DNA of 64,000 nucleotides from Rheinheimera sp. A13L (GTDB lineage Bacteria; Pseudomonadota; Gammaproteobacteria; Enterobacterales; Alteromonadaceae). Where the stretch lies: positions 1 through 64,000 of the forward strand of contig NZ_AFHI01000006.1 in the NCBI RefSeq assembly GCF_000217935.1. Direction: 5' to 3'. The translations under genes were made by a program, and so were the position numbers. The notes beneath the pieces are model-generated. The model was not told the DNA's origin. It saw only the letters and a list, made by a program, of their open reading frames with translations, and made no database searches. Shown in pieces: positions 1 through 64,000 of the stretch; the stretch's first letter is position 1; each line of letters opens with the position of its first letter.

Positions 1-26
1 GCCCCTGCAAGTGCAGAGGCTTTTTA
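1..26. terminator. Rho-independent terminator, probably shared
   Basis: A hairpin with arms GCCCCTGCA and TGCAGAGGC (one internal mismatch, very tight loop) is followed on the plus strand by TTTTT. It lies just beyond the htpG stop codon, so it may end htpG transcription if a matching A-run lies left of the window. On the plus strand it would end a gene outside the window. Only half of its context is visible. Confidence 0.45.
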
Positions 27-42
27 AAACTCAGAGTAAAAC

Positions 43-1974
43 TTATGCTTTTTTCGATAAATCCAGCAGCAGCGCGTTTAAGCGGCTGACAAAAGTTGCA
101 GGATTTTTCAGGCTGCCACGTTCAGCTAATAAGGCCTGGTCAAATAATACTTCAGCCCATTGTTTAAACTGCGTTTCGTCCTGCACATCGGCAATATGTT
201 TGACCAATGCATGATCCGGGTTCAGTTCAAAAATAGGTTTCACGTCCGGTACTTTCTGACCCACAGATTCCATCAGCTTCATCATCTGCGTGCTCATATC
301 AAACTCATCAGTGACAATACAAGCCGGGCTGTCGGTTAAACGATGGCTGGTTTTTACGGCTTTGACCTGATCACCTAAAGCTGTTTTAAAACGTTCAGTC
401 ACAGCAGCAAATTGCTTCTCTGTTTCTTCCTGAGCTTTTTTCGTTTCTTCGTCATCCAGCTTGCTGATATCCAGACCACCTTTGGCGATAGAACGCAGCT
501 TTTTACCTTCAAAGTCAGTCAGGTGCTGCATTAACCATTCATCAACACGGTCGGATAACAGCAGGACTTCAATGCCTTTTTTACGTAACACTTCTAAATG
601 TGGGCTGTGTTTAGCGGCTTCAAAGCTGTCGGCAACGATAAAGTAAATTTCGTCCTGACCTTCTTTCATCCGGCTGACATAAGCTTCTAAGCTGACATTC
701 TGATCTGCGTTGTCATTATGAGTAGAGGCGAAACGCAGCAGCTTAGCTATGCTTTCTTTGTTGCCGGCATCTTCAGCAGGGCCTTCTTTCATCACCTGGC
801 CAAACTCGTTCCAGAAGGTCTGGTACTCGCTTTGATCTTCAGCTTTAGACATTTTCTCCAGCATTTTTAATACGCGTGAAGTACAGCCTTTACGTAAGCT
901 TTGCGTCACTTTGGTGTCCTGCAAAATTTCGCGGGACACGTTCAGCGGTAAATCGCTGGAATCCAACACACCTTTGATAAAGCGCAGGTAACTTGGCATA
1001 AACTGTTCAGCGTCATCCATAATAAACACACGCTGCACATACAATTTCAGGCCATGACGGGCTTCACGGTTCCACATATCAAAAGGTGCTTTTTTCGGCA
1101 CAAACAATAAACTGGTGTAGTTGGTATTACCTTCCACTTTGTTGTGAGTCCAGCTTAGTGGTTCAGTCCAGTCGTGCGAAATATGTTTGTAGAATTCCTG
1201 ATATTCGTTTTCAGTCACTTCTGATTTATCGCGCATCCACAGTGCGGTGGCTTTGTTGACCGCTTTCCAGAAGCCTTCAGTGGCAGGGATTTTTTCGCCT
1301 TCTTCGCCGTCCTGCTCTGGAGTGCCTTCCTGATACATTTCCACAGGAATGCTGATATGGTCAGAGTATTTAGTGACAATAGATTCCACTTTCCACTGAC
1401 TTAAAAATTCAGTTTCTTCGTCACGTAAATGCAGAGTGATTTCAGTACCACGGCTATTTTTCACAATAGGCGCAATGCTGTATTCTCCTTCCCCATTAGA
1501 TTCCCACTCTACAGCAGAATCGGCAGGCGCACCGGCTTTACGGGTTTTGACTGTCACCTTATCGGCAACAATAAAGGCAGAATAGAAACCCACACCAAAC
1601 TGACCAATCAGCTGAGAGTCTTTACTTTGATCGCCAGAGAGCTGACCAAAAAATTCTTTAGTGCCGGATTTCGCGATAGTGCCTAAATGACTAATCACTT
1701 CGTCCTGCGTCATACCAATACCGTTGTCGCTGATGGTAATGGTTTTAGCCGCTTCATCCAGACTGATACGAACTCTTAATTCGCCGTCATTGTCATACAG
1801 GCTGCTGTCGGACAAAGCTAAAAAGCGCAGTTTATCAGCCGCATCGGACGCGTTAGAGACCAGCTCACGCAGGAAAATTTCTTTATTGGAATACAGCGAA
1901 TGGATCATCAGCTGTAGAAGTTGTTTGACCTCGGCCTGAAAGCCGTGCTTTTGTTTTTGTACTGTCTCAGTCAT
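43..1974 (-). CDS. htpG: Molecular chaperone HtpG (Hsp90)
   Basis: A 643-residue bacterial Hsp90, full length for the family. It is a cytosolic ATP-dependent homodimeric chaperone that works with DnaK on late folding and stress clients. The N-terminal GHKL ATPase signatures are visible: [12 protein letters not shown] near residue 37, SDNGIGM at 82-88 and the lid-region glycine motif [11 protein letters not shown] at 124-134. The middle and C-terminal dimerisation domains follow without interruption. The ATG start has a strong AAGGAG site about 6 bases upstream. A sigma-32-like promoter lies about 90 bases upstream. It is last in the apt-dnaX-ybaB-recR-htpG order, as in E. coli, but is separated from recR by a repeat block and probably transcribed alone. 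Confidence 0.97.
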
Positions 1975-2060
1975 ATACAGCTCCTTTTCTTTAATGCAAT
2001 GACTTTAATGCAAAAGCGCCTATGCAAGGGCGTAGCGCCTTTCGAATTGTGCTGGCAAGG

Positions 2061-2093
2061 ATATGGGTTTAATAGCCACAAATATCAAGGGGG
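2061..2093 (-). promoter_or_regulatory. Heat-shock (sigma-32 type) promoter for htpG
   Basis: Read on the minus strand the site is CCCCCTTGATA, 15 bases, then CCCATAT. This matches the sigma-32 pattern (CCCTTGAA, 13-17 bases, CCCATNT) with one change in the -35 core. It would start transcription around 2054, giving a leader of roughly 80 bases before the htpG start codon. htpG is a classic sigma-32 regulon member, so position and gene agree. The call rests on motif matching only. Confidence 0.7.
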
Positions 2094-2169
2094 CAATATC
2101 GGCAAAACTCAGAACAAAATGGAGAATCAGGCAAGTGGATAAAGAATAAGCTGTTATTTGGTAGTGCAA

Positions 2170-2459
2170 GAGCGCAGCCAACAAGGTAACAGCTGCAAGG
2201 AACGAAGAGTCTGACCAAAGGCATTGGAGTTGCAGCGCGACGGCAAGTGAAGGAGTCCCTAACATACATAGCTTACTATGTGATTAGGGCGACAGAGCGC
2301 AGCCAACAAAGCTGCGGTTTCAAGGACGAAGGTCCTGACCAAAAGCATTGGAGTTGTAGCAAGGCCGCAAGTGAAGGAGTCCCCATGAGCATAGGCCACT
2401 ATGCGATTGGGGCGAAAGAACGCAGCAACGCTGCTACAGCTTCAAGGATGAAGGTCAGA
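2170..2459. repeat. Tandem ~124-bp structured repeat, 2.3 copies
   Basis: Copies begin at 2170, 2295 and 2418 (the last truncated), each opening with a form of GAGCGCAGCCAACAA, followed by TCAAGGACGAAGGTC-like and GGAGTTG-like blocks, and ending in a hairpin. The hairpins lie at 2257-2289 and 2381-2412. Outer stems are CCCTAA/TTAGGG in the first and CCCCA/TGGGG in the second. Inner stems are ACATAG/CTATGT and GCATAG/CTATGC. Paired positions change together, so the fold is conserved. The last partial copy runs into the end of recR and overlaps its stop codon. Small ORFs through the block differ between copies and are not believed. A fragment related to it occurs near 36230. Confidence 0.75.
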
Positions 2460-3057
2460 TAGGTTTACGGCCACTAAAGGCGTGCGACAAGGTCGTCCCG
2501 TCTACATACTCCAAATCACCACCCACAGGTACACCATGAGCAATACGGGAGACATTGACCTGATACTTTTTACATTGCTCAGCAATGTAATAGGCTGTGG
2601 CATCCCCTTCCACTGTCGGGTTGGTGGCTAATATCACTTCCTGCACTGCACCTGTACCGAGCTGCTTTTGCAGTAAATCCAGGCCCAACTCTGATGGACC
2701 TATGCCATCAAGCGGAGATAATTGGCCCTGCAAGACAAAATAGCGGCCTTTAAACTGACCTGTTTGCTCTATCGCAAACTGATCAGAAGACGAAGCGACA
2801 ATACAAAGACTTTGACTGTCGTTGCGTCGTGGATCTGAGCAAATAGAGCATAAATCAGTTTCGCAAAAAGTACGGCACTGCTGGCAATGCCCTACTTTTT
2901 CCATAGCCACAGCTAAAGCCTTCGACAACTGTACAGCGCCAGAGCGGTTGCGTTCCAGCAACTGCAGGGCTATACGTTGTGCCGACTTCGGACCTACGCC
3001 TGGCAATATACGCAAGGCGTCGATCAACTGCTGCAGCAAAGGGCTGAATTTGCTCAT
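2455..3057 (-). CDS. recR: Recombination mediator RecR
   Basis: A 200-residue full-length RecR. With RecF and RecO it loads RecA at single-strand gaps in the cytoplasm. Visible parts in order: helix-hairpin-helix [12 protein letters not shown] near 18-29, a zinc finger with Cys58-x2-Cys61 and Cys70-x2-Cys73, then a Toprim domain from about residue 80 with the [11 protein letters not shown] segment. The C-terminus is regular ([16 protein letters not shown]), but the stop codon lies inside the partial repeat copy downstream. It follows ybaB by 18 bases on the same strand, the usual dnaX-ybaB-recR arrangement. Confidence 0.96.
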
Positions 3058-3075
3058 ACTAAAACAGACAACAGC

Positions 3076-3411
3076 TTAAAACGGCATCTTAAAACCTGGA
3101 GGTAATTGCATACCACCGGTCACAGCAGCCATTTTGGCTTTATTGGTTTCTTCAACACGGCGTACCGCGTCGTTAATAGCTGCAGCTACTAAGTCTTCAA
3201 CCATTTCTTTGTCATCCTGCATCAGACTGTCGTCGATGCTGACACGGCGTACATTGTGGTTGCCTGTCATGGTGACTTTCACCAGACCTGCCCCCGACTC
3301 GCCTGTAACTTCCAGATTAGCCAATTCCTGCTGGGCCTTTTGCATTTTATCCTGCATGGCTTGCGCCTGCTTCATGATATTGCCTAAACCGCCACCACCA
3401 CCTTTGAACAT
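3076..3411 (-). CDS. ybaB: Nucleoid-associated protein, YbaB/EbfC family
   Basis: A 111-residue DNA-binding protein of the YbaB/EbfC family, which forms tweezer-like dimers on the nucleoid. The chosen start gives [20 protein letters not shown], the family's typical beginning. A longer in-frame ORF adds 21 residues upstream but matches nothing in the family. An AAAGAGAG stretch about 8 bases upstream supports the inner ATG. The C-terminus [13 protein letters not shown] is also characteristic. It lies between dnaX and recR on the same strand. Confidence 0.93.
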
Positions 3412-3487
3412 AACTGTACTCTCTTTAAAAATGACTCGATTAAACTGGCGACAAGATAATGACTTGAGCCCCAAAATACAAGACGAA

Positions 3488-5701
3488 TTAGTTGACGATA
3501 ATACTGTCAGCGACTATTTCCGCCCCAAAATCTTTCTGTAGCTGCACAACCCAAGGGTCTTGCTGCAGCAACTGCTCTACATAAACCAGACGCTCCTGCT
3601 CAATACGCTGCTGAATAGCCACAGGGCAAGTCTCTACCCAAGGCTGGTATTGAATTTCTAACTGAACTGCTTTATTAAAAGCCTGACTCAGCTCTTTAAT
3701 AATTTCGGCGCGGAATTTTTCTTTATCCAAATGCTGCTGACTTTGACAAACCAGCAGCTGCACTGTATCCCCTGCCCAACTGATGCAACTATGCAGCAGA
3801 TACAAACGCAATAAACCACCTAAATTCAGACTATCAACCAAAGCGGCCCACTCATCGACCTGAGCTGCAAGACGCACAGAGAAATTCTCAGCAGTAATCA
3901 CACCATCAAAACGATATTGAGCTTTCGCTTCTGGCGCAGCTATTGGCTGTGGTTCTGACGTAGGTTCAGATTGATGTTGCTGTTGAAACTCCTGCCAGGC
4001 CCAATCGGCAGCAAAATCAGCGTCTTCAGTGGCTATATCCAAAGCATCAGATTCATCCGGATAAACGGACATCTCAGGCTCTGGCTGCTCTGGCGCGGCA
4101 GCAGGCATAACCGGACTGTGCTGAACGACTGCAGGAGAGCGCTGAGGCTCATTGGCTTGCTGCGATACCATCGGCTGCACTTGCTGATGTAACGCAGGCT
4201 GCGGCTGTAATACGGGCTGATGAACTGCAGCTGGAGCAGCTTGTGCTCTTTGTATAGCAACAGGCTCTGCAGCCTTGGCTACAGCAGCAGCTGATTCAGA
4301 CTTTTTTTCGTTCTGAGTCTCCGCTGTCCTATCCGTGCTAACAGCATCAACTTTAATACCACGACGCGCCAGAATAGAAGCTGCTATTCCTGCGGGAGCT
4401 GATGGCTGTGTAACTGCCGCCACAGCTTCTGCTGGAGCATGCTGCTCTGGGAGTATTTCAACTACAATTTCAGGCTCTGATGGCAATGACTCTGCCATAG
4501 CAAGCGCAGATTCTGGCTCTTTAGCCGGACTTGCAGTTTCAGGCAAATTAAATTTTGCTTTTAATTCAGCCGCATGAGACACCGGAGCAGAGGCACACAT
4601 TGCTGGAGAAGTATCAGCTCCGGGCACAAAAGCCACAGCGCGTAATAACGCCATTTCCAGGCCAATACGTGGCTCAGGTGCAAAAGCTAATTCTTTTTTG
4701 CCTGAGATCAGTAACTGATAAAACAACTGTAACTGCTCAGGACTTTGCTGTTCTGCCAGTTGCTGCACAAAGGCGCTATGATCGGTAACCAGATCAGCGG
4801 CCTGCCAGTTAAACTGACTTAAAGCCGCTAAATGCAACAAGGCCAGCATATCATCCAGTACATGAGCAAAATGACTATGCTGCTGCACCAGTTGATCCAA
4901 ATGCTGTTTCAATGCGGCTAAATCACGGTTAATCACAGCAGCTAATAGAAGCTCAGCCCATTGCTGTTCCAGGTAGCCCAGCATATCGCGTACCAGAGGC
5001 ACAGTGATGTTGGAGTTACTCTGAGCTATGGCTTGATCGGTCAGGCTTAATGAATCGCGTAAACTACCTTTGGCTGCACGTGCTAACAAAGCCAAAGCTT
5101 CCTCAGCAGCCGGAATGCCTTCCTGTGCCAAGACATAAGATAAGTGCTGTTTAATCTGCTCTGGGCTTAATGCTTTTAAGCTGAACTGCAAACAACGGGA
5201 CAACACTGTGACTGGCAGTTTTTGTGGATCCGTAGTCGCCAGCAAAAACTTCACATGAGGTGGTGGTTCTTCCAGAGTTTTCAAAAGCGCATTAAAGCTG
5301 TGACGCGACAACATATGCACTTCGTCTATTAAGTAAACCTTATAACGGCCTCGGCTGGGCGCGTATTGCACGTTATCCAGTAAATCGCGGGTATCTTCTA
5401 CTTTAGTGCGGGATGCAGCGTCAATTTCTAACAGATCAACGAAAAAACCCTGATCAATTTCGACACAGGCACTGCAAACACCACAAGGCGTGGAGGTCAC
5501 GCCTGTTTCGCAGTTTAAACTTTTGGCAAAAATACGGGCTATGGTGGTTTTACCGACACCTCGGGTACCGGTAAACAAATAGGCATGATGTAATCTGTTG
5601 TGATTCAGCGCATTGGTCAGCGCTGTTTTCACATGATCCTGGCCGACCAGTTGACCAAAATGTTGGGGTCGCCATTTTCTTGCCAGTACCTGATAACTCA
5701 T
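3488..5701 (-). CDS. dnaX: DNA polymerase III tau subunit (gamma by frameshift)
   Basis: A 737-residue clamp-loader subunit, longer than the E. coli tau (643) because of an Ala/Gln/Pro-rich linker at about 370-610. Domain I carries Walker A GTRGVGKT at 45-52, four zinc cysteines (64, 73, 76, 79), Walker B LIDEVHM near 124-130 and the AAA+ sensor region. The C-terminal part, which in tau binds the polymerase alpha subunit and DnaB, follows the linker. In the linker the message carries an A AAA AAG slippery heptamer followed at once by an in-frame -1 stop, expected to yield a 468-residue gamma form. It begins 27 bases downstream of the apt stop, as in E. coli. Confidence 0.96.
4296..4322 (-). 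promoter_or_regulatory. Programmed -1 ribosomal frameshift site in dnaX
   Basis: On the minus strand the reading frame is GAA AAA AAG TCT GAA, so the heptamer A AAA AAG (4301-4307) is in the correct phase. A -1 slip reads GTC then TGA (4296-4298), ending the product after residue 468. A GGAG Shine-Dalgarno-like element lies 11 bases before the heptamer (4319-4322), close to the E. coli spacing. A possible 7-bp stem (CTGTAGC with GCTGCAG, one wobble) starts about 16 bases after it, farther than in E. coli. Slippery site, upstream stimulator and immediate stop all match the E. coli design. Confidence 0.75.
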
Positions 5702-5728
5702 GCCACCTGTGCCTGTGTTTTATTGAAA

Positions 5729-6283
5729 TTAATCGCCTGCAAATTCAACCAGACTATAAAGGCTTAACCCCAGCTTTTCTAAACGCGCTTGTCCGCCTAA
5801 ATCCGGCAGATTCACCACAAAAGCAGCGTCTGTGGCTTTACCACCTAAACGCTCGACTAAACTTGTTGTTGCAGCAATAGTACCACCTGTAGCCAATAAG
5901 TCATCCACTAACAGCACCTTATCTCCGGCAACTATAGCGTCTTTATGGATTTCCAGCGTGTCTTCGCCGTATTCCAGCTGATAAGACTGGGCAATACGTT
6001 CACGTGGCAATTTTCCCGGTTTACGCACTGGCACAAAAGGTAAGCCCATAGCATAGGCCAAAGGAGCACCAAAAATAAAACCACGGGATTCAGTACCCAC
6101 AATTTTAGTAAAGCCTTTGCCCTGATACTGTTGTTTAAAGGCATCAATCACCTTTGCAAAAGCATCAGCGTCCAGCATCAGGCTGGTCACATCACGAAAT
6201 AAAATACCTGGCTTTGGGTAGTCAGGCACTGCTTTGATCACCTGACTTAATAAAGCAGAAAGAGAATGTTCATTCATCATCAC
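5729..6283 (-). CDS. apt: Adenine phosphoribosyltransferase
   Basis: A 184-residue type I phosphoribosyltransferase that salvages adenine with PRPP to AMP in the cytosol. The PRPP-binding signature [13 protein letters not shown] lies at 123-135, and the [10 protein letters not shown] and [10 protein letters not shown] segments of the Apt family are present upstream. The protein opens MMMNEH. An AGGA site six bases before the first ATG supports that start, but the second or third ATG is possible. It is upstream of dnaX on the same strand, the order seen in E. coli. Confidence 0.95.
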
Positions 6284-6343
6284 GATCCTGATTATATCCA
6301 GCTTAAAAGACAGCCGTTCTGAAGGATAGCTGTCGTGAAAAGT

Positions 6344-6364
6344 AAAAAAACCGCCAGCAGGCGG
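6344..6364 (-). terminator. Rho-independent terminator after the RiPP operon
   Basis: Read on the minus strand: CCGCC, loop TGCT, GGCGG, then seven T. It lies 23 bases past the stop of the 39-residue membrane protein and before apt. It therefore closes the upstream transcription unit, which may run from the HvfA-like precursor through the DUF2063 gene and this small gene. Confidence 0.8.
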
Positions 6365-6386
6365 TTATTTCACGCTCGAAAAAAGT

Positions 6387-6506
6387 TTAAGCGATGATCC
6401 GCAGCCAACTGATAATAGGTGCCAGACACAATAAAACCACGAAGGCTGTGACTAACAGCACTAACTGGCCGATACCAAAAGATTCTTTAAAATTTTCGTC
6501 TGCCAT
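6387..6506 (-). CDS. 39-residue single-pass membrane protein (unrecognised)
   Basis: A short ORF beginning MADENFKESFGIGQ, followed by a clear hydrophobic segment (LVLLVTAFVVLLCLAPII) and ending SWLRIIA. This is one transmembrane helix with a short charged N-terminus. The start follows the DUF2063 gene stop by 44 bases on the same strand, and a strong terminator follows 23 bases after its stop, so it is plausibly the last gene of the RiPP operon. The ribosome-binding site is weak (GAGCTCAG). I do not recognise a family. Other HvfABC loci often carry a DoxX-type membrane protein here, and this one is far smaller. An independent small gene is the alternative. Confidence 0.55.
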   Translation of the reverse strand: MADENFKESFGIGQLVLLVTAFVVLLCLAPIISWLRIIA

Positions 6507-6550
6507 GATCTGAGCTCATTCACTAAAAAGGTGGGACATGGTAATGAATT

Positions 6551-7288
6551 TTAGCCAGCTTGAAAAGCATGCACTATGCCTTTCTGCACAAAATCCGTCA
6601 GCAGGGTCTCAGCTCCTGTCGACAATTGGGCATAGTCCAGTTGAGGCACATAAGGTGATAGCAAATCGATAAGCCCTGCAAATGTAAGGCCCGGTTGCTG
6701 CTCCAGCAACTGCAGCAAGAGAGTTGTCAGTTGATTTAACGCAATAAACTTTACCTCATCCTGCGGATCCCGGTAGATCAACAAAAAGCTGGCTTGAGGT
6801 TCTGTCGGCTGAAACTCAGCGCAAATTTGCTGCACTGGATACTGATACGCCTGCACTGAAGCGAGTTCTGACAACTGCAATCTCTGCTGTTTCAGATCTC
6901 TTATGGTAAGTCCGGGTTCGGTTTTACGAGTCGCTAGCTCAAGTTCCAGCCATTCATAATGCGCCAGCTCCAGCAGAAACACCGGGTCATCAGGTTGTAA
7001 TTGATACTGGTGCTGTAAAAAATCTAAAAAACTTTGGGCTATGGATAAAAAGAACGGATTGTTGCAGCGATATTCCGCAAAAAATAGCTGTAAACGCAGC
7101 TGCCATGCCTGCTCTGTATACAAAGATTTCAACACAGGGAAAGCGCTGCAAACAAAACCTGAAACATTGTTAAACAGCAACTCCCGATAAACATCCAGAC
7201 GCTCCTGCTCTACATCCAGGGGTTTTTCGTGTTGCTCTGGCGAGCGTAAATAAGCGACAAAGTCCTGTTGAACCTGTTGGAATTTCAT
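6551..7288 (-). CDS. DUF2063 protein, HvfC/BufC-type RiPP maturation partner
   Basis: A 245-residue protein with the DUF2063 N-terminal helical domain: FVAYLRSPE near 11, then a helix ending DVYRELLFNNVSGFVCSAFP near 55, and a second all-alpha/beta part to the end. Family knowledge: DUF2063 proteins pair with DUF692 (MNIO) enzymes, bind or present the precursor peptide and are needed for its modification. Its ATG comes one base after the TGA of the MNIO gene, with GAGGG in the end of that gene as ribosome-binding site. Translation is therefore coupled and the two proteins are probably made at equal levels. Confidence 0.88.
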   Translation of the reverse strand: MKFQQVQQDFVAYLRSPEQHEKPLDVEQERLDVYRELLFNNVSGFVCSAFPVLKSLYTEQAWQLRLQLFFAEYRCNNPFFLSIAQSFLDFLQHQYQLQPDDPVFLLELAHYEWLELELATRKTEPGLTIRDLKQQRLQLSELASVQAYQYPVQQICAEFQPTEPQASFLLIYRDPQDEVKFIALNQLTTLLLQLLEQQPGLTFAGLIDLLSPYVPQLDYAQLSTGAETLLTDFVQKGIVHAFQAG

Positions 7289-7289
7289 T

Positions 7290-8138
7290 TCAGGCCCTCA
7301 ACTTGTTTTGCTTAGCTTGTTGCAAGCCACGAATATGCGCCAGCTCCAGTTGCAGTTGCTGCATATCAGGAATATTAAAATCCCGTTCCAGTAAAGTCGG
7401 AAATACACCATGATGCTGATAGGCCTCTGATAACAAGGCCCAAACCGGATCAGACACATCAGCACCATGGGTATCGATTAATAAGCTGTCACTTTGTCGG
7501 TAATGTCCGGCCACATGACCATAAGCGATACGCTCTGTAGGCAGGCCTTTTAAAAAATCCAGCGCATCGTAACTGTGATTGACTGAATTCACGTAAATAT
7601 TATTCACATCTAACAGCAGTTTACAGTCGGCCAGCTCCAGCACTGCATTGGTAAATTCAAGCTCCGACAATTCCTGACCGGGCGCGGCATAATAAGACAC
7701 GTTTTCGATGACTAAAGGTTGCTCAAGAATATCCTGCACCAGGCGAATACGCCCTGCGACATAAACTGCGGCTTCTTCGGTAAAAGGAATAGGCAGCAAA
7801 TCATACAAATGCCCTGCAGCAGAGCAATAACTTAAATGTTCACTGTACAATTTGATCTGATGTTCTTTTAAAAAAGCTTTGATTTGTTGAACAAAATCCA
7901 GATCCAATGGATCAGGGCTGCCTAAAGACAAAGACAAACCATGGCATATAAAGGGGTAACGTTCAGTTAACTGACGAAACTTTTTCTGATAGGCGCCACC
8001 ATAAGGCAACCAATTTTCCGGCGCTACTTCAAAAAAATCGATGTCGGTTTGAGGCTGTTCCAGCACAGTAGTGAGCATTTCACGTCGCAAACCCAAGCCG
8101 ACTTCTGTCGCTGTTAAACCCAAAGGGACATCAGACAT
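7290..8138 (-). CDS. MNIO (DUF692) peptide-modifying oxidase, HvfB/BufB-type
   Basis: A 282-residue TIM-barrel protein of the multinuclear non-heme iron oxidase family. These enzymes use two or three iron atoms and oxygen to rewrite cysteines in a ribosomal peptide. Candidate metal ligands sit in conserved places: FFEVAPENW (Glu37), FICHGLSLS (His66), YSEHLSY (Glu100, His101), VIENVSYY (Glu145, Asn146), LLLDVNN (Asp177), YGHVAGHY (His208, His212), IDTHGADV (Asp222, His224) and LLERD (Glu251). The start has a strong AAGGAGA site. It lies between the precursor and the DUF2063 partner. Product type (oxazolone/thioamide or thiooxazole) cannot be told from sequence alone. Confidence 0.92.
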   Translation of the reverse strand: MSDVPLGLTATEVGLGLRREMLTTVLEQPQTDIDFFEVAPENWLPYGGAYQKKFRQLTERYPFICHGLSLSLGSPDPLDLDFVQQIKAFLKEHQIKLYSEHLSYCSAAGHLYDLLPIPFTEEAAVYVAGRIRLVQDILEQPLVIENVSYYAAPGQELSELEFTNAVLELADCKLLLDVNNIYVNSVNHSYDALDFLKGLPTERIAYGHVAGHYRQSDSLLIDTHGADVSDPVWALLSEAYQHHGVFPTLLERDFNIPDMQQLQLELAHIRGLQQAKQNKLRA

Positions 8139-8149
8139 AAGCTCTCCTT

Positions 8150-8180
8150 AAAAGCAGTCAGCCTGCACTGGCAGGCTGAC
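8150..8180 (-). terminator. Attenuator-like hairpin between precursor and MNIO genes
   Basis: A perfect 10-bp stem, GTCAGCCTGC with GCAGGCTGAC and a four-base loop (8157-8166 and 8171-8180), lies in the 53-base gap after the precursor stop. On the minus strand it is followed by TGCTTTTAAGG, a weak U-run that merges into the ribosome-binding site of the MNIO gene. This fits a partial terminator or an RNA 3'-end stabiliser that keeps precursor message in excess over enzyme message. Confidence 0.65.
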
Positions 8181-8191
8181 ATTCTTCGGTG

Positions 8192-8509
8192 TTATACAGC
8201 GCCACCGCACTTGCCTTCACCACATTTAGCTTCTTTGGTTTTTTCTTTGTCTTTGCCGTCTTTTTTATCGCCACCACATTTGCCTTCACCACATTTGGCT
8301 TCTTTATCTTTGGCTTTGTCTTCACCACATTTGGCTTCTTTATCTTTGGCTTTATCAGCGCCACACGAGGCTTCTGCTGAGGCTAACTGGTAACCGGCAT
8401 TCAACTGATCAGCTGAAAACGGATTCGCATTAGCAGTTAAACTCAAAGTGGATAAAGAGCCCAGTACCAAAGCGCTGATGGCAACAGCAGTAGTTTTATT
8501 CGATTTCAT
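8192..8509 (-). CDS. HvfA/bufferin-like RiPP precursor, Cys/Lys/Glu repeats
   Basis: A 105-residue secreted peptide precursor. The chosen ATG (8509) gives MKSNKTTAVAISALVLG, a Sec signal peptide with a likely cut after Ala28 (TANA/NP), and has AAGGA eight bases upstream. A longer ORF adds 11 residues that spoil the signal peptide. The mature part is low complexity with six cysteines (49, 61, 73, 78, 96, 101) in EASCG, EAKCG (three) and EGKCG (two) contexts, separated by Lys/Asp/Glu spacers. EGKCG is the motif modified in the Haemophilus HvfA family to copper-binding groups. The two central repeats are near-identical at DNA level, a recent internal duplication. The MNIO and DUF2063 genes follow directly. 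Confidence 0.88.
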   Translation of the reverse strand: MKSNKTTAVAISALVLGSLSTLSLTANANPFSADQLNAGYQLASAEASCGADKAKDKEAKCGEDKAKDKEAKCGEGKCGGDKKDGKDKEKTKEAKCGEGKCGGAV

Positions 8510-8524
8510 ATCAATATTCCTTGT

Positions 8525-8550
8525 AGTTGCGTTAAGTTGCAATAAGTTGC
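8525..8550 (-). promoter_or_regulatory. Triple AGTTGC direct repeat before the RiPP precursor
   Basis: AGTTGC occurs at 8525-8530, 8535-8540 and 8545-8550, exactly 10 bp apart, one helical turn. The block ends 16 bases before the precursor start codon, upstream of its ribosome-binding site. A looser GTAG...CTAC inverted pair follows at 8556-8570. Helically phased repeats suggest a protein binding site, but they could also act in the 5' leader. No regulator gene is adjacent and no promoter core is clear. Confidence 0.4.
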
Positions 8551-8693
8551 GTTCAGTAGACCTGTACTACACAAAAAAAATTTCGTTTCGCTAAAAATTT
8601 ATCAGAACACAGCACACCATAGGTTGGTTTTAACAGCTCGGCAAACTAAGCAGAAGTTATCATCCAGGGCTCTAAGCTTCTGAGTCATAGACC

Positions 8694-9650
8694 TCAAATT
8701 TTTGTCAGTTTCACAGCCACGCCTATCAGCCCGTCGTCATTGCGGATCTCTGTATAAACTGCAGAAGTAAAAAGCCCGGGCTTAGCAGCCAGCTTAGCAT
8801 CCAGTCGCTGCGGGGTTAACACTACAGCCTGCTGCTGCAGTAAGCGCTGCAGATGAAAGCCGGTATTCATTTTTAACGCTTTGATCGCCTCTAAGGCTGC
8901 AGCATCCGATTTTAAAACAGCCTGAGCTGTTTGACGGAACAGATCTGAAAACCACTCTTGTGCTTCATCGGACTGATAGCTCTGATTAAACTGCTGCATA
9001 ATAGACAATAACGCCTGATTGACCTGAGCAAAAGCAGGCACCTGATCAGGTGATATAGCTTTTTGCTTGAGCTGAAGAGTTAATTCAATCAGGGATATAG
9101 CCAAATCAAAATACAAACACTGGTCCAATAGCGAGTGCAAAATATTCACTCCCAACTGGCAGTCTTTGGAAATAAAAGAGTCTGGGTGATGAGCAATAAA
9201 ACAAAGTGAAGCGCCTGATTTTAATACTCTGTGCACTTCAGTTAACGACAGATCCAGGTCCGTGTACTCAAAACCAAACTGAGAAATAGCTAAATCTAAA
9301 GATTGATCGACCAGTGGTAACTTTTCTATTGAGGTATTGTCGAGAAACTCTGCTTTTACCTTAGGAGTTAGTTTTGCTAATTGCTGCTTTACTGCAGAGA
9401 AATTCACCTGAGCAGCATCGATGCCATATAACACAAAATCTTTTTCTGCTGAGCTTGCATAACTGGCAGCAGCTAAAAGCAAAACCCCATTACCACAACA
9501 CAAATCAGCAACTACAGCCTGTTCTGCCTGAGTTTCAAACACTGACAACCAATAGTCAGCTACAGCCCCTTTGTATCCAAACGCCATTTCGCCTTCAGCA
9601 AAACTGCTTAAAGCTTCTGTAGTACTCCAGAGATTGTCCCAGTGTTCCAT
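8694..9650 (-). CDS. Class I SAM-dependent methyltransferase
   Basis: A roughly 318-residue protein with a Rossmann-type methyltransferase fold. Motif I is VADLCCGNGVLLLA near residues 47-60, followed by YGIDAAQVNF (motif II, acidic residue binding the SAM ribose), LDLAISQFGFEYTD (motif IV) and an LxxVHRVLKSGA segment typical of UbiE/Methyltransf_11 enzymes. The substrate cannot be inferred. The start is taken at the inner ATG, seven bases after AAAGAG; a TTG two codons earlier is possible. It is upstream of the RiPP precursor on the same strand but separated by 184 bases with its own leader, so joint function is not supported. Confidence 0.8.
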   Translation of the reverse strand: MEHWDNLWSTTEALSSFAEGEMAFGYKGAVADYWLSVFETQAEQAVVADLCCGNGVLLLAAASYASSAEKDFVLYGIDAAQVNFSAVKQQLAKLTPKVKAEFLDNTSIEKLPLVDQSLDLAISQFGFEYTDLDLSLTEVHRVLKSGASLCFIAHHPDSFISKDCQLGVNILHSLLDQCLYFDLAISLIELTLQLKQKAISPDQVPAFAQVNQALLSIMQQFNQSYQSDEAQEWFSDLFRQTAQAVLKSDAAALEAIKALKMNTGFHLQRLLQQQAVVLTPQRLDAKLAAKPGLFTSAVYTEIRNDDGLIGVAVKLTKI

Positions 9651-9708
9651 AATCAACTCTTTTATCTACTCATCAGCAGTTGCTTTAAATAAGCACTACT
9701 TTGCATTA

Positions 9709-9734
9709 AAAAAAACCCCACCAAAGTGGGGTTT
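9709..9734. terminator. Bidirectional terminator after the TonB receptor
   Basis: AAAACCCCAC, loop CAAA, GTGGGGTTTT. On the minus strand the stem is followed by nine T, making a strong terminator for the receptor gene at 9785-12433. On the plus strand only four T follow. Confidence 0.85.
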
Positions 9735-9784
9735 TACGTCAGCTTATACTGCAGTTGTGATCACAACTTAACAGTAAGGGCTTA

Positions 9785-12433
9785 TCAGAAACGTTGAGTG
9801 TAACGAACGTAGCTGACACGGCCGTATGCGTCATACAGTGTGTAGTCCAGGTTACGACCAGCAGCACTTGATACACCGATTTGTGGGAACTTCTCGAACA
9901 AGTTCTGAGCACCTACAGTGATATCTGCGTTCCAGCCAGTGTGGTAAACCACTTGCAGATCATGCGTAGTCCATGAAGCAATATGGCCAGTACGGCTAGT
10001 TACATTGTTAGCTGTAGTCACGTTATTGAACTGTGAACCAATCACGTTAGTAGTGAAAGACACATCAAAGTCGCTGATGCTCCAGGCATGGTTCAAAGAT
10101 ATACGTCTTTGTGGGCTACCTGGGTCTTTTACTAAGTTACGGCCACCATCCAAACTATAGTCAAACACGTGACTGGCCTGGAAAGTTGACTTCAGTTTAC
10201 CGAAGTTACCAAAATCAAAGTTGGTCGCGATGTTCACGTCGATACCTGAAGTTTCTTCAGTACCATCGTTCGCAGAACCTGTAGTAGATTCCATGATTGC
10301 ACCAGTCACCGGGTCACGAACTACGCCTAAACCAGCTGGAATAGAATCGCCAGCACGTTCACGGTTGATCAGTGTTTGTAAGCCGATATAACGGATTGAG
10401 TCTTCAATTTCGATATTGTAGTAGTCAACAGCAAAGTTTAACCAATCTGTTGGCTGATAAGCGATACCAAAAGACATTTGATCAGACTGTTCTGACTTCA
10501 ATTCAGGGTTAGCAATATCAGTAGTACGGATTTGACCTGACGGACAAGCTGTTACAGGTGTATTGTTACGGTCACATAACACAAAGTCTTGTACTGTTGG
10601 GTTACCAGGAGAAGGCTGTTGTGTCAGAATATCCAGACTTGGCGCGTTAAAACCTTTACCAACTGAACCACGTAATACTAAGCCTTCTAACGGCTCATAA
10701 CGGGCAGATACTTTAGGTGCAAAGTCATTACCGTAGTCTGAGTATTTTTCATAACGACCGGCAAAGTTCAGTTCAAACTGCTCTGCTACTGGCACTAAAG
10801 TTTCAAAGTAAGCAGACTTAACATCACGACCGCCACCAGCTGAAGAACCAGCTGAACCACCTACAACACCAGCTTCAGACAGGGCATCGTATTTGTCTTT
10901 GTATTGCTCTTTGCGGTATTCAGCGCCAACTACTGTCTGAACTGCACCGGCTTCTAATTCCATCACATCAAAAGCAGCAGAAGCGAAAGCTTCTTCCTGA
11001 TCAAACTGGCTGATACGAGAAATAGTTACGTTCATTGAGTTCAACAAGGCACGGTGAGCAGCCTGAGCAGCAGGATCTGTAAAACGCTCACCAAATGGGT
11101 CGTTTAACATGTAGGCACCACTTTCCATTGCAATGTTAGCAGCAGAACGCAGCAGGTAGCCAGTACCGATGTTATAGGCTTTGGTTTTTGCTTTACGTAC
11201 ACCAACATCGATATCGATGTCGTTTACATTACCTTCAAAACCAACCATGACGTCGTTAGAGTAGTTATCAACCTGTGTATCCCGAGTTCCTAAAGCAGCA
11301 AAACGGTGGAATACAGCAACTGAGCGCGCAGCACCACCAATTGAAGCATCATATAATGGGCTGTTTGGGTTAGTTGGGTTATTTGGGCTGTTTGCAGTCA
11401 GGATACTGCCTGGATCGTTCAGAGATGCAGCATAACGGCCGAAAGACTTAGTTTTAGCAACGTTAGCATTACCATAAACTTTCCAGTTGTCAGTAAATTC
11501 GTGTGTACCACGTAAGAACAATGACTGGTTACCAGTGGATGAGTCGTTGGCGTTGGTTTTCAGGAAGTCATAACTACACATGTCGCCACCAATCCAAGGG
11601 TTGGTTGCAGTGTAATACAATTCGAAGTCACAACCAGCAGAGATAGATTTAGCAGCAGTAGCTGAAGGAACACGACCAGTTGAAGTTAAATCAGCCCAGT
11701 TATTACCGTATGGAGATAAACCACGCTGAGATGCAACCCACGGGAAAGCACGTTCAAAAATGATGTCACGGTTGTTCCAGGAAAAACCAGCCATCAGGTT
11801 AGTTTTATCATTAGCAGAACCGATCAGGAAACTACCTTCTTCACGGTCACCGCCTTCTGAAGGGATACTTACACGTGAAGTACCTACTTTGATTTCAGCG
11901 CCATCGTAATCTTTACGAGTGATGATGTTGATTACACCACCGATAGCATCTGAACCGTAAACAGCTGATGCACCGTCTTGCAGCACTTCGATACGTTCAA
12001 CAGCAGCCAGTGGTAACTGGTTTAAATCCTGTGAGCTACCGGTTAAAGGTGACTTAGGAACACGTTTGCCGTCGATCAGAATTAATGTTCTGTTGGCACC
12101 TAAACCACGTAAGTTAATTTCTGATGTACCCTGAGCAGCGTTACCAGAAGTAGTACGGTTAGAACCAAAAGAGTTGAAAGTGGTGTTACGTAACAAGTCA
12201 GTCACAGACAGCTGACCAGACATATCAATAGCAGCACGGTCAATAGTAGTGATCGGTAATGAACCTTCCAAATCAGTACGCTTGATACGTGAACCAGTTA
12301 CTTCGATACGCTCAACGTCTTTTGCTTCCTCTTCTGATGCAGCTTCCTGAGCTACAGATGAAAAAGCAACTGAAGCTGCACCAAAAGCAACGGCTAAACG
12401 CACTGCCTTTGATAATTTATTATTTGTAAACAT
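9785..12433 (-). CDS. TonB-dependent outer membrane receptor
   Basis: An 882-residue receptor. The signal peptide ends near FSSVAQ/EA, followed by an acidic linker and a TonB-box-like stretch (VERIEVTGSRIKRTD). The plug domain (about 50-165) has the family segments INLRGLGANRTLILIDGKRVP and ERIEVLQDGASAVYGSDAIGGVINIIT. A long beta-barrel follows, ending VSYVRYTQRF with the terminal Phe needed for BAM insertion. The ATG has GGGAG seven bases upstream. Closest in style to the large Alteromonadales/Xanthomonadales receptors for sugars or peptides. The ligand is not evident and no transporter genes flank it. It is transcribed alone and divergent from dinG. Confidence 0.92.
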   Translation of the reverse strand: MFTNNKLSKAVRLAVAFGAASVAFSSVAQEAASEEEAKDVERIEVTGSRIKRTDLEGSLPITTIDRAAIDMSGQLSVTDLLRNTTFNSFGSNRTTSGNAAQGTSEINLRGLGANRTLILIDGKRVPKSPLTGSSQDLNQLPLAAVERIEVLQDGASAVYGSDAIGGVINIITRKDYDGAEIKVGTSRVSIPSEGGDREEGSFLIGSANDKTNLMAGFSWNNRDIIFERAFPWVASQRGLSPYGNNWADLTSTGRVPSATAAKSISAGCDFELYYTATNPWIGGDMCSYDFLKTNANDSSTGNQSLFLRGTHEFTDNWKVYGNANVAKTKSFGRYAASLNDPGSILTANSPNNPTNPNSPLYDASIGGAARSVAVFHRFAALGTRDTQVDNYSNDVMVGFEGNVNDIDIDVGVRKAKTKAYNIGTGYLLRSAANIAMESGAYMLNDPFGERFTDPAAQAAHRALLNSMNVTISRISQFDQEEAFASAAFDVMELEAGAVQTVVGAEYRKEQYKDKYDALSEAGVVGGSAGSSAGGGRDVKSAYFETLVPVAEQFELNFAGRYEKYSDYGNDFAPKVSARYEPLEGLVLRGSVGKGFNAPSLDILTQQPSPGNPTVQDFVLCDRNNTPVTACPSGQIRTTDIANPELKSEQSDQMSFGIAYQPTDWLNFAVDYYNIEIEDSIRYIGLQTLINRERAGDSIPAGLGVVRDPVTGAIMESTTGSANDGTEETSGIDVNIATNFDFGNFGKLKSTFQASHVFDYSLDGGRNLVKDPGSPQRRISLNHAWSISDFDVSFTTNVIGSQFNNVTTANNVTSRTGHIASWTTHDLQVVYHTGWNADITVGAQNLFEKFPQIGVSSAAGRNLDYTLYDAYGRVSYVRYTQRF

Positions 12434-12909
12434 GTTTTTCTCCCTGGACCACTATTTAGTGATTCTATATTTTTACGATGACCAACCTTTACGGCGATTG
12501 GAACTCCGAACTTTTCGCAATCGAGGTGGACCCCGAAAACAACGCCCCGATAATAAACGCAATTTTTCAGCACGGTCAACAGCTTTTACGGAACAAATTT
12601 CATCGGGCGTTGTCAACGTGTGCGGCAAACCCCACCTTTTCTAGTCAGCGCAGTCAATAGAGAGGATAGATTTGCAGCGCTTCTCCCTATTTAGCCCACA
12701 AAAAAACCTCTTTTAGAATGTTTTTTAATCAATTTGAGATGTCAGCCAAATTTCGCACTAAAATTTGTAAACTTAACTCTACAGTCTATAAGTCAATTTT
12801 TTTCATTTATTCGCGGCTTTGAGTGCTATTTTTTATCGTCAATATCGATATTGCGCTGAACTAAAGGCTGACTTATCATAAACCCCTGTTTTTTTATCCA
12901 GATGTTTTA
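12434..12909. other. Divergent intergenic region, TonB receptor / dinG
   Basis: 476 bases without a credible gene. The half next to the receptor is mixed sequence. The part at about 12720-12830 is AT-rich and probably holds promoters for both directions. A perfect 14-bp palindrome CAATATCGATATTG (12840-12853) sits 57 bases before the dinG start. It is not a LexA box. ORFs of 60-70 codons here show no protein character. Confidence 0.5.
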
Positions 12910-14958
12910 ATGCTTACTGATGCTTTAAAAAGCCAAATTCGTGAAATTCACCAGCAGCTGAAAAGCAATCTGACGAATTATCAGCCCCGCCCCGGTCAAA
13001 ACAAGATGGTGGCTGAAATTGCCAATACATTGGCTGGCAGTTACCACAGTTATGACAGAACCTTACTAGTCGAAGCAGGCACTGGTACAGGTAAATCTCT
13101 GGCTTATTTAATGGCTGCCATTCCTTTTGCGTTAAAACAGAAAAAAACACTGGTGATAGCCACTGCTACTGTGGCTTTACAAGAACAGCTGGTGCAAAAA
13201 GATTTACCTTTTTTCCTAAAGCACAGCGGCCTTAAATTTGAATTCTGTTTAGTGAAAGGCAGGCAGCGTTACGCCTGCGTCGAAAAAATCCGCCAGCAAT
13301 TGCAGCAACCTGATTTATTACCTTTATTTCAAAGTACTGCCCCAGCAGCTTTACTACAGCAGTTACTGACCAACTGGCAGCAGCGTCATTGGCTGGGAGA
13401 CAGAGACAGTTTAATAGAGCCGGTAGCAGATGAACATTGGTATGCAATAGCGTCCGATCCGGCGCATTGCAGCAAAGCCAACTCAATTCACCACCACTGT
13501 CCTTTTCATTTAGCCCGGGCTGAAATAGAGGGCAGCACCGTATTGGTGGTTAATCATGCTTTGTTATTGGCTGATTTAGATGCCGGCTCACAAATATTGC
13601 CGGAACCTGCGGATTGTATTTATGTGATAGATGAGGCCCATCATCTGCCCGACAGTGGCCGTGATTTTTTTTCCGCTTATGCGCCTTTGAGTTTCCCGGC
13701 GCAGTATCTGGAAAAACTGAAAAAAACCACCCAGCAGTTAGCTGGCATTTTGCCGCAACATGGTGCTATGACCGAAGTGTTGAAACTGGATGAACTTGCG
13801 ACTGATTTTTTAAAACAGCTTAAACCTGTGCAACATCAGATTGAACTGAATCAGCATAACTGGTTTACCAAAGAGCCCCATTACCGTTTTGCCGACGCAG
13901 TATTACCAGAGACTTTTGCTTCTCATGCCGATCAACTGGCCGAATTAAGTGGTAAAGCTTTATCTTGTGTAGAAAAATTACAACAATTTTTATCCGAAGC
14001 TACGACAGAACATAAAGTAGCCACCAAACTGGTGCTGCCTCTGCAATTTGAACTTACGGCGATAGAACACAGATTTGAACAGCAGTCTGAACTCTGGCGG
14101 CTGTATTCAGTGCCACAACAAAAACATGTGAATCAGGCACGTTGGGTGGCTATGGACAGAGATAATCAACTCAGCAGCGCTTATGCCAGCCCTTTGTCAG
14201 TCAGTTTTTTGCTGGACGACTTATTATTTAGTCAGGCTTTTGCCACTGTGCTTTGTTCCGCCACTTTAACCACGCTGAACAGTTTCGACTATATCAAACA
14301 GGAATTAGGCCTTGCTCAGCACCCAGGCTTAAAAACACTAAAAGTCGACTCGCCTTTTGATTATCAAAACAAAGCCAGTTTGTTGTTGCCCAAAATGCAA
14401 ACCGACCCCAGCAGTGATGCATTTACTGACGAATTGATCGATAAATTACCAAAATACCTGGATAAAAAAGCCGGTAACCTGCTGCTGTTCGCTTCGTATT
14501 GGCAAATGCAAAAAGTAGTCGAAGCTTTGCGAGCGAAAGGCTGGTCTTTTTTAGTGCAAGGCGAGGCTTCCCGTCAGTCGTTGCTGGAGCTTCATAGCCT
14601 GAAAGTAAAAGCAGGTGAAGGCAGTATCTTATGCGGCACTCAAAGTTTTTCTGAAGGTCTGGATTTACCCGGCGCTTTATTAACCAATCTGGTGATCACT
14701 AAATTGCCTTTTGCTGTGCCCTCCTCGCCTTTGGAAGAAGCTTTATCTGAAGCAATCACCAAACGAGGTGGCAATCCGTTTTTACAAATGACAGTACCAG
14801 CCACAGCACGAAAACTGGTGCAGGCCTGTGGTAGACTGCTACGCCAGGAACAAGACCATGGCCGTATTGTGATTTTAGACAGGCGCTTAGTCACCAAAAC
14901 TTATGGCAAGGCCATGCTAAAAGCATTACCTCCCTTTTCACAGACAATTGAAGACTAA
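12910..14958 (+). CDS. dinG: ATP-dependent DNA helicase, DinG family
   Basis: A 682-residue XPD-like superfamily 2 helicase that unwinds 5'-tailed duplexes, R-loops and related structures. Walker A EAGTGTGKS is at 55-63 and Walker B is the VIDEAHH box; helicase motifs SEGLDLPG and QACGRLLRQ are in the C-terminal half. In place of the usual four Fe-S cysteines I see Cys123, Cys187 and Cys197, while the position that should carry the middle cysteine is Ser192 (CSKANSIHHHC). Cluster assembly may therefore be altered. It starts a plus-strand run with the yfcA-like gene (3-base gap) and priC. Confidence 0.9.
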   Translation: MLTDALKSQIREIHQQLKSNLTNYQPRPGQNKMVAEIANTLAGSYHSYDRTLLVEAGTGTGKSLAYLMAAIPFALKQKKTLVIATATVALQEQLVQKDLPFFLKHSGLKFEFCLVKGRQRYACVEKIRQQLQQPDLLPLFQSTAPAALLQQLLTNWQQRHWLGDRDSLIEPVADEHWYAIASDPAHCSKANSIHHHCPFHLARAEIEGSTVLVVNHALLLADLDAGSQILPEPADCIYVIDEAHHLPDSGRDFFSAYAPLSFPAQYLEKLKKTTQQLAGILPQHGAMTEVLKLDELATDFLKQLKPVQHQIELNQHNWFTKEPHYRFADAVLPETFASHADQLAELSGKALSCVEKLQQFLSEATTEHKVATKLVLPLQFELTAIEHRFEQQSELWRLYSVPQQKHVNQARWVAMDRDNQLSSAYASPLSVSFLLDDLLFSQAFATVLCSATLTTLNSFDYIKQELGLAQHPGLKTLKVDSPFDYQNKASLLLPKMQTDPSSDAFTDELIDKLPKYLDKKAGNLLLFASYWQMQKVVEALRAKGWSFLVQGEASRQSLLELHSLKVKAGEGSILCGTQSFSEGLDLPGALLTNLVITKLPFAVPSSPLEEALSEAITKRGGNPFLQMTVPATARKLVQACGRLLRQEQDHGRIVILDRRLVTKTYGKAMLKALPPFSQTIED

Positions 14959-14960
14959 AA

Positions 14961-15740
14961 ATGGAATTAGGTTTAGAACTCTGGGTCGTCGCCGCTTTAT
15001 GTGTTGTGGCTTTAGTAGCTGGTTTTATTGATGCAATAGCCGGAGGCGGAGGTTTATTAACTGTACCTGCGTTGTTGACCGCAGGTTTACCGCCTCATCT
15101 GGTATTAGGCACCAATAAACTGGCTGCTACTTTTGGCTCCATTACCGCTTCAGTCACCTATTATAGACGCAGGCTTTTTGACCCTGCATTTTGGCGTACA
15201 GCGTTGATATTCACCGCTATTGGTGCTGTTTGTGGCACTTTAGTGGTGGATTTAATCAGCAAAGAATGGCTGGAACGTATTATTCCGTTTTTTATTGTGA
15301 TAGCCGCTTTATACAGTTTATTTGCAAAAATGCAGCCGGATGATCAGCTTACTTTACCAGAGCAGACCCCCAACCATTTCTGGCAACAACGCGCTCAGGG
15401 TTTTACTTTAGGTTTTTATGATGGTTTGGCAGGCCCTGGCACTGGCGCTTTCTGGATGGTGTCGACCATGGCGCTGTATAAAATCAATTTACTGCTGACC
15501 AGCGGTGTAGCCCGTTCAATGAACTGTGTCAGTAATGTATTTGCGCTTGTGACTTTTGCCTGGCTTGGTCATATTTATTGGGCATTAGGGCTGGCAATGG
15601 GGGCCTGTTTAATGCTTGGGTCCTATTTTGGTGCCCGTTCAGCGATTCGTTTTGGCAGTAAGTTTATCAGGCCGATATTTTTAACTATGGTATTAGCTAT
15701 TACCGCCCGCTTGTTATGGCAAGCCTGGAGCAATGGATGA
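14961..15740 (+). CDS. yfcA: TSUP family membrane transporter (YfcA-like)
   Basis: A 259-residue inner-membrane protein of the TauE/SafE (TSUP) family, whose members export sulfite, sulfonates and other organic anions. Signatures: IDAIAGGGGLLTVPALL at 24-40 with LGTNKLAATFGS after it, then a second half with GFYDGLAGPGTGAFW. These are the two paired halves of the fold, with about seven to eight hydrophobic segments. It starts two bases after the dinG stop, and its own stop overlaps the priC start as ATGA, so the three are one transcription unit. The substrate is unknown. Confidence 0.88.
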   Translation: MELGLELWVVAALCVVALVAGFIDAIAGGGGLLTVPALLTAGLPPHLVLGTNKLAATFGSITASVTYYRRRLFDPAFWRTALIFTAIGAVCGTLVVDLISKEWLERIIPFFIVIAALYSLFAKMQPDDQLTLPEQTPNHFWQQRAQGFTLGFYDGLAGPGTGAFWMVSTMALYKINLLLTSGVARSMNCVSNVFALVTFAWLGHIYWALGLAMGACLMLGSYFGARSAIRFGSKFIRPIFLTMVLAITARLLWQAWSNG

Positions 15741-16327
15741 AAGACTTATTGGCTGCGCTTGAGCAACAACTCAAACAGCTGACCCAACAAGCCAAAGCAA
15801 TAGATGGTAAACAAAGCAGCTGGCAACAAAAAGCCTGGTTTGACAGCGACTTGTTTCAATCCCATTCGCCTTTTTTAACCGACTATGTGCTGGAAGCCGA
15901 AGCTATGCTAAAACGCTTAAAGCTCAGCACTGAGCAGCGCACCAGCTCAGCTCAGGCCTTAGCGGCTAAACTCAGCGCACAAATTCAGGCATTAAGCCGG
16001 GCTTTTCAAACCAAAGATTTACGTTATTTACCTGGTAAAGGCAAAAAACGCCCTGCATCCCCTAACGCGTCAGAGCAAGCTCAGGCTATGGTAGGGCAAT
16101 TGCGCCGCTCTACTCAGGAATTGTATCAGCAACTGTCCGAATATCAGGGCTTTGAGCGACGTTTATTGGATATGCTTGAACTGGAACAACGCCAGTTGTC
16201 CGGTGGATCAGCAGATACCAGCGCCGACAGAGTGCTGGCTATTCATGCCCGTTTAGGCCGTTGCCGTAAAGCCTTAAGCGAATTAGAGGTAGAAATTCAG
16301 TGGTCCGAACAAAACCGCCGGGGCTGA
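15737..16327 (+). CDS. priC: Primosomal replication protein PriC
   Basis: A 196-residue all-helical protein of the PriC family. PriC remodels stalled forks and loads DnaB in a PriA-independent restart route. Long amphipathic helices rich in Gln/Leu and a basic segment (KGKKRPAS) fit the family. I chose ATG 15737, which overlaps the upstream TGA as ATGA, the usual mark of translational coupling. A start 21 bases earlier is possible. In E. coli priC and ybaM are neighbours of apt; here they are 9-13 kb away. Confidence 0.82.
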   Translation: MKDLLAALEQQLKQLTQQAKAIDGKQSSWQQKAWFDSDLFQSHSPFLTDYVLEAEAMLKRLKLSTEQRTSSAQALAAKLSAQIQALSRAFQTKDLRYLPGKGKKRPASPNASEQAQAMVGQLRRSTQELYQQLSEYQGFERRLLDMLELEQRQLSGGSADTSADRVLAIHARLGRCRKALSELEVEIQWSEQNRRG

Positions 16328-17259
16328 TTTATCACCCTATTTACAGTCAACTGGAACTGCCCTTTAAACACCGTTACCCCATAGGTAAATATCAGGCTTT
16401 GTATCAGGCCTTATTAGAGTTGGGTGTGCCTGTTGATCAGTTCACTTCATCTCAAATCGCAACTACAGATCAGCTAGGCTCAGTGCATGACCCCTTCTAT
16501 ACAAAGCAACTGATTTCTGGTCAGTTGGACGCAAAAGCTATGCGCCGTATAGGCTTCCCCTGGTCAGAACAATTAGTAACACGCTCTTTAACTTCGGTTG
16601 GTGGCACAGTGCAAACAGTGCAGCTGGCGTTACAACAAGGGCTGGCTTTGCATTTAAGTGGAGGTTATCACCATGCTTTTGTCGGCGAAGGCAGTGGTTT
16701 TTGTTTATTTAATGATTTAGCAGTAGCTGCCCGTTATGCCTTAACTCAGGGTGTGGACAAAGTGCTGATTTTTGATTGTGATGTGCATCAGGGCGACGGC
16801 ACTGCCGCCATTTTTTCCGATGAACCCGCTATTATCACAGCCTCTTTACATGGCGAAAAAAACTTTCCGGCCCGCAAACAGCAGTCCAGTTGGGATCTTG
16901 GCTTACCAACCGCCTGTACTGATGGAGAGTATCTGGCTGCAGTAAAGCAAAGCCTGGAGTATTTATTACGTATTCATCAGCCCGATTTAGTGATTTTTGA
17001 CGCGGGTATAGATATTCATCAGCAAGACGATTTGGGGTTGTTGCATATCAGCACTGCTGGAGTGGCAGAGCGCGACTGGTATGTATTAAACGAATGCCAC
17101 AAGCGCGAAATTCCGGTTGCAGCTGTGATTGGTGGGGGTTATCAGCGTGATCTCGATGCCTTAACTCAAATCCATTTACAGCTGTTTTATGCGGCCTTTA
17201 AAGTCAGCGGTTTGTCCTTGCCAAATACAAACCGTTGGTTTCATGCTTTACGTGCTTGA
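16300..17259 (+). CDS. Histone deacetylase-superfamily hydrolase
   Basis: A 319-residue zinc amidohydrolase of the HDAC/AcuC/AphA superfamily. Motifs in order: LSGGYHHAF (tandem His), FDCDVHQGDGTA (Asp/His zinc ligands), DAGIDIHQQDDLG (second Asp ligand and loop) and GGGYQRD. Substrates could be acetyl-polyamines, acetoin-like metabolites or acetyl-lysine. It overlaps priC by 28 bases and appears to use a GTG start (MVRTKPPGLIYHP), the least certain point. Its last codons resemble the spacer that recurs between the three repeat units downstream. Confidence 0.85.
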   Translation: MVRTKPPGLIYHPIYSQLELPFKHRYPIGKYQALYQALLELGVPVDQFTSSQIATTDQLGSVHDPFYTKQLISGQLDAKAMRRIGFPWSEQLVTRSLTSVGGTVQTVQLALQQGLALHLSGGYHHAFVGEGSGFCLFNDLAVAARYALTQGVDKVLIFDCDVHQGDGTAAIFSDEPAIITASLHGEKNFPARKQQSSWDLGLPTACTDGEYLAAVKQSLEYLLRIHQPDLVIFDAGIDIHQQDDLGLLHISTAGVAERDWYVLNECHKREIPVAAVIGGGYQRDLDALTQIHLQLFYAAFKVSGLSLPNTNRWFHALRA

Positions 17260-17265
17260 AACAAG

Positions 17266-17617
17266 GTAGGGTGGATTCGCCACAGGCAATCCGCCATAAG
17301 TTGATGGGGTGCGCACTGTGGTGCTGTAGCGTAATGGTGCAATGTCACTTCGCGTCGATTGCACCCTACATCATGCCCTTCGTGCTTGAAACAAAGTAGG
17401 GTGGATTCGCCGCAGGCAATCCGCCATAAGTTGAAGGAGTGCGCATTGGTGCTGTGGCGCAATGTCGCTTCGCGTTGATTGCACCCTACATCATGCCCTT
17501 CGTACTTGAAGCGAGGTAGGGTGGATTTGCCACAGGCAATCCGCCATAAGTTGATTGCGTGCGCATTGGTGCTGTGGCGTCATGGCGCAATGTCGCTTCG
17601 CGTCGATTGCACCCTAC
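17266..17617. repeat. Three tandem units with GTAGGGTG/CACCCTAC ends
   Basis: Units at 17266-17369, 17396-17489 and 17516-17617 each start GTAGGGTGGATT and end ATTGCACCCTAC, so they carry 8-bp terminal inverted repeats. Inside are two hairpins: GGATTCGCC/GGCAATCC, and TGCAAT/ATTGCA around a TTCG loop. The 26-base spacers (near 17370-17395 and 17490-17515) repeat the last bases of the deacetylase-like gene (CGTGCTTGAAAC), so tandem duplication took in the gene end. They look like REP/MITE-type non-coding elements. A further half-element with CACCCTAC lies near 17664-17690. The rest of the 434-base gap shows nothing else. Confidence 0.8.
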
Positions 17618-17693
17618 CCTGCAGGCTGTAACAAAACCCGATAGAGATTTGTTTGGAATTTAAGACGGGCGGGGATAACCCCCACCCTACAAT

Positions 17694-18797
17694 TTAAATC
17701 TGCTGGGCGCCAGCGAAATAAAATCCCAGTTGTTTACGCACTGTCAGAGGCAAATCCGGCAAATCCGATTTTGGCAGCAGGAAAGTTGCCATGTGGAACA
17801 AATCGGTAAAGATGCGGTTTTTTTCTGTGGTGCGTTTTAAATAATCATGACCTGAAGATCCGCCAGTACCAATTTTAGTCCCCAGCATACGCTGCACCAT
17901 CATGGCATGTTTGTAGCGCCAGATGGTCATGTTTTCATCAATTTCAGTCAGACAGGTTAAGACCTGAAATGGCAGGTTAAACACAGGTTCTTCCTGATAC
18001 AAAGTGATAAACAAAGCAGCCAGCATAGCGCGCTGACTTAAACGGAAGCTGCCTTGCTGTTGCAGTTCAGCATATTTGTCTTTATCCAGCAAAGCAGCAA
18101 ACTTGGCTCTGGTGTTGACGATTTCTCTGAGCTGCAGTTCGCGTTCATGTTCGGCAATTTGTTCAATAGCCAAGACAGTGCTTTCATCTTCGTTCAGCAT
18201 TTTTTCAGTTGCTTGCTGGTACATCTGCCAGAAACTGAAATCACCAAATTGCAAAAATGGCATACGTTCCAGCCACTTTTCCACTTGCTCAAACAAACTC
18301 GGCTGAGTTTCCAGTCCTTCTAAAAAGCTCCGGTCTTTTTCATTTAAACGGCTGTAAAAAGAGTTTTTATCAAAGTCGATGCGGTATTCACTTTTTAAAC
18401 CCAGACCAATTTCCAGCATCTTAAACTGCACGCTTTGAAAACCAGAGGCAGGCACCAGGTAGTCGCGGAATGACATAAAATCCTGAGGCGTCATGGTTTC
18501 CATCACCCCAATTTGCTGGTTCATCAGTTGCTGAATGGTAATAACCCGCTTGAGTTTATGCACTACCCCTGTCAGTTGCTGATCTTTCACTTCATCTGCA
18601 GCAAAGACGCCAAGCACGGCTTTGAGTTCATGCAGCACTTGTTTAAACCATAATTCGTACACCTGATGCACCACAATAAACAGGGTTTCATCATGGGCTT
18701 CATTGGCATACTTTGCACTTTCAGGCGCCTGGGCTGTTAAAATTTTGTCCAGTTGCAGGTAGTCACCGTAGTAACAAGGGGTTGTATTCTTTTGCAT
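17694..18797 (-). CDS. kynA: Tryptophan 2,3-dioxygenase
   Basis: A 367-residue heme enzyme that opens L-tryptophan to N-formylkynurenine in the cytosol, the first step of the kynurenine route. Family segments are clear: CYYGDYLQLDKIL near the start, HDETLFIVVHQVYELWFKQ (distal His), FREYLVPASGFQS-type FRDYLVPASGFQS, and GGSSGHDYLKRT near the end (heme-ligand His region). The ATG at 18797 places the start just before CYYGDY as in relatives. A GTG 54 bases earlier is possible but poorer. No kynureninase or formamidase is adjacent. Confidence 0.94.
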   Translation of the reverse strand: MQKNTTPCYYGDYLQLDKILTAQAPESAKYANEAHDETLFIVVHQVYELWFKQVLHELKAVLGVFAADEVKDQQLTGVVHKLKRVITIQQLMNQQIGVMETMTPQDFMSFRDYLVPASGFQSVQFKMLEIGLGLKSEYRIDFDKNSFYSRLNEKDRSFLEGLETQPSLFEQVEKWLERMPFLQFGDFSFWQMYQQATEKMLNEDESTVLAIEQIAEHERELQLREIVNTRAKFAALLDKDKYAELQQQGSFRLSQRAMLAALFITLYQEEPVFNLPFQVLTCLTEIDENMTIWRYKHAMMVQRMLGTKIGTGGSSGHDYLKRTTEKNRIFTDLFHMATFLLPKSDLPDLPLTVRKQLGFYFAGAQQI

Positions 18798-18959
18798 TTT
18801 TTTAATCTTAGGCCATAGCCTGTTGTTTTGACCGCTGTATTCTATCAGCACAACCTGAAGTTCACAGCAGTCAGTAGCGTTTTATGTTCGAACTGATTAT
18901 GCTTAGGCAGAAGTCATAAGCGGCCAGAACATAAAGTTCAGCCACACAAGGAGTAACAG

Positions 18960-19229
18960 ATGAAGTTAGATGACGATATCCATAATTATTACGAAAAACT
19001 TCTGTTGGACCATCTGGTTGAGTTACGTTTAGATGATGAGCACGACACCGAATATTTGGCTGACTTATGCTGCATAGTACTGAATCTTTTGCCGCCTAAG
19101 TATATTCGTTATGAAGTAGATATGGCCTTTTATCTGCCTCAGACTGAACGTTTTGAAATGATCATGAAAGTGCGTGAAGCTGTTGCCAAGGCCAAAGGTT
19201 TTTTAGACACCCAACGTGACAAAAACTAA
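18960..19229 (+). CDS. ComFB domain protein
   Basis: An 89-residue protein with the late competence ComFB fold: NYYEKLLLDHLVELRL, YLADLCCIVLNLLPPKYIRYEVDMAFYLP. In cyanobacteria and other bacteria ComFB-domain proteins bind cyclic di-nucleotides. Here the role is unknown. The ATG has AAGGAG-type upstream sequence (CACAAGGAGTAACAG). Its end overlaps the start of the YbaM gene by 14 bases. Confidence 0.8.
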   Translation: MKLDDDIHNYYEKLLLDHLVELRLDDEHDTEYLADLCCIVLNLLPPKYIRYEVDMAFYLPQTERFEMIMKVREAVAKAKGFLDTQRDKN

Positions 19230-19419
19230 GCACCCTGCTTTATCAGAAGCACCACTTGAGGTGCAATTGGCTGTAGAACTGATCCTGTTGTTGGAGCAAC
19301 AGGATTTGCCAGCCCACACTGTGCTTGCCGCCCTTGACATAGTGCAGCGTGATTTTAAAAAGAAAGCACAAAGTGATTTTCGCACTACATTAACCAAAAC
19401 TTCGGCAGAGACTGATTAA
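19216..19419 (+). CDS. ybaM: DUF2496 protein YbaM
   Basis: A 67-residue protein with the compact YbaM pattern: LEVQLAVELILLLEQQDLPAHTVLAALDIVQRDF. E. coli YbaM lies next to priC; function unknown. It overlaps the ComFB gene by 14 bases on the same strand, so translation is likely coupled. Confidence 0.82.
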   Translation: MTKTKHPALSEAPLEVQLAVELILLLEQQDLPAHTVLAALDIVQRDFKKKAQSDFRTTLTKTSAETD

Positions 19420-19443
19420 ATACCGCAGTTTTAATGAGGCTTT

Positions 19444-20346
19444 ATGCTGACCCATTCTATTACCCTGTATCTGGCGACAGTGCTGATTTGGGGTTCTACT
19501 TTTTTTGCCATTAAGTTTCAACTCGGCGATGTGCCGGAAATGTGGTCTATTGCCTATCGTTTTGGTTTAGCGGCTCTATTGCTATGGTTCTGGTGTTTAT
19601 GGCGTAAATTGCCGCTGCGCTTTAGCCGTCGTCAGCATGGCTGGATGGCGCTGCAAGGTTTGTTTTTATTTTGCTTAAACTACTTGCTGATTTATCTGGC
19701 CACTTCTGATTTAACCAGTGGTCTTATTGCTGTGGTGTTTTCCAGTATAGTGTTGATGAACATCCTCAATGGTGCCTTGTTTTTTGGCCGACCTGTGGAC
19801 ACAAAAACTTTGCTGGGGGCCTTGTTAGGTATTTTGGGTATAGCTTTTGTATTCTGGCCAGAGATAGCAGGGCTGGAAAGTAATGGTTCTGCTTTTTGGG
19901 GTTTAGTGCTCAGTATTGTCGGCACTTACATCGCCTCGCTTGGCAATATGCTGTCCTCCAAAAACCAGCAACAACATTTACCTGTAGTTCAGACTAATGT
20001 CTTTGGTATGGCTTATGGCGCTGGCATGATGGCCCTATTGGCTTTAACACAAGGCATTATGCCGGTCTTTACTATGTCAGCCAGTTTTAGCCTGTCCTTG
20101 CTGTATTTGTCCTTGTTTGGATCTGTACTGGCTTTTGGTGCCTATTTAACTTTGGTAGGCCGCATAGGCCCGGCAAAAGCGGCCTATACTATGGTGTTAT
20201 TCCCTATTGTTGCTTTAGGTATTTCCACCTGGTTTGAAAACTACCACTGGAGCTGGTCAGCTCTTATTGGTGTTTGTATTGTGGCTTTGGGCAATTTAAT
20301 TATTTTGTTGCCAGCGGCGAAATTAAAACGCCTTGTCCGTCTTTGA
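19444..20346 (+). CDS. EamA/DMT family transporter
   Basis: A 300-residue inner-membrane protein with ten predicted helices and two EamA repeats. It begins LYLATVLIWGSTFFAIKFQLG, the family's first helix with the WGS motif; the second half carries GSVLAFGAYLTLVGRIGPAKAAY. Members export amino acids, metabolites or drugs; the substrate is unknown. It starts 24 bases after ybaM, with a GAGG ribosome-binding site (AATGAGGCTTT). Confidence 0.88.
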   Translation: MLTHSITLYLATVLIWGSTFFAIKFQLGDVPEMWSIAYRFGLAALLLWFWCLWRKLPLRFSRRQHGWMALQGLFLFCLNYLLIYLATSDLTSGLIAVVFSSIVLMNILNGALFFGRPVDTKTLLGALLGILGIAFVFWPEIAGLESNGSAFWGLVLSIVGTYIASLGNMLSSKNQQQHLPVVQTNVFGMAYGAGMMALLALTQGIMPVFTMSASFSLSLLYLSLFGSVLAFGAYLTLVGRIGPAKAAYTMVLFPIVALGISTWFENYHWSWSALIGVCIVALGNLIILLPAAKLKRLVRL

Positions 20347-20429
20347 TCACTTGTGGAAACTCTTTGTTGCCAGCACTGTGAAACCTGACTATACCTAACA
20401 CAGTGTTTCTTAATCAGAGAAAGCTGACC

Positions 20430-21215
20430 ATGCGATGGATTGTGGGTGTGTTTTTCTTTTTTGCCAGTTTCTCTGTTCAAAGTCAGGCGTTGCGCATCAT
20501 CACAGTGGTGGAACCTCCGGCCAGTTATCTGGATAGCCACGGCCAGCTGACAGGTTTTTCTGTTGAGGTGGTACAAGCTATTCAACGCAGCCTGAATGAC
20601 AAAACTAAAATAGAAGTTATGCCTGAAGCCCGTGCTATTCATATTGCCCGCACACAACCTAATGTCCTGCTGTTCAGCTTTTCCAAAACAGAACAAAGGG
20701 AACAAGAGTTTTATTGGATTGGACAGCTGGTTGTTAAAAGCTGGTCAGCCTATGCTCTGAGTTCAAATTCTGTGCAAATTAAAACGCTGGATCAATTGCG
20801 GAAGGTCAAAGCCATAGGTGTGGTTCGGGGGGATATCAGAGAAGAATGGTTACTGGAACAAGACTTTAACAACCTGCATCCTTCAGTCAACCATCAACAA
20901 AATATTCAAAGATTGCGCTCAGGCCGGCTGGATTTAATCGCTTACGAAAGTCAGGGAATTCAGCATTTGTTGTGGGAAGAAGGCTTGAACGCAGATGATA
21001 TTAAAGCCGTGTATACACTCAGAACGTCAGAGGTTTACCTGCTGATGTCTAAATCAGGCACAGATCCAAAACTGATGCAAAGCTGGACATTAGCTGCAGA
21101 AAAATTCCGGAAAAATGGTCAACAACAGTTTATTGCGGAAAAATGGCAGCTGATTTTAAAGCAATACCACAATATTAATACCGAAGCTCGCGACGGTATT
21201 TTGTACTTCGAGTAA
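20430..21215 (+). CDS. Periplasmic SBP_bac_3-type solute-binding protein
   Basis: A 261-residue secreted protein. The chosen ATG gives MRWIVGVFFFFASFSVQSQA, a clean signal peptide with a cut after SQA. The mature part is a type II periplasmic-binding fold: LRIITVVEPPASYLDSHGQLTGFSVEVVQAI and a later IGVVRGD hinge segment. No ABC permease or ATPase follows, so it belongs with the orphan transporter-like proteins common in Alteromonadales, perhaps sensory or quinoprotein-associated. A second orphan of the same kind is at 45535-46263. Confidence 0.82.
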   Translation: MRWIVGVFFFFASFSVQSQALRIITVVEPPASYLDSHGQLTGFSVEVVQAIQRSLNDKTKIEVMPEARAIHIARTQPNVLLFSFSKTEQREQEFYWIGQLVVKSWSAYALSSNSVQIKTLDQLRKVKAIGVVRGDIREEWLLEQDFNNLHPSVNHQQNIQRLRSGRLDLIAYESQGIQHLLWEEGLNADDIKAVYTLRTSEVYLLMSKSGTDPKLMQSWTLAAEKFRKNGQQQFIAEKWQLILKQYHNINTEARDGILYFE

Positions 21216-21290
21216 GCCAAACTCCTCCGTACTTAAAACCACCGTTTTGTTGGCTTCATGCAATAGCTCTGTGCAGAATTGAACGAAGAC

Positions 21291-21337
21291 GGGCGGGTAC
21301 CGCAGGGGCTGGGCTTGTCCCTGCCCTTTACCCGCCC
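21291..21337. repeat. Imperfect inverted-repeat element (REP-like)
   Basis: Arms GGGCGGGTA (21291-21299) and TACCCGCCC (21329-21337) enclose a second pair CAGGG/CCCTG. There is no T-run after the stem, so it is more like a REP element than a terminator. It sits between convergent genes and could still protect both 3' ends. Confidence 0.5.
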
Positions 21338-21346
21338 CTACATGAC

Positions 21347-21856
21347 CTAGATCTGACCCATATAGTCTTTTTTACCTACTTCAACACCATTGTGACGCAA
21401 CAAAGCGTAACTGGTCGTCACATGGAAATAAAACTGTGGCAAGCCATATTGAGCTAAATACTGACTACCGGTAAAACGTTTTTCTTTTGGTGTGCCAGCA
21501 CGCAATACAATTTCTTTTTCTGCTGCATTGGCAAATTGCTCTGCACTTAAGGTATCAAGGAAAGCCAGAGTTTTATCCAGACGTTGCTGCAGTTCAGCAA
21601 AAGTCTGCTCAGTGTCTTCATACCCCGGAACTTCAACACCAGCTAAACGGGCAGACACACTTTTAGCAAAATCGGCGGCAATTTGTACCTGACGCAGCAG
21701 CGGAAACATATCAGGGTATAAACGCGATTGCAGCAGCACTGCATCGGCTAAATCTTTTTGCTGGCTGAATTTTTCAGCTTTAACCAATAAGTCTTTTAAA
21801 CTGGTGAGGAACTGTTTAAAGACCGGAACTGACGCGCTGTAAAAAGATAAACTCAT
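21347..21856 (-). CDS. DUF1993 family protein
   Basis: A 169-residue four-helix protein of the DUF1993 group, distantly DinB-like. It begins MSLSFYSASVPVFKQFLTSL and contains DMFPLLRQVQIAADFAK and a C-terminal QYGLPQFYFHVTTSYALLRHNGVEVGKKDY, all typical. The His residues in FHVTTSYALLRH may bind metal by analogy with DinB folds. Biochemical role unknown. It lies 72 bases downstream of the OhrR-type regulator on the same strand. Confidence 0.82.
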   Translation of the reverse strand: MSLSFYSASVPVFKQFLTSLKDLLVKAEKFSQQKDLADAVLLQSRLYPDMFPLLRQVQIAADFAKSVSARLAGVEVPGYEDTEQTFAELQQRLDKTLAFLDTLSAEQFANAAEKEIVLRAGTPKEKRFTGSQYLAQYGLPQFYFHVTTSYALLRHNGVEVGKKDYMGQI

Positions 21857-21928
21857 GCTTTTTGCCTCATTGAAACCATCCTGCCCTTTGCAAGGATCTG
21901 ATGACTGAAATGGGGATGCGAAAACCTA

Positions 21929-22372
21929 TTACAAGGCTTCGAGTTGCTGAAATAACAAATCACAGTTGCGTTTTAACTGCTGCAACTGTTCTAACGGCAA
22001 ACCTGATTGCTGAAAAATAGTTTTTGGGATATGACTGGCCTGAGCCTTTAACAACTGTCCCTGCTCAGTCAGGCGGATCTGCACTACCCGCTCATCCTGC
22101 TGGCTGCGGGTTCTGCTGACGAAGCCTTTGTTTTCCAGCCGTTTTAACAAAGGCGTTAAAGTGCCTGAGTCCAGATGCAGTTTTTCACCTAAATCTTTGA
22201 CATTGAGTTCAGGTTGCTGCCACAACACCAGCATGGCCAGATACTGCGGATAGGTCAGATCCAAAGGGTCCAGCAATAAGCGGTAACTGCGCACCAGCCG
22301 GTGACTGGCGCTGTAAAGTGAAAAACACAGCTGTTTTTCTAATACTAAATAATCGTCGTTTTCTGGGGTCAT
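21929..22372 (-). CDS. MarR family regulator, OhrR type
   Basis: A 147-residue winged-helix repressor. The N-terminus carries LEKQLCFSLYSASHRLVR, where the Cys in LCFxLY is the organic-peroxide-sensing residue of OhrR. The recognition region LHLDSGTLTPLLKRLENKGFVSRTRSQQDERVV is also OhrR-like. I start at ATG 22372; an upstream TTG would add 14 residues but would run over the likely operator. No ohr gene is adjacent, so the target may be elsewhere or the DUF1993 gene. Confidence 0.8.
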   Translation of the reverse strand: MTPENDDYLVLEKQLCFSLYSASHRLVRSYRLLLDPLDLTYPQYLAMLVLWQQPELNVKDLGEKLHLDSGTLTPLLKRLENKGFVSRTRSQQDERVVQIRLTEQGQLLKAQASHIPKTIFQQSGLPLEQLQQLKRNCDLLFQQLEAL

Positions 22373-22384
22373 CAGATAGCCGGA

Positions 22385-22399
22385 CTCAATTGAATTGTG
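22385..22399. promoter_or_regulatory. Candidate OhrR operator
   Basis: TCAATTGAATTGTG on the plus strand contains the near-palindrome CAATTGAATTG, close to the OhrR consensus TACAATT-AATTGTA. It lies 13 bases upstream of the chosen start of the OhrR-type gene, as expected for autoregulation. Motif evidence only. Confidence 0.45.
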
Positions 22400-22433
22400 T
22401 GCAATATACTTCAATCCGGCCTGAAAAAGCCAG

Positions 22434-22853
22434 TTAAGGCAAACGTGAAGAATGCGATGCCTGTAGCTGCCATTGGTTATTCTGATAAAACCAGACCCGG
22501 GTAAAGCGGAATTCGCCCTGCCAGGCTTTACCTGCTGAAATGCCTTGCTGCTTAGTGCGTCCTGTTACTAAAGCTGTATTCTCAAAACAGCGGATCTGCA
22601 CATCAAAGTTTTCAATTTGAGTGTTTACTCTGTTGCTGCTGGCTAAATCCTGTAAATAACTTTGTTTATCTTCCACTCTGCCATCGGAGTGAGTCAGTAC
22701 AAAGTTGTCGGACAACAAAGGAGCCAAAGCTTTTACATCAGAATGCAAACGGAACTGGTTCCATTGTTGATCGGTGCTGCTATCAAACTGGCCTGGGCAG
22801 GAAGCCCACGCCATGCCGGAACAACATAAAAAAACCATAGCTACACAACGCAT
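22434..22853 (-). CDS. Secreted NTF2/SnoaL-like (DUF4440) protein
   Basis: A 139-residue protein with a signal peptide (MRCVAMVFLCCSGMAWA/SC) and an NTF2-like cone fold: WNQFRLHSDVKALAPLLSDNFVLTHSDGR, then VQIRCFENTALVTGRTKQQG and FRFTRVWFYQNNQWQLQASH at the end. Such proteins bind or isomerise small molecules; here catalytic residues cannot be assigned. The start is the ATG six bases after a strong AGGAGGG. Confidence 0.75.
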   Translation of the reverse strand: MRCVAMVFLCCSGMAWASCPGQFDSSTDQQWNQFRLHSDVKALAPLLSDNFVLTHSDGRVEDKQSYLQDLASSNRVNTQIENFDVQIRCFENTALVTGRTKQQGISAGKAWQGEFRFTRVWFYQNNQWQLQASHSSRLP

Positions 22854-22929
22854 AATCAACCCTCCTGGATAAAAAACATCAGTTTGTCGCCATTTGCAGA
22901 AAAAATCTGTGATGAATTGTCAGCACTGC

Positions 22930-23319
22930 TTAGCCAAAAATCAGCTGCCAGAAGCTGGGTTTACGATGTTTATGGTATTTTTTCCGCAGTTCATCCATCT
23001 TCAGCAGTTGCTGCTTCGCCCCTTCCAAATCCTGCTGCGCTAATAACAATTGGGCCTGATCCACTTCAACAGCCAGTTCTTTTAAACCTTGCTGATACAG
23101 CTCTGCTTTGTCCGCCTGAAATTTGCCTTGCTGGGCTTGCTGCAATTGAGTTTCAAAACTGGCTAATGCCAGCGTCATCTGCTCCACCGACTGCGCTTCT
23201 TTAGCTTGTTTAAAGTTCAGCGCCATTTGCTTCATGGTTTTTTCCATATCCACATCATTCGCAAAAGCAAAGCCACAAAACAACAAGCCTGTTATCACCA
23301 CAGAAATTACCGTTTTCAT
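22930..23319 (-). CDS. cybC: Cytochrome b562 family periplasmic protein
   Basis: A 129-residue exported four-helix bundle. The signal peptide ends near FAFA/NDVDM. The early Met of the mature part (DVDMEKTMKQM) and the His near the C-terminus (ELRKKYHKHRK) stand where cytochrome b562 has its Met7/His102 heme ligands. Heme binding is inferred from those positions. A short hydrophobic tail (SFWQLIFG) follows. GAGGA precedes the ATG by seven bases. Confidence 0.75.
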   Translation of the reverse strand: MKTVISVVITGLLFCGFAFANDVDMEKTMKQMALNFKQAKEAQSVEQMTLALASFETQLQQAQQGKFQADKAELYQQGLKELAVEVDQAQLLLAQQDLEGAKQQLLKMDELRKKYHKHRKPSFWQLIFG

Positions 23320-23428
23320 CAAGAATCCTCAAAAAAATGCTGAGGTATTATAAGCAAGTTCAGTCTTTCTGCTGTGTATTTCTGAGCTATGATGCAGCAA
23401 CTTAAGGTTAGACAGAGGAATGACGCCT

Positions 23429-24217
23429 ATGAAACTTCCGATTTATCAGGTAGATGCTTTTACCGATCAGCTATTTAAAGGCAATTATGCCGCCGTTGTG
23501 CCTTTGCAACAGGCCATTAGTGATGAACTGATGCAACAGATCGCCACCGAAAATAACTTATCTGAAACCGCCTTTGTATTGCCTTTGGCGAAAGATCATT
23601 ATCAGATCCGCTGGTTTTCTCCTGTCACTGAAATTGATTTTTGTGGTCATGCCACCTTAGCTGCAGCTTTTGTATTATTTGCTCAAAGCAACAGTACCAT
23701 CCTTAGCTTCAGTACCCTGGAAGTAGGCGATTTAGTGGTAAGCCAACAAGCTGATGGCTGGATCCAAATGGATTTTCCTAAGCGCCCTGCCAGCCCGGTC
23801 ACAGCGCCAGATGCCTTGATGACAGGATTATCTATAACTCCGACTTTGGTGTTGCAAAGTGCGCAGGCTTATTTTGCGATTTATACCGATGAAGAGCAGG
23901 TAAAGCAGCTATCGACCAACAGCCATGAACTGAAAAAGTTGGCACCTTATGATGTGGTGGCCACGGCGCCGGGCACAGATTACGACTTTGTTTCACGTTA
24001 TTTCTGGCCTGCCAATGGCGGTGATGAAGATCCGGTAACAGGTTCCATTCATGCGGGTTTAGTGCCGTATTGGGCAGAACAGCTTGGTAAAACTCAGTTA
24101 ATGGCCTGTCAGTCATCGGCACGAGGCGGTGTATTACGCTGTGAATTGGCGGGTGAAAGAGTACTGGTTTCGGGTCAGGCCAAACTCTATTTACAGGGTG
24201 AGATTTTTTTAGCTTAA
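23429..24217 (+). CDS. PhzF family isomerase/epimerase-like protein
   Basis: A 262-residue two-domain protein of the PhzF (diaminopimelate-epimerase fold) family. The catalytic Glu is in ENNLSETAFV near residue 45; other signatures are DAFTDQLFKGN, RWFSPVTEIDFCGHATLA and EDPVTGSIHAGLVPYWA. Most family members are of unknown substrate. The ATG at 23429 is nine bases after AGAGGA; the ATG three codons earlier touches that site and is unlikely. Confidence 0.87.
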   Translation: MKLPIYQVDAFTDQLFKGNYAAVVPLQQAISDELMQQIATENNLSETAFVLPLAKDHYQIRWFSPVTEIDFCGHATLAAAFVLFAQSNSTILSFSTLEVGDLVVSQQADGWIQMDFPKRPASPVTAPDALMTGLSITPTLVLQSAQAYFAIYTDEEQVKQLSTNSHELKKLAPYDVVATAPGTDYDFVSRYFWPANGGDEDPVTGSIHAGLVPYWAEQLGKTQLMACQSSARGGVLRCELAGERVLVSGQAKLYLQGEIFLA

Positions 24218-24271
24218 CCTGTCATTTTGATAGTAAGAGGCAGACAACTCTGCCCCTTATTATTGTTTTAA

Positions 24272-24985
24272 TCAAATCGCAGGAATAAAACTACTTAATA
24301 AACCTATCAGGCCACCAAAGACGCCGCCCCAGACTACCAACCAGCCTAAATGCTGACGGATCATCTGCTGCACTATGTCTTTCACCATTTGAGGTGTCAG
24401 CTCAGCTAAACGAGCCTCGACTACAGCGGCAATTTTAGGTTGCAACAAATCAATAGTATCGCCTTGGTGCAACTGATTTTTAAGTTGTTGTTGTACTTCA
24501 GGGCTGTCTGCCAGCTCGATTAAAGAACGGCTCAGGTTTTCGATAAAAGGCTCTTTTAACGGCACTAACATCTGAGCACCACCAAACATCGCCAGCATTC
24601 CACCTAAAGAAGATTTTTGGACTGTCTCCAGTAAGGCATCAAAAGCGGGTGATAAGTCGATGGCTTCAATCACAGGTGCCAGTTTTAAGCTGACTGCGTC
24701 TTGCTCATGTTGCTCAGCAAGCAAACGCTGCAGATTTTCTTTGCTGAAAAACTGCCCCATGATCAGATCATAAATACCTTGTTTGAACTCGCTGAAACGC
24801 GCAGGTATGACCCCAGACCCGTACAAGAAAGGCACTTTTTCAAACAACATATGAATAGCCAGCCAGTTGGTCACAGCACCGGAAAAGGCAAACAGACCAA
24901 TAGCCCATAACCATGGCAAGGCGAAAATCCAGCCAGCAGCCATCAGTACTAAAGACAACAGATTGGTTAAAAGACTTTTATTCAT
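24272..24985 (-). CDS. DUF445 family membrane protein
   Basis: A 237-residue protein with hydrophobic segments at both ends, LLTNLLSLVLMAAGWIFALP near the start and VVWGGVFGGLIGLLSSFIPAI at the end. Between them is a helical domain with the DUF445 segment FSGAVTNWLAIHMLFEKVPF and PARFSEFKQGIYDLIMGQFFS. Function unknown. The ATG at 24985 has GGAG five bases upstream. Confidence 0.83.
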   Translation of the reverse strand: MNKSLLTNLLSLVLMAAGWIFALPWLWAIGLFAFSGAVTNWLAIHMLFEKVPFLYGSGVIPARFSEFKQGIYDLIMGQFFSKENLQRLLAEQHEQDAVSLKLAPVIEAIDLSPAFDALLETVQKSSLGGMLAMFGGAQMLVPLKEPFIENLSRSLIELADSPEVQQQLKNQLHQGDTIDLLQPKIAAVVEARLAELTPQMVKDIVQQMIRQHLGWLVVWGGVFGGLIGLLSSFIPAI

Positions 24986-25119
24986 CAGAACTCCATACAA
25001 ACAGCGGAAATGGCAGCGATTGTAATCAGTGTACAGAAGAACAACAAGATCAGGATCTTAATGCCTGCAGATGAAGGCGCTGCGGCCTGATCCAGAGATC
25101 TGTGGCCTACGCCAGAGTA

Positions 25120-25251
25120 TCAACCAGGGATCACAGCAAAACTTTCAAGCAGTAATACAAAAGCACCAGTCAGTACAACGGCAAAGCCCAGCCATTGCCG
25201 AATAGTTTTAAGCAGTTTGTTGGGTGTATTTTGTGGCTTGGGTTCTGTCAT
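25120..25251 (-). CDS. 43-residue putative membrane peptide (unrecognised)
   Basis: A short ORF, MTEPKPQNTPNKLLKTIRQW followed by LGFAVVLTGAFVLLLESFAVIPG. One transmembrane helix with a basic N-terminal side, an N-in topology. The ribosome-binding site is weak. It sits between the DUF445 and MocR genes on the same strand. No family recognised. Codon and hydropathy pattern suggest a real small protein, but chance cannot be excluded. The remaining 120 bases toward the DUF445 gene show nothing. Confidence 0.4.
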   Translation of the reverse strand: MTEPKPQNTPNKLLKTIRQWLGFAVVLTGAFVLLLESFAVIPG

Positions 25252-25325
25252 CTGGTGTATAGGCTCAGTAAAAAACTCAGATGATAATAATTCCCATTTG
25301 CAATTTAATCAATGATTTCTGCTTT

Positions 25326-26765
25326 TCAGACTTTTTTATACGAAGGCAGCAAGCGCGCAATAAACTGTACACCTGACCGTAGTTGCTGCTCTGAACTGTT
25401 GGCTAAGCCTATCACCAGGCCAGTACGCGCAGGCCCTGCAAATACATAACGGCTCAAAGGCTGTACTCTGTAGCCTGCTTTTAATAATTCGGCCGTTAAC
25501 TGCTGATCTGCCACTTCATAAGGAAACTCAAGACTGATATGTAAACCGGCATAACGGGCGTGTAGCTTCGCCTCTGGCAGAAACTCTGCAAGAAGTTGCA
25601 GGAAAAACTGTTGTTTGTGCTGGTACAGCTGGCGCATTTTTCGCAAATGCCGGCCAAAATGCCCTTCAAGCATAAAATCTGCCGTCACCGCCTGAGGCAA
25701 TAAAGCCACGTCGCCATACAAAGCCTGTAATAAAGCGGCCGCTTTAGCGGCCCAAAGTTTGGGTAACACCAGATAACCTAAACGCAAAGCAGGAAATAAG
25801 GTTTTACTAAAGGAGCCGACATAGATCACCCCTTGCCCTTGTGCCAGGCCCTGCAAGCTGGCAATAGGTCTGTGTTTAAACTGGAATTCACTGTCGTAGT
25901 CGTCTTCGACCAAAACACAGTGCTGCTGTCTGGCCCATTCAAGTAAATGCAACCTTTCTGACAGCGGCATAATACCGCCCATAGGGTACTGGTGGGCCGG
26001 AGTCACAAACAAGGCTTTACAGCCGTTCAGGCGAGGGAGATCAGCAGTGGCAAGCCCGCTGTCTGAACTGGCATCAATATAATGAATATCGGCTTCAGAT
26101 AACTGCAAGGCCTGACGTAAACGGGGATAACCAGGCGATTCCATCGCCACTTTATCCCCTGCCTGACTCACCAGCTTAGTGGCAATAAACAAAGCAGCCT
26201 GAGCGCCTGGTGTGATCACAATACAATCTTCATCACAAAGCACCTGACGGGACTGGCGTAAATAATGATTAAGCGCCTGGCGCAGTGGTAAATACCCCAT
26301 CGCATCCGCCATACCGGCTAAAGCACTTCTGCCACTGTGACCTTGGGTTAACTTTTGCCACAAGGCAAAAGGAAAGGCCGATAAGTCTGGCACTCCGGTT
26401 TGCAGCAAACCCGAAGCTGGCCCGGTTTTAGCTGTAACCCCATAGTCAAATACTGTGATTTGAGCCGGTGCCAGCGCCACTTGTGCATGTTCGCTTGCCT
26501 GAAAAAATTGATCCGGAGCCACAGCCACCACCTGATAACCCCGGCCTGGTTGGCCCAACAAATAACCTTCGGCCACCAGCTGTTGCAACACCTGATTGAC
26601 AGTATTGCGGCTTAACTTTAAATCCAGAGCTAATTGACGGCTGGAGGGCAATAAGGCCTCTGCAGGCCACTGCGAAGTCAGCAGCTTTTCGCGTAATGCC
26701 TGATACAACTGCTGTTGCAGGGAGCCTTCACCAGACAGAAAAAAACTTCCAAGTTCTATACGCAA
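25326..26765 (-). CDS. MocR/PdxR-like regulator (GntR-aminotransferase fusion)
   Basis: A 479-residue PLP-dependent transcription factor. An N-terminal GntR winged helix (LLPSSRQLALDLKLSRNTVNQVLQQL, residues 41-66) is joined to a fold-type I aminotransferase domain with GPYxR-type residues and the PLP lysine in YVGSFSKTLFPALRLGYL. MocR proteins sense PLP or amino compounds. The gene appears to start with TTG, with GAGAG upstream. It is divergent from a GNAT gene and a PaiB-like gene, its likely targets. Confidence 0.88.
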   Translation of the reverse strand: MRIELGSFFLSGEGSLQQQLYQALREKLLTSQWPAEALLPSSRQLALDLKLSRNTVNQVLQQLVAEGYLLGQPGRGYQVVAVAPDQFFQASEHAQVALAPAQITVFDYGVTAKTGPASGLLQTGVPDLSAFPFALWQKLTQGHSGRSALAGMADAMGYLPLRQALNHYLRQSRQVLCDEDCIVITPGAQAALFIATKLVSQAGDKVAMESPGYPRLRQALQLSEADIHYIDASSDSGLATADLPRLNGCKALFVTPAHQYPMGGIMPLSERLHLLEWARQQHCVLVEDDYDSEFQFKHRPIASLQGLAQGQGVIYVGSFSKTLFPALRLGYLVLPKLWAAKAAALLQALYGDVALLPQAVTADFMLEGHFGRHLRKMRQLYQHKQQFFLQLLAEFLPEAKLHARYAGLHISLEFPYEVADQQLTAELLKAGYRVQPLSRYVFAGPARTGLVIGLANSSEQQLRSGVQFIARLLPSYKKV

Positions 26766-26814
26766 ACTGGATCTCTCACTTTAACAAAACTGGCACTTCC
26801 TATAGAACCAGTTT
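26764..26814. promoter_or_regulatory. MocR-type operator: two direct and one inverted AAACTGG
   Basis: AAACTGG occurs at 26764-26770 and 26787-26793, 23 bp apart, and its reverse CCAGTTT at 26808-26814. The combination of direct and inverted half sites in a divergent promoter is what MocR/PdxR dimers with two DNA-binding domains use. The first half site overlaps the start codon of the MocR gene, which suits autorepression. Confidence 0.5.
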
Positions 26815-26855
26815 AGCGATAAAACAGCGTCTTCTACAAGCGAAGAGGAATGTAT

Positions 26856-27251
26856 ATGCTGAGTTATCAGGTGGAATCCAGTTTTGATTTAGAAGAAATG
26901 CTGACTTTGTATAAAGCCTCTGGCATCAACAGGCCCACAGAGGATAAAAGCCGGATGGCAACCCTGCTGTCCAGCGCGAATTTACTGCTGACAGCGCGGC
27001 AAAACGGTCAATTGGTGGGCTTAGCCCGCTGCATGACAGACAAAGCATGGGTGGTTTATATCTGCGATTTGTTGGTCGATAAAAGCCTGCAACAACAAGG
27101 CATAGGTAAAGAGTTGTTACGTCAGGTGCAAGTAGTCACAGGGCCACAAGTGCAGCAGTTATTGCATAGCGCCGAAAGTGCGATGAGTTATTACCCCAAA
27201 GTGGGTTATCAGTTATGCCACAATGCTTTTGTCGTCAAAAGGGAAAGCTAA
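26856..27251 (+). CDS. GNAT family N-acetyltransferase
   Basis: A 131-residue acetyltransferase fold. MLSYQVESSFDLEEMLTLYKASG gives the N-terminal strand-helix; LVGLARCMTDKAWVVYICDLLVDKSLQQQGIGKELL is motif A with the acetyl-CoA loop QQQGIGKEL. The substrate is unknown. The ATG at 26856 is six bases after AGAGGA; the ATG two codons earlier abuts it. The gene is upstream of the PaiB-like gene by six bases and divergent from the MocR regulator. Confidence 0.85.
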   Translation: MLSYQVESSFDLEEMLTLYKASGINRPTEDKSRMATLLSSANLLLTARQNGQLVGLARCMTDKAWVVYICDLLVDKSLQQQGIGKELLRQVQVVTGPQVQQLLHSAESAMSYYPKVGYQLCHNAFVVKRES

Positions 27252-27257
27252 AACACT

Positions 27258-27854
27258 ATGTATTTACCTAAACACTTTCAGAGCGACGATTTAGATCAGA
27301 TCCGCTCTTTTTTACAGCAGCATTATTTTGGTTTGCTGTTGAGTAACAGCCCGGATTTGTATTACAGCCCCTTGCCATTTTTAATGGACTGGCAGAACGA
27401 TCATCTGACTGTATTTTGCCATCTGGCCCGCAATAATCCGCAGTTAAAGCAGCTCAATGAACAGCAGGTGCAAATTGTGATTATGGGGCCTCATGCTTTT
27501 GTCGCAGCTGACTGTTATGGCGATGAGCAGGCTGTTTCAACCTGGAACTACAGCCTGGTTGAACTCAAAGGTACAGCTTTTACTTTAGATACAGAACAAA
27601 CTCTGGCTTTAGTACGAAGGCAGGAAAGTTTTTCCGCACCAGACATGCTGCAATCTGCGGATTATCAGCAAAAGCTGGTGAACGGCATTTGTGGGGTGCG
27701 GATAGAAATCAGCAGCGTTGTTGGGAAAATGAAACTCTCGCAGAATAAATCAGCAGAACAGCGGCAAAAAGTCGGAGACTATTTACAGGCGACGGAACAA
27801 CCTCAAAGCGTCTGGCAACTGATGCAACAGCTGGCTTTGTATCAAAAAAACTGA
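27258..27854 (+). CDS. PaiB-like FMN-binding protein
   Basis: A 198-residue flavin-reductase-like split-barrel protein of the PaiB (FMN_bind_2) family. It begins MYLPKHFQSDDLDQIRSF and continues FGLLLSNSPDLYYSPLPFLMDW, HLARNNPQLKQL and STWNYSLVELKG, all family hallmarks. In Bacillus PaiB acts with the PaiA acetyltransferase in polyamine response; here a GNAT gene likewise precedes it. The role as a regulator is inferred from that parallel. Confidence 0.87.
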   Translation: MYLPKHFQSDDLDQIRSFLQQHYFGLLLSNSPDLYYSPLPFLMDWQNDHLTVFCHLARNNPQLKQLNEQQVQIVIMGPHAFVAADCYGDEQAVSTWNYSLVELKGTAFTLDTEQTLALVRRQESFSAPDMLQSADYQQKLVNGICGVRIEISSVVGKMKLSQNKSAEQRQKVGDYLQATEQPQSVWQLMQQLALYQKN

Positions 27855-27966
27855 CAGCGAAAAACAAGCAAAGCAGAAGACAGCTGCGGGTTCATTGTAA
27901 AACTGTCAACTGCCTTGCTTGAGTCTGGCTAAAATCAGAACTACAGATGAGTGGTGACACATCGGC

Positions 27967-28155
27967 CTAGTTATAACCAAGCTCAGCACAGTGATCTGTA
28001 GTGAAGTCAGGACTTTTGGATTTCACAGGCTCTGACTCAGCATCACTCCAGACTAAACTTAAAGCCCGGCGCTCTTGCTGGGTTAAATCTGTATCGTTCT
28101 TAGTGGCGTCAAAGGTAAAGGGTTGCGCACTTTTCTGTTGTTTGATTGCACTCAT
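27967..28155 (-). CDS. 62-residue hypothetical protein
   Basis: A hydrophilic small protein beginning MSAIKQQKSAQPFTFDATKN, with TDLTQQERRALSLVW in the middle and a tail rich in Ser/Lys/Asp ending CAELGYN. There is no signal peptide or membrane segment. The ATG at 28155 follows AGGAG by eight bases, which favours a real gene; a GTG three codons upstream lies inside that spacing. A 6-bp inverted repeat lies 31 bases upstream. I do not recognise a family. Confidence 0.5.
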   Translation of the reverse strand: MSAIKQQKSAQPFTFDATKNDTDLTQQERRALSLVWSDAESEPVKSKSPDFTTDHCAELGYN

Positions 28156-28185
28156 AGGATGCACTCCTGTCTTTTTACTTAAGCT

Positions 28186-28201
28186 AATACCTTATGGTAT
28201 T
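28186..28201. promoter_or_regulatory. Palindromic site upstream of the 62-residue gene
   Basis: AATACC, TTAT, GGTATT is a perfect 6-bp inverted repeat, 31 bases before the start codon at 28155. It could be an operator or part of the promoter. The rest of the gap up to 28450 holds the leader of the outer membrane protein gene and nothing else identifiable. Confidence 0.3.
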
Positions 28202-28450
28202 GAGACTGCCCCGGGGTAATATCTAAACTTCATTACAGCCCCCACTAGCAGGTGGATTTTTAGTTTGCACCTGTAAATATGAGCCTAAGCTGAACTGTAC
28301 GCTCATTTTTCAACCTGTTCATTTCAGGGCCTGACCTTTCCAACAATGGCTTTAAACAGCAGTAAGCTGCCGTTCAGTTACCAAAGGTACACTGCGGCCT
28401 TATGTGAACCGGGCAACTTCCGGTCTGTGTTTTAAAGAGGGATCATAACA

Positions 28451-28879
28451 ATGAAAATTAAATTAACTCTGGCCACCTTAGTAGTCGCAACAGTATTCGC
28501 AGCAGGCGTTGCTCAGGCTGGTGAATTTGTGCCAGCCGCAGGTTTTGGCTCTCAGTACGGCGACTTAGGCGGTAAATTTATGTACCGCGAAGATAATATG
28601 GCTGTTTATGTGGGTGTAGGTATTGGCGGCGCAGCTGTAGGTTTTCATATAGCACCATCTGCTGGTAGTCAGCACGTATTTGGTGCTCAATATGCTTCAG
28701 GCTCTGATGTGTTTGATAGCAAATCTTTATTGCTGGCCACTTATGATTACCACTTCAGTGGTTTTAGCGGTCGTGGCTGGACTTTAGGTGGTGGTTTAGG
28801 CACAGCAGATTACGATGGTGGCCGTCGTGATGGCGACAGCAGAACTGTCGCAGTCTTTAACGCTGGCTATAAATTCTGA
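28451..28879 (+). CDS. Small outer-membrane beta-barrel-like protein
   Basis: A 142-residue exported protein. The signal peptide (MKIKLTLATLVVATVFAAGVAQA/GEF) is followed by alternating Gly/aromatic strands such as GGKFMYREDNMAVYVGVGIG and LLATYDYHFSGFSGRGW, ending AVFNAGYKF with a terminal Phe. The size suggests about eight strands, OmpA/OmpW-like small porins or YfaZ-type proteins. AGAGG lies ten bases before the ATG. Function unknown. Confidence 0.72.
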   Translation: MKIKLTLATLVVATVFAAGVAQAGEFVPAAGFGSQYGDLGGKFMYREDNMAVYVGVGIGGAAVGFHIAPSAGSQHVFGAQYASGSDVFDSKSLLLATYDYHFSGFSGRGWTLGGGLGTADYDGGRRDGDSRTVAVFNAGYKF

Positions 28880-28908
28880 CGTTCTTGTTCGACTAGCGCA
28901 TAAAGTTG

Positions 28909-28937
28909 AGGCAGCCATTTGGCTGCCTTACTTTATT
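28909..28937 (+). terminator. Rho-independent terminator
   Basis: AGGCAGCC, loop ATTT, GGCTGCCT, then TACTTTATT. It follows the stop of the small outer membrane protein by 29 bases. The T-run is interrupted but the stem is perfect. Confidence 0.7.
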
Positions 28938-29016
28938 CGCCGCCATCCATGGCGCTCACCCTTCGGGCCAACGCTTCGCGTTGTTAAAAAACATTCCCGA
29001 TGTTTTTTTAATCCCA

Positions 29017-29889
29017 TTACAAAAACAGCTTGCTGTATTCTGCCGGCATTTGCTCTAAAGGCTTAATTAGTATGCCTTTATAGAACAGTTCTGCTGCTTC
29101 ACTTTGCAGCTGAATTTTGCCTTCAATTAAAGGTTCAGTTTTGCCTTCTGGCGTGACATATCTGGAGTTACGCAACACCATCACCACATGGCCATTCACT
29201 ATATGCAGGCTTTGACCTTCAAAAGTGATCAGTTCCAGCGTATTCCACTGCCCTGCCGGTTTTTCATGATTGTCTTTACGCAACACAAAGCCCTGCAGCT
29301 CTTCGCCTTTGCCCACTTTTATAAAGGGCTGAGTCTCATCGGCCACCGCATTCATAATTGACTCAGGTAAAAAAGCTCTGACATCAATAGCCGAGGTTGC
29401 TTGTTGCCAATAATCTCCGTTATGACCTTCCATGATTTGAAATTCCTGCGACAACATCCAGGTGCGGAAATACTCCTGACCATGTTCACCATTGGCATGA
29501 TACAAAATACCGCTGTCTTTGAGTTTATTCAGACGTGGTGGCCATTTTTTATCACCCCAACGAAATTGCAGTTTTAAGTGATAATTTTTATAGGATTTTT
29601 TACTGGTCACAGCACCATAAATTTCACCACTGACTCTCAGCACTGGCTCATTGTTTTCTTGCTGCATAGTAAAAACTTTATGCTCGTCATTGCCCTTATT
29701 TAAACCTATAGGAGCTATAGGATTTCCCTGTTTATCTTTAGGCACAGAACCATCATAAGACTCTTTATGTTTATAGCTTAAGTAGGTATCCCACTGGCTC
29801 AGATCTTTATCCAGTAAGGGTTGCCAGTCAGCAGCTACAGCTGAATAACTGCACAAGACGATAGAAAAACACAGGAATTTAAGTTTCAT
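29017..29889 (-). CDS. Secreted DUF1080 (3-keto-disaccharide hydrolase-like) protein
   Basis: A 290-residue exported protein. The ATG at 29889 opens a signal peptide (MKLKFLCFSIVLCSYSAVAA). The DUF1080 jelly roll starts ADWQPLLDKDLSQWDTYL and includes YHLKLQFRWGDKKW, SGILYHANGEHG and EFQIMEGHNGDYW with the usual acidic/His residues; the end GKIQLQSEAAELFYKGILIKPL is characteristic. Relatives hydrolyse 3-keto-glycosides. The substrate here is unknown. Confidence 0.85.
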   Translation of the reverse strand: MKLKFLCFSIVLCSYSAVAADWQPLLDKDLSQWDTYLSYKHKESYDGSVPKDKQGNPIAPIGLNKGNDEHKVFTMQQENNEPVLRVSGEIYGAVTSKKSYKNYHLKLQFRWGDKKWPPRLNKLKDSGILYHANGEHGQEYFRTWMLSQEFQIMEGHNGDYWQQATSAIDVRAFLPESIMNAVADETQPFIKVGKGEELQGFVLRKDNHEKPAGQWNTLELITFEGQSLHIVNGHVVMVLRNSRYVTPEGKTEPLIEGKIQLQSEAAELFYKGILIKPLEQMPAEYSKLFL

Positions 29890-29938
29890 AGCTTTTATCC
29901 AATAGTGAACGATTTCAATTGGATACCAGTTTAAACGC

Positions 29939-29960
29939 AAAATGTAAAGGCTTACATTTT
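29939..29960. promoter_or_regulatory. Inverted-repeat operator before the DUF1080 gene
   Basis: AAAATGTAA and TTACATTTT form 9-bp perfect arms around AGGC, centred 60 bases upstream of the start codon. The geometry suits a dimeric repressor of carbohydrate genes. It is upstream of, not after, the gene, so a terminator is unlikely. Confidence 0.45.
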
Positions 29961-30041
29961 GTAGCAGGAACAAAACCTGTTACGTTTTTTCGTAATAAGG
30001 GCTGAGTCTTGGCTCAGCCCTTAAAGCGATAAAAAATATCG

Positions 30042-33000
30042 TTACCAGTTCAGCTTTTGTGCGTCTTTGGCAATGCCCGGCTTTAAAGGCTCTGCTTTTA
30101 GTTCCGGCACAGCCTTTTGCTGCAGTTGTTTTTGCAGCAAACTGATGGCATAGGACAACTGCGCGTCCTGACCATTGAAGCTGGCATAAGGTAAGTTATC
30201 GACCATCACATCCGGGCTCACGCCTCTGCCTTCGATAATCCAACGGCCATCTTTATCAAACTGTGCTGTTTCAGCCACACGGGCCACCCCCATATCAGCT
30301 AATAAATTACGACCTGATAACCAAACCCCCGCTCCTGCGGTTTGCTGCCCAACTACAGGGCCTAAACCCAAACTTTTAATACCGGCGGCAAAAGTTTCAC
30401 CATCTGAATAAGTCAGTGGGTCGGTCAGCACCACCAACTGGCCACGGAAACTTTGTTGCATATTGCTATAAGCTTTGCCCTGAGTTGGTTGCCAGAACGC
30501 CCAAACCCGGCGTAATAACTTTTCTATCACCCAACTGTCGATATTGCCGCCCCTGTTGCGGCGCACATCAATGATCAGGCCGGGTTTATCCACATTGGCA
30601 TAAAACTCGCGGGCAAAGTTGCTGATGTCGCTGGCTGTCATGGCGTACAGATGCAGATAACCCAGTTGCTGTTTACCTTGTTGCTCCACCTGTTGTTTTT
30701 TCTGCTGCACCCAATGCTGATAACGCAACATTTGCTCTTGTTGCGGGCTGACTGGCACTACAACTTTTTTCAGGGCTTTGCCATTTCGCTCTAACTGCAA
30801 CAGCACTTGCTGACCTTGTTGTTGTTGTAAAACCTGATGTAAATCCAGCACTGAAGCTACAGCTTTACCATTCACTGCCCGCAAGTGATCGCCGGTTTTC
30901 AGTTCCACTCCGGCTTTGTTCAGCGGACTGGCAATCGAAGGTAAGTCAGGGTCAGTTTGATAAATAGTCTGCAGTATTAACTTGCCATCCCGGCTGACAA
31001 ATTCGCCTCCCAGACTGGCGGCTTTGCTGCTTTCGCTGGCTTTGGCATAATCGCCGCCCCGCACCTGCGAGTGCAATACAGACAACTCACCAATCAGCTG
31101 TGCCAGTAAATCATCCAGCTCAAATCTGTCGGTTACCCTTTCCAGCAAAGGCTGATAGCGTCTTTTGGTGGTGCCCCAGTCAACACCACGCATTGCCGGG
31201 TCAAATAAAAACTCCCTGTGCATCAGCCAGGCATCATGGAACATTTGTTGCCATTCAGCTTTTGGGGTGACGGTCAGGCTGATTTTATCAATGGCCCAGG
31301 GTTCAGCTTCTTCGCCTTCTGGCGCTTTAGCTGCGGCTGAACCTAAGAAAAATCTATACTTTCCAGGCTCTGTTTCGTACTGCAAAAACAGCGATTTACC
31401 ATCAGCGCTACTTTGTATGGCCCGAACTTTACCGGCAAAACTCAAGAGCTTTTTGTTTTCCGGCTCTATTTTTAAGGCCCGCACTGAACCCGCATCCCCA
31501 CTGTGTTCAAATTCATGCAGGTATAAATAATCAGAGCTGACCTGCAGTTTCTGATAATTTCCTGCTGCCGCCGGTACTTGCCATAACTGCCCTGGTAAGT
31601 CTTTCAATGGAACAGTTTTACCCTGGCTTTCAAGCCCGGCGGTTAATTCAGTTTCCGCATCAAAAGGAAATTGCGCAGAAGTGGTTAACGCATAAGCAAA
31701 TACCTGGGCTCTTTTATCAAAAGCGGGTCCCATATTTCTGTCCCCCCAAGGTGAACCTGGGGTAGCCTTTAACTCGCGTTCGGACAAAAAGTACAGCCAG
31801 TCACCATCAGGGTGAAAAGCCGGGCTGTAGGAATTGTATTTATCTGTAGTCAGCAGTTTTGCCTGTTGTTCTTTCATCGAATACAAGCCAATTTGCTGAC
31901 GGCCAGTGCCATCTTGTTCTGCAATAAAGGCCAATACATTGCTGGAACTGTTCCAGACCATATCGCTGTAAGGGCCTAACCCAAAACCAGTTTTGTGGAC
32001 CAGTTGATTGCTTTGGGTTTTCAAATCGAACACCCAAAGCTGGCCTTGTTTGTCATCATGGGCCAGATAACGGCCATCCGGCGACAAGGCTAAATTCCAG
32101 CGAAAACCACGACCGTCTTTGGTCAGTTGTTTGCCTTTATCCGAACCATCTGCAGCATATTGCCAAATTTCAGGTTCACCGGATTGATCCGAAATCAGAT
32201 ACACCCATTTGCCATCCTGACTGATCACAGCGCTGCGGGCCCGGGCCGTTTCAGGCACAGCCAGTTCAACAATACGTTGTGGCGAACGGGATAACACCTG
32301 CACTTTGCTGCGAAGCGTCAGGATAAGTTTTTCCTTGGCAAAGCCAACAGAGCTGGAGGTTAAATACTTCAGAGGTTCAGTTAATAAACGCTGACGTTGC
32401 TGCGGTGAGTCTGTCACCAAAGCAGGAGTTTGTGTGCTGCTTTGGCCTGAGCTTAAATCCAGCAGTTTAATATCTGCCCCTAACTGATAGGCCACTTTGC
32501 CTTGGTCAAGACGGGCAGAACGTACGGAAAAATCCTGATGTGTGGTCAGCTCTTTAAGCTGTGTAGAAACAGGATCGTAAGACCATAAATTAGCATTGCC
32601 CCCTGCGTCACTGACCAGCACCAGCTGTCCTTGCCAAAGCATAGGATTACGTAAAGAGCCCTGATGATCTGCCAATAAGCGTTCTGCTTCGAGCACTGAC
32701 CCCAGTTTCCAGCGCCACAACTGGCCTTTAGCTCCGCCCTGATACTGACGGGCGTTATCGCCGGTCAGTTGCAAACCGTAGCGGATAAAATAAACATAAC
32801 CATTTTGCTGATCCAGCACTGCTTCAACTGCATCCAGCAGCGGCAAAGTTTCGGTTTGCTGAGTGTCTATATCCATCAGCTTCAGCACCCAGCTGTTTAC
32901 CGGGCCTGTCATGGCATCAGTGCTGTACAGCAATTTGCCATCCAGGCTCCAGCCTTGCAGTTTTACTTTGGCATTGTGTGCTGTTAAACGCTTCGGCGAA

Positions 33001-33281
33001 CCGCCTGTTAAAGATAAATAATAAATATCCGGGGTCTCGTCATAAGCCGCCACATAAACGACGGCTTTACCGTCAGGGGTAAATAGCGCCTGAGTTTCTT
33101 CGGCTGGATGTGTGGTTAAACGTTTGGCATCGCCACCGTTAAGTTGGCTTAGCCATAAATCACCTTCGGCAGTAAATACCAGTTGATCGTTTTGCAAAGC
33201 AGGTGAGCGGTAATAAGCAGCATCGGCATAACTGCTGGCAAAAAGAGCGGCGGTCAGACAAGCGACTAAACTGAGTTTCAT
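30042..33281 (-). CDS. Tricorn-like S41 protease, exported
   Basis: A 1079-residue peptidase with signal peptide (MKLSLVACLTAALFASSYADA). The N-terminal two thirds are WD/beta-propeller repeats (LTAEGDLWLSQLNGGDAKRLT type; WQYAADGSDKGKQLT, ALSPDGRYLA). A PDZ domain near 770-850 (PLNKAGVELKTGDHLRAVNG) precedes the S41 core, which has the VRRNRGGN strand and the nucleophile Ser in TYSDGETFAAG near 957. It trims peptides from larger proteases, probably in the periplasm. Full length for tricorn homologues. No linked partner. Confidence 0.9.
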   Translation of the reverse strand: MKLSLVACLTAALFASSYADAAYYRSPALQNDQLVFTAEGDLWLSQLNGGDAKRLTTHPAEETQALFTPDGKAVVYVAAYDETPDIYYLSLTGGSPKRLTAHNAKVKLQGWSLDGKLLYSTDAMTGPVNSWVLKLMDIDTQQTETLPLLDAVEAVLDQQNGYVYFIRYGLQLTGDNARQYQGGAKGQLWRWKLGSVLEAERLLADHQGSLRNPMLWQGQLVLVSDAGGNANLWSYDPVSTQLKELTTHQDFSVRSARLDQGKVAYQLGADIKLLDLSSGQSSTQTPALVTDSPQQRQRLLTEPLKYLTSSSVGFAKEKLILTLRSKVQVLSRSPQRIVELAVPETARARSAVISQDGKWVYLISDQSGEPEIWQYAADGSDKGKQLTKDGRGFRWNLALSPDGRYLAHDDKQGQLWVFDLKTQSNQLVHKTGFGLGPYSDMVWNSSSNVLAFIAEQDGTGRQQIGLYSMKEQQAKLLTTDKYNSYSPAFHPDGDWLYFLSERELKATPGSPWGDRNMGPAFDKRAQVFAYALTTSAQFPFDAETELTAGLESQGKTVPLKDLPGQLWQVPAAAGNYQKLQVSSDYLYLHEFEHSGDAGSVRALKIEPENKKLLSFAGKVRAIQSSADGKSLFLQYETEPGKYRFFLGSAAAKAPEGEEAEPWAIDKISLTVTPKAEWQQMFHDAWLMHREFLFDPAMRGVDWGTTKRRYQPLLERVTDRFELDDLLAQLIGELSVLHSQVRGGDYAKASESSKAASLGGEFVSRDGKLILQTIYQTDPDLPSIASPLNKAGVELKTGDHLRAVNGKAVASVLDLHQVLQQQQGQQVLLQLERNGKALKKVVVPVSPQQEQMLRYQHWVQQKKQQVEQQGKQQLGYLHLYAMTASDISNFAREFYANVDKPGLIIDVRRNRGGNIDSWVIEKLLRRVWAFWQPTQGKAYSNMQQSFRGQLVVLTDPLTYSDGETFAAGIKSLGLGPVVGQQTAGAGVWLSGRNLLADMGVARVAETAQFDKDGRWIIEGRGVSPDVMVDNLPYASFNGQDAQLSYAISLLQKQLQQKAVPELKAEPLKPGIAKDAQKLNW

Positions 33282-33384
33282 AGATGGCCCCGGAGTTTTT
33301 GTTTTTTAGTTTGGCTTTACCTTATCAGCTTCAACCAAAAAAAAGCAGAGGGGGCCGCCTCAGAAATCAGTCAGTTAATCCCAG

Positions 33385-34461
33385 TCAGCCGCTGAAATTT
33401 TTTACCGCAGCCAAGGTCTGTTCAATATCTATTGTTTTGATATCCAGATGAGTGACCCAACGTACTCTTTTGTAGTTCTGATCGGCTTTGTTGTAATTAC
33501 TGCTGGTCAGTTTTATGTTTTGTGCCGCCAAATAAGCCAGTAAAGGCTCTGCCACTTCAACAGCTATATCGGTAAATAAAATATTGGTATGAACAGACAC
33601 CAGTTCCAGCTTGCCTTTGAGCAGTGGATGTTCAGCGGCAATATGCTGTAAACCATCAGCCAGTTGTTGTGCATGCTGATGATCCTCTGCCAGACGCTGA
33701 ATATTATGCTGAAGAGCATATAAACCGGCTGCCGCTAACACTCCAGCCTGACGCATGCCACCGCCCAGCATTTTCCGAAGTCGTCTTGCCTGCTGAATAA
33801 AAGCATGACTGCCCAGCAGCAAAGAGCCAACAGGTGCCCCTAAACCTTTGGATAAACATAAAGAGAGCGAATCAAAACCAGCACAAAGTTGCCGCGCTTT
33901 TTGGATTGGATCTGAATCATCTGCCGTCGCTAAAGCCACTGCTGCGTTCATTAAACGGGCACCATCTATATGGCACTTTAATCCCAGCTCTTTAGCCAAA
34001 GCAGCGACTGAATTCATATAGGCCAGCGGCAATACCTTACCGCCTGTGGTGTTTTCCATCACAATCAATTTAGTACGGGCAAAATGTGGGTCGTCTGGTT
34101 TTACCGCAGCTCTAATATGCTCCAGTGCTAAAGTACCATCGGCTTGATGCTCAAGAGGCTGAGGCTGAATAGAACCTAACACCGCCATACCACCCCCTTC
34201 CCAGCGATAGGTATGCCATTGCTGCCCTACTATGGCTTCATCACCACGCTGGCAATGCGCCATCAGGGCTATTAAATTGGTTTGAGTGCCACTTGGCGCA
34301 AATAAAGCCGCTTCAAAACCTAAAAGTTCGGCCGCATAACGCTGCAGCTGGTTCACCGTTGGATCATCCTGAAATACATCATCACCCAAAGGCGCGACCA
34401 GCATAGCGGCTTTCATTGCTTCGCTGGGTTGAGTCACTGTGTCGCTACGAAAGTCTGTCAT
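33385..34461 (-). CDS. ltaE: Low-specificity L-threonine aldolase
   Basis: A 358-residue PLP enzyme that cleaves L-threonine/allo-threonine to glycine and acetaldehyde. It opens DFRSDTVTQPSEAMKAAM and has GDDVFQDDPTVNQLQ, the family's start; HIDGARLMNAAVAL binds the cofactor, and LCLSKGLGAPVGS carries the PLP lysine near 201. It is a standalone minus-strand gene between the protease and argO. Confidence 0.93.
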   Translation of the reverse strand: MTDFRSDTVTQPSEAMKAAMLVAPLGDDVFQDDPTVNQLQRYAAELLGFEAALFAPSGTQTNLIALMAHCQRGDEAIVGQQWHTYRWEGGGMAVLGSIQPQPLEHQADGTLALEHIRAAVKPDDPHFARTKLIVMENTTGGKVLPLAYMNSVAALAKELGLKCHIDGARLMNAAVALATADDSDPIQKARQLCAGFDSLSLCLSKGLGAPVGSLLLGSHAFIQQARRLRKMLGGGMRQAGVLAAAGLYALQHNIQRLAEDHQHAQQLADGLQHIAAEHPLLKGKLELVSVHTNILFTDIAVEVAEPLLAYLAAQNIKLTSSNYNKADQNYKRVRWVTHLDIKTIDIEQTLAAVKNFSG

Positions 34462-34552
34462 CTGGTGTCTCCTGAAATCTGACCTCTATCAGACCTGATC
34501 AAAGACAGCTCTGCAAGGGTGACACAACGGCTTTTCCCTGCCAGATATCGCT

Positions 34553-35149
34553 TTAAAAGGCCAGCTTCAGCGCTATGCCAGATAAAATCAACGCCACTAC
34601 AGCATCAAACAAGCACCAGCGCAGTGGCGAACTCAGCCAGACTTTCAGCCTTGGAGCTAAACCTGTTAAGGCACTGAACCAACACAATGACGCCAGACAA
34701 GCGCCGACGGTAAACCAGAAAGGTTGGGCCTGAACAGACCCCACACTGCCAATCAATACCACTGTATCCAGATACACATGAGGGTTTAACAAAGTAATGG
34801 CTAACGCAGTGACTGCTGTTTTTGGCCAGCTACGCACTTGCACTTCAGCTTTTGCAAGCAAAGCGCCTTGCCCCTGCCAGGCCCGTTTTGCAGCTCCAAA
34901 GGCCAGCCACAATAGCATCGCAACACCAGCCCAGGTCAAAACTGGTACCAGCGGAGGCAACCACAGCTGGATCAACTGCACACTGTAAACTCCAACAACA
35001 ATTAACGCGGCATCACATAAAATACAAACTGCAGCTATCACCAGCCGGTTTGCACCCGCCATGCTTTGGCTGAGCACCCAAATATTTTGTGCACCAATAG
35101 CCACTATTAAACTTAAACCCACAGTAAAACCGGTAAAAAACGACAGCAT
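34553..35149 (-). CDS. argO: Arginine exporter ArgO (LysE family)
   Basis: A 198-residue inner-membrane protein with six hydrophobic helices. The LysE pattern is visible: FTVGLSLIVAIGAQNIWVL with the GAQN motif, and ALAITLLNPHVYLDTVVLIGSV with the NPHVYLD motif. ArgO exports arginine and canavanine. The ATG at 35149 begins the first helix; nine codons upstream add a non-matching extension. It is divergent from argP, the activator that controls it in E. coli. Confidence 0.92.
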   Translation of the reverse strand: MLSFFTGFTVGLSLIVAIGAQNIWVLSQSMAGANRLVIAAVCILCDAALIVVGVYSVQLIQLWLPPLVPVLTWAGVAMLLWLAFGAAKRAWQGQGALLAKAEVQVRSWPKTAVTALAITLLNPHVYLDTVVLIGSVGSVQAQPFWFTVGACLASLCWFSALTGLAPRLKVWLSSPLRWCLFDAVVALILSGIALKLAF

Positions 35150-35259
35150 ATTATTCGCCCCAAAAAAGCCATTCACTCCGTAAAAGTAGTAGCGCCAGCT
35201 TACCCAACCGACTTACCATGAATCCAACGAATAAATTTTATGCACCATGAGAAAAACTG

Positions 35260-36144
35260 ATGATTGACTATCGCTTATTACAGGCACTTTCTGCAGTAGT
35301 GGAACAAGGTGGTTTTGAACGGGCCGCTTTGGTGTTGCATCTAACTCAGTCGGCCATCAGCCGGCGGATTAAACAGCTGGAATCTGTATTGGGTCAGCCA
35401 GTGTTGTTACGCAGCAGCCCGCCGGTGCCCACAGCTGCAGGACAACGTTTGTTAAACCATTTACAACAGGTGCGGCAAATGGAAACCGCTTTGGGATTGA
35501 TTGACGATCCACAGGATCTGGTGGTGCGACTGGCCACCAATGCCGACTCTTTAGCCACCTGGTTACCCGAAGCTTTGGTCTTGCCTGAACAACAGGCGGT
35601 GCGTTTTGATCTGGTAGTGGAAGATCAGTCCGTTGGTTTAAAACGAATGAAACAAGGGGATGTAATGGCTTGTATCTGTGCCAGCCCTCAGCCAGTGAAT
35701 GGTGGCGCAGTGATGGCTTTGGGAGCGCTGCGATACCGCGCTGTAGCAAGCCCGGCTTTTATTCAGCGTTATCAGTTAACTCAGAATTTAGCAGCTCAAC
35801 TTAGCTTGGCCCCTTGCCTGGTATTTAATCAGGATGACCAGTTGCAGCATCAGTATCTGCGGTATGTAGCACAAGCAGTGCCGCAACGTTTTCATTTGTG
35901 CCCTTCGTCTGAAGGTTTTTTAAAAGCCACATTAGCCGGATTAGGTTTTGGTTTATTGCCAGAACTACAAATGCAGTCACAGCTGGATAGCGGTGAACTG
36001 GTGGATTTAACCCCAGGTTATTTTCTGGATACAGAGTTGTATTGGCATTACTGGCAAAGCGAAAGCCCGCTAATGTATCAGCTAAGACAAAATGTATTGC
36101 AGGTGGCGGGCAGGTTTTTACATCAGTCAGGTAGAAACCAATAA
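35260..36144 (+). CDS. argP: LysR-type regulator ArgP
   Basis: A 294-residue LysR regulator. The winged helix at 1-60 reads FERAALVLHLTQSAISRRIKQLE, followed by the ArgP-typical VLLRSSPPVPTAAGQRLLNH and a periplasmic-binding-like effector domain. In E. coli it senses Arg/Lys and activates argO. The divergent pairing with argO at 110 bases spacing makes the same function likely. A terminator follows immediately. Confidence 0.93.
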   Translation: MIDYRLLQALSAVVEQGGFERAALVLHLTQSAISRRIKQLESVLGQPVLLRSSPPVPTAAGQRLLNHLQQVRQMETALGLIDDPQDLVVRLATNADSLATWLPEALVLPEQQAVRFDLVVEDQSVGLKRMKQGDVMACICASPQPVNGGAVMALGALRYRAVASPAFIQRYQLTQNLAAQLSLAPCLVFNQDDQLQHQYLRYVAQAVPQRFHLCPSSEGFLKATLAGLGFGLLPELQMQSQLDSGELVDLTPGYFLDTELYWHYWQSESPLMYQLRQNVLQVAGRFLHQSGRNQ

Positions 36145-36175
36145 AAAAACCAGAATTTTCAGGCTCTGGTTTTTT
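36144..36175 (+). terminator. Rho-independent terminator of argP
   Basis: AAAACCAGA, loop, TCTGGTTTTTT on the plus strand, starting at the argP stop codon. A-run before and T-run after suggest it could act both ways, but the nearest minus-strand gene ends 80 bases further on. Confidence 0.75.
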
Positions 36176-36221
36176 CTGTTTACACAAAAAAGCTACACGA
36201 AACCGTAGGGGCAAGCAGCAA

Positions 36222-36255
36222 AGTCAACCACGCTGCGGTTTCAAGAACCAAAGGT
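36222..36255. repeat. Fragment related to the 2.2-kb repeat
   Basis: GCTGCGGTTTCAAG (about 36232-36245), preceded by an AGCAGCAAAG-like stretch, matches the start of copy two of the repeat at 2295. It lies just after the prolyl oligopeptidase stop. Only a short fragment is recognisable. Confidence 0.4.
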
Positions 36256-36256
36256 A

Positions 36257-38422
36257 TTAGTTCTTAGGTAACTCTTTCACACCCATATTAAACAAAGTAA
36301 AACCAAAGATATCCGCAGCTAACTCAATTTGCTTGGATACCGGCACACCAGCGCCGTGACCTGCATTGGTTTCAATGCGGATCATCTGTGGGTTAGGACC
36401 TGTGGCTTTAGCTTGTAACTCAGCGGCAAACTTAAAGGAGTGCGCTGGTACTACACGGTCATCGTGATCGCCTGTCGTTACAAGAGTTGCAGGATAAGCA
36501 ACACCTTCTTTGACGTTATGCACTGGTGAGTAGCCTTTGATGTAGTCGTACATCTCTTTGCTTTGCTCTGAGGTGCCGTAGTCATAAGCCCAACCTGCAC
36601 CAGCAGTGAAGGTGTGGTAACGCAGCATATCCAGTACACCGACCTGAGGAATGGCAACTTTCACCAGATCAGGCCTTTGTGTCATTACAGCACCTACTAA
36701 CAAACCACCGTTAGAACCACCACGGATGGCCAGTTTGTTGCTGGAAGTGTACTTTTCAGCGATCAGGTATTCACCAGCGGCAATAAAGTCATCAAACACA
36801 TTTTGTTTTTTCAGTTGAATACCGGCGTTATGCCAGGCTTTGCCGTATTCACCACCACCACGCAGGTTAGGCACAGCGTACACGCCGCCCATTTCCATCC
36901 ATACCAGGTTGGCTACGCTGAAGGCTGGAGTCAGACTAACGTTAAAACCGCCATAACCGTACAACATGGTTGGGTTAGAGCCATCCAGTTTGATGCCTTT
37001 TTTGTGGGTGATCATCATCGGCACTTTAGTACCGTCTTTAGAGGTATAAAACACCTGCTTTGACTCGTAGTCGTCACTGTTAAACTTCACAGCAGCTTTG
37101 TAATAAGTGCTGGTTTCGCCGGATTTTGGCTCAAAAGCAAAAGTACTAGGTGCTGTATTGTAGTTCGTGAAGCTGTAGTACAAAGTGGTGTCTTTCGTTT
37201 TGCCACCAAAGCCAGACACAGTGCCTAAGCCTGGAAGCGTCACATCACGCACCAGTTTGCCGTCATAGTCGTATTGTTTAATCTGAGAGATCGCATCCAC
37301 CATGTAGTTGGCGAATAAGAAACCTGCACCTTTGCTGACATCCAGCACATTGGCCGTTTCAGGGATCACATCTGTCCATTTGTCCGCTTCAGGTGCTGTC
37401 GCGTCAATTTTGATCAGTTTTTTATTCGGTGCATTTAAGTTGGTCACAAAATACAACGCATCACCACGGCTGTCGACAAACTCAAAGTCGGCATTGCCAT
37501 CTGCGTACAAAGTGACAAAAGCGCTGTCGGCTTTGGTTAAATCTTTCAGGAAGACTTTGTTGCCAGAAGTTGCGTTAGCGGCAGAAACAATCAGGTATTT
37601 GCCGTCGTCCGTTACACCACCACCGACATAACGGTGTTTTTCAGCGTCAACACCACCAAACACCACTGGATCGTCTTTTTGTGCAGTGCCTAACTTGTGG
37701 TAATACAACTTGTGTTGATCAGTTTTTGCAGAAAGCTCACTGCCTTCCGGTTTGTCATAGCTGGAGTAATAAAAACCTTCGTTACCTTTCCAGGACACGC
37801 CACTGAACTTGACGTCTACCAAGGTTTCTTCAATTGGTTTTTTAGTTTCAGTATCGATGATGATAATTTTGCGCCAGTCGCTGCCCCCTTCAGAGATGGA
37901 GTACGCCAACGTCTTGCCGTCGTCAGAAAAAGACACATCAGCTAAAGAGGTAGTCGCATCAGTGCTGAAGGTATTTGGATCTAAAAAGACTTCAGCTTCG
38001 CTATCGCCTTTTTTACGGTACAACACAGACTGGTTTTGTAAACCGTCGTTTTTAAAGAAATAAGTGTATTCGCCTTCAATAAAAGGTGCGCCTACTTTTT
38101 CGTAGTTCCACAGTGCTTCTAAACGTTGTTTAATCTGGTCACGGTAAGCAATCTGGTCCAGGTAAGCAAAAGTCACTTTGTTTTGCTCTTTGACCCAGTT
38201 GCCTGTCTCGCTGCTGCGGTCATCTTCCAGCCAGCGGTAAGGGTCTGCCACTTTTTCTTCAAAATATGTATCTACTACGTCACCTTTAGCGGTGACAGGA
38301 TAAGTAAAAGGGTGAGCGGCCTGAGTTTCTGTCATAAGGGTATCTTGTTTTTTTGTGGTGTCACTTGGTTGGCCACAGGCTGTTAACAAAGCCAATGCCA
38401 CTGCGCTTAATGCGTATCTCAT
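36257..38422 (-). CDS. Prolyl oligopeptidase family lipoprotein (S9A)
   Basis: A 721-residue peptidase cutting after proline. A lipoprotein signal ([16 protein letters not shown]) anchors it, probably in the outer membrane. The N-terminal segment [14 protein letters not shown] leads into a seven-bladed propeller, and the alpha/beta-hydrolase domain carries the triad: Ser in [11 protein letters not shown] (about 570), Asp in GDHDDRVVP (about 653) and His in NAGHGAG (about 688). Intact and full length. It is a single gene. Confidence 0.95.
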
Positions 38423-38672
38423 CTATCCTGTTCCCCGGATGTTATACCCTTCGCAGTGGAAGCAAGTGCTTCACTGACAAATGGGTGAGTGTTAATAAAA
38501 TTCGATGCCGAGCATAACAAAACTGCCAGATCAAAGCACCCCTTTGAACCAAGGCTTTCAAAAGACGCGACTAATCACCAGAGCTGTGCGGTTTATGGAA
38601 TTTCCTGCCAGAAATTTCACCTGAAGCTTTACCTTCCTTTATGCTGAATAAAAGACTGGTGGAGTAAGACTG

Positions 38673-39770
38673 ATGTTCAGAATAAGTGCGTTGTTGTGGC
38701 TGGGTTTAGCGGTATTTTTTGCGTATGCCGATATCACAGTACCAGTAAACCCTACCCCCACTTATCCGGGCAGTTGGCAAGCCTCAGTACCAGTGCAGCA
38801 TTGGCAACAGCAGCAACGAAAGTTTTATCTGGATGCCCTGCTCGCTCCGGCAACAACCCCTCTGGCTGAGGCACAAATGCTGCAGCAGGAAGACAGAGGA
38901 CGTTATCAGGCAGAACTATGGCAAATCCCGTTAAGCAGCATCAGTCATACTAAAGCATTGTTGCTGACACCTAAAAATCAGCCGATTAAAGCCGCTGTGT
39001 TGTTGCTGCATGACCACGGTGCTTATTTTGCCATTGGTAAAGAAAAAATGATCCGGCCTTTTGTTGATTCTGCTGTTAAAACAGAAGCGCAACACTGGGT
39101 CGACAAATACTATGGTGGCCGTTTTATTGGCGATGATTTGGCAGAGCAAGGTTATCTGGTGCTGGCCGCTGATACCTTAGGTTTTGGCGAACGTGGGCCT
39201 GTGTTGTACGAACAACAACAGCAGTTAGCCGCTAATTTGCTGGCAACAGGGCATTCGCTTTCTGGTTTGTCGGCCTATGAAGATATGCAGTTAGCTCAGT
39301 TTTTAGCGCAAAGACCCAATGTGCCCAAAGGTAAAGTTGCTGCTATCGGCTTTTCGATGGGGGCTTACCGGGCCTGGCAGGTGGCAGCTTTGTCAGAGCA
39401 TATTCAGGCCGCTGCGGCTATTTGCTGGTTTAATACCTTTGAACAGCTGCTGCAGCCCGGCGCAAATTTGACTAAAGGCCAGTCGTCTTTTTATTTACTG
39501 CATCCGGGCTTAGCCCGTCAGTTGGATCTGGTGGATCAGGTGAGTTTAATGGCGCCCAAAGCCTTGTATTTAATCAATGGCGGGCAAGACCCGCTGATGC
39601 CGGTGCAAGGGGTGGTAGAAGGTCACAGCCAATTGAAAAAAGTCTGGCAAGCACATCAGGCTGAACAGGCATTACGCACTGAGATCTGGACTGAAGCCCG
39701 CCACGAATTTAACAGAAAACAGCAACAGCAAGTCTGGTTATGGCTGGAACACTGGCAAAAACAGCACTAA
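38673..39770 (+). CDS. Secreted alpha/beta hydrolase (dienelactone/acetylxylan esterase-like)
   Basis: A 365-residue exported hydrolase with signal peptide (MFRISALLWLGLAVFFAYA/D). The triad is nucleophile GFSMGAYRAW, Asp in LINGGQDPLMP and His in EARHEFN. An oxyanion segment LLLHDHGAY precedes it. An insertion of about 40 residues (EKMIRPFVDSAVKTEAQHW) resembles the lid of acetyl-esterase relatives. The substrate is unknown. It precedes the alpha-amylase by 262 bases. Confidence 0.8.
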   Translation: MFRISALLWLGLAVFFAYADITVPVNPTPTYPGSWQASVPVQHWQQQQRKFYLDALLAPATTPLAEAQMLQQEDRGRYQAELWQIPLSSISHTKALLLTPKNQPIKAAVLLLHDHGAYFAIGKEKMIRPFVDSAVKTEAQHWVDKYYGGRFIGDDLAEQGYLVLAADTLGFGERGPVLYEQQQQLAANLLATGHSLSGLSAYEDMQLAQFLAQRPNVPKGKVAAIGFSMGAYRAWQVAALSEHIQAAAAICWFNTFEQLLQPGANLTKGQSSFYLLHPGLARQLDLVDQVSLMAPKALYLINGGQDPLMPVQGVVEGHSQLKKVWQAHQAEQALRTEIWTEARHEFNRKQQQQVWLWLEHWQKQH

Positions 39771-39809
39771 AACAGTGCGGTTTAGCACCAAAAAAGTGCC
39801 ATTTTGCAC

Positions 39810-39823
39810 TGAATACGTATGCA
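39810..39823. promoter_or_regulatory. LacI-family operator candidate before the amylase
   Basis: TGAATACGTATGCA is a near-perfect palindrome with a central CG and TG...CA ends, the form of LacI/MalR operators. It lies 210 bases before the amylase start. The rest of the 262-base gap is AT-rich leader with no gene. The regulator is not in the window. Confidence 0.35.
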
Positions 39824-40032
39824 TTTATTAAACAATCATGTCATTTTGTTTACAAAACCATCAACTACTCATAACTTTTATCTGTCACCTGTGCATAGCG
39901 ATGATGACCCGCAGGGAGAGCTCCGGGGACAAAAGCGAATAGCATTATAAAAGCAGCCATACACCCACAAGCCATCCAGGCCAGGGTTGATGAGCATGAC
40001 GATAAAAAGAAGACAATGACAGGGTAAAACGA

Positions 40033-41430
40033 ATGAAATTATCACTACAAGCACTGTTGGTGGGCTCTGGCTTACTGGCAGCAAGCTCAGCTCATGCCGA
40101 TGTAATTTTGCATGCATTTAACTGGAACTACAGCGAAATCACGGCTAAAGCCACTGAAATTCAGCAAGCTGGTTATAAAAAGGTGTTGATAGCGCCGCCG
40201 ATGAAATCCAGCGGTAATGAGTGGTGGGCCCGGTATCAGCCACAGGATTTACGCTTAATTGACCATCCACGCGGCAATAAACAACAGCTGCAAACTCTGA
40301 TCCAAACTCTGACCAGCAAAGGCATTCAGGTCTATGCAGATGTGGTGCTGAATCATATGGCAAACGAAAGTGCACAGCGCAGCGACCTGAATTATCCGGG
40401 TTCAGCTGTGTTAAGCAGTTATCAGGCAAACTGGACTTATGCCAATAATCAGAAATTATTTGGTGATTTAAGCCAAAACTTCCTGTCCGGATCAGACTTT
40501 CACGCTCCGGCTTGTATCAGTAATTACCTGGATGTGTGGCAAGTGCAGAATTACCGCTTGTGCGGTGGCGGCGGTGATGCAGGTTTACCCGATCTGGACA
40601 ATAACAACTGGGTGATCAGCCAGCAGCAAGCTTACTTACAAGCCCTGAAAAATATGGGCATTAAAGGCTTTCGGGTGGATGCAGTCAAACATATGAGCAA
40701 TGCTCATATCAACTCTGTGCTGACGCCATCTATCATCAGCGGCATGCATGTATTTGGCGAAGTTATTACCTCTGGCGGTTCAGGTAATCAGGAATATGAG
40801 CTGTTTTTAAAACCTTATCTGGACAATACCAGCCACAGTGCTTACGACTTCCCGCTTTTTGCCTCTATGCGTAATGCCTTTAGTTTTGGCGGTTCGATGG
40901 ATCTGCTGGTCGACCCTGGTGCTTATGGCCAGGCATTGGCCTGGAATAAAGCTATCACTTTTGCCATTACCCACGACATTCCAACCAATGACGGCTTTCG
41001 TTATCAGATCATGAACAGCACAGATGAAACTCTGGCGCATGCTTATATTCTGGGCCGCAACGGCGGCACTCCGATGATTTATTCGGATCATGGTGAAACC
41101 GCTAATTTAGATGGTTATCGCTGGCAGGATTTTTATAAAAGAGCCGATATTAAAAACATGATCCGTTTTCATAACAGCACTCAGGGCAGCGGTATGCAGG
41201 TGCTCGGCAGTGGCCAGTGTTTCCTGCTGTTTAAACGGGATAAAAAAGGCATAGTGGGCATTAACAAATGCAATACGCCACAAGAGTACTGGGTAGATAC
41301 CTACGCCAATGAACTGAACTGGTATGTGAATTACACTGATGTGATTAGCGGCAACAGTTTTCAGGTCAATACGCAGTGGTTAAAAGTTACTATACCGGCC
41401 CGCAGCGCCCGGATGTGGTTACAGCAATAA
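40033..41430 (+). CDS. Secreted alpha-amylase (GH13)
   Basis: A 465-residue glycoside hydrolase cutting alpha-1,4-glucans. The signal peptide ends near SSAHA/D. Conserved regions in order: DVVLNHM, GFRVDAVKHM (catalytic Asp nucleophile), VFGEVI (Glu acid/base) and AITHDIPTND (third Asp; the usual NHD is THD, as in Aeromonas-type enzymes). A short C-domain ends IPARSARMWLQQ. No starch-binding module. It starts eleven bases after CAGGG. Confidence 0.9.
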   Translation: MKLSLQALLVGSGLLAASSAHADVILHAFNWNYSEITAKATEIQQAGYKKVLIAPPMKSSGNEWWARYQPQDLRLIDHPRGNKQQLQTLIQTLTSKGIQVYADVVLNHMANESAQRSDLNYPGSAVLSSYQANWTYANNQKLFGDLSQNFLSGSDFHAPACISNYLDVWQVQNYRLCGGGGDAGLPDLDNNNWVISQQQAYLQALKNMGIKGFRVDAVKHMSNAHINSVLTPSIISGMHVFGEVITSGGSGNQEYELFLKPYLDNTSHSAYDFPLFASMRNAFSFGGSMDLLVDPGAYGQALAWNKAITFAITHDIPTNDGFRYQIMNSTDETLAHAYILGRNGGTPMIYSDHGETANLDGYRWQDFYKRADIKNMIRFHNSTQGSGMQVLGSGQCFLLFKRDKKGIVGINKCNTPQEYWVDTYANELNWYVNYTDVISGNSFQVNTQWLKVTIPARSARMWLQQ

Positions 41431-41463
41431 GTGGATCAGGGTCAGAGCACAAGCTCTGACCCA

Positions 41464-42366
41464 TTAACCGCCCTGCAAACGCACTCTTTCGATATCTGCT
41501 TTTGGTGGTGCACCAAATAAACGGCTGTACTCACGGCTAAACTGCGACGGGCTTTCATAACCCACTTTATAACTGGCGGTGGCTGCTTCTACCCCTTCGT
41601 ACAACATGATACGGCGCGCTTCATTGAGCCTTAGTTTTTTCTGATACTGCAAAGGTGACATGGCAGTGACCGCTTTAAACGCCTGAAATAACGCAGATTC
41701 GCTTAGATGCACTTCGTCGGCTAAATCTTTGATCCGCAACGGCTCGTTGTATTTTTTCCGCAGTATTTCTATGACTTTACTGATGCGATGCCCCTGACTG
41801 TCCAGCAGCATAAAGTCACGTAACTGACTGCCTGAATCACCCAGCAATAAACGGTATAAAATTTCGCGTTTCAAGAGTGGATACAAGACTGGAATATCGG
41901 CGGGCTTATCCAGTAACTGCATCAGACGGCTAAAGGCAGACAATAAGCTTTCGTCCACCCGCCCTACACTCATCGCTTTTACCTGCGCTCTACTGCGCTC
42001 TACCCTGCCGCCTAAATCTATAACCAGATCGGCCAGCTCTTTTAAGTCGATGGTCATACGAATGGCAAGATAAGGTTTGTCGATACTGGCTTTTGTGACT
42101 TTGCCACTGACAGGTACTGTTACAGGCACCAATAAATAACTTAAAGGGTCATACACAATACGTTCATTATTCAGATACACCTCTTTTTCACCCTGCAACA
42201 TCAGGCACAAAGAGGGTTCATATACCACAGGTGTTACTTCTGTGGTCACGTCAGTACGATATAAAAACAGCTCAGGAATTGGAGTTTCTATGCCGCCATA
42301 GCCTGGCATATGAGGTAAAACCTGGGCTTTTAGCTGCTCAAGTTGCTGTTCTATTAAATTGCTCAC
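41464..42366 (-). CDS. AraC family regulator (AraC_N, YqhC-type)
   Basis: A 300-residue regulator. A type 2 AraC_N cupin (PSLCLMLQGEKEVYLNNERIVYDPLSYLLVPVTVPV) is followed by two helix-turn-helices from about 200 (LADEVHLSESALFQAFKAVT and ATASYKVGYESPSQFSREY). The start is GTG 42366, seven bases after AGGAG; the longer ORF lacks support. Regulators of this class control aldehyde or fatty-acid-linked genes. It is divergent from the S10 peptidase. Confidence 0.85.
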   Translation of the reverse strand: MSNLIEQQLEQLKAQVLPHMPGYGGIETPIPELFLYRTDVTTEVTPVVYEPSLCLMLQGEKEVYLNNERIVYDPLSYLLVPVTVPVSGKVTKASIDKPYLAIRMTIDLKELADLVIDLGGRVERSRAQVKAMSVGRVDESLLSAFSRLMQLLDKPADIPVLYPLLKREILYRLLLGDSGSQLRDFMLLDSQGHRISKVIEILRKKYNEPLRIKDLADEVHLSESALFQAFKAVTAMSPLQYQKKLRLNEARRIMLYEGVEAATASYKVGYESPSQFSREYSRLFGAPPKADIERVRLQGG

Positions 42367-42590
42367 ACTAAAACTCCTCTGAACCTCTGTAAACCCAGTA
42401 TAAAAGCAAAGTAATACAGCTGCATCAGCCAAAGCAGGCCGCTGGACTTTCAGGCAAGAAGTGTGGAGCAACAGACAAAGCACAGCATCCCAGGTTCAGG
42501 TGAATTAGTCTCAAGCCGGGTGGTTATTTTACTTGCTCTGAGTTAAACAGTAGGCTGAACTAAAATAACAACAGTAAAATCAGGAAATTT

Positions 42591-44129
42591 ATGAAAATTA
42601 GTCCACTCCTGGTGCTCGGCCTGTGCCTGAGTACCATCAGTTTAAGCTCAGCTGTTCAGGCAGACGAAGCTAAAACCGCAAAAAATGCGTCGATTCAAAT
42701 AGATGCAGACTCAGTGGTGGTTACCGACCATAAAACCACTGTATTGGATCAAAGCTTTAACTACAAAGCCTACACTGGCACTCAGCCGGTATGGAATGAA
42801 CAAGGCGAGCCTACCGCTGCCATTTTTTATACCTATTATGAACGTCAGAATGTAAAAGACAGAAAAAGCCGTCCTTTACTGATTTCTTTTAACGGTGGCC
42901 CAGGCTCTGCGTCTGTCTGGATGCAAATTGCGTACAGTGGCCCTAAAGCCCTGAATGTAGATAGCGAAGGTTACCCCTTGCAGCCTTACGGCGTAAAACA
43001 AAACCCTTATTCAGTGCTCGATACGGCCGACATTGTGTTTGTAAACCCTGTGAATACAGCTTACTCCCGCGTATTGCCGGGCAAAGATGGCAAAATGCCA
43101 AGCCGTGATGAGCAGCAAAAAATGTTTTTTGGTGTAAACGCCGATATCAAATATCTGGCCGAGTGGGTCAATACCTTTGTTAGCCGCTACAACAGATGGG
43201 AATCACCTAAGTATCTGATTGGCGAAAGCTACGGTACCACACGGGTTTCAGGTTTAGCTCTGGCGCTACAAAACCAGCAGTGGATGTACTTAAACGGCGT
43301 AGTGCTGGTGTCTCCCACTGACATAGGTATTAAACGTGACGGCCCTGTCGATGTTGCCAACCGCCTGCCGTATTTTGCGGCGACAGCCTGGTATCACAAA
43401 GCACTCAACAGCGAATTTCAGCAAAAAGATTTACTGGATTTTTTGCCTGAAGTGGAAGCTTTTACGCTAGACACCTACCTGCCCGCTTTAGCTAAAGGCA
43501 ATTCATTACCTGAAGCTGAAAAACAAAAAGTTGCAGAGCAAGTCGCCAGATATTCAGGTTTATCAGTCAAAGCTGTACTGCAAAATAACTTAGATATTGA
43601 TAACAACTTTTTCTGGAAAGAATTACTGCGTGAACGCGGCCAGACCGTAGGCCGTTTAGATTCCCGTTATTTAGGCATAGATAAAAAAGAAGCAGGTTCA
43701 GCACCGGATTACAACGCCGAACTAACCTCATGGCTGCATTCTTTTACCCCAGCTATTAATCATTACCTGAAAAACGAGCTGAAGTACAAAACTGACATTA
43801 AATACAATATGTTTGGCAACGTGCACCCTTGGGACAGAAGCAATGACAATACAGGTGAAAACCTGCGTCAGGCTATGGCACAAAACCCCTACCTGCATGT
43901 GATGACTCAGTCGGGTTACTACGACGGCGCGACCAACTATTTTGATGCCAAATACAATATGTGGCAGTTGGACCCAAGCGGCAAAATGAAAGACAGATTA
44001 AGCTTCAAAGGCTATCGTAGCGGTCATATGATGTACCTGCGTTATGACGACTTACGTCAGTCGAATCAGGATTTACGTGACTTTATCAAAGCCACTTTAC
44101 CTAAGCCGGATCAAGCAGCTAAGTATTAA
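42591..44129 (+). CDS. Secreted S10 serine carboxypeptidase
   Basis: A 512-residue exported enzyme removing C-terminal residues. The signal peptide ends near SAVQA/DE. Family blocks: PLLISFNGGPGSASVWMQ, the nucleophile in YLIGESYGTTRVSG near 210 and the His/Asp region MTQSGYYDGATNYFDAKY, then GHMMYLRYDDL. Bacterial S10 peptidases of Alteromonadales share this plan. Single gene with weak upstream signal. Confidence 0.9.
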   Translation: MKISPLLVLGLCLSTISLSSAVQADEAKTAKNASIQIDADSVVVTDHKTTVLDQSFNYKAYTGTQPVWNEQGEPTAAIFYTYYERQNVKDRKSRPLLISFNGGPGSASVWMQIAYSGPKALNVDSEGYPLQPYGVKQNPYSVLDTADIVFVNPVNTAYSRVLPGKDGKMPSRDEQQKMFFGVNADIKYLAEWVNTFVSRYNRWESPKYLIGESYGTTRVSGLALALQNQQWMYLNGVVLVSPTDIGIKRDGPVDVANRLPYFAATAWYHKALNSEFQQKDLLDFLPEVEAFTLDTYLPALAKGNSLPEAEKQKVAEQVARYSGLSVKAVLQNNLDIDNNFFWKELLRERGQTVGRLDSRYLGIDKKEAGSAPDYNAELTSWLHSFTPAINHYLKNELKYKTDIKYNMFGNVHPWDRSNDNTGENLRQAMAQNPYLHVMTQSGYYDGATNYFDAKYNMWQLDPSGKMKDRLSFKGYRSGHMMYLRYDDLRQSNQDLRDFIKATLPKPDQAAKY

Positions 44130-44140
44130 TCGGCTGTAGT

Positions 44141-44168
44141 GTGCAATCGCCGCGAAGCGGCATTGCAC
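44141..44168. repeat. REP-like inverted repeat
   Basis: GTGCAAT, C, GCCGC, loop GAA, GCGGC, ATTGCAC. A strong stem without a T-run, twelve bases after the carboxypeptidase stop. It resembles the second hairpin of the repeat units at 17266-17617. Confidence 0.6.
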
Positions 44169-44200
44169 CATCAAGCAGTCAATCACAACCAGCACCAACC

Positions 44201-44617
44201 TCAATGCAGCATTTCGTTTTGCCGCATAGGCATGGCATCAATCTCTGAGAATATCGCTTCTAAATCCATACGATCAAGCAAAAACTTCACCCCGCCATCT
44301 TTGCCAATCAGCATAATTTTACCAGACTTGATCGGGTAACGTTCTCTGGTGTTAGCTACAAAATCCGCTGACAAAGTCCCCTGATAGTTTGTCTGAACCT
44401 GATCGCCTGTAAGTACAAACCAGACCATATCCCGCTCGTCGATTTTACTTTTGTTTTTCTCAAACAGCGCCAAAATAGCTTCCTGACTTTGAACCTCATT
44501 TACAACCACAATTCTTTGGTTCCATTGCAAAGCAGCAAAGTCAGAAAGTACAACAGGTTCACTGCTGTGAGCGCACAGACTGAATACAAGGAAAAGAAGT
44601 CTGGTTATGTGGTTCAT
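44201..44617 (-). CDS. DUF4174-like small exported protein
   Basis: A 138-residue protein with signal peptide (MNHITRLLFLVFSLCAHS) and a thioredoxin-like-lacking-Cys domain: WNQRIVVVNEVQSQEAIL, ERDMVWFVLTG, MLIGKDGGVKFLLDRMDLEAIFSEIDAMPMRQNEM. The FxxIDAMPMR ending is typical of DUF4174. Role unknown. GGAG lies seven bases before the ATG. Confidence 0.75.
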   Translation of the reverse strand: MNHITRLLFLVFSLCAHSSEPVVLSDFAALQWNQRIVVVNEVQSQEAILALFEKNKSKIDERDMVWFVLTGDQVQTNYQGTLSADFVANTRERYPIKSGKIMLIGKDGGVKFLLDRMDLEAIFSEIDAMPMRQNEMLH

Positions 44618-44796
44618 TGTTACTCTCCAACTAATTTTGGGGAAAAGTCACATGCCCAAAGCGCTTTACTGATTTAGCCTCTGTGAATTTAAAAGAAATC
44701 CCTGAATTTTCGAGTAACACAGCTAACTAAGGTAAAAATTTATCTATTCGAGTATCAGTGATCCTTGTAAGCCCTTAATCTTGAACTAGTGTAGAT

Positions 44797-45387
44797 TTAA
44801 TACTCATTCGGCTGTATAAAAACAACGCCCTCTTTTGTAATTTTCATTCTTCCGTTCATGTCTTTGTCATGCCACGAACCTTGTCCCATTTTTAGAACAG
44901 ATACTTCTTCAGAAGATATGGTCATGGTGCTCATAGCATATCCCGCCTGCTTACGCATTGTAGATTCAACAGCATTTATCGGTTGGATAGCTGGGTAGTC
45001 AAGTTTTTCTATTTCTACGGTTTCTTCAGATGTTTTTACCTGCCAGAATTCGGACTGAGTAATCCACAGTTGATAAGTGCTTGGATACTTATTTCCAGAT
45101 GGGGTCTGTATAGATGCAATCGACAAAATCCCACCGCCATCAGGAACTTGCATTTTAGCTCTAGAGTCCTTATACAACTTAAAATTACTCTCAGCTCCTA
45201 GTCTTGGATGGGAAGCACTCTCTTGTTCTATAACTTCCGCTGGTTTTGCATCAGAAAACTCCGGGGTTTTATTTGAATTATTGATAACTGCCGGAATTAT
45301 TAACTGCAATCCTACATAGGCGACGAACACAAAAGCTATTGCAAATCCAAAGCCAAATACCAGACCACTTAAAAACTTTCTGAACAC
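44797..45387 (-). CDS. Membrane-anchored protein of unknown function
   Basis: A 196-residue protein with one N-terminal transmembrane helix (FLSGLVFGFGFAIAFVFVAYVGL) and a soluble domain of beta strands (FKLYKDSRAKMQVPDGGGIL, STYQLWITQSEFWQVK). No known family seen. The GTG start at 45387 is seven bases after GGAG. Neighbours do not suggest a role. Confidence 0.65.
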   Translation of the reverse strand: MFRKFLSGLVFGFGFAIAFVFVAYVGLQLIIPAVINNSNKTPEFSDAKPAEVIEQESASHPRLGAESNFKLYKDSRAKMQVPDGGGILSIASIQTPSGNKYPSTYQLWITQSEFWQVKTSEETVEIEKLDYPAIQPINAVESTMRKQAGYAMSTMTISSEEVSVLKMGQGSWHDKDMNGRMKITKEGVVFIQPNEY

Positions 45388-45534
45388 TCACGTTCTCCAT
45401 TAAATATAATGTTGGGGTTAACCTTTTAATCTTCCCAAGCAAAATTTTACCAACAGTTCACACAAAACTAGCGCCAACCTCCCCTTATTTCAACAGCTTT
45501 TTCTAAAATCACTAATGCCTTATAAACCCAACCC

Positions 45535-46263
45535 CTACTGATTCAACTCCGAAAAATAGCTCAGCTGCAATTGGCTAAATAGCTCTGATTGTTTGATTTC
45601 CGCCAAAGCTTTATTAAAACGATCTGCGACTTCTGGGGTGCGGGCCAGCACATGGTAATGATTCGGCTGGAAAAAACTCAGAACTTTCAGGCTGCTGTCA
45701 TCAGGCGCGGTTTGCCGGTAATAGTGCCAGAAGATATTTCTGTCCATTACCAGCACGTCCACCCGGTTTTTTAACAGCAATGAGGGCATTTGATGTTGCT
45801 CTACCACTTCCAGATAACTGCTGGCTTTGGCTACGGCTTCTGTATAGTCAGGTGATAAAAACTGGCGGGCATTTTGAAAGGCCATCACTCTAAGACCTAC
45901 AAGGTCCTGCAGGCTTAAGATTTCTTTATATAAGTCCTGACGCACAATCAAAATATTCTGATAACTGATATAAGGCTCTGTGGCATAGAACCCAGCTGGG
46001 GTGCTGCGCTGCAATGAGACTAAATCGGCCTGCCCATTGCTGAACAAGGGGAGCAAACGGCCGTTTGGCACGTGAATAAACTGACTGTCAAAGCCCATAC
46101 GCTTCACCACAGCTTTCAGCAAATCCAACTCGTAGCCGGTTTGAGTTGCCACTTTAATATAAGGAGGTTTTTCTACACCCACCAATAGCTGTAATTGCTG
46201 CGCCTGAGCCAGACCAATACAACTATAAATGCAGAATAAGCCAAACCACAGCAGTGTTTTCAT
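45535..46263 (-). CDS. Periplasmic SBP_bac_3-type solute-binding protein
   Basis: A 242-residue exported binding protein. The signal peptide ends near GLAQAQ/Q. LQLLVGVEKPPYIKVATQTGYELDLLKAVV opens the fold; the first-lobe switch is GQADLVSLQR. No permease is adjacent, so it is an orphan like the gene at 20430. It is divergent from the TonB receptor at 46479. Confidence 0.8.
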   Translation of the reverse strand: MKTLLWFGLFCIYSCIGLAQAQQLQLLVGVEKPPYIKVATQTGYELDLLKAVVKRMGFDSQFIHVPNGRLLPLFSNGQADLVSLQRSTPAGFYATEPYISYQNILIVRQDLYKEILSLQDLVGLRVMAFQNARQFLSPDYTEAVAKASSYLEVVEQHQMPSLLLKNRVDVLVMDRNIFWHYYRQTAPDDSSLKVLSFFQPNHYHVLARTPEVADRFNKALAEIKQSELFSQLQLSYFSELNQ

Positions 46264-46478
46264 CAATCAGGTTCCATCTGAAGCAGAATTCAGCATAGGC
46301 CAGACTTCAGAGCAAATACCACTATTTTCTTTTTCTCCTTCAGTTTCATCGAAATCGGTTTCCATAAAAATTACATTTCAATTACTTCATTTTGTCATCT
46401 TTCTTTCATTTCACTGTCATTAGACCAGTCCAGAATGGCCGCGCTTTCTTCAATTCAAACAACAATATGGAGTTTCAC

Positions 46479-48818
46479 GTGGCATTACATCACAAACATC
46501 TGCTCGCTCTGGCAGTGAGTTCAGCCTTAGGTTTATCGGCACCTGCAATGGCAGAAGAAGCGGCAGTTGCTGCAGCCGACGAGCAGGAAGTAGAAGTGCT
46601 GGCTATTACTGGCAAACGCATTAGTTATGCGAATAACAGTACAGATGAAGCGATTAAAAACACCAAAGCTCCTATAGGTAACGTGCTGGATTTAGTCAGC
46701 CAGCTACCGGGGATCAGTGTAGGTCAGGGTGACGCTTTTGGTGGTGATGACTGGTCTACTACCATTTCAATGCGTGGTTTTAACGTGAACCTGAACGAAC
46801 AACAATTGGGTATTACCGTCGATGGTTTACCTAATGGTGGGTCAGCTTACGGTGGTGGCAGCAAAGCCAACCGTTACCTGGATACAGAAAACACAGCTTA
46901 TGTTGAAGTGGGCCAGGGTACCTCTGATATCGCATCCGCTTCATTAGACGCTCTAGGCGGCACCTTAAACTTTGTATCAAATAACCCTTTAGCTGAACAA
47001 AACTTAGCTGTAGCTGTGACAGGTGGTGATCACAATGCCCGCCGTTACTACACCCGCTTTGATACAGGTGACATAGGGGCGAATACCACAGCTTATGTCA
47101 GTTTATCCGACAGCTTTAGCAACAGATGGATAGGTTCAGGCAGCAATGGCCGTACCGATCGTCTGCACGGTGAAGTGAAAACAGTCACTGAACTGGACAA
47201 TACCACCATCACAGCACGTTTTTCTTATGATGATACTGAAGAAGACAACTATAACACTGTATCTTTAGAGCAGTTTTTTGATAACCCGGACTGGGATCGT
47301 CTGACTAACGTCTGGACTGGCAACCCGGATATCGATCAGAACTTCGCCGAAGCCTGGTCTACCTTGCGGGAAAACAGCTTCACTTACGTCAAAATTGATA
47401 CCGACTTAACCGACAGCCTGAACCTGACCGTCACGCCTTATATACATATGCAATCAGGCCGTGGTGACTGGTTGCCGCCTTATCAGGTCTATGTAGAAGA
47501 CGCTGCGGGTAATCGCGTCAGCCGTGGCACGGGCAATGGCAACTTAGTTCGTTATCAGTATGTTAATGCGGCAGGTCAACCCATTCTGGATCCAAATGCA
47601 GATTTAACAGGTGCAACACGGGTCGCCTCTTACCGTCATACTCACTATGAAAAAGACCGTTATGGCCTGACCTCAGAACTGAAATGGGCAATGGACAATC
47701 ATGAGTTACGTTTAGGTGCCTGGATTGAACAGCAAGACCGTAACGAAACCCGCGACTGGCATAATGTGATTGACCCGAAACAGTATCACTACTTCAACAA
47801 CCAGCCGTATTGGGTGCATTACGACCGTAACTACGAAACTGATACGCAGAAAATTTATTTACAGGATCAAATTAACTGGAACGATTTAACAGTTACTTTG
47901 GGTGTGAAAAAGTTTTTTGTTGATGTCAGTCGTAAAGATAATATCGTTACAACCAATACAGATAATCTCGACAGCGATTCAGATGTATTACCAAGCCTGG
48001 GTTTTGTTTATCGCTTAAACGACAGCTACGAAGTATTTGGTGGTTATGCGGAAAACTTTAAAGCCATCAGCGATGCAATTTTAGAAACCGATCAGGATTT
48101 TGATGCTCTGGAAGCTGAAACTGCAAAAAATATCGACTTAGGTTTACGTTATTTTGGTGACGACCTGAGCCTGTCATTAACCTATTACGATGTAAAGTTT
48201 GATAACCGTATCACCTTTCTGCAACCAGGAGCCAGTGCGGGTGGCCCTGACTATCTGAACGAGTTAGACGGCACTTATGTCAACGTAGGTGGTATTGAAT
48301 CTGAAGGTCTGGAAGCCAGCTTAAACTGGGAGTTTAACAAAGGCTGGAGTATTTACAGTGCCTTTACCAGCAATAACGCTGAATACAGTCAGACCATCAA
48401 CCCTGTGCTAAGAGACGGAGAGGGAAAAATAGTGCTGGGACCGGACGGACAACCAGTACCTAACCCTGCAGCTATATTTGCAGGCGACAAAGTAGCAGGT
48501 TCACCTGAAACTATGCTCAGCCTGTCGTTGCGTTATCAGGGCGAAGCTTACCGTGCAGGTTTAACCGCCAAACGCACAGACAGCTACTTTGGTGCTGCTT
48601 TAGGTGGCAATAAAGACGAAATCCCTGCATCCACCCTGATGGACTTCTATGTGGGCTACAGCAAAGACTTGTCATCAAAAGATATGTTCAAAAGCATGGA
48701 CTTATCTCTGGTGCTGAACAACCTGACGGACCAGGACTACTTAGCAGGTGGCCAGGAAGGCGCTTATTACTTAGGTGCAGAACGCACAGCGACTGTAACT
48801 TTAAAACTGGATTTCTGA
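46479..48818 (+). CDS. TonB-dependent outer membrane receptor
   Basis: A 779-residue receptor with signal peptide ending APAMA/EE. TonB box VEVLAITGKRISY; plug with DLVSQLPGISVG, STTISMRGFNVN and LGITVDGLPNGG; barrel ending VTLKLDF with a terminal Phe. GTG 46479 is six bases after GGAG; ATG 46467 is the alternative. Distinct from the receptor at 9785. Ligand unknown. It lacks a Fur box upstream, so iron uptake is not indicated. Confidence 0.9.
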   Translation: MALHHKHLLALAVSSALGLSAPAMAEEAAVAAADEQEVEVLAITGKRISYANNSTDEAIKNTKAPIGNVLDLVSQLPGISVGQGDAFGGDDWSTTISMRGFNVNLNEQQLGITVDGLPNGGSAYGGGSKANRYLDTENTAYVEVGQGTSDIASASLDALGGTLNFVSNNPLAEQNLAVAVTGGDHNARRYYTRFDTGDIGANTTAYVSLSDSFSNRWIGSGSNGRTDRLHGEVKTVTELDNTTITARFSYDDTEEDNYNTVSLEQFFDNPDWDRLTNVWTGNPDIDQNFAEAWSTLRENSFTYVKIDTDLTDSLNLTVTPYIHMQSGRGDWLPPYQVYVEDAAGNRVSRGTGNGNLVRYQYVNAAGQPILDPNADLTGATRVASYRHTHYEKDRYGLTSELKWAMDNHELRLGAWIEQQDRNETRDWHNVIDPKQYHYFNNQPYWVHYDRNYETDTQKIYLQDQINWNDLTVTLGVKKFFVDVSRKDNIVTTNTDNLDSDSDVLPSLGFVYRLNDSYEVFGGYAENFKAISDAILETDQDFDALEAETAKNIDLGLRYFGDDLSLSLTYYDVKFDNRITFLQPGASAGGPDYLNELDGTYVNVGGIESEGLEASLNWEFNKGWSIYSAFTSNNAEYSQTINPVLRDGEGKIVLGPDGQPVPNPAAIFAGDKVAGSPETMLSLSLRYQGEAYRAGLTAKRTDSYFGAALGGNKDEIPASTLMDFYVGYSKDLSSKDMFKSMDLSLVLNNLTDQDYLAGGQEGAYYLGAERTATVTLKLDF

Positions 48819-48836
48819 TCTAATCCAGAGTGACAA

Positions 48837-48868
48837 AAGCCGGAGCTTACACAGCTCTGGCTTTTTTA
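48837..48868 (+). terminator. Rho-independent terminator of the TonB receptor
   Basis: GCCGGAGC and GCTCTGGC (one wobble pair), preceded by AAA and followed by TTTTTTA, 18 bases after the stop codon. Confidence 0.85.
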
Positions 48869-48992
48869 TTGTGATGTAGCACCAGTTTGAGTGTTCCTGG
48901 GCGCAGCTGTCTTTCAAGATACCAATAGTTTGGTATTTATCCTGACTTCTTTTATGCTGGCGGACCATGGTCGTAGTCAAAAGCCTAACCCT

Positions 48993-49721
48993 ATGAAAAC
49001 CAAACTGTATTTAATCCCCGGTACTCTATGTAATGCCAGGCTCTGGACTGAGCTTGCCCCTTACCTTAGCGACTATGAACTGGAACATTTGCCTATTCCT
49101 TCAGGGGCGGCTCCGGAACATCTGGTGGAACATTTAGCCTCAGCTTTGCCCTCCCACAAGTCAGTCTTAGTCGGGTTTTCATTAGGTGCTTATTTAGCTG
49201 CATTATTAACGGTGCGTTATCCGGAAAAAGTTGCAGCTTTGATGCTGGTGTCCAATAGCCCCTGCCCTTTAAGTGCTCAAGAGCAGGTTTCACGTCAGTA
49301 TAGCTTGCAGCTGATCACTGAATTTGGTTACAAAGGCATCAGCCAGAAAAAAGCTGAAGCCTTAGTGGACAGCGCGAAGTTAAGCCCTGATGCACTGCAA
49401 TATATAGTGAACATCATCCGCCAGATGGATGCAGAGCTTGGCGAGGATACGTTAAAAGCCCAGTTGGGTGTAACGTCAGAGCGCAGGGATCTGAAAGATG
49501 AACTACTCAAGCTGACTTTGCCGCTTTGTTTTGTCTACAGCGAACAGGACCCGCTGATCAATACCCACTGGATGCAGCATTTTATGCAGAGCAGTCAGAA
49601 ACGTCATCAGCCCAGCAGTCCGGTTGTTTTTCATGCCGTGGCAGGTTCTGGCCATATGTTGCCCTTAGAGCAACCTGCTTTACTTAGCCGCTACATAAAG
49701 CAATGGCTGGGTGAGATATAA
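48993..49721 (+). CDS. Alpha/beta hydrolase
   Basis: A 242-residue cytosolic hydrolase. MKTKLYLIPGTLCNARLWTE opens the fold with the oxyanion region; nucleophile VLVGFSLGAYLA; Asp in YSEQDPLIN; His in GSGHMLPLEQ. The substrate is unknown, with MenH/BioH-like size. Start at ATG 48993, as the longer ORF is out of pattern. Confidence 0.8.
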   Translation: MKTKLYLIPGTLCNARLWTELAPYLSDYELEHLPIPSGAAPEHLVEHLASALPSHKSVLVGFSLGAYLAALLTVRYPEKVAALMLVSNSPCPLSAQEQVSRQYSLQLITEFGYKGISQKKAEALVDSAKLSPDALQYIVNIIRQMDAELGEDTLKAQLGVTSERRDLKDELLKLTLPLCFVYSEQDPLINTHWMQHFMQSSQKRHQPSSPVVFHAVAGSGHMLPLEQPALLSRYIKQWLGEI

Positions 49722-49978
49722 GCGCTTTTACGCAGCCTTAAACCTATGGGGAACTGTTGTGTAAAAATTACCAGCAACGGGTAACTTCTACAGTCAGGCT
49801 GGAGGTTCGCTGAAAGCAAAAAACAGATAAAACACTGTTTTTATTGATATATATTAATTTGGCACAACCCATGCTCTAATTTAAACGTAAAAGTAAAACG
49901 CAAAGAGTAGAATGCAAAGAGTAAGATGAAAAGTGCAGCCATTGCTGCATTTCACAGTGTTCACCAAGGAGATTTATT

Positions 49979-50302
49979 ATGGCCACTTCACAAAGTGCAA
50001 CAGAGCAAGCAACAAGTAAAAGCAACAGTGCGTTAAATTCGCCTATTACAGAAAAAGCTATTGAAGCTGCACATCATGCAGTAGACGCAGTGGCAGAAAA
50101 AGCTGCAGTAGCTGAAGACACATTACGTAAAACAGCGGCCAGCTCTCAGGAAACGCTGACGCACAAACAAGAAGAAATTACGCAACAATTGCAACTGTCC
50201 TACAGTAAAACCCGTGAGTTTGCAGTGCAAAATCCACTGGCCGCTGCAGGTATCGCCTTTGCTGCTGGTGTATTGTTAACCGCTTTGCTACGCGGCAAAT
50301 AA
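49979..50302 (+). CDS. YqjD/ElaB-like (DUF883) ribosome-anchoring family protein
   Basis: A 107-residue protein with a long amphipathic helix of Ala/Glu/Lys (AIEAAHHAVDAVAEKAAVAE) and a C-terminal transmembrane helix (PLAAAGIAFAAGVLLTALLRGK). Family members tether to the inner membrane and bind ribosomes in stationary phase. AAGGAG lies eight bases before the ATG. It is first of a three-gene operon (next at 50339 and 50811). Confidence 0.85.
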   Translation: MATSQSATEQATSKSNSALNSPITEKAIEAAHHAVDAVAEKAAVAEDTLRKTAASSQETLTHKQEEITQQLQLSYSKTREFAVQNPLAAAGIAFAAGVLLTALLRGK

Positions 50303-50338
50303 AGCCGTTACTGACGCAATACCAACCAAGGCGGATTT

Positions 50339-50836
50339 ATGCAACCTAGTGAAAGCTCTGAAGCAGCTGCGGAACAACCAGGGCAGCCTGTATCCACACA
50401 GGCTGCCCTGACTAAATCGGCAGAGCAAGCTTTGGATCAACTGGCTGAAATAGCTGCGCTTGGCAATTCAGTCAAGCAAGCTTATGCCAGCCAACTAAAA
50501 CTGACAGGGCAAATAGCAACGGCAGAATGGCAGCTCACAGGCCGCAGCCTGACCATTGCCGCGGCTTTAGTAGTGTGTTTTGGTGCAGGCATGATTTTAC
50601 TCTGGGGCAGTATTTTGGCTGTGCTGGGTTATGTGCTGTTTCAACTAAGCAGTTCAGTCGCAATTACAGCCACGGCTTTGCTGCTGTTGCAGTTTGCTGT
50701 ATTGTTTTGGTGTTGGCGCAGTTTAGCTTATGTGCTGTCACAAGCAGGCTTTTCAAATACCTGGCGGCAATTGCAATTGCTATTGTTCAGGCCACAGAAG
50801 GAAGACACAAATGCTGATCCAACGGCTACTGACTAA
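50339..50836 (+). CDS. YqjE-like phage holin superfamily III protein
   Basis: A 165-residue membrane protein with two helix pairs (LTIAAALVVCFGAGMILLWGSIL and TATALLLLQFAVLFWCW) and soluble ends. The family is annotated phage-holin III only by similarity; the role is probably envelope stress. AAGGCGG lies four bases before the ATG. It overlaps the next gene by 26 bases. Confidence 0.8.
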   Translation: MQPSESSEAAAEQPGQPVSTQAALTKSAEQALDQLAEIAALGNSVKQAYASQLKLTGQIATAEWQLTGRSLTIAAALVVCFGAGMILLWGSILAVLGYVLFQLSSSVAITATALLLLQFAVLFWCWRSLAYVLSQAGFSNTWRQLQLLLFRPQKEDTNADPTATD

Positions 50837-51065
50837 GCAGCAACAGAAGCTGACTGAGCTGACAGCACAAAGCCAGTTAGAGCAGCAATTACTGCTGATA
50901 AGAAAACAGCAATTATCAGAAGCAAGCCTTAGTTTTATTGGTTCAACACCGGGTTTAATGCTGAGTTTTTGCGCTGGTTGCCTGTTTCAGCTTCGCCACA
51001 ACAGCGCTGTAAAAATGATGCGCAGCCTGGTGGGATTTCGCTGGATCACCAGGCTGATTGGTTAG
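50811..51065 (+). CDS. YqjK-like small protein
   Basis: An 84-residue protein with an N-terminal Gln/Lys-rich coiled-coil (RLLTKQQQKLTELTAQ) and a hydrophobic segment (GLMLSFCAGCLFQL). ATG 50811 is seven bases after AAGGAAG. Order and size match YqjK after YqjD and YqjE. Confidence 0.7.
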   Translation: MLIQRLLTKQQQKLTELTAQSQLEQQLLLIRKQQLSEASLSFIGSTPGLMLSFCAGCLFQLRHNSAVKMMRSLVGFRWITRLIG

Positions 51066-51133
51066 TTCAGAGCTGGTCTGTACCTGATCTGAACTAGTAA
51101 AATCCCTGTCGTAACACCGTTTGCCAAAATCAG

Positions 51134-52348
51134 TTAAGGCTTACAACTTTGCCGGAACAAAGCACGTTGCTCCAAAGCTAAATCCGGGTAATCGGTAAAA
51201 AGCCCATCTATGCCTTGCTTAAACAGGGCCTGCAGTTCTTCGTTATAACTGAATGTGGTTTTGTCATCTTTGGGCATTAAATAATTTGCTTCAGCCCTGA
51301 ACGTATAAGGGTGTACCTTTAAGCCCTGCTGCTGAGCCGCTTTGACAAAAGGCTTTAAATTCAGGCTGTGTTTTTGATACATACTGCTGCGCCAGGGGCC
51401 AATGCCAGCGGCATAGCTATGCATAAAGTTCAGGCCTTTGTCCTTCAGTAAAGCCGAATAATCCAAAGGTTTAGGCAATGCGGCTAAAAAACTGCTGTCT
51501 TTATAAATGGCAGCTAAATCAGCATTTTGTTGCTGATGATAAAACACGTCATAAGGTACTGAAAAACTGTCTTTTGGTGGTAAATAGGCTTTGTCTGTAT
51601 CACCAATCAGCTGGATCAGCGGAAGTTGAAGCTTTAGATCCGGCATCCACTGCGTTTTAAGTTCCAGCAGGTTCTGCAGTTCAAAAGACTGAATAAATAC
51701 GCGGCCTGGATCAGTAAACCGCAGCTGCTTTAATTGCTGCACCAGCATTTTGCTGATATCCAGCGCTATAGGTTTGCCCGCTGCAGTTTTTCCTTCATAC
51801 CGAAAATAAGTCGGGTGTTTGGTTTCAATATAAAGCCCGACTTTACGGCCTGTATCTGCTTCAAACTGTTTTACCAGACTGACAATTTCAGACAAAGTAG
51901 CAATGGAATATTGATCGTTGTGATCTGCTCCCTGAGGGCGCAGCGCTGGCAAAGGTTCACGGGCTTTCAGCTGCTTTATTTCAGCCAGAGTAAAATCTTC
52001 ACTAAACCAGCCGGTAATTGGAATGCCATCAATACGTTTGGTGGTTTTTCGATCGGCAAATTGCGGCAATACAGCCACATTGGTGGTATGAGTTAGATCA
52101 TTTTCATGGCGACTGATAAGTTGACCGTCTTTGGTCGGCACCAAATCGGGTTCAATAAAATCAGCCCCCATCCGCATAGCCAGTTGGTAGGCCTCAAGCG
52201 TATGTTCAGGCAAATGACCACTGGCACCTCTGTGGGCTATAACCAAAGGAGCAGTAACACAAGCATCAGCGGCTATGGCAACATCAGAGAGTATAGTTAC
52301 AGACAACAAGCTCAGAGGCAGCAGAGAAAAACCTTTTTTAATCAGCAT
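51134..52348 (-). CDS. glpQ: Glycerophosphodiester phosphodiesterase (GlpQ-like)
   Basis: A 404-residue exported TIM barrel hydrolysing glycerophosphodiesters to glycerol-3-phosphate and an alcohol. Signal peptide near residues 4-25. Conserved: PLVIAHRGASGHLPEHTLEAY with the acid-base His, ADFIEPDLVPTKDG, and YIETKHPTYF. Full length for periplasmic GlpQ. The ATG 52348 follows AAGG by ten bases. Confidence 0.9.
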   Translation of the reverse strand: MLIKKGFSLLPLSLLSVTILSDVAIAADACVTAPLVIAHRGASGHLPEHTLEAYQLAMRMGADFIEPDLVPTKDGQLISRHENDLTHTTNVAVLPQFADRKTTKRIDGIPITGWFSEDFTLAEIKQLKAREPLPALRPQGADHNDQYSIATLSEIVSLVKQFEADTGRKVGLYIETKHPTYFRYEGKTAAGKPIALDISKMLVQQLKQLRFTDPGRVFIQSFELQNLLELKTQWMPDLKLQLPLIQLIGDTDKAYLPPKDSFSVPYDVFYHQQQNADLAAIYKDSSFLAALPKPLDYSALLKDKGLNFMHSYAAGIGPWRSSMYQKHSLNLKPFVKAAQQQGLKVHPYTFRAEANYLMPKDDKTTFSYNEELQALFKQGIDGLFTDYPDLALEQRALFRQSCKP

Positions 52349-52471
52349 ATTATTCACACCTTTTGCAAAAACTTCATACTAAAACCACAGAATGACAATA
52401 GCATGACACAAAATGGAGGAGCGGGCTTGCCCTGCCCGGCTGGTGTTCAAAGCTGTATCATAGAGGTTAGA

Positions 52472-53347
52472 TCAACGACGTTCCTGTACCCATAAATACA
52501 AACCACACGCCATAATAACCCCAGCGCCAATCAACATAGATAAACCCGGAAATAACTGCCAAAGCAGGATATCAAAGCCTAAACCCCATACCAGTGCTGT
52601 GTATTCAAAAGGCGCTATCACTGAAGCTGGCGCTAAACGAAAAGCCTCAGTAATAAACACCTGACCTATAGCGCCACTTAAACCCATCAGCGCTAATAAC
52701 CACAGATGATCCGAGGATATCGACACCCACTGGGGATAAGCTAAAGCACCAGCGCCGAGGCCTATCATAGTCATCAGCCAAAACACCATATTGCCGCTAT
52801 TGTCAGTGCGGGATAATACCCGAACCGTAATAGCGGAAATGGCGTAACAAAGCGCTGAAACCAAAGCCGCCAGCGCTCCTAAACTCAACAATTGATCACC
52901 TTCAGGTTTAAGCATAAAAAGCACAGCCAGCATACCAATGCCTATAGCAACCCATTGGCGCAGCTGCACATGCTCACCTAAAAACCACACTGACATAGCG
53001 GTGATTAACAGAGGGGCTGCAAAAAAGATGGCATAAGCATCGGCCAGCGATAAGGTCTGAATGGCATAAACAAAAGCGGACAACATGACGATGCCAAGCA
53101 CTGCCCTTAGCAGATGCAAAGACCAGCGCGAATTCAGTAAATGCTGCACTCTGTTGGTTGTGACTAGCCAGATGACGATTAAGGGCCAGGCAAACAAGGC
53201 ACGCAAACTGGTGATCTGCATGGGAGCATAATACTGCGTCAGCTGTTTCATACAGGCATCCATAGCGCAAAACATGCCCACGGCCAGCAACATACACAAA
53301 ATCCCTTTAGTCGGCTGATCGACAGCGGGATGAAGCAGACTTTTCAT
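52472..53347 (-). CDS. EamA/DMT family transporter
   Basis: A 291-residue inner-membrane protein with ten helices and two EamA repeats: GILCMLLAVGMFCAMDACMK and ALCYAISAITVRVLS. The second repeat end FEYTALVWGLGFDILLW is typical of the RhtA/YdcZ-like DMT branch. The substrate is unknown. ATG preceded by AGG. Confidence 0.87.
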   Translation of the reverse strand: MKSLLHPAVDQPTKGILCMLLAVGMFCAMDACMKQLTQYYAPMQITSLRALFAWPLIVIWLVTTNRVQHLLNSRWSLHLLRAVLGIVMLSAFVYAIQTLSLADAYAIFFAAPLLITAMSVWFLGEHVQLRQWVAIGIGMLAVLFMLKPEGDQLLSLGALAALVSALCYAISAITVRVLSRTDNSGNMVFWLMTMIGLGAGALAYPQWVSISSDHLWLLALMGLSGAIGQVFITEAFRLAPASVIAPFEYTALVWGLGFDILLWQLFPGLSMLIGAGVIMACGLYLWVQERR

Positions 53348-53617
53348 AACTACCTGATTAATGCAGAAAACAGCGGGCTAGTGTTCAAAAATCTTCAGAC
53401 TAAAGCAAGTGCAAAAGCAGCAAAGATTAAGCCTGCAGTGGAAACACTGTGATTCCAGAGATTGCATTACTGAAACCGCTCCTGTTTTTGTTACAAGAAG
53501 CGTCTGAATGTAAGAGAATTTAACAGTTTAGTGACTAACTGTTACCCCTTATTCTGAGCCCCCCAACCTGCTGATAGACTCGCATTTCCCCTATTCTCAT
53601 CCTATAGGTAGCCTAGT

Positions 53618-54583
53618 ATGCGATCAGGTTCTTTGTTATCTCTTATTGTTCCTTTTTACAATGCCGCCCACTATTTTGCTGAGCTACTTCACTCTATTGA
53701 AGTACAACTGACAGAAGCAATACAAGTGGTCCTGATCTGTGATGGTGCCACAGATGGCAGCCTTGAATTGGCACAACGGCACATAGGCTCTTCGGCGATA
53801 CCACAATGTTATCTGTTGTTGTGTCAACAAAACAGCGGTGTCAGTGTCGCCAGAAATCAGGGGATAAAACATGCGACTGGAGAATACATTGGCTTTATTG
53901 ATGCGGACGACTTACTACTACCCGGTTACATCAGTCAGCTACTGAGCGTGATCCAGCAGCACAAACCCGATTTGATTGAATTGGGTTATAAAGGTTTTAA
54001 GGACATATCTGAACTGAACCATGCCAAACCACGTTATCTGCATCGTAACGCCGGTTGGTTGTTAAAAAACAAAGCCATTACCGAAGTATATAAAGCCAGT
54101 CGTTGGTTTTCCTGCTTAAGGGTATATCGCAGAAGAATGGCACCCAACTTTCAGTTCCCAGCGGGCATTGCCTTTTGTGAGGATTTAATGTCTATGCCTT
54201 CTTTATATGAGGCTGCAGGACATATTTATCATTTGCGTTTGCCGCTGTATGGCTACCGAGAGCATAGTGCCAGTGCTTCTTTTAACGTAAAAGCACAACA
54301 TCAGCAGCAATTACAGCGCTTTTTTACCGATGTTCAGTTAAAGAACTCTTACCCTGCAATGCCAGAGCTTTGGCGTCATTTATTGCTGTTTCATCTGGCT
54401 TATTTACTGTACAAATTCCAGTTAAATAACAAAAATCAGCAAAGCTTTCCTGACCAACTTGCTCAACAGCTGAAAGCACTGATCTATCAGTTTTGGTGGT
54501 CACCACATTTTTCAGTACGAAAAAAATTAAATCTGGCTTTTGCACCATTTTTTTTTCGCTGGGAGAGAAGTAAAAGCGGATAG
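53618..54583 (+). CDS. Family 2 glycosyltransferase
   Basis: A 321-residue GT-A enzyme. SLIVPFYNAAHYFAELLHSIE begins the nucleotide-binding half, ARNQGIKHATGEYIGFIDADD holds the DxD motif, and FCEDLMSMPSLYEAAG holds the ED acceptor motif. A basic C-terminal region follows. Orphan: no other polysaccharide gene is near. The sugar and acceptor are unknown. Confidence 0.88.
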   Translation: MRSGSLLSLIVPFYNAAHYFAELLHSIEVQLTEAIQVVLICDGATDGSLELAQRHIGSSAIPQCYLLLCQQNSGVSVARNQGIKHATGEYIGFIDADDLLLPGYISQLLSVIQQHKPDLIELGYKGFKDISELNHAKPRYLHRNAGWLLKNKAITEVYKASRWFSCLRVYRRRMAPNFQFPAGIAFCEDLMSMPSLYEAAGHIYHLRLPLYGYREHSASASFNVKAQHQQQLQRFFTDVQLKNSYPAMPELWRHLLLFHLAYLLYKFQLNNKNQQSFPDQLAQQLKALIYQFWWSPHFSVRKKLNLAFAPFFFRWERSKSG

Positions 54584-54922
54584 GGGCAGAAGGCAGCAAA
54601 ATTGGGTTTTTATTGTTTTATATCAAGGTACATAAAACAAAAAAAGTGCAGACTCTGCTGCGTTCTAGTTGTAAGACTGAACAGGTTGTAAAAGCGACAG
54701 GTCTTTTACTCCACCATTCCCAGCCTTGTGTATTTTACGCCTGACTACACCTCTGTCGTCAGGCGATTTTTTTAATTTTACATCCCTGTAAAATGCCCTT
54801 CGGGCCAGCTGAAGCTGTTAACAATATGCTCCAGGCAATTATTTACTGTCTGTAATATATGGGTTGGAAAACTGGACGGGCGACCATAAAGGTCGCCCCG
54901 ATTTCGCATAGGTTTCCACTGT
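54584..54922. other. Intergenic region, candidate sRNA with terminator
   Basis: No credible gene in 339 bases. A strong plus-strand terminator-like stem CGCCTGAC / GTCAGGCG (54738-54745 and 54758-54765), with loop and seven T, lies 155 bases after the glycosyltransferase stop, so a small RNA may end there. A REP-like stem GGGCGACC / GGTCGCCC lies at 54878-54898. No clear promoter was found. Confidence 0.4.
54738..54773 (+). terminator. Rho-independent terminator
   Basis: CGCCTGAC, twelve-base loop, GTCAGGCG, A, then TTTTTTT. It closes either a long 3' region of the glycosyltransferase or an independent small RNA. Confidence 0.75.
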
Positions 54923-55417
54923 CTAATTTGCTGCTAACGCCTGCTGAATTTCGGCTTCCAGATCCTGAGGTTTGGTCAGTGGTGCCGCGCGTAAAATCGT
55001 TTTACCATCACGGCCGATCAGAAATTTAGTGAAGTTCCACTTGATAGATTCTGAGCCTAACAAACCTGGTTTTTGCTGTTTCAGATTTTTAAATAAAGGC
55101 GAAGCGTCCGGGCCATTGACATCAACTTTGCCGAACATTGGAAAAGACACACCATAGTTCAGTTCACAAAACTCACTGATTTCAGTTTCATTACCCTGCT
55201 CCTGCTTGCCAAACTGGTTGCATGGAAAACCTAAAATTTCCAGGCCCTGATCTTTGTACTTTTGATACAACTCCTCCAGGCCTTTGTATTGCGGCGTAAA
55301 ACCACACTTGCTGGCGGTGTTCACAACCAGCAGCACTTTGCCCTGGTAGTCTTTTAACTGCACTGGCTGGCCTTTGATATTGGTCACTGCTAAATCAAAA
55401 ATTGGGTTTGGCATCAT
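54923..55417 (-). CDS. Glutathione peroxidase (Cys type)
   Basis: A 164-residue thiol peroxidase reducing hydroperoxides. The active-site Cys is in VNTASKCGFTPQYKGLEEL near 38; Gln in GFPCNQFGKQE and Trp in IKWNFTKFLIGRDG complete the site. Cysteine replaces the selenocysteine of animal homologues. GAGGAG lies before a double ATG; either may start. Confidence 0.93.
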   Translation of the reverse strand: MMPNPIFDLAVTNIKGQPVQLKDYQGKVLLVVNTASKCGFTPQYKGLEELYQKYKDQGLEILGFPCNQFGKQEQGNETEISEFCELNYGVSFPMFGKVDVNGPDASPLFKNLKQQKPGLLGSESIKWNFTKFLIGRDGKTILRAAPLTKPQDLEAEIQQALAAN

Positions 55418-55555
55418 ATGCTCCTCTGTTGCGCTCTGCTGTTCGGGCTTCAGTGCTCACTGAAAGTAAAAACATAATGCCTAACAATTAAATTGCATGC
55501 AATTTAATTTTATTGATGTAACTGATGTAAAAAACCGAACAGAGAAACAGCCCGG

Positions 55556-55969
55556 TTAGCTGGCTGGCTCGCTAATAAAACCTAACTTAAGCAAACCCGA
55601 TTGCTGCACAGTAGCCATGGTTTTGAGTACATGCTCATAAGGAGCTGCTTTATCCCCCCGAATATGGACTTCAGGCTGTGGCAGCTGTTGCGCCTGCTCT
55701 GCCAGCTTTAACTCCAGTTGAGCAGCATCAATGGGCTGATCGTCCCAAAATACAGCGCCATCGGCTTTGACCGTTAAAGTGACAGTTTGAGGTTTAACCT
55801 CCTGCTTTTCATTGCTGACACGTGGTAAATCGACCTTCACACTGTGAGTGATCACCGGCACTGTGATGATAAAAATAATCAGCAACACCAGCATCACGTC
55901 CACCAGTGGTGTCATATTAATTTCGCTCATCACTTCGTTGTCTGAGTCTAAACCACCACCAAAAGCCAT
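55556..55969 (-). CDS. exbD: Biopolymer transport protein ExbD
   Basis: A 137-residue inner-membrane protein of the TonB energising complex. One transmembrane helix PLVDVMLVLLIIFIITVPV with the conserved Asp, then a periplasmic domain. Its ATG abuts the exbB TAG and follows AAGGAGG. Last gene of the Fur-linked tonB-exbB-exbD unit. Confidence 0.93.
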   Translation of the reverse strand: MAFGGGLDSDNEVMSEINMTPLVDVMLVLLIIFIITVPVITHSVKVDLPRVSNEKQEVKPQTVTLTVKADGAVFWDDQPIDAAQLELKLAEQAQQLPQPEVHIRGDKAAPYEHVLKTMATVQQSGLLKLGFISEPAS

Positions 55970-56698
55970 CTATTTAGCCTCCTTTAATGGCACCACCACT
56001 CTGCTGCTTTTGGGGGCTGCCCCAGTCAGAAAATAGGCGTGTAACTGATGGGCAAAACGCTGCATTTTATTCAGCACTTCTTTATTGCCACGTTGCAAAG
56101 CGTTGTAGCCCAGTACAGCAGGAATGGCTACAGCCAGACCAAAAGCCGTCATGATCAGCGCTTCACCTACAGGGCCTGCGACTTTATCTATGCTGGCCTG
56201 CCCCGAAACACCTATACCCACCAGCGCATGATAAATGCCCCAGACTGTGCCAAATAAACCAACAAAAGGAGCAGTCGAGCCTACAGAGGCCAAAATGGCC
56301 AAGCCCTTTTGCATCTGCTCTGCACTTTCATCTATAGCACCCCGTAGACAGGACACCAGCCATTCAGTCAAAGGTAAGTGACCATGTAAATCTTGTTGAT
56401 GACTTTGATGATGATCCAAAGCGGCCTGGCCTTCGTCAGCCATATAACGGAACGGATTCATAGGCCCTGCTGCGGAGTCGGCCGAACTTAAAATCCGTAG
56501 CCCTTCAGCAAAACTATGGGCATGCCAAAAATCATTGCTGGCTCTGCTGATGCTTTTTAAGCGCCATAAACTGATGACCCGGATCACTATCACAGTCCAA
56601 CTGGCGACGGACATCAACAACAGCATCACAGCCACAGCCTTAATAACAAAGTCACCCTGAGCCCAGAGTGCGGCAATACCATAGGGATTTTCTTGCAT
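55970..56698 (-). CDS. exbB: Biopolymer transport protein ExbB
   Basis: A 242-residue pentameric proton channel subunit with three transmembrane helices; the family segment GLFGTVWGIYHALVGIG and ALIMTAFGLAVAIPAVLGYNAL are clear. It starts ten bases after tonB and is translationally tied to exbD. Confidence 0.94.
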   Translation of the reverse strand: MQENPYGIAALWAQGDFVIKAVAVMLLLMSVASWTVIVIRVISLWRLKSISRASNDFWHAHSFAEGLRILSSADSAAGPMNPFRYMADEGQAALDHHQSHQQDLHGHLPLTEWLVSCLRGAIDESAEQMQKGLAILASVGSTAPFVGLFGTVWGIYHALVGIGVSGQASIDKVAGPVGEALIMTAFGLAVAIPAVLGYNALQRGNKEVLNKMQRFAHQLHAYFLTGAAPKSSRVVVPLKEAK

Positions 56699-56708
56699 GA
56701 TGAACTCT

Positions 56709-57386
56709 CTAATTGATTGAATTTAAGTTAAAAACCACAGGCTGCACAAACCAGAAATCTATCGGCTGCCCCAGTTTCAAAGCGGGTTGGTAAGTCCAGC
56801 TGCGTACCGTATTTAAAGCCGATTGATCCAGCCTGGAAAAGCCCGAACTTTGTTTCAGTGTTAACTGCCCTACTTTGCCGTTTTTAAGCACCAGTACCTG
56901 TAAATACACAGTGCCTTGTTCTTTCAGGCGGCGCGACAACATCGGATAAAGTGGTGCTTTATTCACAACTTTGCTGGCTGAAGCTACAGGTGGACTGGTT
57001 TGGGGTTCAGGTGCTGGAGTTTCAGGAACTGCTTTGGTTTGTGCTACTTGTGCAAGAGGTTCTGGCGTACTGACGGCAGTGGGAGAAGCTTCTGCCACTG
57101 GGGCAGGTTTGACCGGAGCAGGTTTGGGTTTCGCTACTGCTTTTTTAGCTTCGGCTTTTTTATGCTTCGGTGGTATTGGCTTCGGCTTTTTCAGCTGTTC
57201 AGATAAAACAGGCCTGGGTTTTGGCTTGTCTGGCACTGGTGCTGCAGGAGCTGAAATAATCACGCCTTCAATGGCCTTTTCCACAGCTTTAGCTTGTGGT
57301 TCTGTTGCATTGGTGACGACTGCAGCAACTAAGCTTAAATGCAGCATCAACACCAGAAAAAACAACACAACAGATCCTTTCACCAC
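56709..57386 (-). CDS. tonB: Energy transducer TonB
   Basis: A 225-residue protein: N-terminal anchor (VVLFFLVLMLHLSLVAAVV), long Pro/Lys-rich periplasmic linker (PKPIPPKHKKAEAKKAVAKP) and C-terminal TonB domain with YPMLSRRLKEQGTVYLQVLV and SWTYQPALKLGQPIDF. It energises the receptors at 9785 and 46479 and others. It begins at a GTG after GGGAAA; the next GTG one codon later is possible. Confidence 0.9.
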   Translation of the reverse strand: MVKGSVVLFFLVLMLHLSLVAAVVTNATEPQAKAVEKAIEGVIISAPAAPVPDKPKPRPVLSEQLKKPKPIPPKHKKAEAKKAVAKPKPAPVKPAPVAEASPTAVSTPEPLAQVAQTKAVPETPAPEPQTSPPVASASKVVNKAPLYPMLSRRLKEQGTVYLQVLVLKNGKVGQLTLKQSSGFSRLDQSALNTVRSWTYQPALKLGQPIDFWFVQPVVFNLNSIN

Positions 57387-57561
57387 TTTCCCACCAGACT
57401 AAAACCAGACAACAGATCTAAGCAGACCCAACAGACAGTTTTAAATCGTCATTGTTGAATACTCTGATCTGAAAAATTCAAAGTGGAGTCAGTGCAAAGA
57501 GGCAAGGATCCACCACAGCAGTACAATAAAGTGTTTATCGCACTCTGTTGACATAGCATTC

Positions 57562-57590
57562 ATGCTATCGAGAATCATTCTCGTTTGCAA
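57562..57590 (-). promoter_or_regulatory. tonB promoter with Fur box in the spacer
   Basis: TTGCAA, 17 bases, TAGCAT on the minus strand. The spacer contains GAGAATGATTCTC, a match to the core of the Fur consensus (GATAATGATAATC). Fur-iron would block polymerase directly. The leader to tonB is about 170 bases, rather long. Confidence 0.75.
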
Positions 57591-57645
57591 CAAATTTAAA
57601 TCAAATGGCGATCGGTACGCCTGGTCTGCAGGCTCTTATTCATCT

Positions 57646-58245
57646 TTAACGACGGCGGATCAGCAATCGAATCCCCAGCACAGTGGTGAGTAGCAGCAGG
57701 AGTAATCCAAGCACACCCACTGCCTGATCCAGACTTTTATATCCTGTCCATTGCAGGTAATGGGCTTTGTATAAATTGTTAATTAACTCAGTATCTTTGC
57801 CTTGTTGCGACAGACTTAAGCTGGCCCAGTTCAGTTGAATTTGTACCCCTGTATCTGTCACATAACCTTGATCTGTTTTTAGCAGCTGTTCGCCATAACG
57901 CTGAGGATCGACGCTGATTGCATCTTTAAGCAGCAATTGCAGTTCATCATCTGCAGGCTGGAGACGGACTGTGAAGTCTTGCGGGTTCAACTGCTGCCAG
58001 CCATCCGATTGTTTGACCAGCAGATGCACACCGAACACGCTTTGCAGCAGCTTAATTTCCTGCCAATCGGGTTGCGGATGGATCTGAATTGTAGTGCTGA
58101 TGGGGTAAGTTTTAACGGTCAGGTAGGAAAAAGCAGCCTGATAACCAGGTTTAATAAAAAATACCAGGCCAGTGAAAGCCCAGATACAAAATGGCAAAAT
58201 TAAACACCAGCCTAAAAAACGGTGAAGACGACGGGGTAATGACAT
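57646..58245 (-). CDS. PepSY-associated membrane protein
   Basis: A 199-residue protein with N- and C-terminal helices (FLGWCLILPFCIWAFTGLVFF and LGLLLLLLTTVLGIRLLIRRR) and a periplasmic part. The LHRFLGW start is typical of PepSY_TM proteins of iron-related loci. The start is ATG 58245. It lies upstream of the Fur-controlled tonB operon on the same strand but outside its promoter. Confidence 0.75.
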   Translation of the reverse strand: MSLPRRLHRFLGWCLILPFCIWAFTGLVFFIKPGYQAAFSYLTVKTYPISTTIQIHPQPDWQEIKLLQSVFGVHLLVKQSDGWQQLNPQDFTVRLQPADDELQLLLKDAISVDPQRYGEQLLKTDQGYVTDTGVQIQLNWASLSLSQQGKDTELINNLYKAHYLQWTGYKSLDQAVGVLGLLLLLLTTVLGIRLLIRRR

Positions 58246-58303
58246 GAAACACAACACTCAATAGCGTTTGAAAAACAAAAGTTTAACAGCAATAAGAGTG
58301 AAA

Positions 58304-59209
58304 CTAACCGAAATTTTTGCCCGCTGAATCCAGTAACTCTGTGACACACCAAAGCTGATTGCCGCCTGCATGTTTGGCTCTGTACATAGCTCTGTCAGCG
58401 GCCGCTAACAAACTGCTTTGATCCTGACCATGCTGTGGAAAAAATGCGATACCAATACTGGCGGACAATTGCAGTGGGTGCTGTTCAAATAAAAACGGCT
58501 GCTGAAGTTTAGTCTGCAGGCTTTGTAAAGCGCTTAACACAGCAGCCTGATCCGTCACCGCATCCATCACAATAACAAACTCATCACCACCTAAACGGGC
58601 CACTGTGTCGGTTTCACGCACTGAAAACAATAAAAGTTCTGCTACTTTTTTTAAGCACAAGTCACCTGCTGCATGGCCAAGCTGGTCGTTCACTTCTTTA
58701 AATTTATCTAAATCCACAAAACATAAAGCCAACATGCCCTGCTCACGCCTGGCGCGTGCTAATGACTGTTGCAGCCTGTCTTCGAATAAAGCTCTGTTGG
58801 GTAATTGAGTCAAAGGATCGTAAAAGGCTATATGCTGCAACTGCTCTAACAGTTGTTTATGTTTGGTGATATCGCGGGCCACGGCCACCCGCACTTTTTG
58901 ATCTTCAGACCAGCGGGCAGACCACTGGATATAAGCAATTTGACCGTCTTTGCGGATATAACGGTTTTCAAAATCGATTTTCTGATCCCCAGCCATAATT
59001 TCGCTGGCGGCCGATAAAGTACGCTCCCTATCCTCCGGATGCACTAATTCGATCATAGGCCGGCCTATCATTTCTGTGCTTTTATAGCCAAAAATCCGCT
59101 CACAGCCAGAACTCAGATACAAAAAATGGCCATTGGCGTCCACCACACAAATAGCTTCAAGTAATTGATCAATATAATCACTCAACGAGGCTAACGACGG
59201 GCTTGGCAT
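58304..59209 (-). CDS. PAS-GGDEF diguanylate cyclase
   Basis: A 301-residue enzyme making cyclic di-GMP. PAS domain 10-120 (AICVVDANGHFLYLSSGCERIFGY, PAC motif ending VRVAVARDITKH), then GGDEF domain with DPLTQLPNRALFEDRL and active site RLGGDEF. An inhibitory I-site RETD lies exactly five residues before GGDEF. No EAL domain. AGGAG lies five bases before the ATG. Confidence 0.93.
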   Translation of the reverse strand: MPSPSLASLSDYIDQLLEAICVVDANGHFLYLSSGCERIFGYKSTEMIGRPMIELVHPEDRERTLSAASEIMAGDQKIDFENRYIRKDGQIAYIQWSARWSEDQKVRVAVARDITKHKQLLEQLQHIAFYDPLTQLPNRALFEDRLQQSLARARREQGMLALCFVDLDKFKEVNDQLGHAAGDLCLKKVAELLLFSVRETDTVARLGGDEFVIVMDAVTDQAAVLSALQSLQTKLQQPFLFEQHPLQLSASIGIAFFPQHGQDQSSLLAAADRAMYRAKHAGGNQLWCVTELLDSAGKNFG

Positions 59210-59468
59210 ACTACTCCTGGTTGGATCTGTTGAACTGCACTACCAAATACTGTTGCACGCCTGGCTACCCTATGAAGCTGGTTATTCGATACAAACTAAG
59301 CAAACAACCACCCACAGCCTCTTTACTATAGCTTTGGTATACCAGTAGTGAAACAGAACATAACAGAGTCAAACTAAGGACACAATAAAAACGATAAAAG
59401 TGAAACGGCATTCAGAGACAAATGGCTGCTATCTGCCGGGGCTATACCAAGCTGGACTATTTACAATG

Positions 59469-59963
59469 TTAAGGCTGCTTTAAATATTCGATATACCAGC
59501 CATAGGCTAAGGCTTTAGTAAAATAAATTTTTTCTGTGGTACTTCTTTTACCTTCCATATGAATATCGGGATTAAACTCAGCGATAACAGCCGGCTGGTA
59601 ACTATAAGCCATATAAGCGCCTTCTCCGGCAAAAAAGGAAGACCATTCAGTAACAATCAGCGAACATTCAGCAGTGCCTTCTTGTAGCAGCGCCATATCT
59701 TCTTTGTCTACGTCTGCCAATAACTGGTCCAGCTGTTTTAATAAAGGCGCTAGCTCTGCCGGATACTGCTCTGCTGTATTTATATCGTAGCGATGAAACT
59801 TTGTATTAAGTGTGGCTTTTAAACTGCAGGCAGCAGCGGCCAGCTGCTTAAACTTATCCTGATGCAACTGAAAATGCTGAGTCATTTCATCCACATCGCG
59901 CCTTTCGCTACAGCTGCTAAGCAGAAGGCAACAAGCGAGCCCTGCTAAAAAATTGATTTTCAT
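59469..59963 (-). CDS. Lipoprotein of unknown function
   Basis: A 164-residue exported protein with a lipobox (MKINFLAGLACCLLLSSC). The rest is helical with two Cys pairs and no family recognised. Start ATG 59963, ten bases after AGGAG. The 259-base gap on its right holds nothing notable. Confidence 0.65.
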   Translation of the reverse strand: MKINFLAGLACCLLLSSCSERRDVDEMTQHFQLHQDKFKQLAAAACSLKATLNTKFHRYDINTAEQYPAELAPLLKQLDQLLADVDKEDMALLQEGTAECSLIVTEWSSFFAGEGAYMAYSYQPAVIAEFNPDIHMEGKRSTTEKIYFTKALAYGWYIEYLKQP

Positions 59964-60143
59964 TTGTTTACATCTCCTGCTGGCAAAACACACCAGTGAT
60001 AAATAAAGCGAAACCAGGCCTGATCTTTATTTTGCATCAGGCCTGGATTTTTTAAGGTGAGGAATGAAATTTACAAGCGGTCAGCAAATACTGGCAGTTA
60101 GACAAACCATGCGAAAAATACCACACACTGCAACTTGCCCATA

Positions 60144-60638
60144 TCAGAGCACCGCCGCCTGCTTTTCCTGTGGTGGAAGCTGCGCTGCATTACTTTTAGC
60201 TTTGGCACTTACAGTGACTGAAATAGTGCTCAGACCCTGAGTTTCACGGTTATTAATAATATGAAAGTTGTAGTCAAGATGATTGCCGTCGGGCGATTTT
60301 TTCAGCTTTAAAATGGCCTTGTCGTGCTGCTGTAAGGCCACTTTGATAATATCGGGTTCAGAAAACAGCGTCTTACTGTATATCACTGTGCCATTGCCCA
60401 GTTGCAATGTCGCGGTATAACCTGCTGCAGCCACAGAGTTTAAGCCAGCTATTAAATTGTCGGCTGAAAAATAAGTTTCTGTTGAATGCAAATCACGCAA
60501 TTGAATACAGATTTCACCATCACTGCGCGAAGCAGTTGACAAGGTAATTTCACTATTTTCCCTTAGTTCGACACAGGATGCTTGTGCGTACCCAATATTT
60601 AAAAACGCTAATACCAGAATGATGATGTTTTTAGTCAC
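60144..60638 (-). CDS. Exported protein of unknown function
   Basis: A 164-residue secreted protein. GTG 60638, nine bases after AAGGAGG, begins a signal peptide (KNIIILVLAFLNIGYAQA/SC). The mature part has beta-strand character and a proline-rich end (LPPQEKQAAVL). No family seen. The 272-base gap to its right is AT-rich without a gene. Confidence 0.65.
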   Translation of the reverse strand: MTKNIIILVLAFLNIGYAQASCVELRENSEITLSTASRSDGEICIQLRDLHSTETYFSADNLIAGLNSVAAAGYTATLQLGNGTVIYSKTLFSEPDIIKVALQQHDKAILKLKKSPDGNHLDYNFHIINNRETQGLSTISVTVSAKAKSNAAQLPPQEKQAAVL

Positions 60639-60910
60639 GTTGTTGACCCTCCTTTTCGCCAGCATTAAAACATTTGTTATAAATAAAATTCAAATGTTTA
60701 TTTATTGATAATAAAAAATAAATTAAAACCCATAAGTCCTATCGTTCAATAAACAACCACACAGCACTTTTATTCTTTATTGGCTAACCTGCGGTCTGTG
60801 CTTATCAGTTACACTTTGTATCCAACAAGATAAGCTGATGACAGCTTTTGTATGTAGATGAAGATGCAGCTAAAGTGTTCAGGCAAAGGCAGCAATAAAG
60901 GCTTTTATGT

Positions 60911-61615
60911 ATGAGATTTAACAACATAGTAGTGCTAACCGGAGCTGGGGTATCGGCGGAGTCTGGTATTAAAACCTTTCGTGATCATAATGGTTTATGG
61001 GAAAACCATAAAATTGAGGATGTGGCTACACCTGAAGGATATGCCCGGGATCCGGCCCTGGTGCAGCAGTTTTATAATCAACGCCGTGCTCAACTGTTAG
61101 ACCCTAAATTAAAGCCCAATGCCGCTCATCTGGCGTTGGCGCAATTTGAACTGCAGCATAAAGCCAAAGGCGGCAACTTTTTACTGATCACACAAAATGT
61201 GGATAATCTGCATCAAAGAGCAGGATCAGAGCATGTCATTGCGATGCACGGCCAGTTGCAAAAAGTAAAATGCCCTCTGTCAGGCAAAAATCAAAGCTGG
61301 CTAAAAGATGTAACAGCCACAGATTTATGTCATTGCTGCAAAACCCCACAGCCACTTCGACCCGACATTGTTTGGTTTGGTGAAATGCCTTATCAGATGG
61401 ATCAATGCGCAGATGCACTGATGCAGGCCGATTTATTTCTATCCATTGGCACTTCAGGCCAGGTATATCCTGCAGCAGGTTTTGTACAAATTGCAGCGCA
61501 GGCGGGCGCTCATACGGTTGAGCTGAATATGGAAGCCACCCGTGGCGACTTTGCTGAAGGTTATTATGGCCTTGCCGCTAAAATAGTACCGGCTTATCTG
61601 GCCAAACTTAGCTGA
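60911..61615 (+). CDS. cobB: NAD-dependent protein deacylase (sirtuin, CobB type)
   Basis: A 234-residue sirtuin removing acetyl and succinyl groups from lysine. [10 protein letters not shown] binds [16 protein letters not shown] and the catalytic His in [10 protein letters not shown] follow, and the zinc region is KCPLSGK with LCHCCK. Tyr and Arg in FYNQRRAQL mark the SIRT5-like deacylase branch, as in E. coli CobB. Confidence 0.94.
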
Positions 61616-61764
61616 ACACTGCGCTTGGTTTTAGCATTATTACAGAGCAAGTTCAGCAACTGCTGTTGATCCAACCATCCATCCCCCTGCCACAGCCACT
61701 GCCAGTCCGGCAAGGAATGACGTACTGCTCTGGCGTTCGCCTGCAACAACTGAAATAAATTCAT
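61594..61764 (-). CDS. Hypothetical small protein (weak)
   Basis: A short minus-strand ORF from ATG 61764 ([20 protein letters not shown]). It is rich in Leu, Gln and Trp, overlaps the cobB end by 22 bases and has no clear ribosome-binding site. The remainder of the 61616-62092 gap contains a possible broken reading frame (see findings). Confidence 0.25.
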
Positions 61765-62092
61765 CTGCATTTGATTTATCAAAAAAAGGGACTATGGTTT
61801 TGTAGCGAATTCCGAAAAAACTTCTCATCAGCAAGTTTTATTCAGGATCTTAGTTCACCATGACTCAAAAGGATTTGTGTATGTCCCCAGCTCTGCTCAC
61901 AAAAACACCCCGCAGCCAAGGGTTTTTATCCTGTCAGCCTAAAAGATTTTTCCGCCAATCCGTCGCAGTGGAGCATCAGTCAACATGGTGTCACTCCAGG
62001 TCAAATTCGTCTGGACACAGCTCCAGCTCACTAATTTAAGCATTAGACAAAGCCTCAGGGTTTTGTTGTATTCAATTCACACAGGAGATTTT

Positions 62093-64000
62093 ATGTCGCA
62101 TTTTTTACTTCGCCATGCTGTAAGCCTTGCTTTGGCCAGTATGGCAACAAGCAGTTTTGCACTGAGCGCAGAACAACCCCGCCCTTTGCAGGACCCGCCT
62201 TTATTAGAAATAAAAAGAGCAATCCTGCCGCTGTTGACCAAAGCTCAACAACAAGCCGGAGCACCTCAACCAGACGAGGCAAGCCTGGACTGGAACGTTA
62301 TGCTCACCCGCAGTCAGTTGTGGAACCCTAATACCAGCAGTTGGGATCAAGTAAATTTACGCAGCTATCAAGGCAGTAAGGTTGATCCCAAAGCACCTTT
62401 TGTGGCTCCTACTCTGCGGGTTTTTCCGGGAGAAACCATCAGGGCCACTTTACATAACAAACTGGATCCAGATCCCAGTTGCATCAGCCACAGTCAGGGC
62501 GTGAATGACCCCCACTGCTTTAATGGCACCAATATGCATACCCATGGCTTGTGGATTAATCCGGCGGGTAACAGCGACAATGTGCTGATTTCAATTAACC
62601 CTACAGTATCGTTTCAGTACGAATACAATATTCCGGCGGACCACCCGGCTGGCACCTTCTGGTATCACCCGCACCGTCATGGATCTACAGCTATTCAGGT
62701 GGCAAGTGGTATGGCTGGCGCTTTAATTATTCAGGGCACTCGTCAGCCCACCAAAAACCGTACTGGCGACATCGATCTGCTGTTAACCAGTTCCGCCAAC
62801 CAAAGCTTTAAAGAACGCACTATGGTGTTCCAGCAAATCCAGTATGGCTGTTACATCAAAAAACCTGGGCAAGAACCTGTGCTGAAAATGGATGCCAATG
62901 GTGCTTATATTTGTGATCCGGGTGATATAGGTGAAATACTGAATTACGATGGATTTGGCCCGGGCGGCTGGAGTAAATCAGGCCGTTACACCAGTATTAA
63001 TGGTGCAGTTCAGCCCTTTTTTGCGGATGCTAAAGCAGGCCAGATTGAACGCTGGCGTATGGTGCATGCAGGTGTACGCGACAGCATCAATTTAAAAGTA
63101 GTGAAATTAACAGGCTCACCATTACAAGGCCAGATCTCTGCTGCAGATGAGCAAAAATTACTGCAAAAATCCTGTACCGGTGCCCTGGTCCCCCAACATC
63201 AAATCGCTGCAGATGGTTTAACACTGGCCGAAATTGACTCCACTGAAGTGACTGTACTTCAACCTGGTTATCGCTGGGACACTTTGATGATGTTTCCTGA
63301 AGGCGGTCAATACTGCGTGATTGACGATGCCGCAGCAGCTTCAGCCAATGTGGATCAAACACCTTCTGAACCTCAACTGTTGGGTATAGTGCAGGTAGCA
63401 GCAGTTTCAGGACCTGTCACTTCAACTATTGGTCAGCAACTCATTCAAAGCGCTAAAATCAATATCAACCCGGATATGCAAAATGCAGTGATCTCCGACT
63501 TACAGGCTGGCCTGAAACTGAGCAACTTTGTGCCACATCAGGATCTGCCTGCAACAGAAAACAAGCAACTTCTGGAGTTTAATATCGATACCGAGGCAAA
63601 ACCCACCCGCTTCGAAATCAATGGCGAGCCTTATCAGCCTGGTCGTATTGACCGGGAGTTGATTTTAGGCAACGTCGACGAGTGGATCTTAACGTCAAAA
63701 CTGGCCAGCCATCCATTTCATATTCACGTCAATCCGTTTCAGGTGGTCGCAGTGCTGGATCCGAATGGTAAAGATGTCAGTGCAGAGGATGCAGTGGATG
63801 ACTTTGACACCAGCAAAAAATTCCCCGATCCACAATACAGAGGCATGAAAGGCAAATGGAAAGACACACTCTGGGTTAAAAATGCTCTGGGGAAATCTTA
63901 CAAAGTGATAGTGCGAACTAAATATCAGCGTTACATAGGCGACTTTGTTTTGCATTGCCATATTTTGGATCATGAAGATCAGGGCATGATGCAAAATGTG
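62093..64000 (+). CDS. Multicopper oxidase, cut by right edge
   Basis: 636 residues are visible and the gene runs on beyond the window. A signal peptide (LASMATSSFA/LS) exports it. Copper ligands lie in HTHG (149-152), HPHRHG (192-197), HPFHIHVNPF, and HCHILDHEDQGMM near the edge, giving types 1, 2 and 3 copper sites. The HCHILDHEDQGMM ending resembles laccase-like enzymes with EDQGMM. AGGAG lies seven bases before the ATG. It is longer than CueO-type oxidases. Substrate unknown; copper resistance is one possibility. Confidence 0.88.
   Translation, partial: MSHFLLRHAVSLALASMATSSFALSAEQPRPLQDPPLLEIKRAILPLLTKAQQQAGAPQPDEASLDWNVMLTRSQLWNPNTSSWDQVNLRSYQGSKVDPKAPFVAPTLRVFPGETIRATLHNKLDPDPSCISHSQGVNDPHCFNGTNMHTHGLWINPAGNSDNVLISINPTVSFQYEYNIPADHPAGTFWYHPHRHGSTAIQVASGMAGALIIQGTRQPTKNRTGDIDLLLTSSANQSFKERTMVFQQIQYGCYIKKPGQEPVLKMDANGAYICDPGDIGEILNYDGFGPGGWSKSGRYTSINGAVQPFFADAKAGQIERWRMVHAGVRDSINLKVVKLTGSPLQGQISAADEQKLLQKSCTGALVPQHQIAADGLTLAEIDSTEVTVLQPGYRWDTLMMFPEGGQYCVIDDAAAASANVDQTPSEPQLLGIVQVAAVSGPVTSTIGQQLIQSAKININPDMQNAVISDLQAGLKLSNFVPHQDLPATENKQLLEFNIDTEAKPTRFEINGEPYQPGRIDRELILGNVDEWILTSKLASHPFHIHVNPFQVVAVLDPNGKDVSAEDAVDDFDTSKKFPDPQYRGMKGKWKDTLWVKNALGKSYKVIVRTKYQRYIGDFVLHCHILDHEDQGMMQNV

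Follow-up and report, generated by a model that had tools for sequence, protein, structure and literature searches.

The captophorin operon of the water bacterium Rheinheimera sp. A13L, located in the 64,000-nucleotide stretch of DNA analysed here (the window), probably belongs to a regulon split over two loci. Its counterpart, hvfX-sigma-DUF3379, would supply an ECF sigma factor that is released when the DUF3379 protein senses a signal. The operon and its immediate surroundings contain the following features:

8584-8558, minus strand: GAAAT-N17-GGTCT, a promoter of ECF-sigma type located 48 nt 5' of the hvfA start codon (ATG)
8509-8192, minus strand: hvfA, putatively exported KCG-repeat precursor of 105 aa (NF050137 match and translation)
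8180-8157, minus strand: intercistronic hvfA/hvfB hairpin with a 10-pair stem
8138-7290, minus strand: hvfB, MNIO maturase of 282 aa (NF003818, PF05114, 3BWW)
7288-6551, minus strand: hvfC, DUF2063/RRE partner of 245 aa (NF050145, PF09836, PF22106, 3DEE)
6506-6387, minus strand: small ORF flanked by hvfC and apt, encoding a single-TM protein of 39 aa; a neighbour judged to lie outside the hvf system
6366-6349, minus strand: intrinsic terminator, 3' of the operon and the small ORF

The translated hvfA product carries five KCG motifs and one SCG, six Cys in total, and an N-terminal Sec-type signal, MKSNKTTAVAISALVLGSLSTLSLTANANPF, judged by eye. It passes the NCBIfam model NF050137 (KCGExKCG_twice; 51.4 bits, cut-off 19.5), falls short of NF050188, the strict HvfA equivalog (26.5 bits, cut-off 95), and has no Pfam match; by these scores it is a member of the HvfA class but no HvfA equivalog in the strict sense. 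The hvfB product scores 438 bits against NF003818 (HvfB-family maturase, cut-off 360) and also matches PF05114, for which the genome has one match. It aligns with 3BWW at 233 bits, and the motifs HGLSLSLG, ENxSYY, LDVNNIYVN, AGH, DTHG and LLERDFN are common to both. For HvfB, N175, D242 and H244 have been given as the iron-binding residues (PMC13419390, available in part). The hvfC product reaches 264.8 bits with NF050145 (HvfC, cut-off 142), contains both PF09836 and PF22106 (DUF2063 and NGO1945_C), and is matched by 3DEE at 45.5 bits.

With gaps of 53 nt between hvfA and hvfB and 1 nt between hvfB and hvfC, these matches bear out the first-pass annotation, which had described a Cys-repeat precursor, an MNIO enzyme and a DUF2063 partner in one tight operon. 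Its placement of the locus among HvfABC-type copper RiPPs also stands: the family models, 3BWW, 3DEE and the available part of PMC13097082 point to the captophorin/oxazolin class, and the genes at 8509-6551, as judged from sequence, make up a known kind of cluster for captophorin, a 5-thiooxazole copper peptide. Of the two roles that the first-pass annotation offered, metallophore or copper protection, the published data, as far as the available text goes, lean towards the second, with copper binding and stress protection favoured for captophorins (PMC13097082). A Buf1-type bufferin was considered and rejected, as the precursor lacks a Pfam (DUF2282) match and the hvfB product stays under the BufB equivalog cut-off (266.6 versus 310 bits).

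The expected conservation in relatives was likewise found. hvfB is present in 22/22 Rheinheimera genomes, and a KCG precursor with 4-10 KCG motifs lies 5' of hvfB in all 22 orthologous genus loci (L002-L023). Judged by eye, the same or nearly the same intercistronic stem occurs in 11 of the 12 close-clade loci L002-L013 (the exception is L011), hvfA abuts hvfB with no such hairpin in L014-L023, and a T-run hairpin similar to the terminator directly follows the small ORF in 22/22 genus loci.

The span originally annotated (6344-8550) also covers the terminator and the 39-aa ORF. In one alternative reading this small membrane protein substitutes for DoxX as the membrane partner. It lies directly 3' of hvfC, is found in 22/22 orthologous genus loci and is under purifying selection (pooled pN/pS 0.29). 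Nevertheless, it stands beside apt without hvf genes in 11 of the 20 neighbourhoods read. Among the 89 family genomes that have it, a few by weak and doubtful matches, it is beside hvfB in 47, hvfB is elsewhere in 17, and 25 have no hvfB at 1e-40. The genome also has a genuine HvfX of its own. We therefore rejected the 39-aa protein as a DoxX stand-in, a role that is very unlikely indeed; the gene is real but linked to apt.

The promoter 5' of hvfA is the sole window match to GAAAT-N17-GGTCT; the expectation was 0.09, and one or more matches arose in 8 of 100 shuffles. A scan for a sigma-70 consensus hvfA promoter returned one site only, on the opposite strand and inside hvfB. In scans anchored on the first KCG codon, the motif was found with at most one mismatch in 55/59 Alteromonadales loci, in 0/9 other loci and never on the reverse strand. 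Exact matches in the 59 loci fall on spacers N17 (31) and N16 (4), and none on any of the remaining nine spacer lengths in the 12-22 range. By our own reading of the scans, the strict motif precedes hvfA in 20/22 genus genomes; it was not found before hvfA in the genus genome G010. In G070 a match takes two mismatches. As for a wider set of targets, a large strict-motif regulon in this genome was rejected, since 5 matches stand against 23 in a backwards control and three lie inside ORFs; the credible matches are limited to hvfA and, less surely, an exported glutathione peroxidase.

The second half of the proposed regulon lies at the end of contig C51, off the window:

43-1974, minus strand (window): htpG, the last gene ahead of the contig break
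G000:C51 62790-63446, minus strand: hvfX
G000:C51 62140-62793, minus strand: ECF sigma gene
G000:C51 61437-62171, minus strand: DUF3379 gene

HvfX scores 204.8 bits against NF050144 (cut-off 80). The sigma factor has sigma-70 regions 2 and 4 (PF04542 and PF08281, both above cut-off) and reaches 239 bits with NF009170 (cut-off 197), and the DUF3379 protein reaches 228.1 bits with PF11859 (cut-off 33.2). The first-pass statements that there is no DoxX and no sigma/anti-sigma gene, and that regulation and membrane partner consequently differ, thus do not survive, as hvfX, an ECF sigma gene and the DUF3379 gene are on the genome's own contig C51 and a matching ECF-type promoter precedes hvfA. A DoxX-less minimal cluster would in any case not have been new, since such an A-B-C cluster is already known in fon (PMC13097082, available in part).

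Four close relatives were read with unbroken sequence (L225, L226, L227 and L231), and in these hvfX-sigma-DUF3379 follows htpG, 6.3-6.6 kb 3' of hvfC, with the five housekeeping genes apt-dnaX-ybaB-recR-htpG between the two halves. From this order we infer that hvfX-sigma-DUF3379 follows htpG in A13L too, contigs C66 and C51 adjoining. Sigma and DUF3379 matches occur together in 22/22 genus loci and 30/30 family loci, and the two genes are directly consecutive in all ten regions laid out.

It could be argued that the operon is a stand-alone A-B-C cluster and that the distant trio is unrelated and near by chance. The fon cluster consists of A, B and C only, as described in the available part of PMC13097082, and in a second genus clade (L228-L230) sigma-DUF3379 is beside neither hvf nor hvfX. 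However, in Arsukibacterium tuosuense (L086) hvfABC, promoter, hvfX, sigma and DUF3379 are contiguous, the second set directly after hvfC and with the promoter in common, the hvfX product exceeds its family cut-off, and the hvfA promoter covaries with DUF3379. A chance neighbourhood is accordingly quite improbable.

A promoter of the same class precedes the sigma gene, with an exact N17 match in 17/30 loci and at most one mismatch in 22/30 (a wrong-spacer control, spacer 13, gave 8/30 loci at one mismatch). Ten other spacers gave no exact match in the 30 loci, and 8/30 sigma loci had no such promoter. Within the genus the element before hvfX takes a GAAAG/TGTCT form: GAAAG-N17-TGTCTCT lies 5' of hvfX in 5/5 genus loci looked at, A13L among them, and GAAAT/GGTCT at up to one mismatch (N16/N17) was not found within 1 kb before sigma in 21/22 genus loci. 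The strict motif thus misses the hvfX-sigma promoter, which is a variant form.

Promoter, sigma and DUF3379 are also absent together. The hvfA promoter was present in 31/32 DUF3379-positive and 0/17 DUF3379-negative family genomes tested, and in genus group g18 in 11/11 with and 0/3 without DUF3379; these are counts per genome, uncorrected for shared ancestry. Among 21 named genomes, a set that overlaps the other (L123 and G105, at least, are one genome), 13 had both promoter and DUF3379, 5 neither, 3 DUF3379 only and none the promoter only. L112, L115 and L132 have DUF3379 with no hvfA promoter found at up to one mismatch, although hvfA may be misassigned in L112. The sigma orthologue was missing from 21/21 DUF3379-negative genomes tested.

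This co-absence bears on the alternative that another ECF sigma, RpoE or RpoE2-ChrR, reads the hvfA promoter and sigma-DUF3379 is merely co-distributed. The genus has several further ECF sigmas with about 25-35% identity to the query sigma, and the -10 element GGTCTA resembles those of RpoE type, such as the Shewanella rpoE promoter (GAACTT..GTCTAC). Yet other ECF sigmas still match in 19/21 of the DUF3379-negative genomes that lack the sigma orthologue, the GAAAT/GGTCT-class motif lies directly 5' of the pair's own sigma gene, and Shewanella RpoE uses GAACTT and RpoE2 TGATC/CGTAAT, according to the available part of PMC4336711. We consider control by another ECF sigma unlikely.

DUF3379 is more widespread than hvfB. 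It occurs in 240/295 family genomes, an hvfB-like gene (1e-40) in 176/295; 87 genomes have DUF3379 without the latter, so the main role of the pair may lie elsewhere than hvf, and 23 have an hvfB-like gene without DUF3379, which indicates that other control exists.

DUF3379 is best read, from its sequence and gene context, as an undescribed anti-sigma factor that probably senses copper or oxidants. H114, C158 and H167 are invariant in 55/55 sequences (our own counted twice) and fall in its predicted periplasmic part. An AlphaFold2 model from two sequences was uninformative (pLDDT 38.7). With the same wiring, the signal and purpose could be oxidative or HOCl damage to the envelope and not copper. 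In Haemophilus influenzae, HOCl is a signal for RpoE2-HrsE, whose control is said to reach a DoxX-like operon with COG3220/UPF0276 and DUF2063 genes (PMC7907618, available in part); redox-looking co-members occur as well, Trx-CcdA in L084 and the exported glutathione peroxidase in Rheinheimera. Against this, the invariant His-Cys-His residues would fit metal binding, even if oxidants might also be sensed by a single Cys, and captophorins bind copper, as the accessible text of PMC13097082 has it. Oxidative damage as the signal is possible but on the unlikely side.

Gene identities, gene order in relatives, promoters, co-absence and invariant residues are computational observations, and the split regulon that we favour would join them as follows. 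HvfC, the RRE partner, would hand over the precursor to the diiron MNIO HvfB, which is predicted to convert KCG cysteines into 5-thiooxazoles in this strain, and the product, presumably exported through Sec, may hold Cu(I) in the periplasm. The half with hvfX (DoxX), the ECF sigma and DUF3379 would lie past apt-dnaX-ybaB-recR-htpG, its sigma recognising GAAA(T/G)-N17-(G/T)GTCT before hvfA and its own operon. DUF3379 would act as a membrane-spanning anti-sigma of the neighbouring sigma, its periplasmic domain sensing copper (or oxidants) via His-Cys-His and then freeing the sigma. A broader proposal, more tentative and with somewhat worse than even prospects, is that DUF3379 represents an undescribed class of membrane anti-sigma with a copper-sensing His-Cys-His set that, with its ECF sigma, governs the making of captophorins throughout Alteromonadales, in many cases from a separate locus. 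If true, surveys based on neighbourhoods miss this control.

Captophorins are a large, newly named class, and the available literature describes little on how EGKCG-type clusters are switched on. The common promoter and the likely sigma/anti-sigma pair give a direct way in, since one sigma, two short motifs and three residues are all that need be mutated. For a seemingly minimal cluster, the membrane gene and the regulator can lie a few genes off or past a contig break, so neighbourhood surveys may undercount both. The Buf_EGKCG/oxazolin landscape includes the same precursor class, with RiPP, MNIO, DUF2063 and DoxX genes in varied combinations; its available part reports sigma/anti-sigma genes for Buf1, not Buf2, and mentions none for EGKCG clusters (PMC12452194). 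Fontiphorin fonABC and the captophorins have in common with our operon the precursor, the MNIO, the PME1/DUF2063 partner, the minimal A-B-C arrangement and KCG Cys as 5-thiooxazole sites, and the accessible portion of that literature describes no sigma-DUF3379 pair or split regulon (PMC13097082).

Haemophilus influenzae oxazolin hvfABCX shares the HvfA, B, C and X families (PMC13419390, in part), and there too the operon that contains DoxX is reportedly acted on by an ECF sigma encoded elsewhere (PMC7907618, in part). Rheinheimera differs in its KCG repeats with DKAKDKEA-type spacers and in the tie of the operon to apt. Its DUF3379 is a membrane protein predicted to place a His-Cys-His domain in the periplasm, whereas HrsE is described as a 67-aa cytoplasmic ZAS-like anti-sigma. 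Caulobacter sigF-NrsF, as far as the available text of PMC3511200 describes it, likewise has an ECF sigma whose operon also encodes a negative regulator, is metal-responsive and acts on the DUF692/DUF2063/DoxX genes of the Buf1 operon. It differs in its DUF2282 precursor, its promoter GTAACC-N16-CGAA and its regulator NrsF, a DUF1109 protein listed with 6 of what we take to be TM segments.

On the minus strand of the window lie three hvf genes, a promoter motif and a small open reading frame:

8584-8558, minus strand: promoter motif GAAAT-N17-GGTCT before hvfA, the sole match in the window (0.09 expected)
8509-8192, minus strand: hvfA, KCG-repeat precursor with a KCGExKCG_twice domain (NCBIfam; 51.4 bits against a cut-off of 19.5)
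8138-7290, minus strand: hvfB, MNIO maturase of the HvfB family (NCBIfam; 438 against 360)
7288-6551, minus strand: hvfC, DUF2063 partner (NCBIfam HvfC; 264.8 against 142)
6506-6387, minus strand: 39-aa single-TM ORF after hvfC, under purifying selection (pooled pN/pS 0.29)

The NCBIfam models name the hvfA domain, hvfB and hvfC, which bears out the first-pass annotation of an operon composed of a Cys-repeat precursor, an MNIO enzyme and a DUF2063 partner. Pfam searches confirmed the assignments of hvfB and hvfC and gave no match for HvfA, which also fell below the cut-off of the strict NCBIfam HvfA equivalog model (26.5 against 95). HvfB shares conserved motifs with 3BWW, its closest solved relative, HvfC matches the structure 3DEE, and the precursor contains five KCG and one SCG behind an N-terminal signal recognised by eye. 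PF05114 has a single match in the genome of Rheinheimera sp. A13L. The search for neighbouring genes in relatives, proposed in that annotation, revealed hvfB in 22 of 22 Rheinheimera genomes and 22 orthologous precursors with 4 to 10 KCG each. Judged by its sequence, hvfABC is almost certainly a captophorin operon. Captophorins bind copper, and their 5-thiooxazoles are made from KCG cysteines by an HvfB-type enzyme and an HvfC-type partner (PMC13097082). HvfB is described as using a mixed-valent diiron centre, a state that it attains only together with HvfC (PMC13419390), and EGKCG-type clusters as combining RiPP, MNIO, DUF2063 and DoxX genes variously (PMC12452194). Since the class and a minimal three-gene cluster, fon, have already been described (PMC13097082), the operon itself is of a known kind.

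Several variations accompany this operon type. A hairpin between hvfA and hvfB (8180-8157, minus strand) occurs in 11 of 12 close-clade loci and is absent where both genes abut; it may set the precursor level above that of the enzyme. EGKCG units form a long uninterrupted run in one precursor (L020), the Pseudoalteromonas aurantia precursor (L105) contains 24 KCG, and in L075 the repeats expand in 54-nt steps. A second hvf-type locus, in 5 of 22 genus genomes (L024-L028), encodes a precursor to which, judged by eye, EF-hand-like repeats are joined; this type has been published, and four of the loci have a DoxX gene near them (Pfam-checked in L024 only). A third, distant MNIO (L029, in genome G006) shows 33% identity in a differing neighbourhood.

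The 39-aa protein (M-x-D-x-NFK[ED], directly upstream of apt) had no convincing match in NCBIfam or Pfam and thus no named family there. A pattern search found it in all 22 orthologous genus loci and in 0 of 6 paralogous ones. At E 0.01 it was detected in 89 of 295 Alteromonadaceae genomes and 19 of 52 genera, a few matches being doubtful; it adjoins hvfB in 47 of these genomes, hvfB lies elsewhere in 17, and 25 lack hvfB at 1e-40. Among 80 hvfB loci the gene is present in 61, together with apt in 60. Upstream of apt is a common chromosomal address of hvfABC (61 of 80 loci, including Rheinheimera, Pseudoalteromonas and Shewanella). Examination of 20 neighbourhoods of the 39-aa gene placed it before apt without hvfABC in 11, with hvfABC as well in eight, and with neither in one (L078). 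A role as DoxX substitute was rejected, as the protein neighbours apt even without hvfABC; it belongs to the apt address, with hvfABC upstream of it.

The motif GAAAT(TTT)-N17-GGTCT is common to hvfA upstream regions across the genus. Read by eye, 20 of the 22 genomes have the strict form ahead of hvfA, G016 carries a GAAAG form, and G010 gave no strict match. A wider scan used 68 of the 80 hvfB loci, those with at least 440 nt before the first KCG codon (59 from Alteromonadales and nine others, orders assigned by hand), and excluded 12 with hvfA invisible or incomplete. The exact motif was present at N17 in 31 of the 59 and at N16 in four, and at none of the other nine spacers between 12 and 22. 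With one mismatch allowed, N16/N17 matches rose to 55 of 59, with none in the nine loci of other orders or on the reverse strand; other spacers then gave 0 to 8 of 59, so that single-mismatch matches alone are weaker evidence. This layout is that of a putative ECF-sigma promoter. The motif recurs at L162 1501-1527 and L217 1501-1527, about 73 nt ahead of a gene for an exported glutathione peroxidase in the A13L genome and likewise ahead of this gene in G001; five further genus genomes gave similar matches at the sequence level.

The regulator genes were found through Arsukibacterium loci. In A. tuosuense (L086) hvfABC, the same promoter, DoxX, an ECF sigma and DUF3379 (PF11859) follow one another without a gap; in A. 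perlucidum (L084) the motif, a thioredoxin-CcdA pair and one opposite-strand gene precede DoxX, sigma and DUF3379. This motif-preceded thioredoxin-CcdA-like pair (L084 6645-7794) lies directly 3' of hvfC. Each of the 22 genus genomes has one clear sigma orthologue (56-63% identity; next best at most 35%). Four loci (L225, L226, L227, L231) show the order hvfABC-apt-dnaX-recR-htpG-DoxX-sigma-DUF3379, with DoxX 6.3-6.6 kb past hvfC. The E. coli order likewise fits the names apt, dnaX, recR and htpG, and the window has, as in E. coli, a YbaB-like ORF between dnaX and recR (by eye). In A13L, DoxX, sigma and DUF3379 occupy the extreme end of contig C51 (L224) and the window contig, C66, starts just beyond the htpG end, so an assembly break seems to separate hvfX-sigma-DUF3379 from htpG. 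The DoxX protein passes the HvfX model (204.8 against 80), and sigma and DUF3379 pass Pfam; the earlier statement that no DoxX or sigma/anti-sigma gene is present therefore does not hold for this genome. In a second genus clade (L228-L230) sigma-DUF3379 lies elsewhere with no DoxX adjoining.

The link between promoter and sigma was followed across the family. Directly before the sigma gene, GAAA(G/T)-N17-GGTCT was exact in 17 and within one mismatch in 22 of 30 family loci, the best-scoring DUF3379 loci rather than a random draw; ten other spacers gave no exact match, although with one mismatch allowed spacer 13 matched in 8 of 30. Within the genus, GAAAT/GGTCT at one mismatch preceded sigma in 1 of 22 loci, and GAAAG-N17-TGTCTCT preceded hvfX in all five loci checked, including A13L. 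An hvfB-like gene (1e-40) occurs in 176 genomes of the family, of which 153 have DUF3379 and 23 lack it. For a first batch, 20 genera having both genes contributed a single genome apiece, and 20 of the 23 DUF3379-lacking genomes were added. The promoter was found in 17 of 17 positive hvfA genes with full upstream regions (13 exact; two others at contig ends and one without visible hvfA were excluded) and in 0 of 16 negatives, four further genomes showing no hvfA. In the second batch, positives of genus group g18 were all exact (11 of 11, one at N16), as were G105 and G102; G037 had one mismatch, G070 two (scored as lacking) and G097 no hvfA seen. The promoter was missing in the DUF3379-negative g18 genomes G242 and, from batch one, G163 and G253. 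Altogether it accompanies hvfA in 31 of 32 positive vs 0 of 17 negative genomes (Fisher 2.8e-12, ancestry not corrected for), in 11 of 11 vs 0 of 3 within g18, and in 21 of 22 vs 0 of 3 genera when g18 is entered solely among the positives. The negative sample covers 21 of 23 genomes (G068 and G218 left out); a sigma orthologue was missing in all 21, other ECF sigmas reaching at most 32% identity, with no match in two genomes. The promoter was also missing in G121 and G278 (weak DUF3379 match) and G246 (middling match). In the last, the sigma copy (G246:C16:23858-24382) has diverged and contains an internal stop; together with the weaker DUF3379 match and the promoterless hvfA this looks as if the system were decaying.

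A second set of 21 genomes, overlapping the first (L123 is G105, and several Rheinheimera and Arsukibacterium appear to recur) and hence not independent in its counts, included 13 with promoter and DUF3379, five with neither (L085 from Rheinheimera and four from other orders), three with DUF3379 and no promoter at one mismatch (L112, L115, L132), and none with the promoter alone. ECF control of hvfA via the DUF3379-linked sigma is computationally well supported. Because DUF3379 is distributed more widely than hvfB (87 family genomes have it without an hvfB-like gene at 1e-40), the pair would have duties beyond captophorin.

The alignment of 55 DUF3379 sequences (22 genus, 30 family, two Arsukibacterium and A13L again) revealed H114, C158 and H167 (L084 numbering) as invariant and as the only His/Cys at 90% conservation or more. 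All three lie C-terminal of a single hydrophobic stretch, about residues 78-98, preceded by basic residues (topology by eye). Such an architecture would suit a membrane anti-sigma factor that has a predicted periplasmic sensor, and DUF3379 is likely the anti-sigma factor of the pair. AlphaFold2 modelling with two sequences was uninformative. Copper is the candidate signal; the main rival reading is that oxidants are sensed instead.

The word DUF3379 was absent from the open-licence PMC literature, and among the open-licence papers listed on ECF sigmas with DUF692, DUF2063, DoxX, copper, Shewanella or Pseudoalteromonas none named the sigma-DUF3379 pair, as far as the entries and the texts consulted show. 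ECF control of MNIO peptide operons is already known. In H. influenzae, regulation by the ECF sigma RpoE2 is reported to reach an hvf-like operon with a DoxX gene at a site apart from the sigma gene; the corresponding anti-sigma, HrsE, is cytoplasmic, 67 aa long and similar to ZAS anti-sigmas (PMC7907618). Caulobacter sigF controls a Buf1 operon from GTAACC-N16-CGAA promoters, with NrsF as negative regulator (PMC3511200), and Shewanella RpoE and RpoE2 use motifs other than GAAAT/GGTCT (PMC4336711). The wiring described here is thus a variation on a known theme; in comparison with RpoE2-HrsE and sigF-NrsF as these sources present them, what is new is another candidate anti-sigma family, DUF3379, and a split locus.
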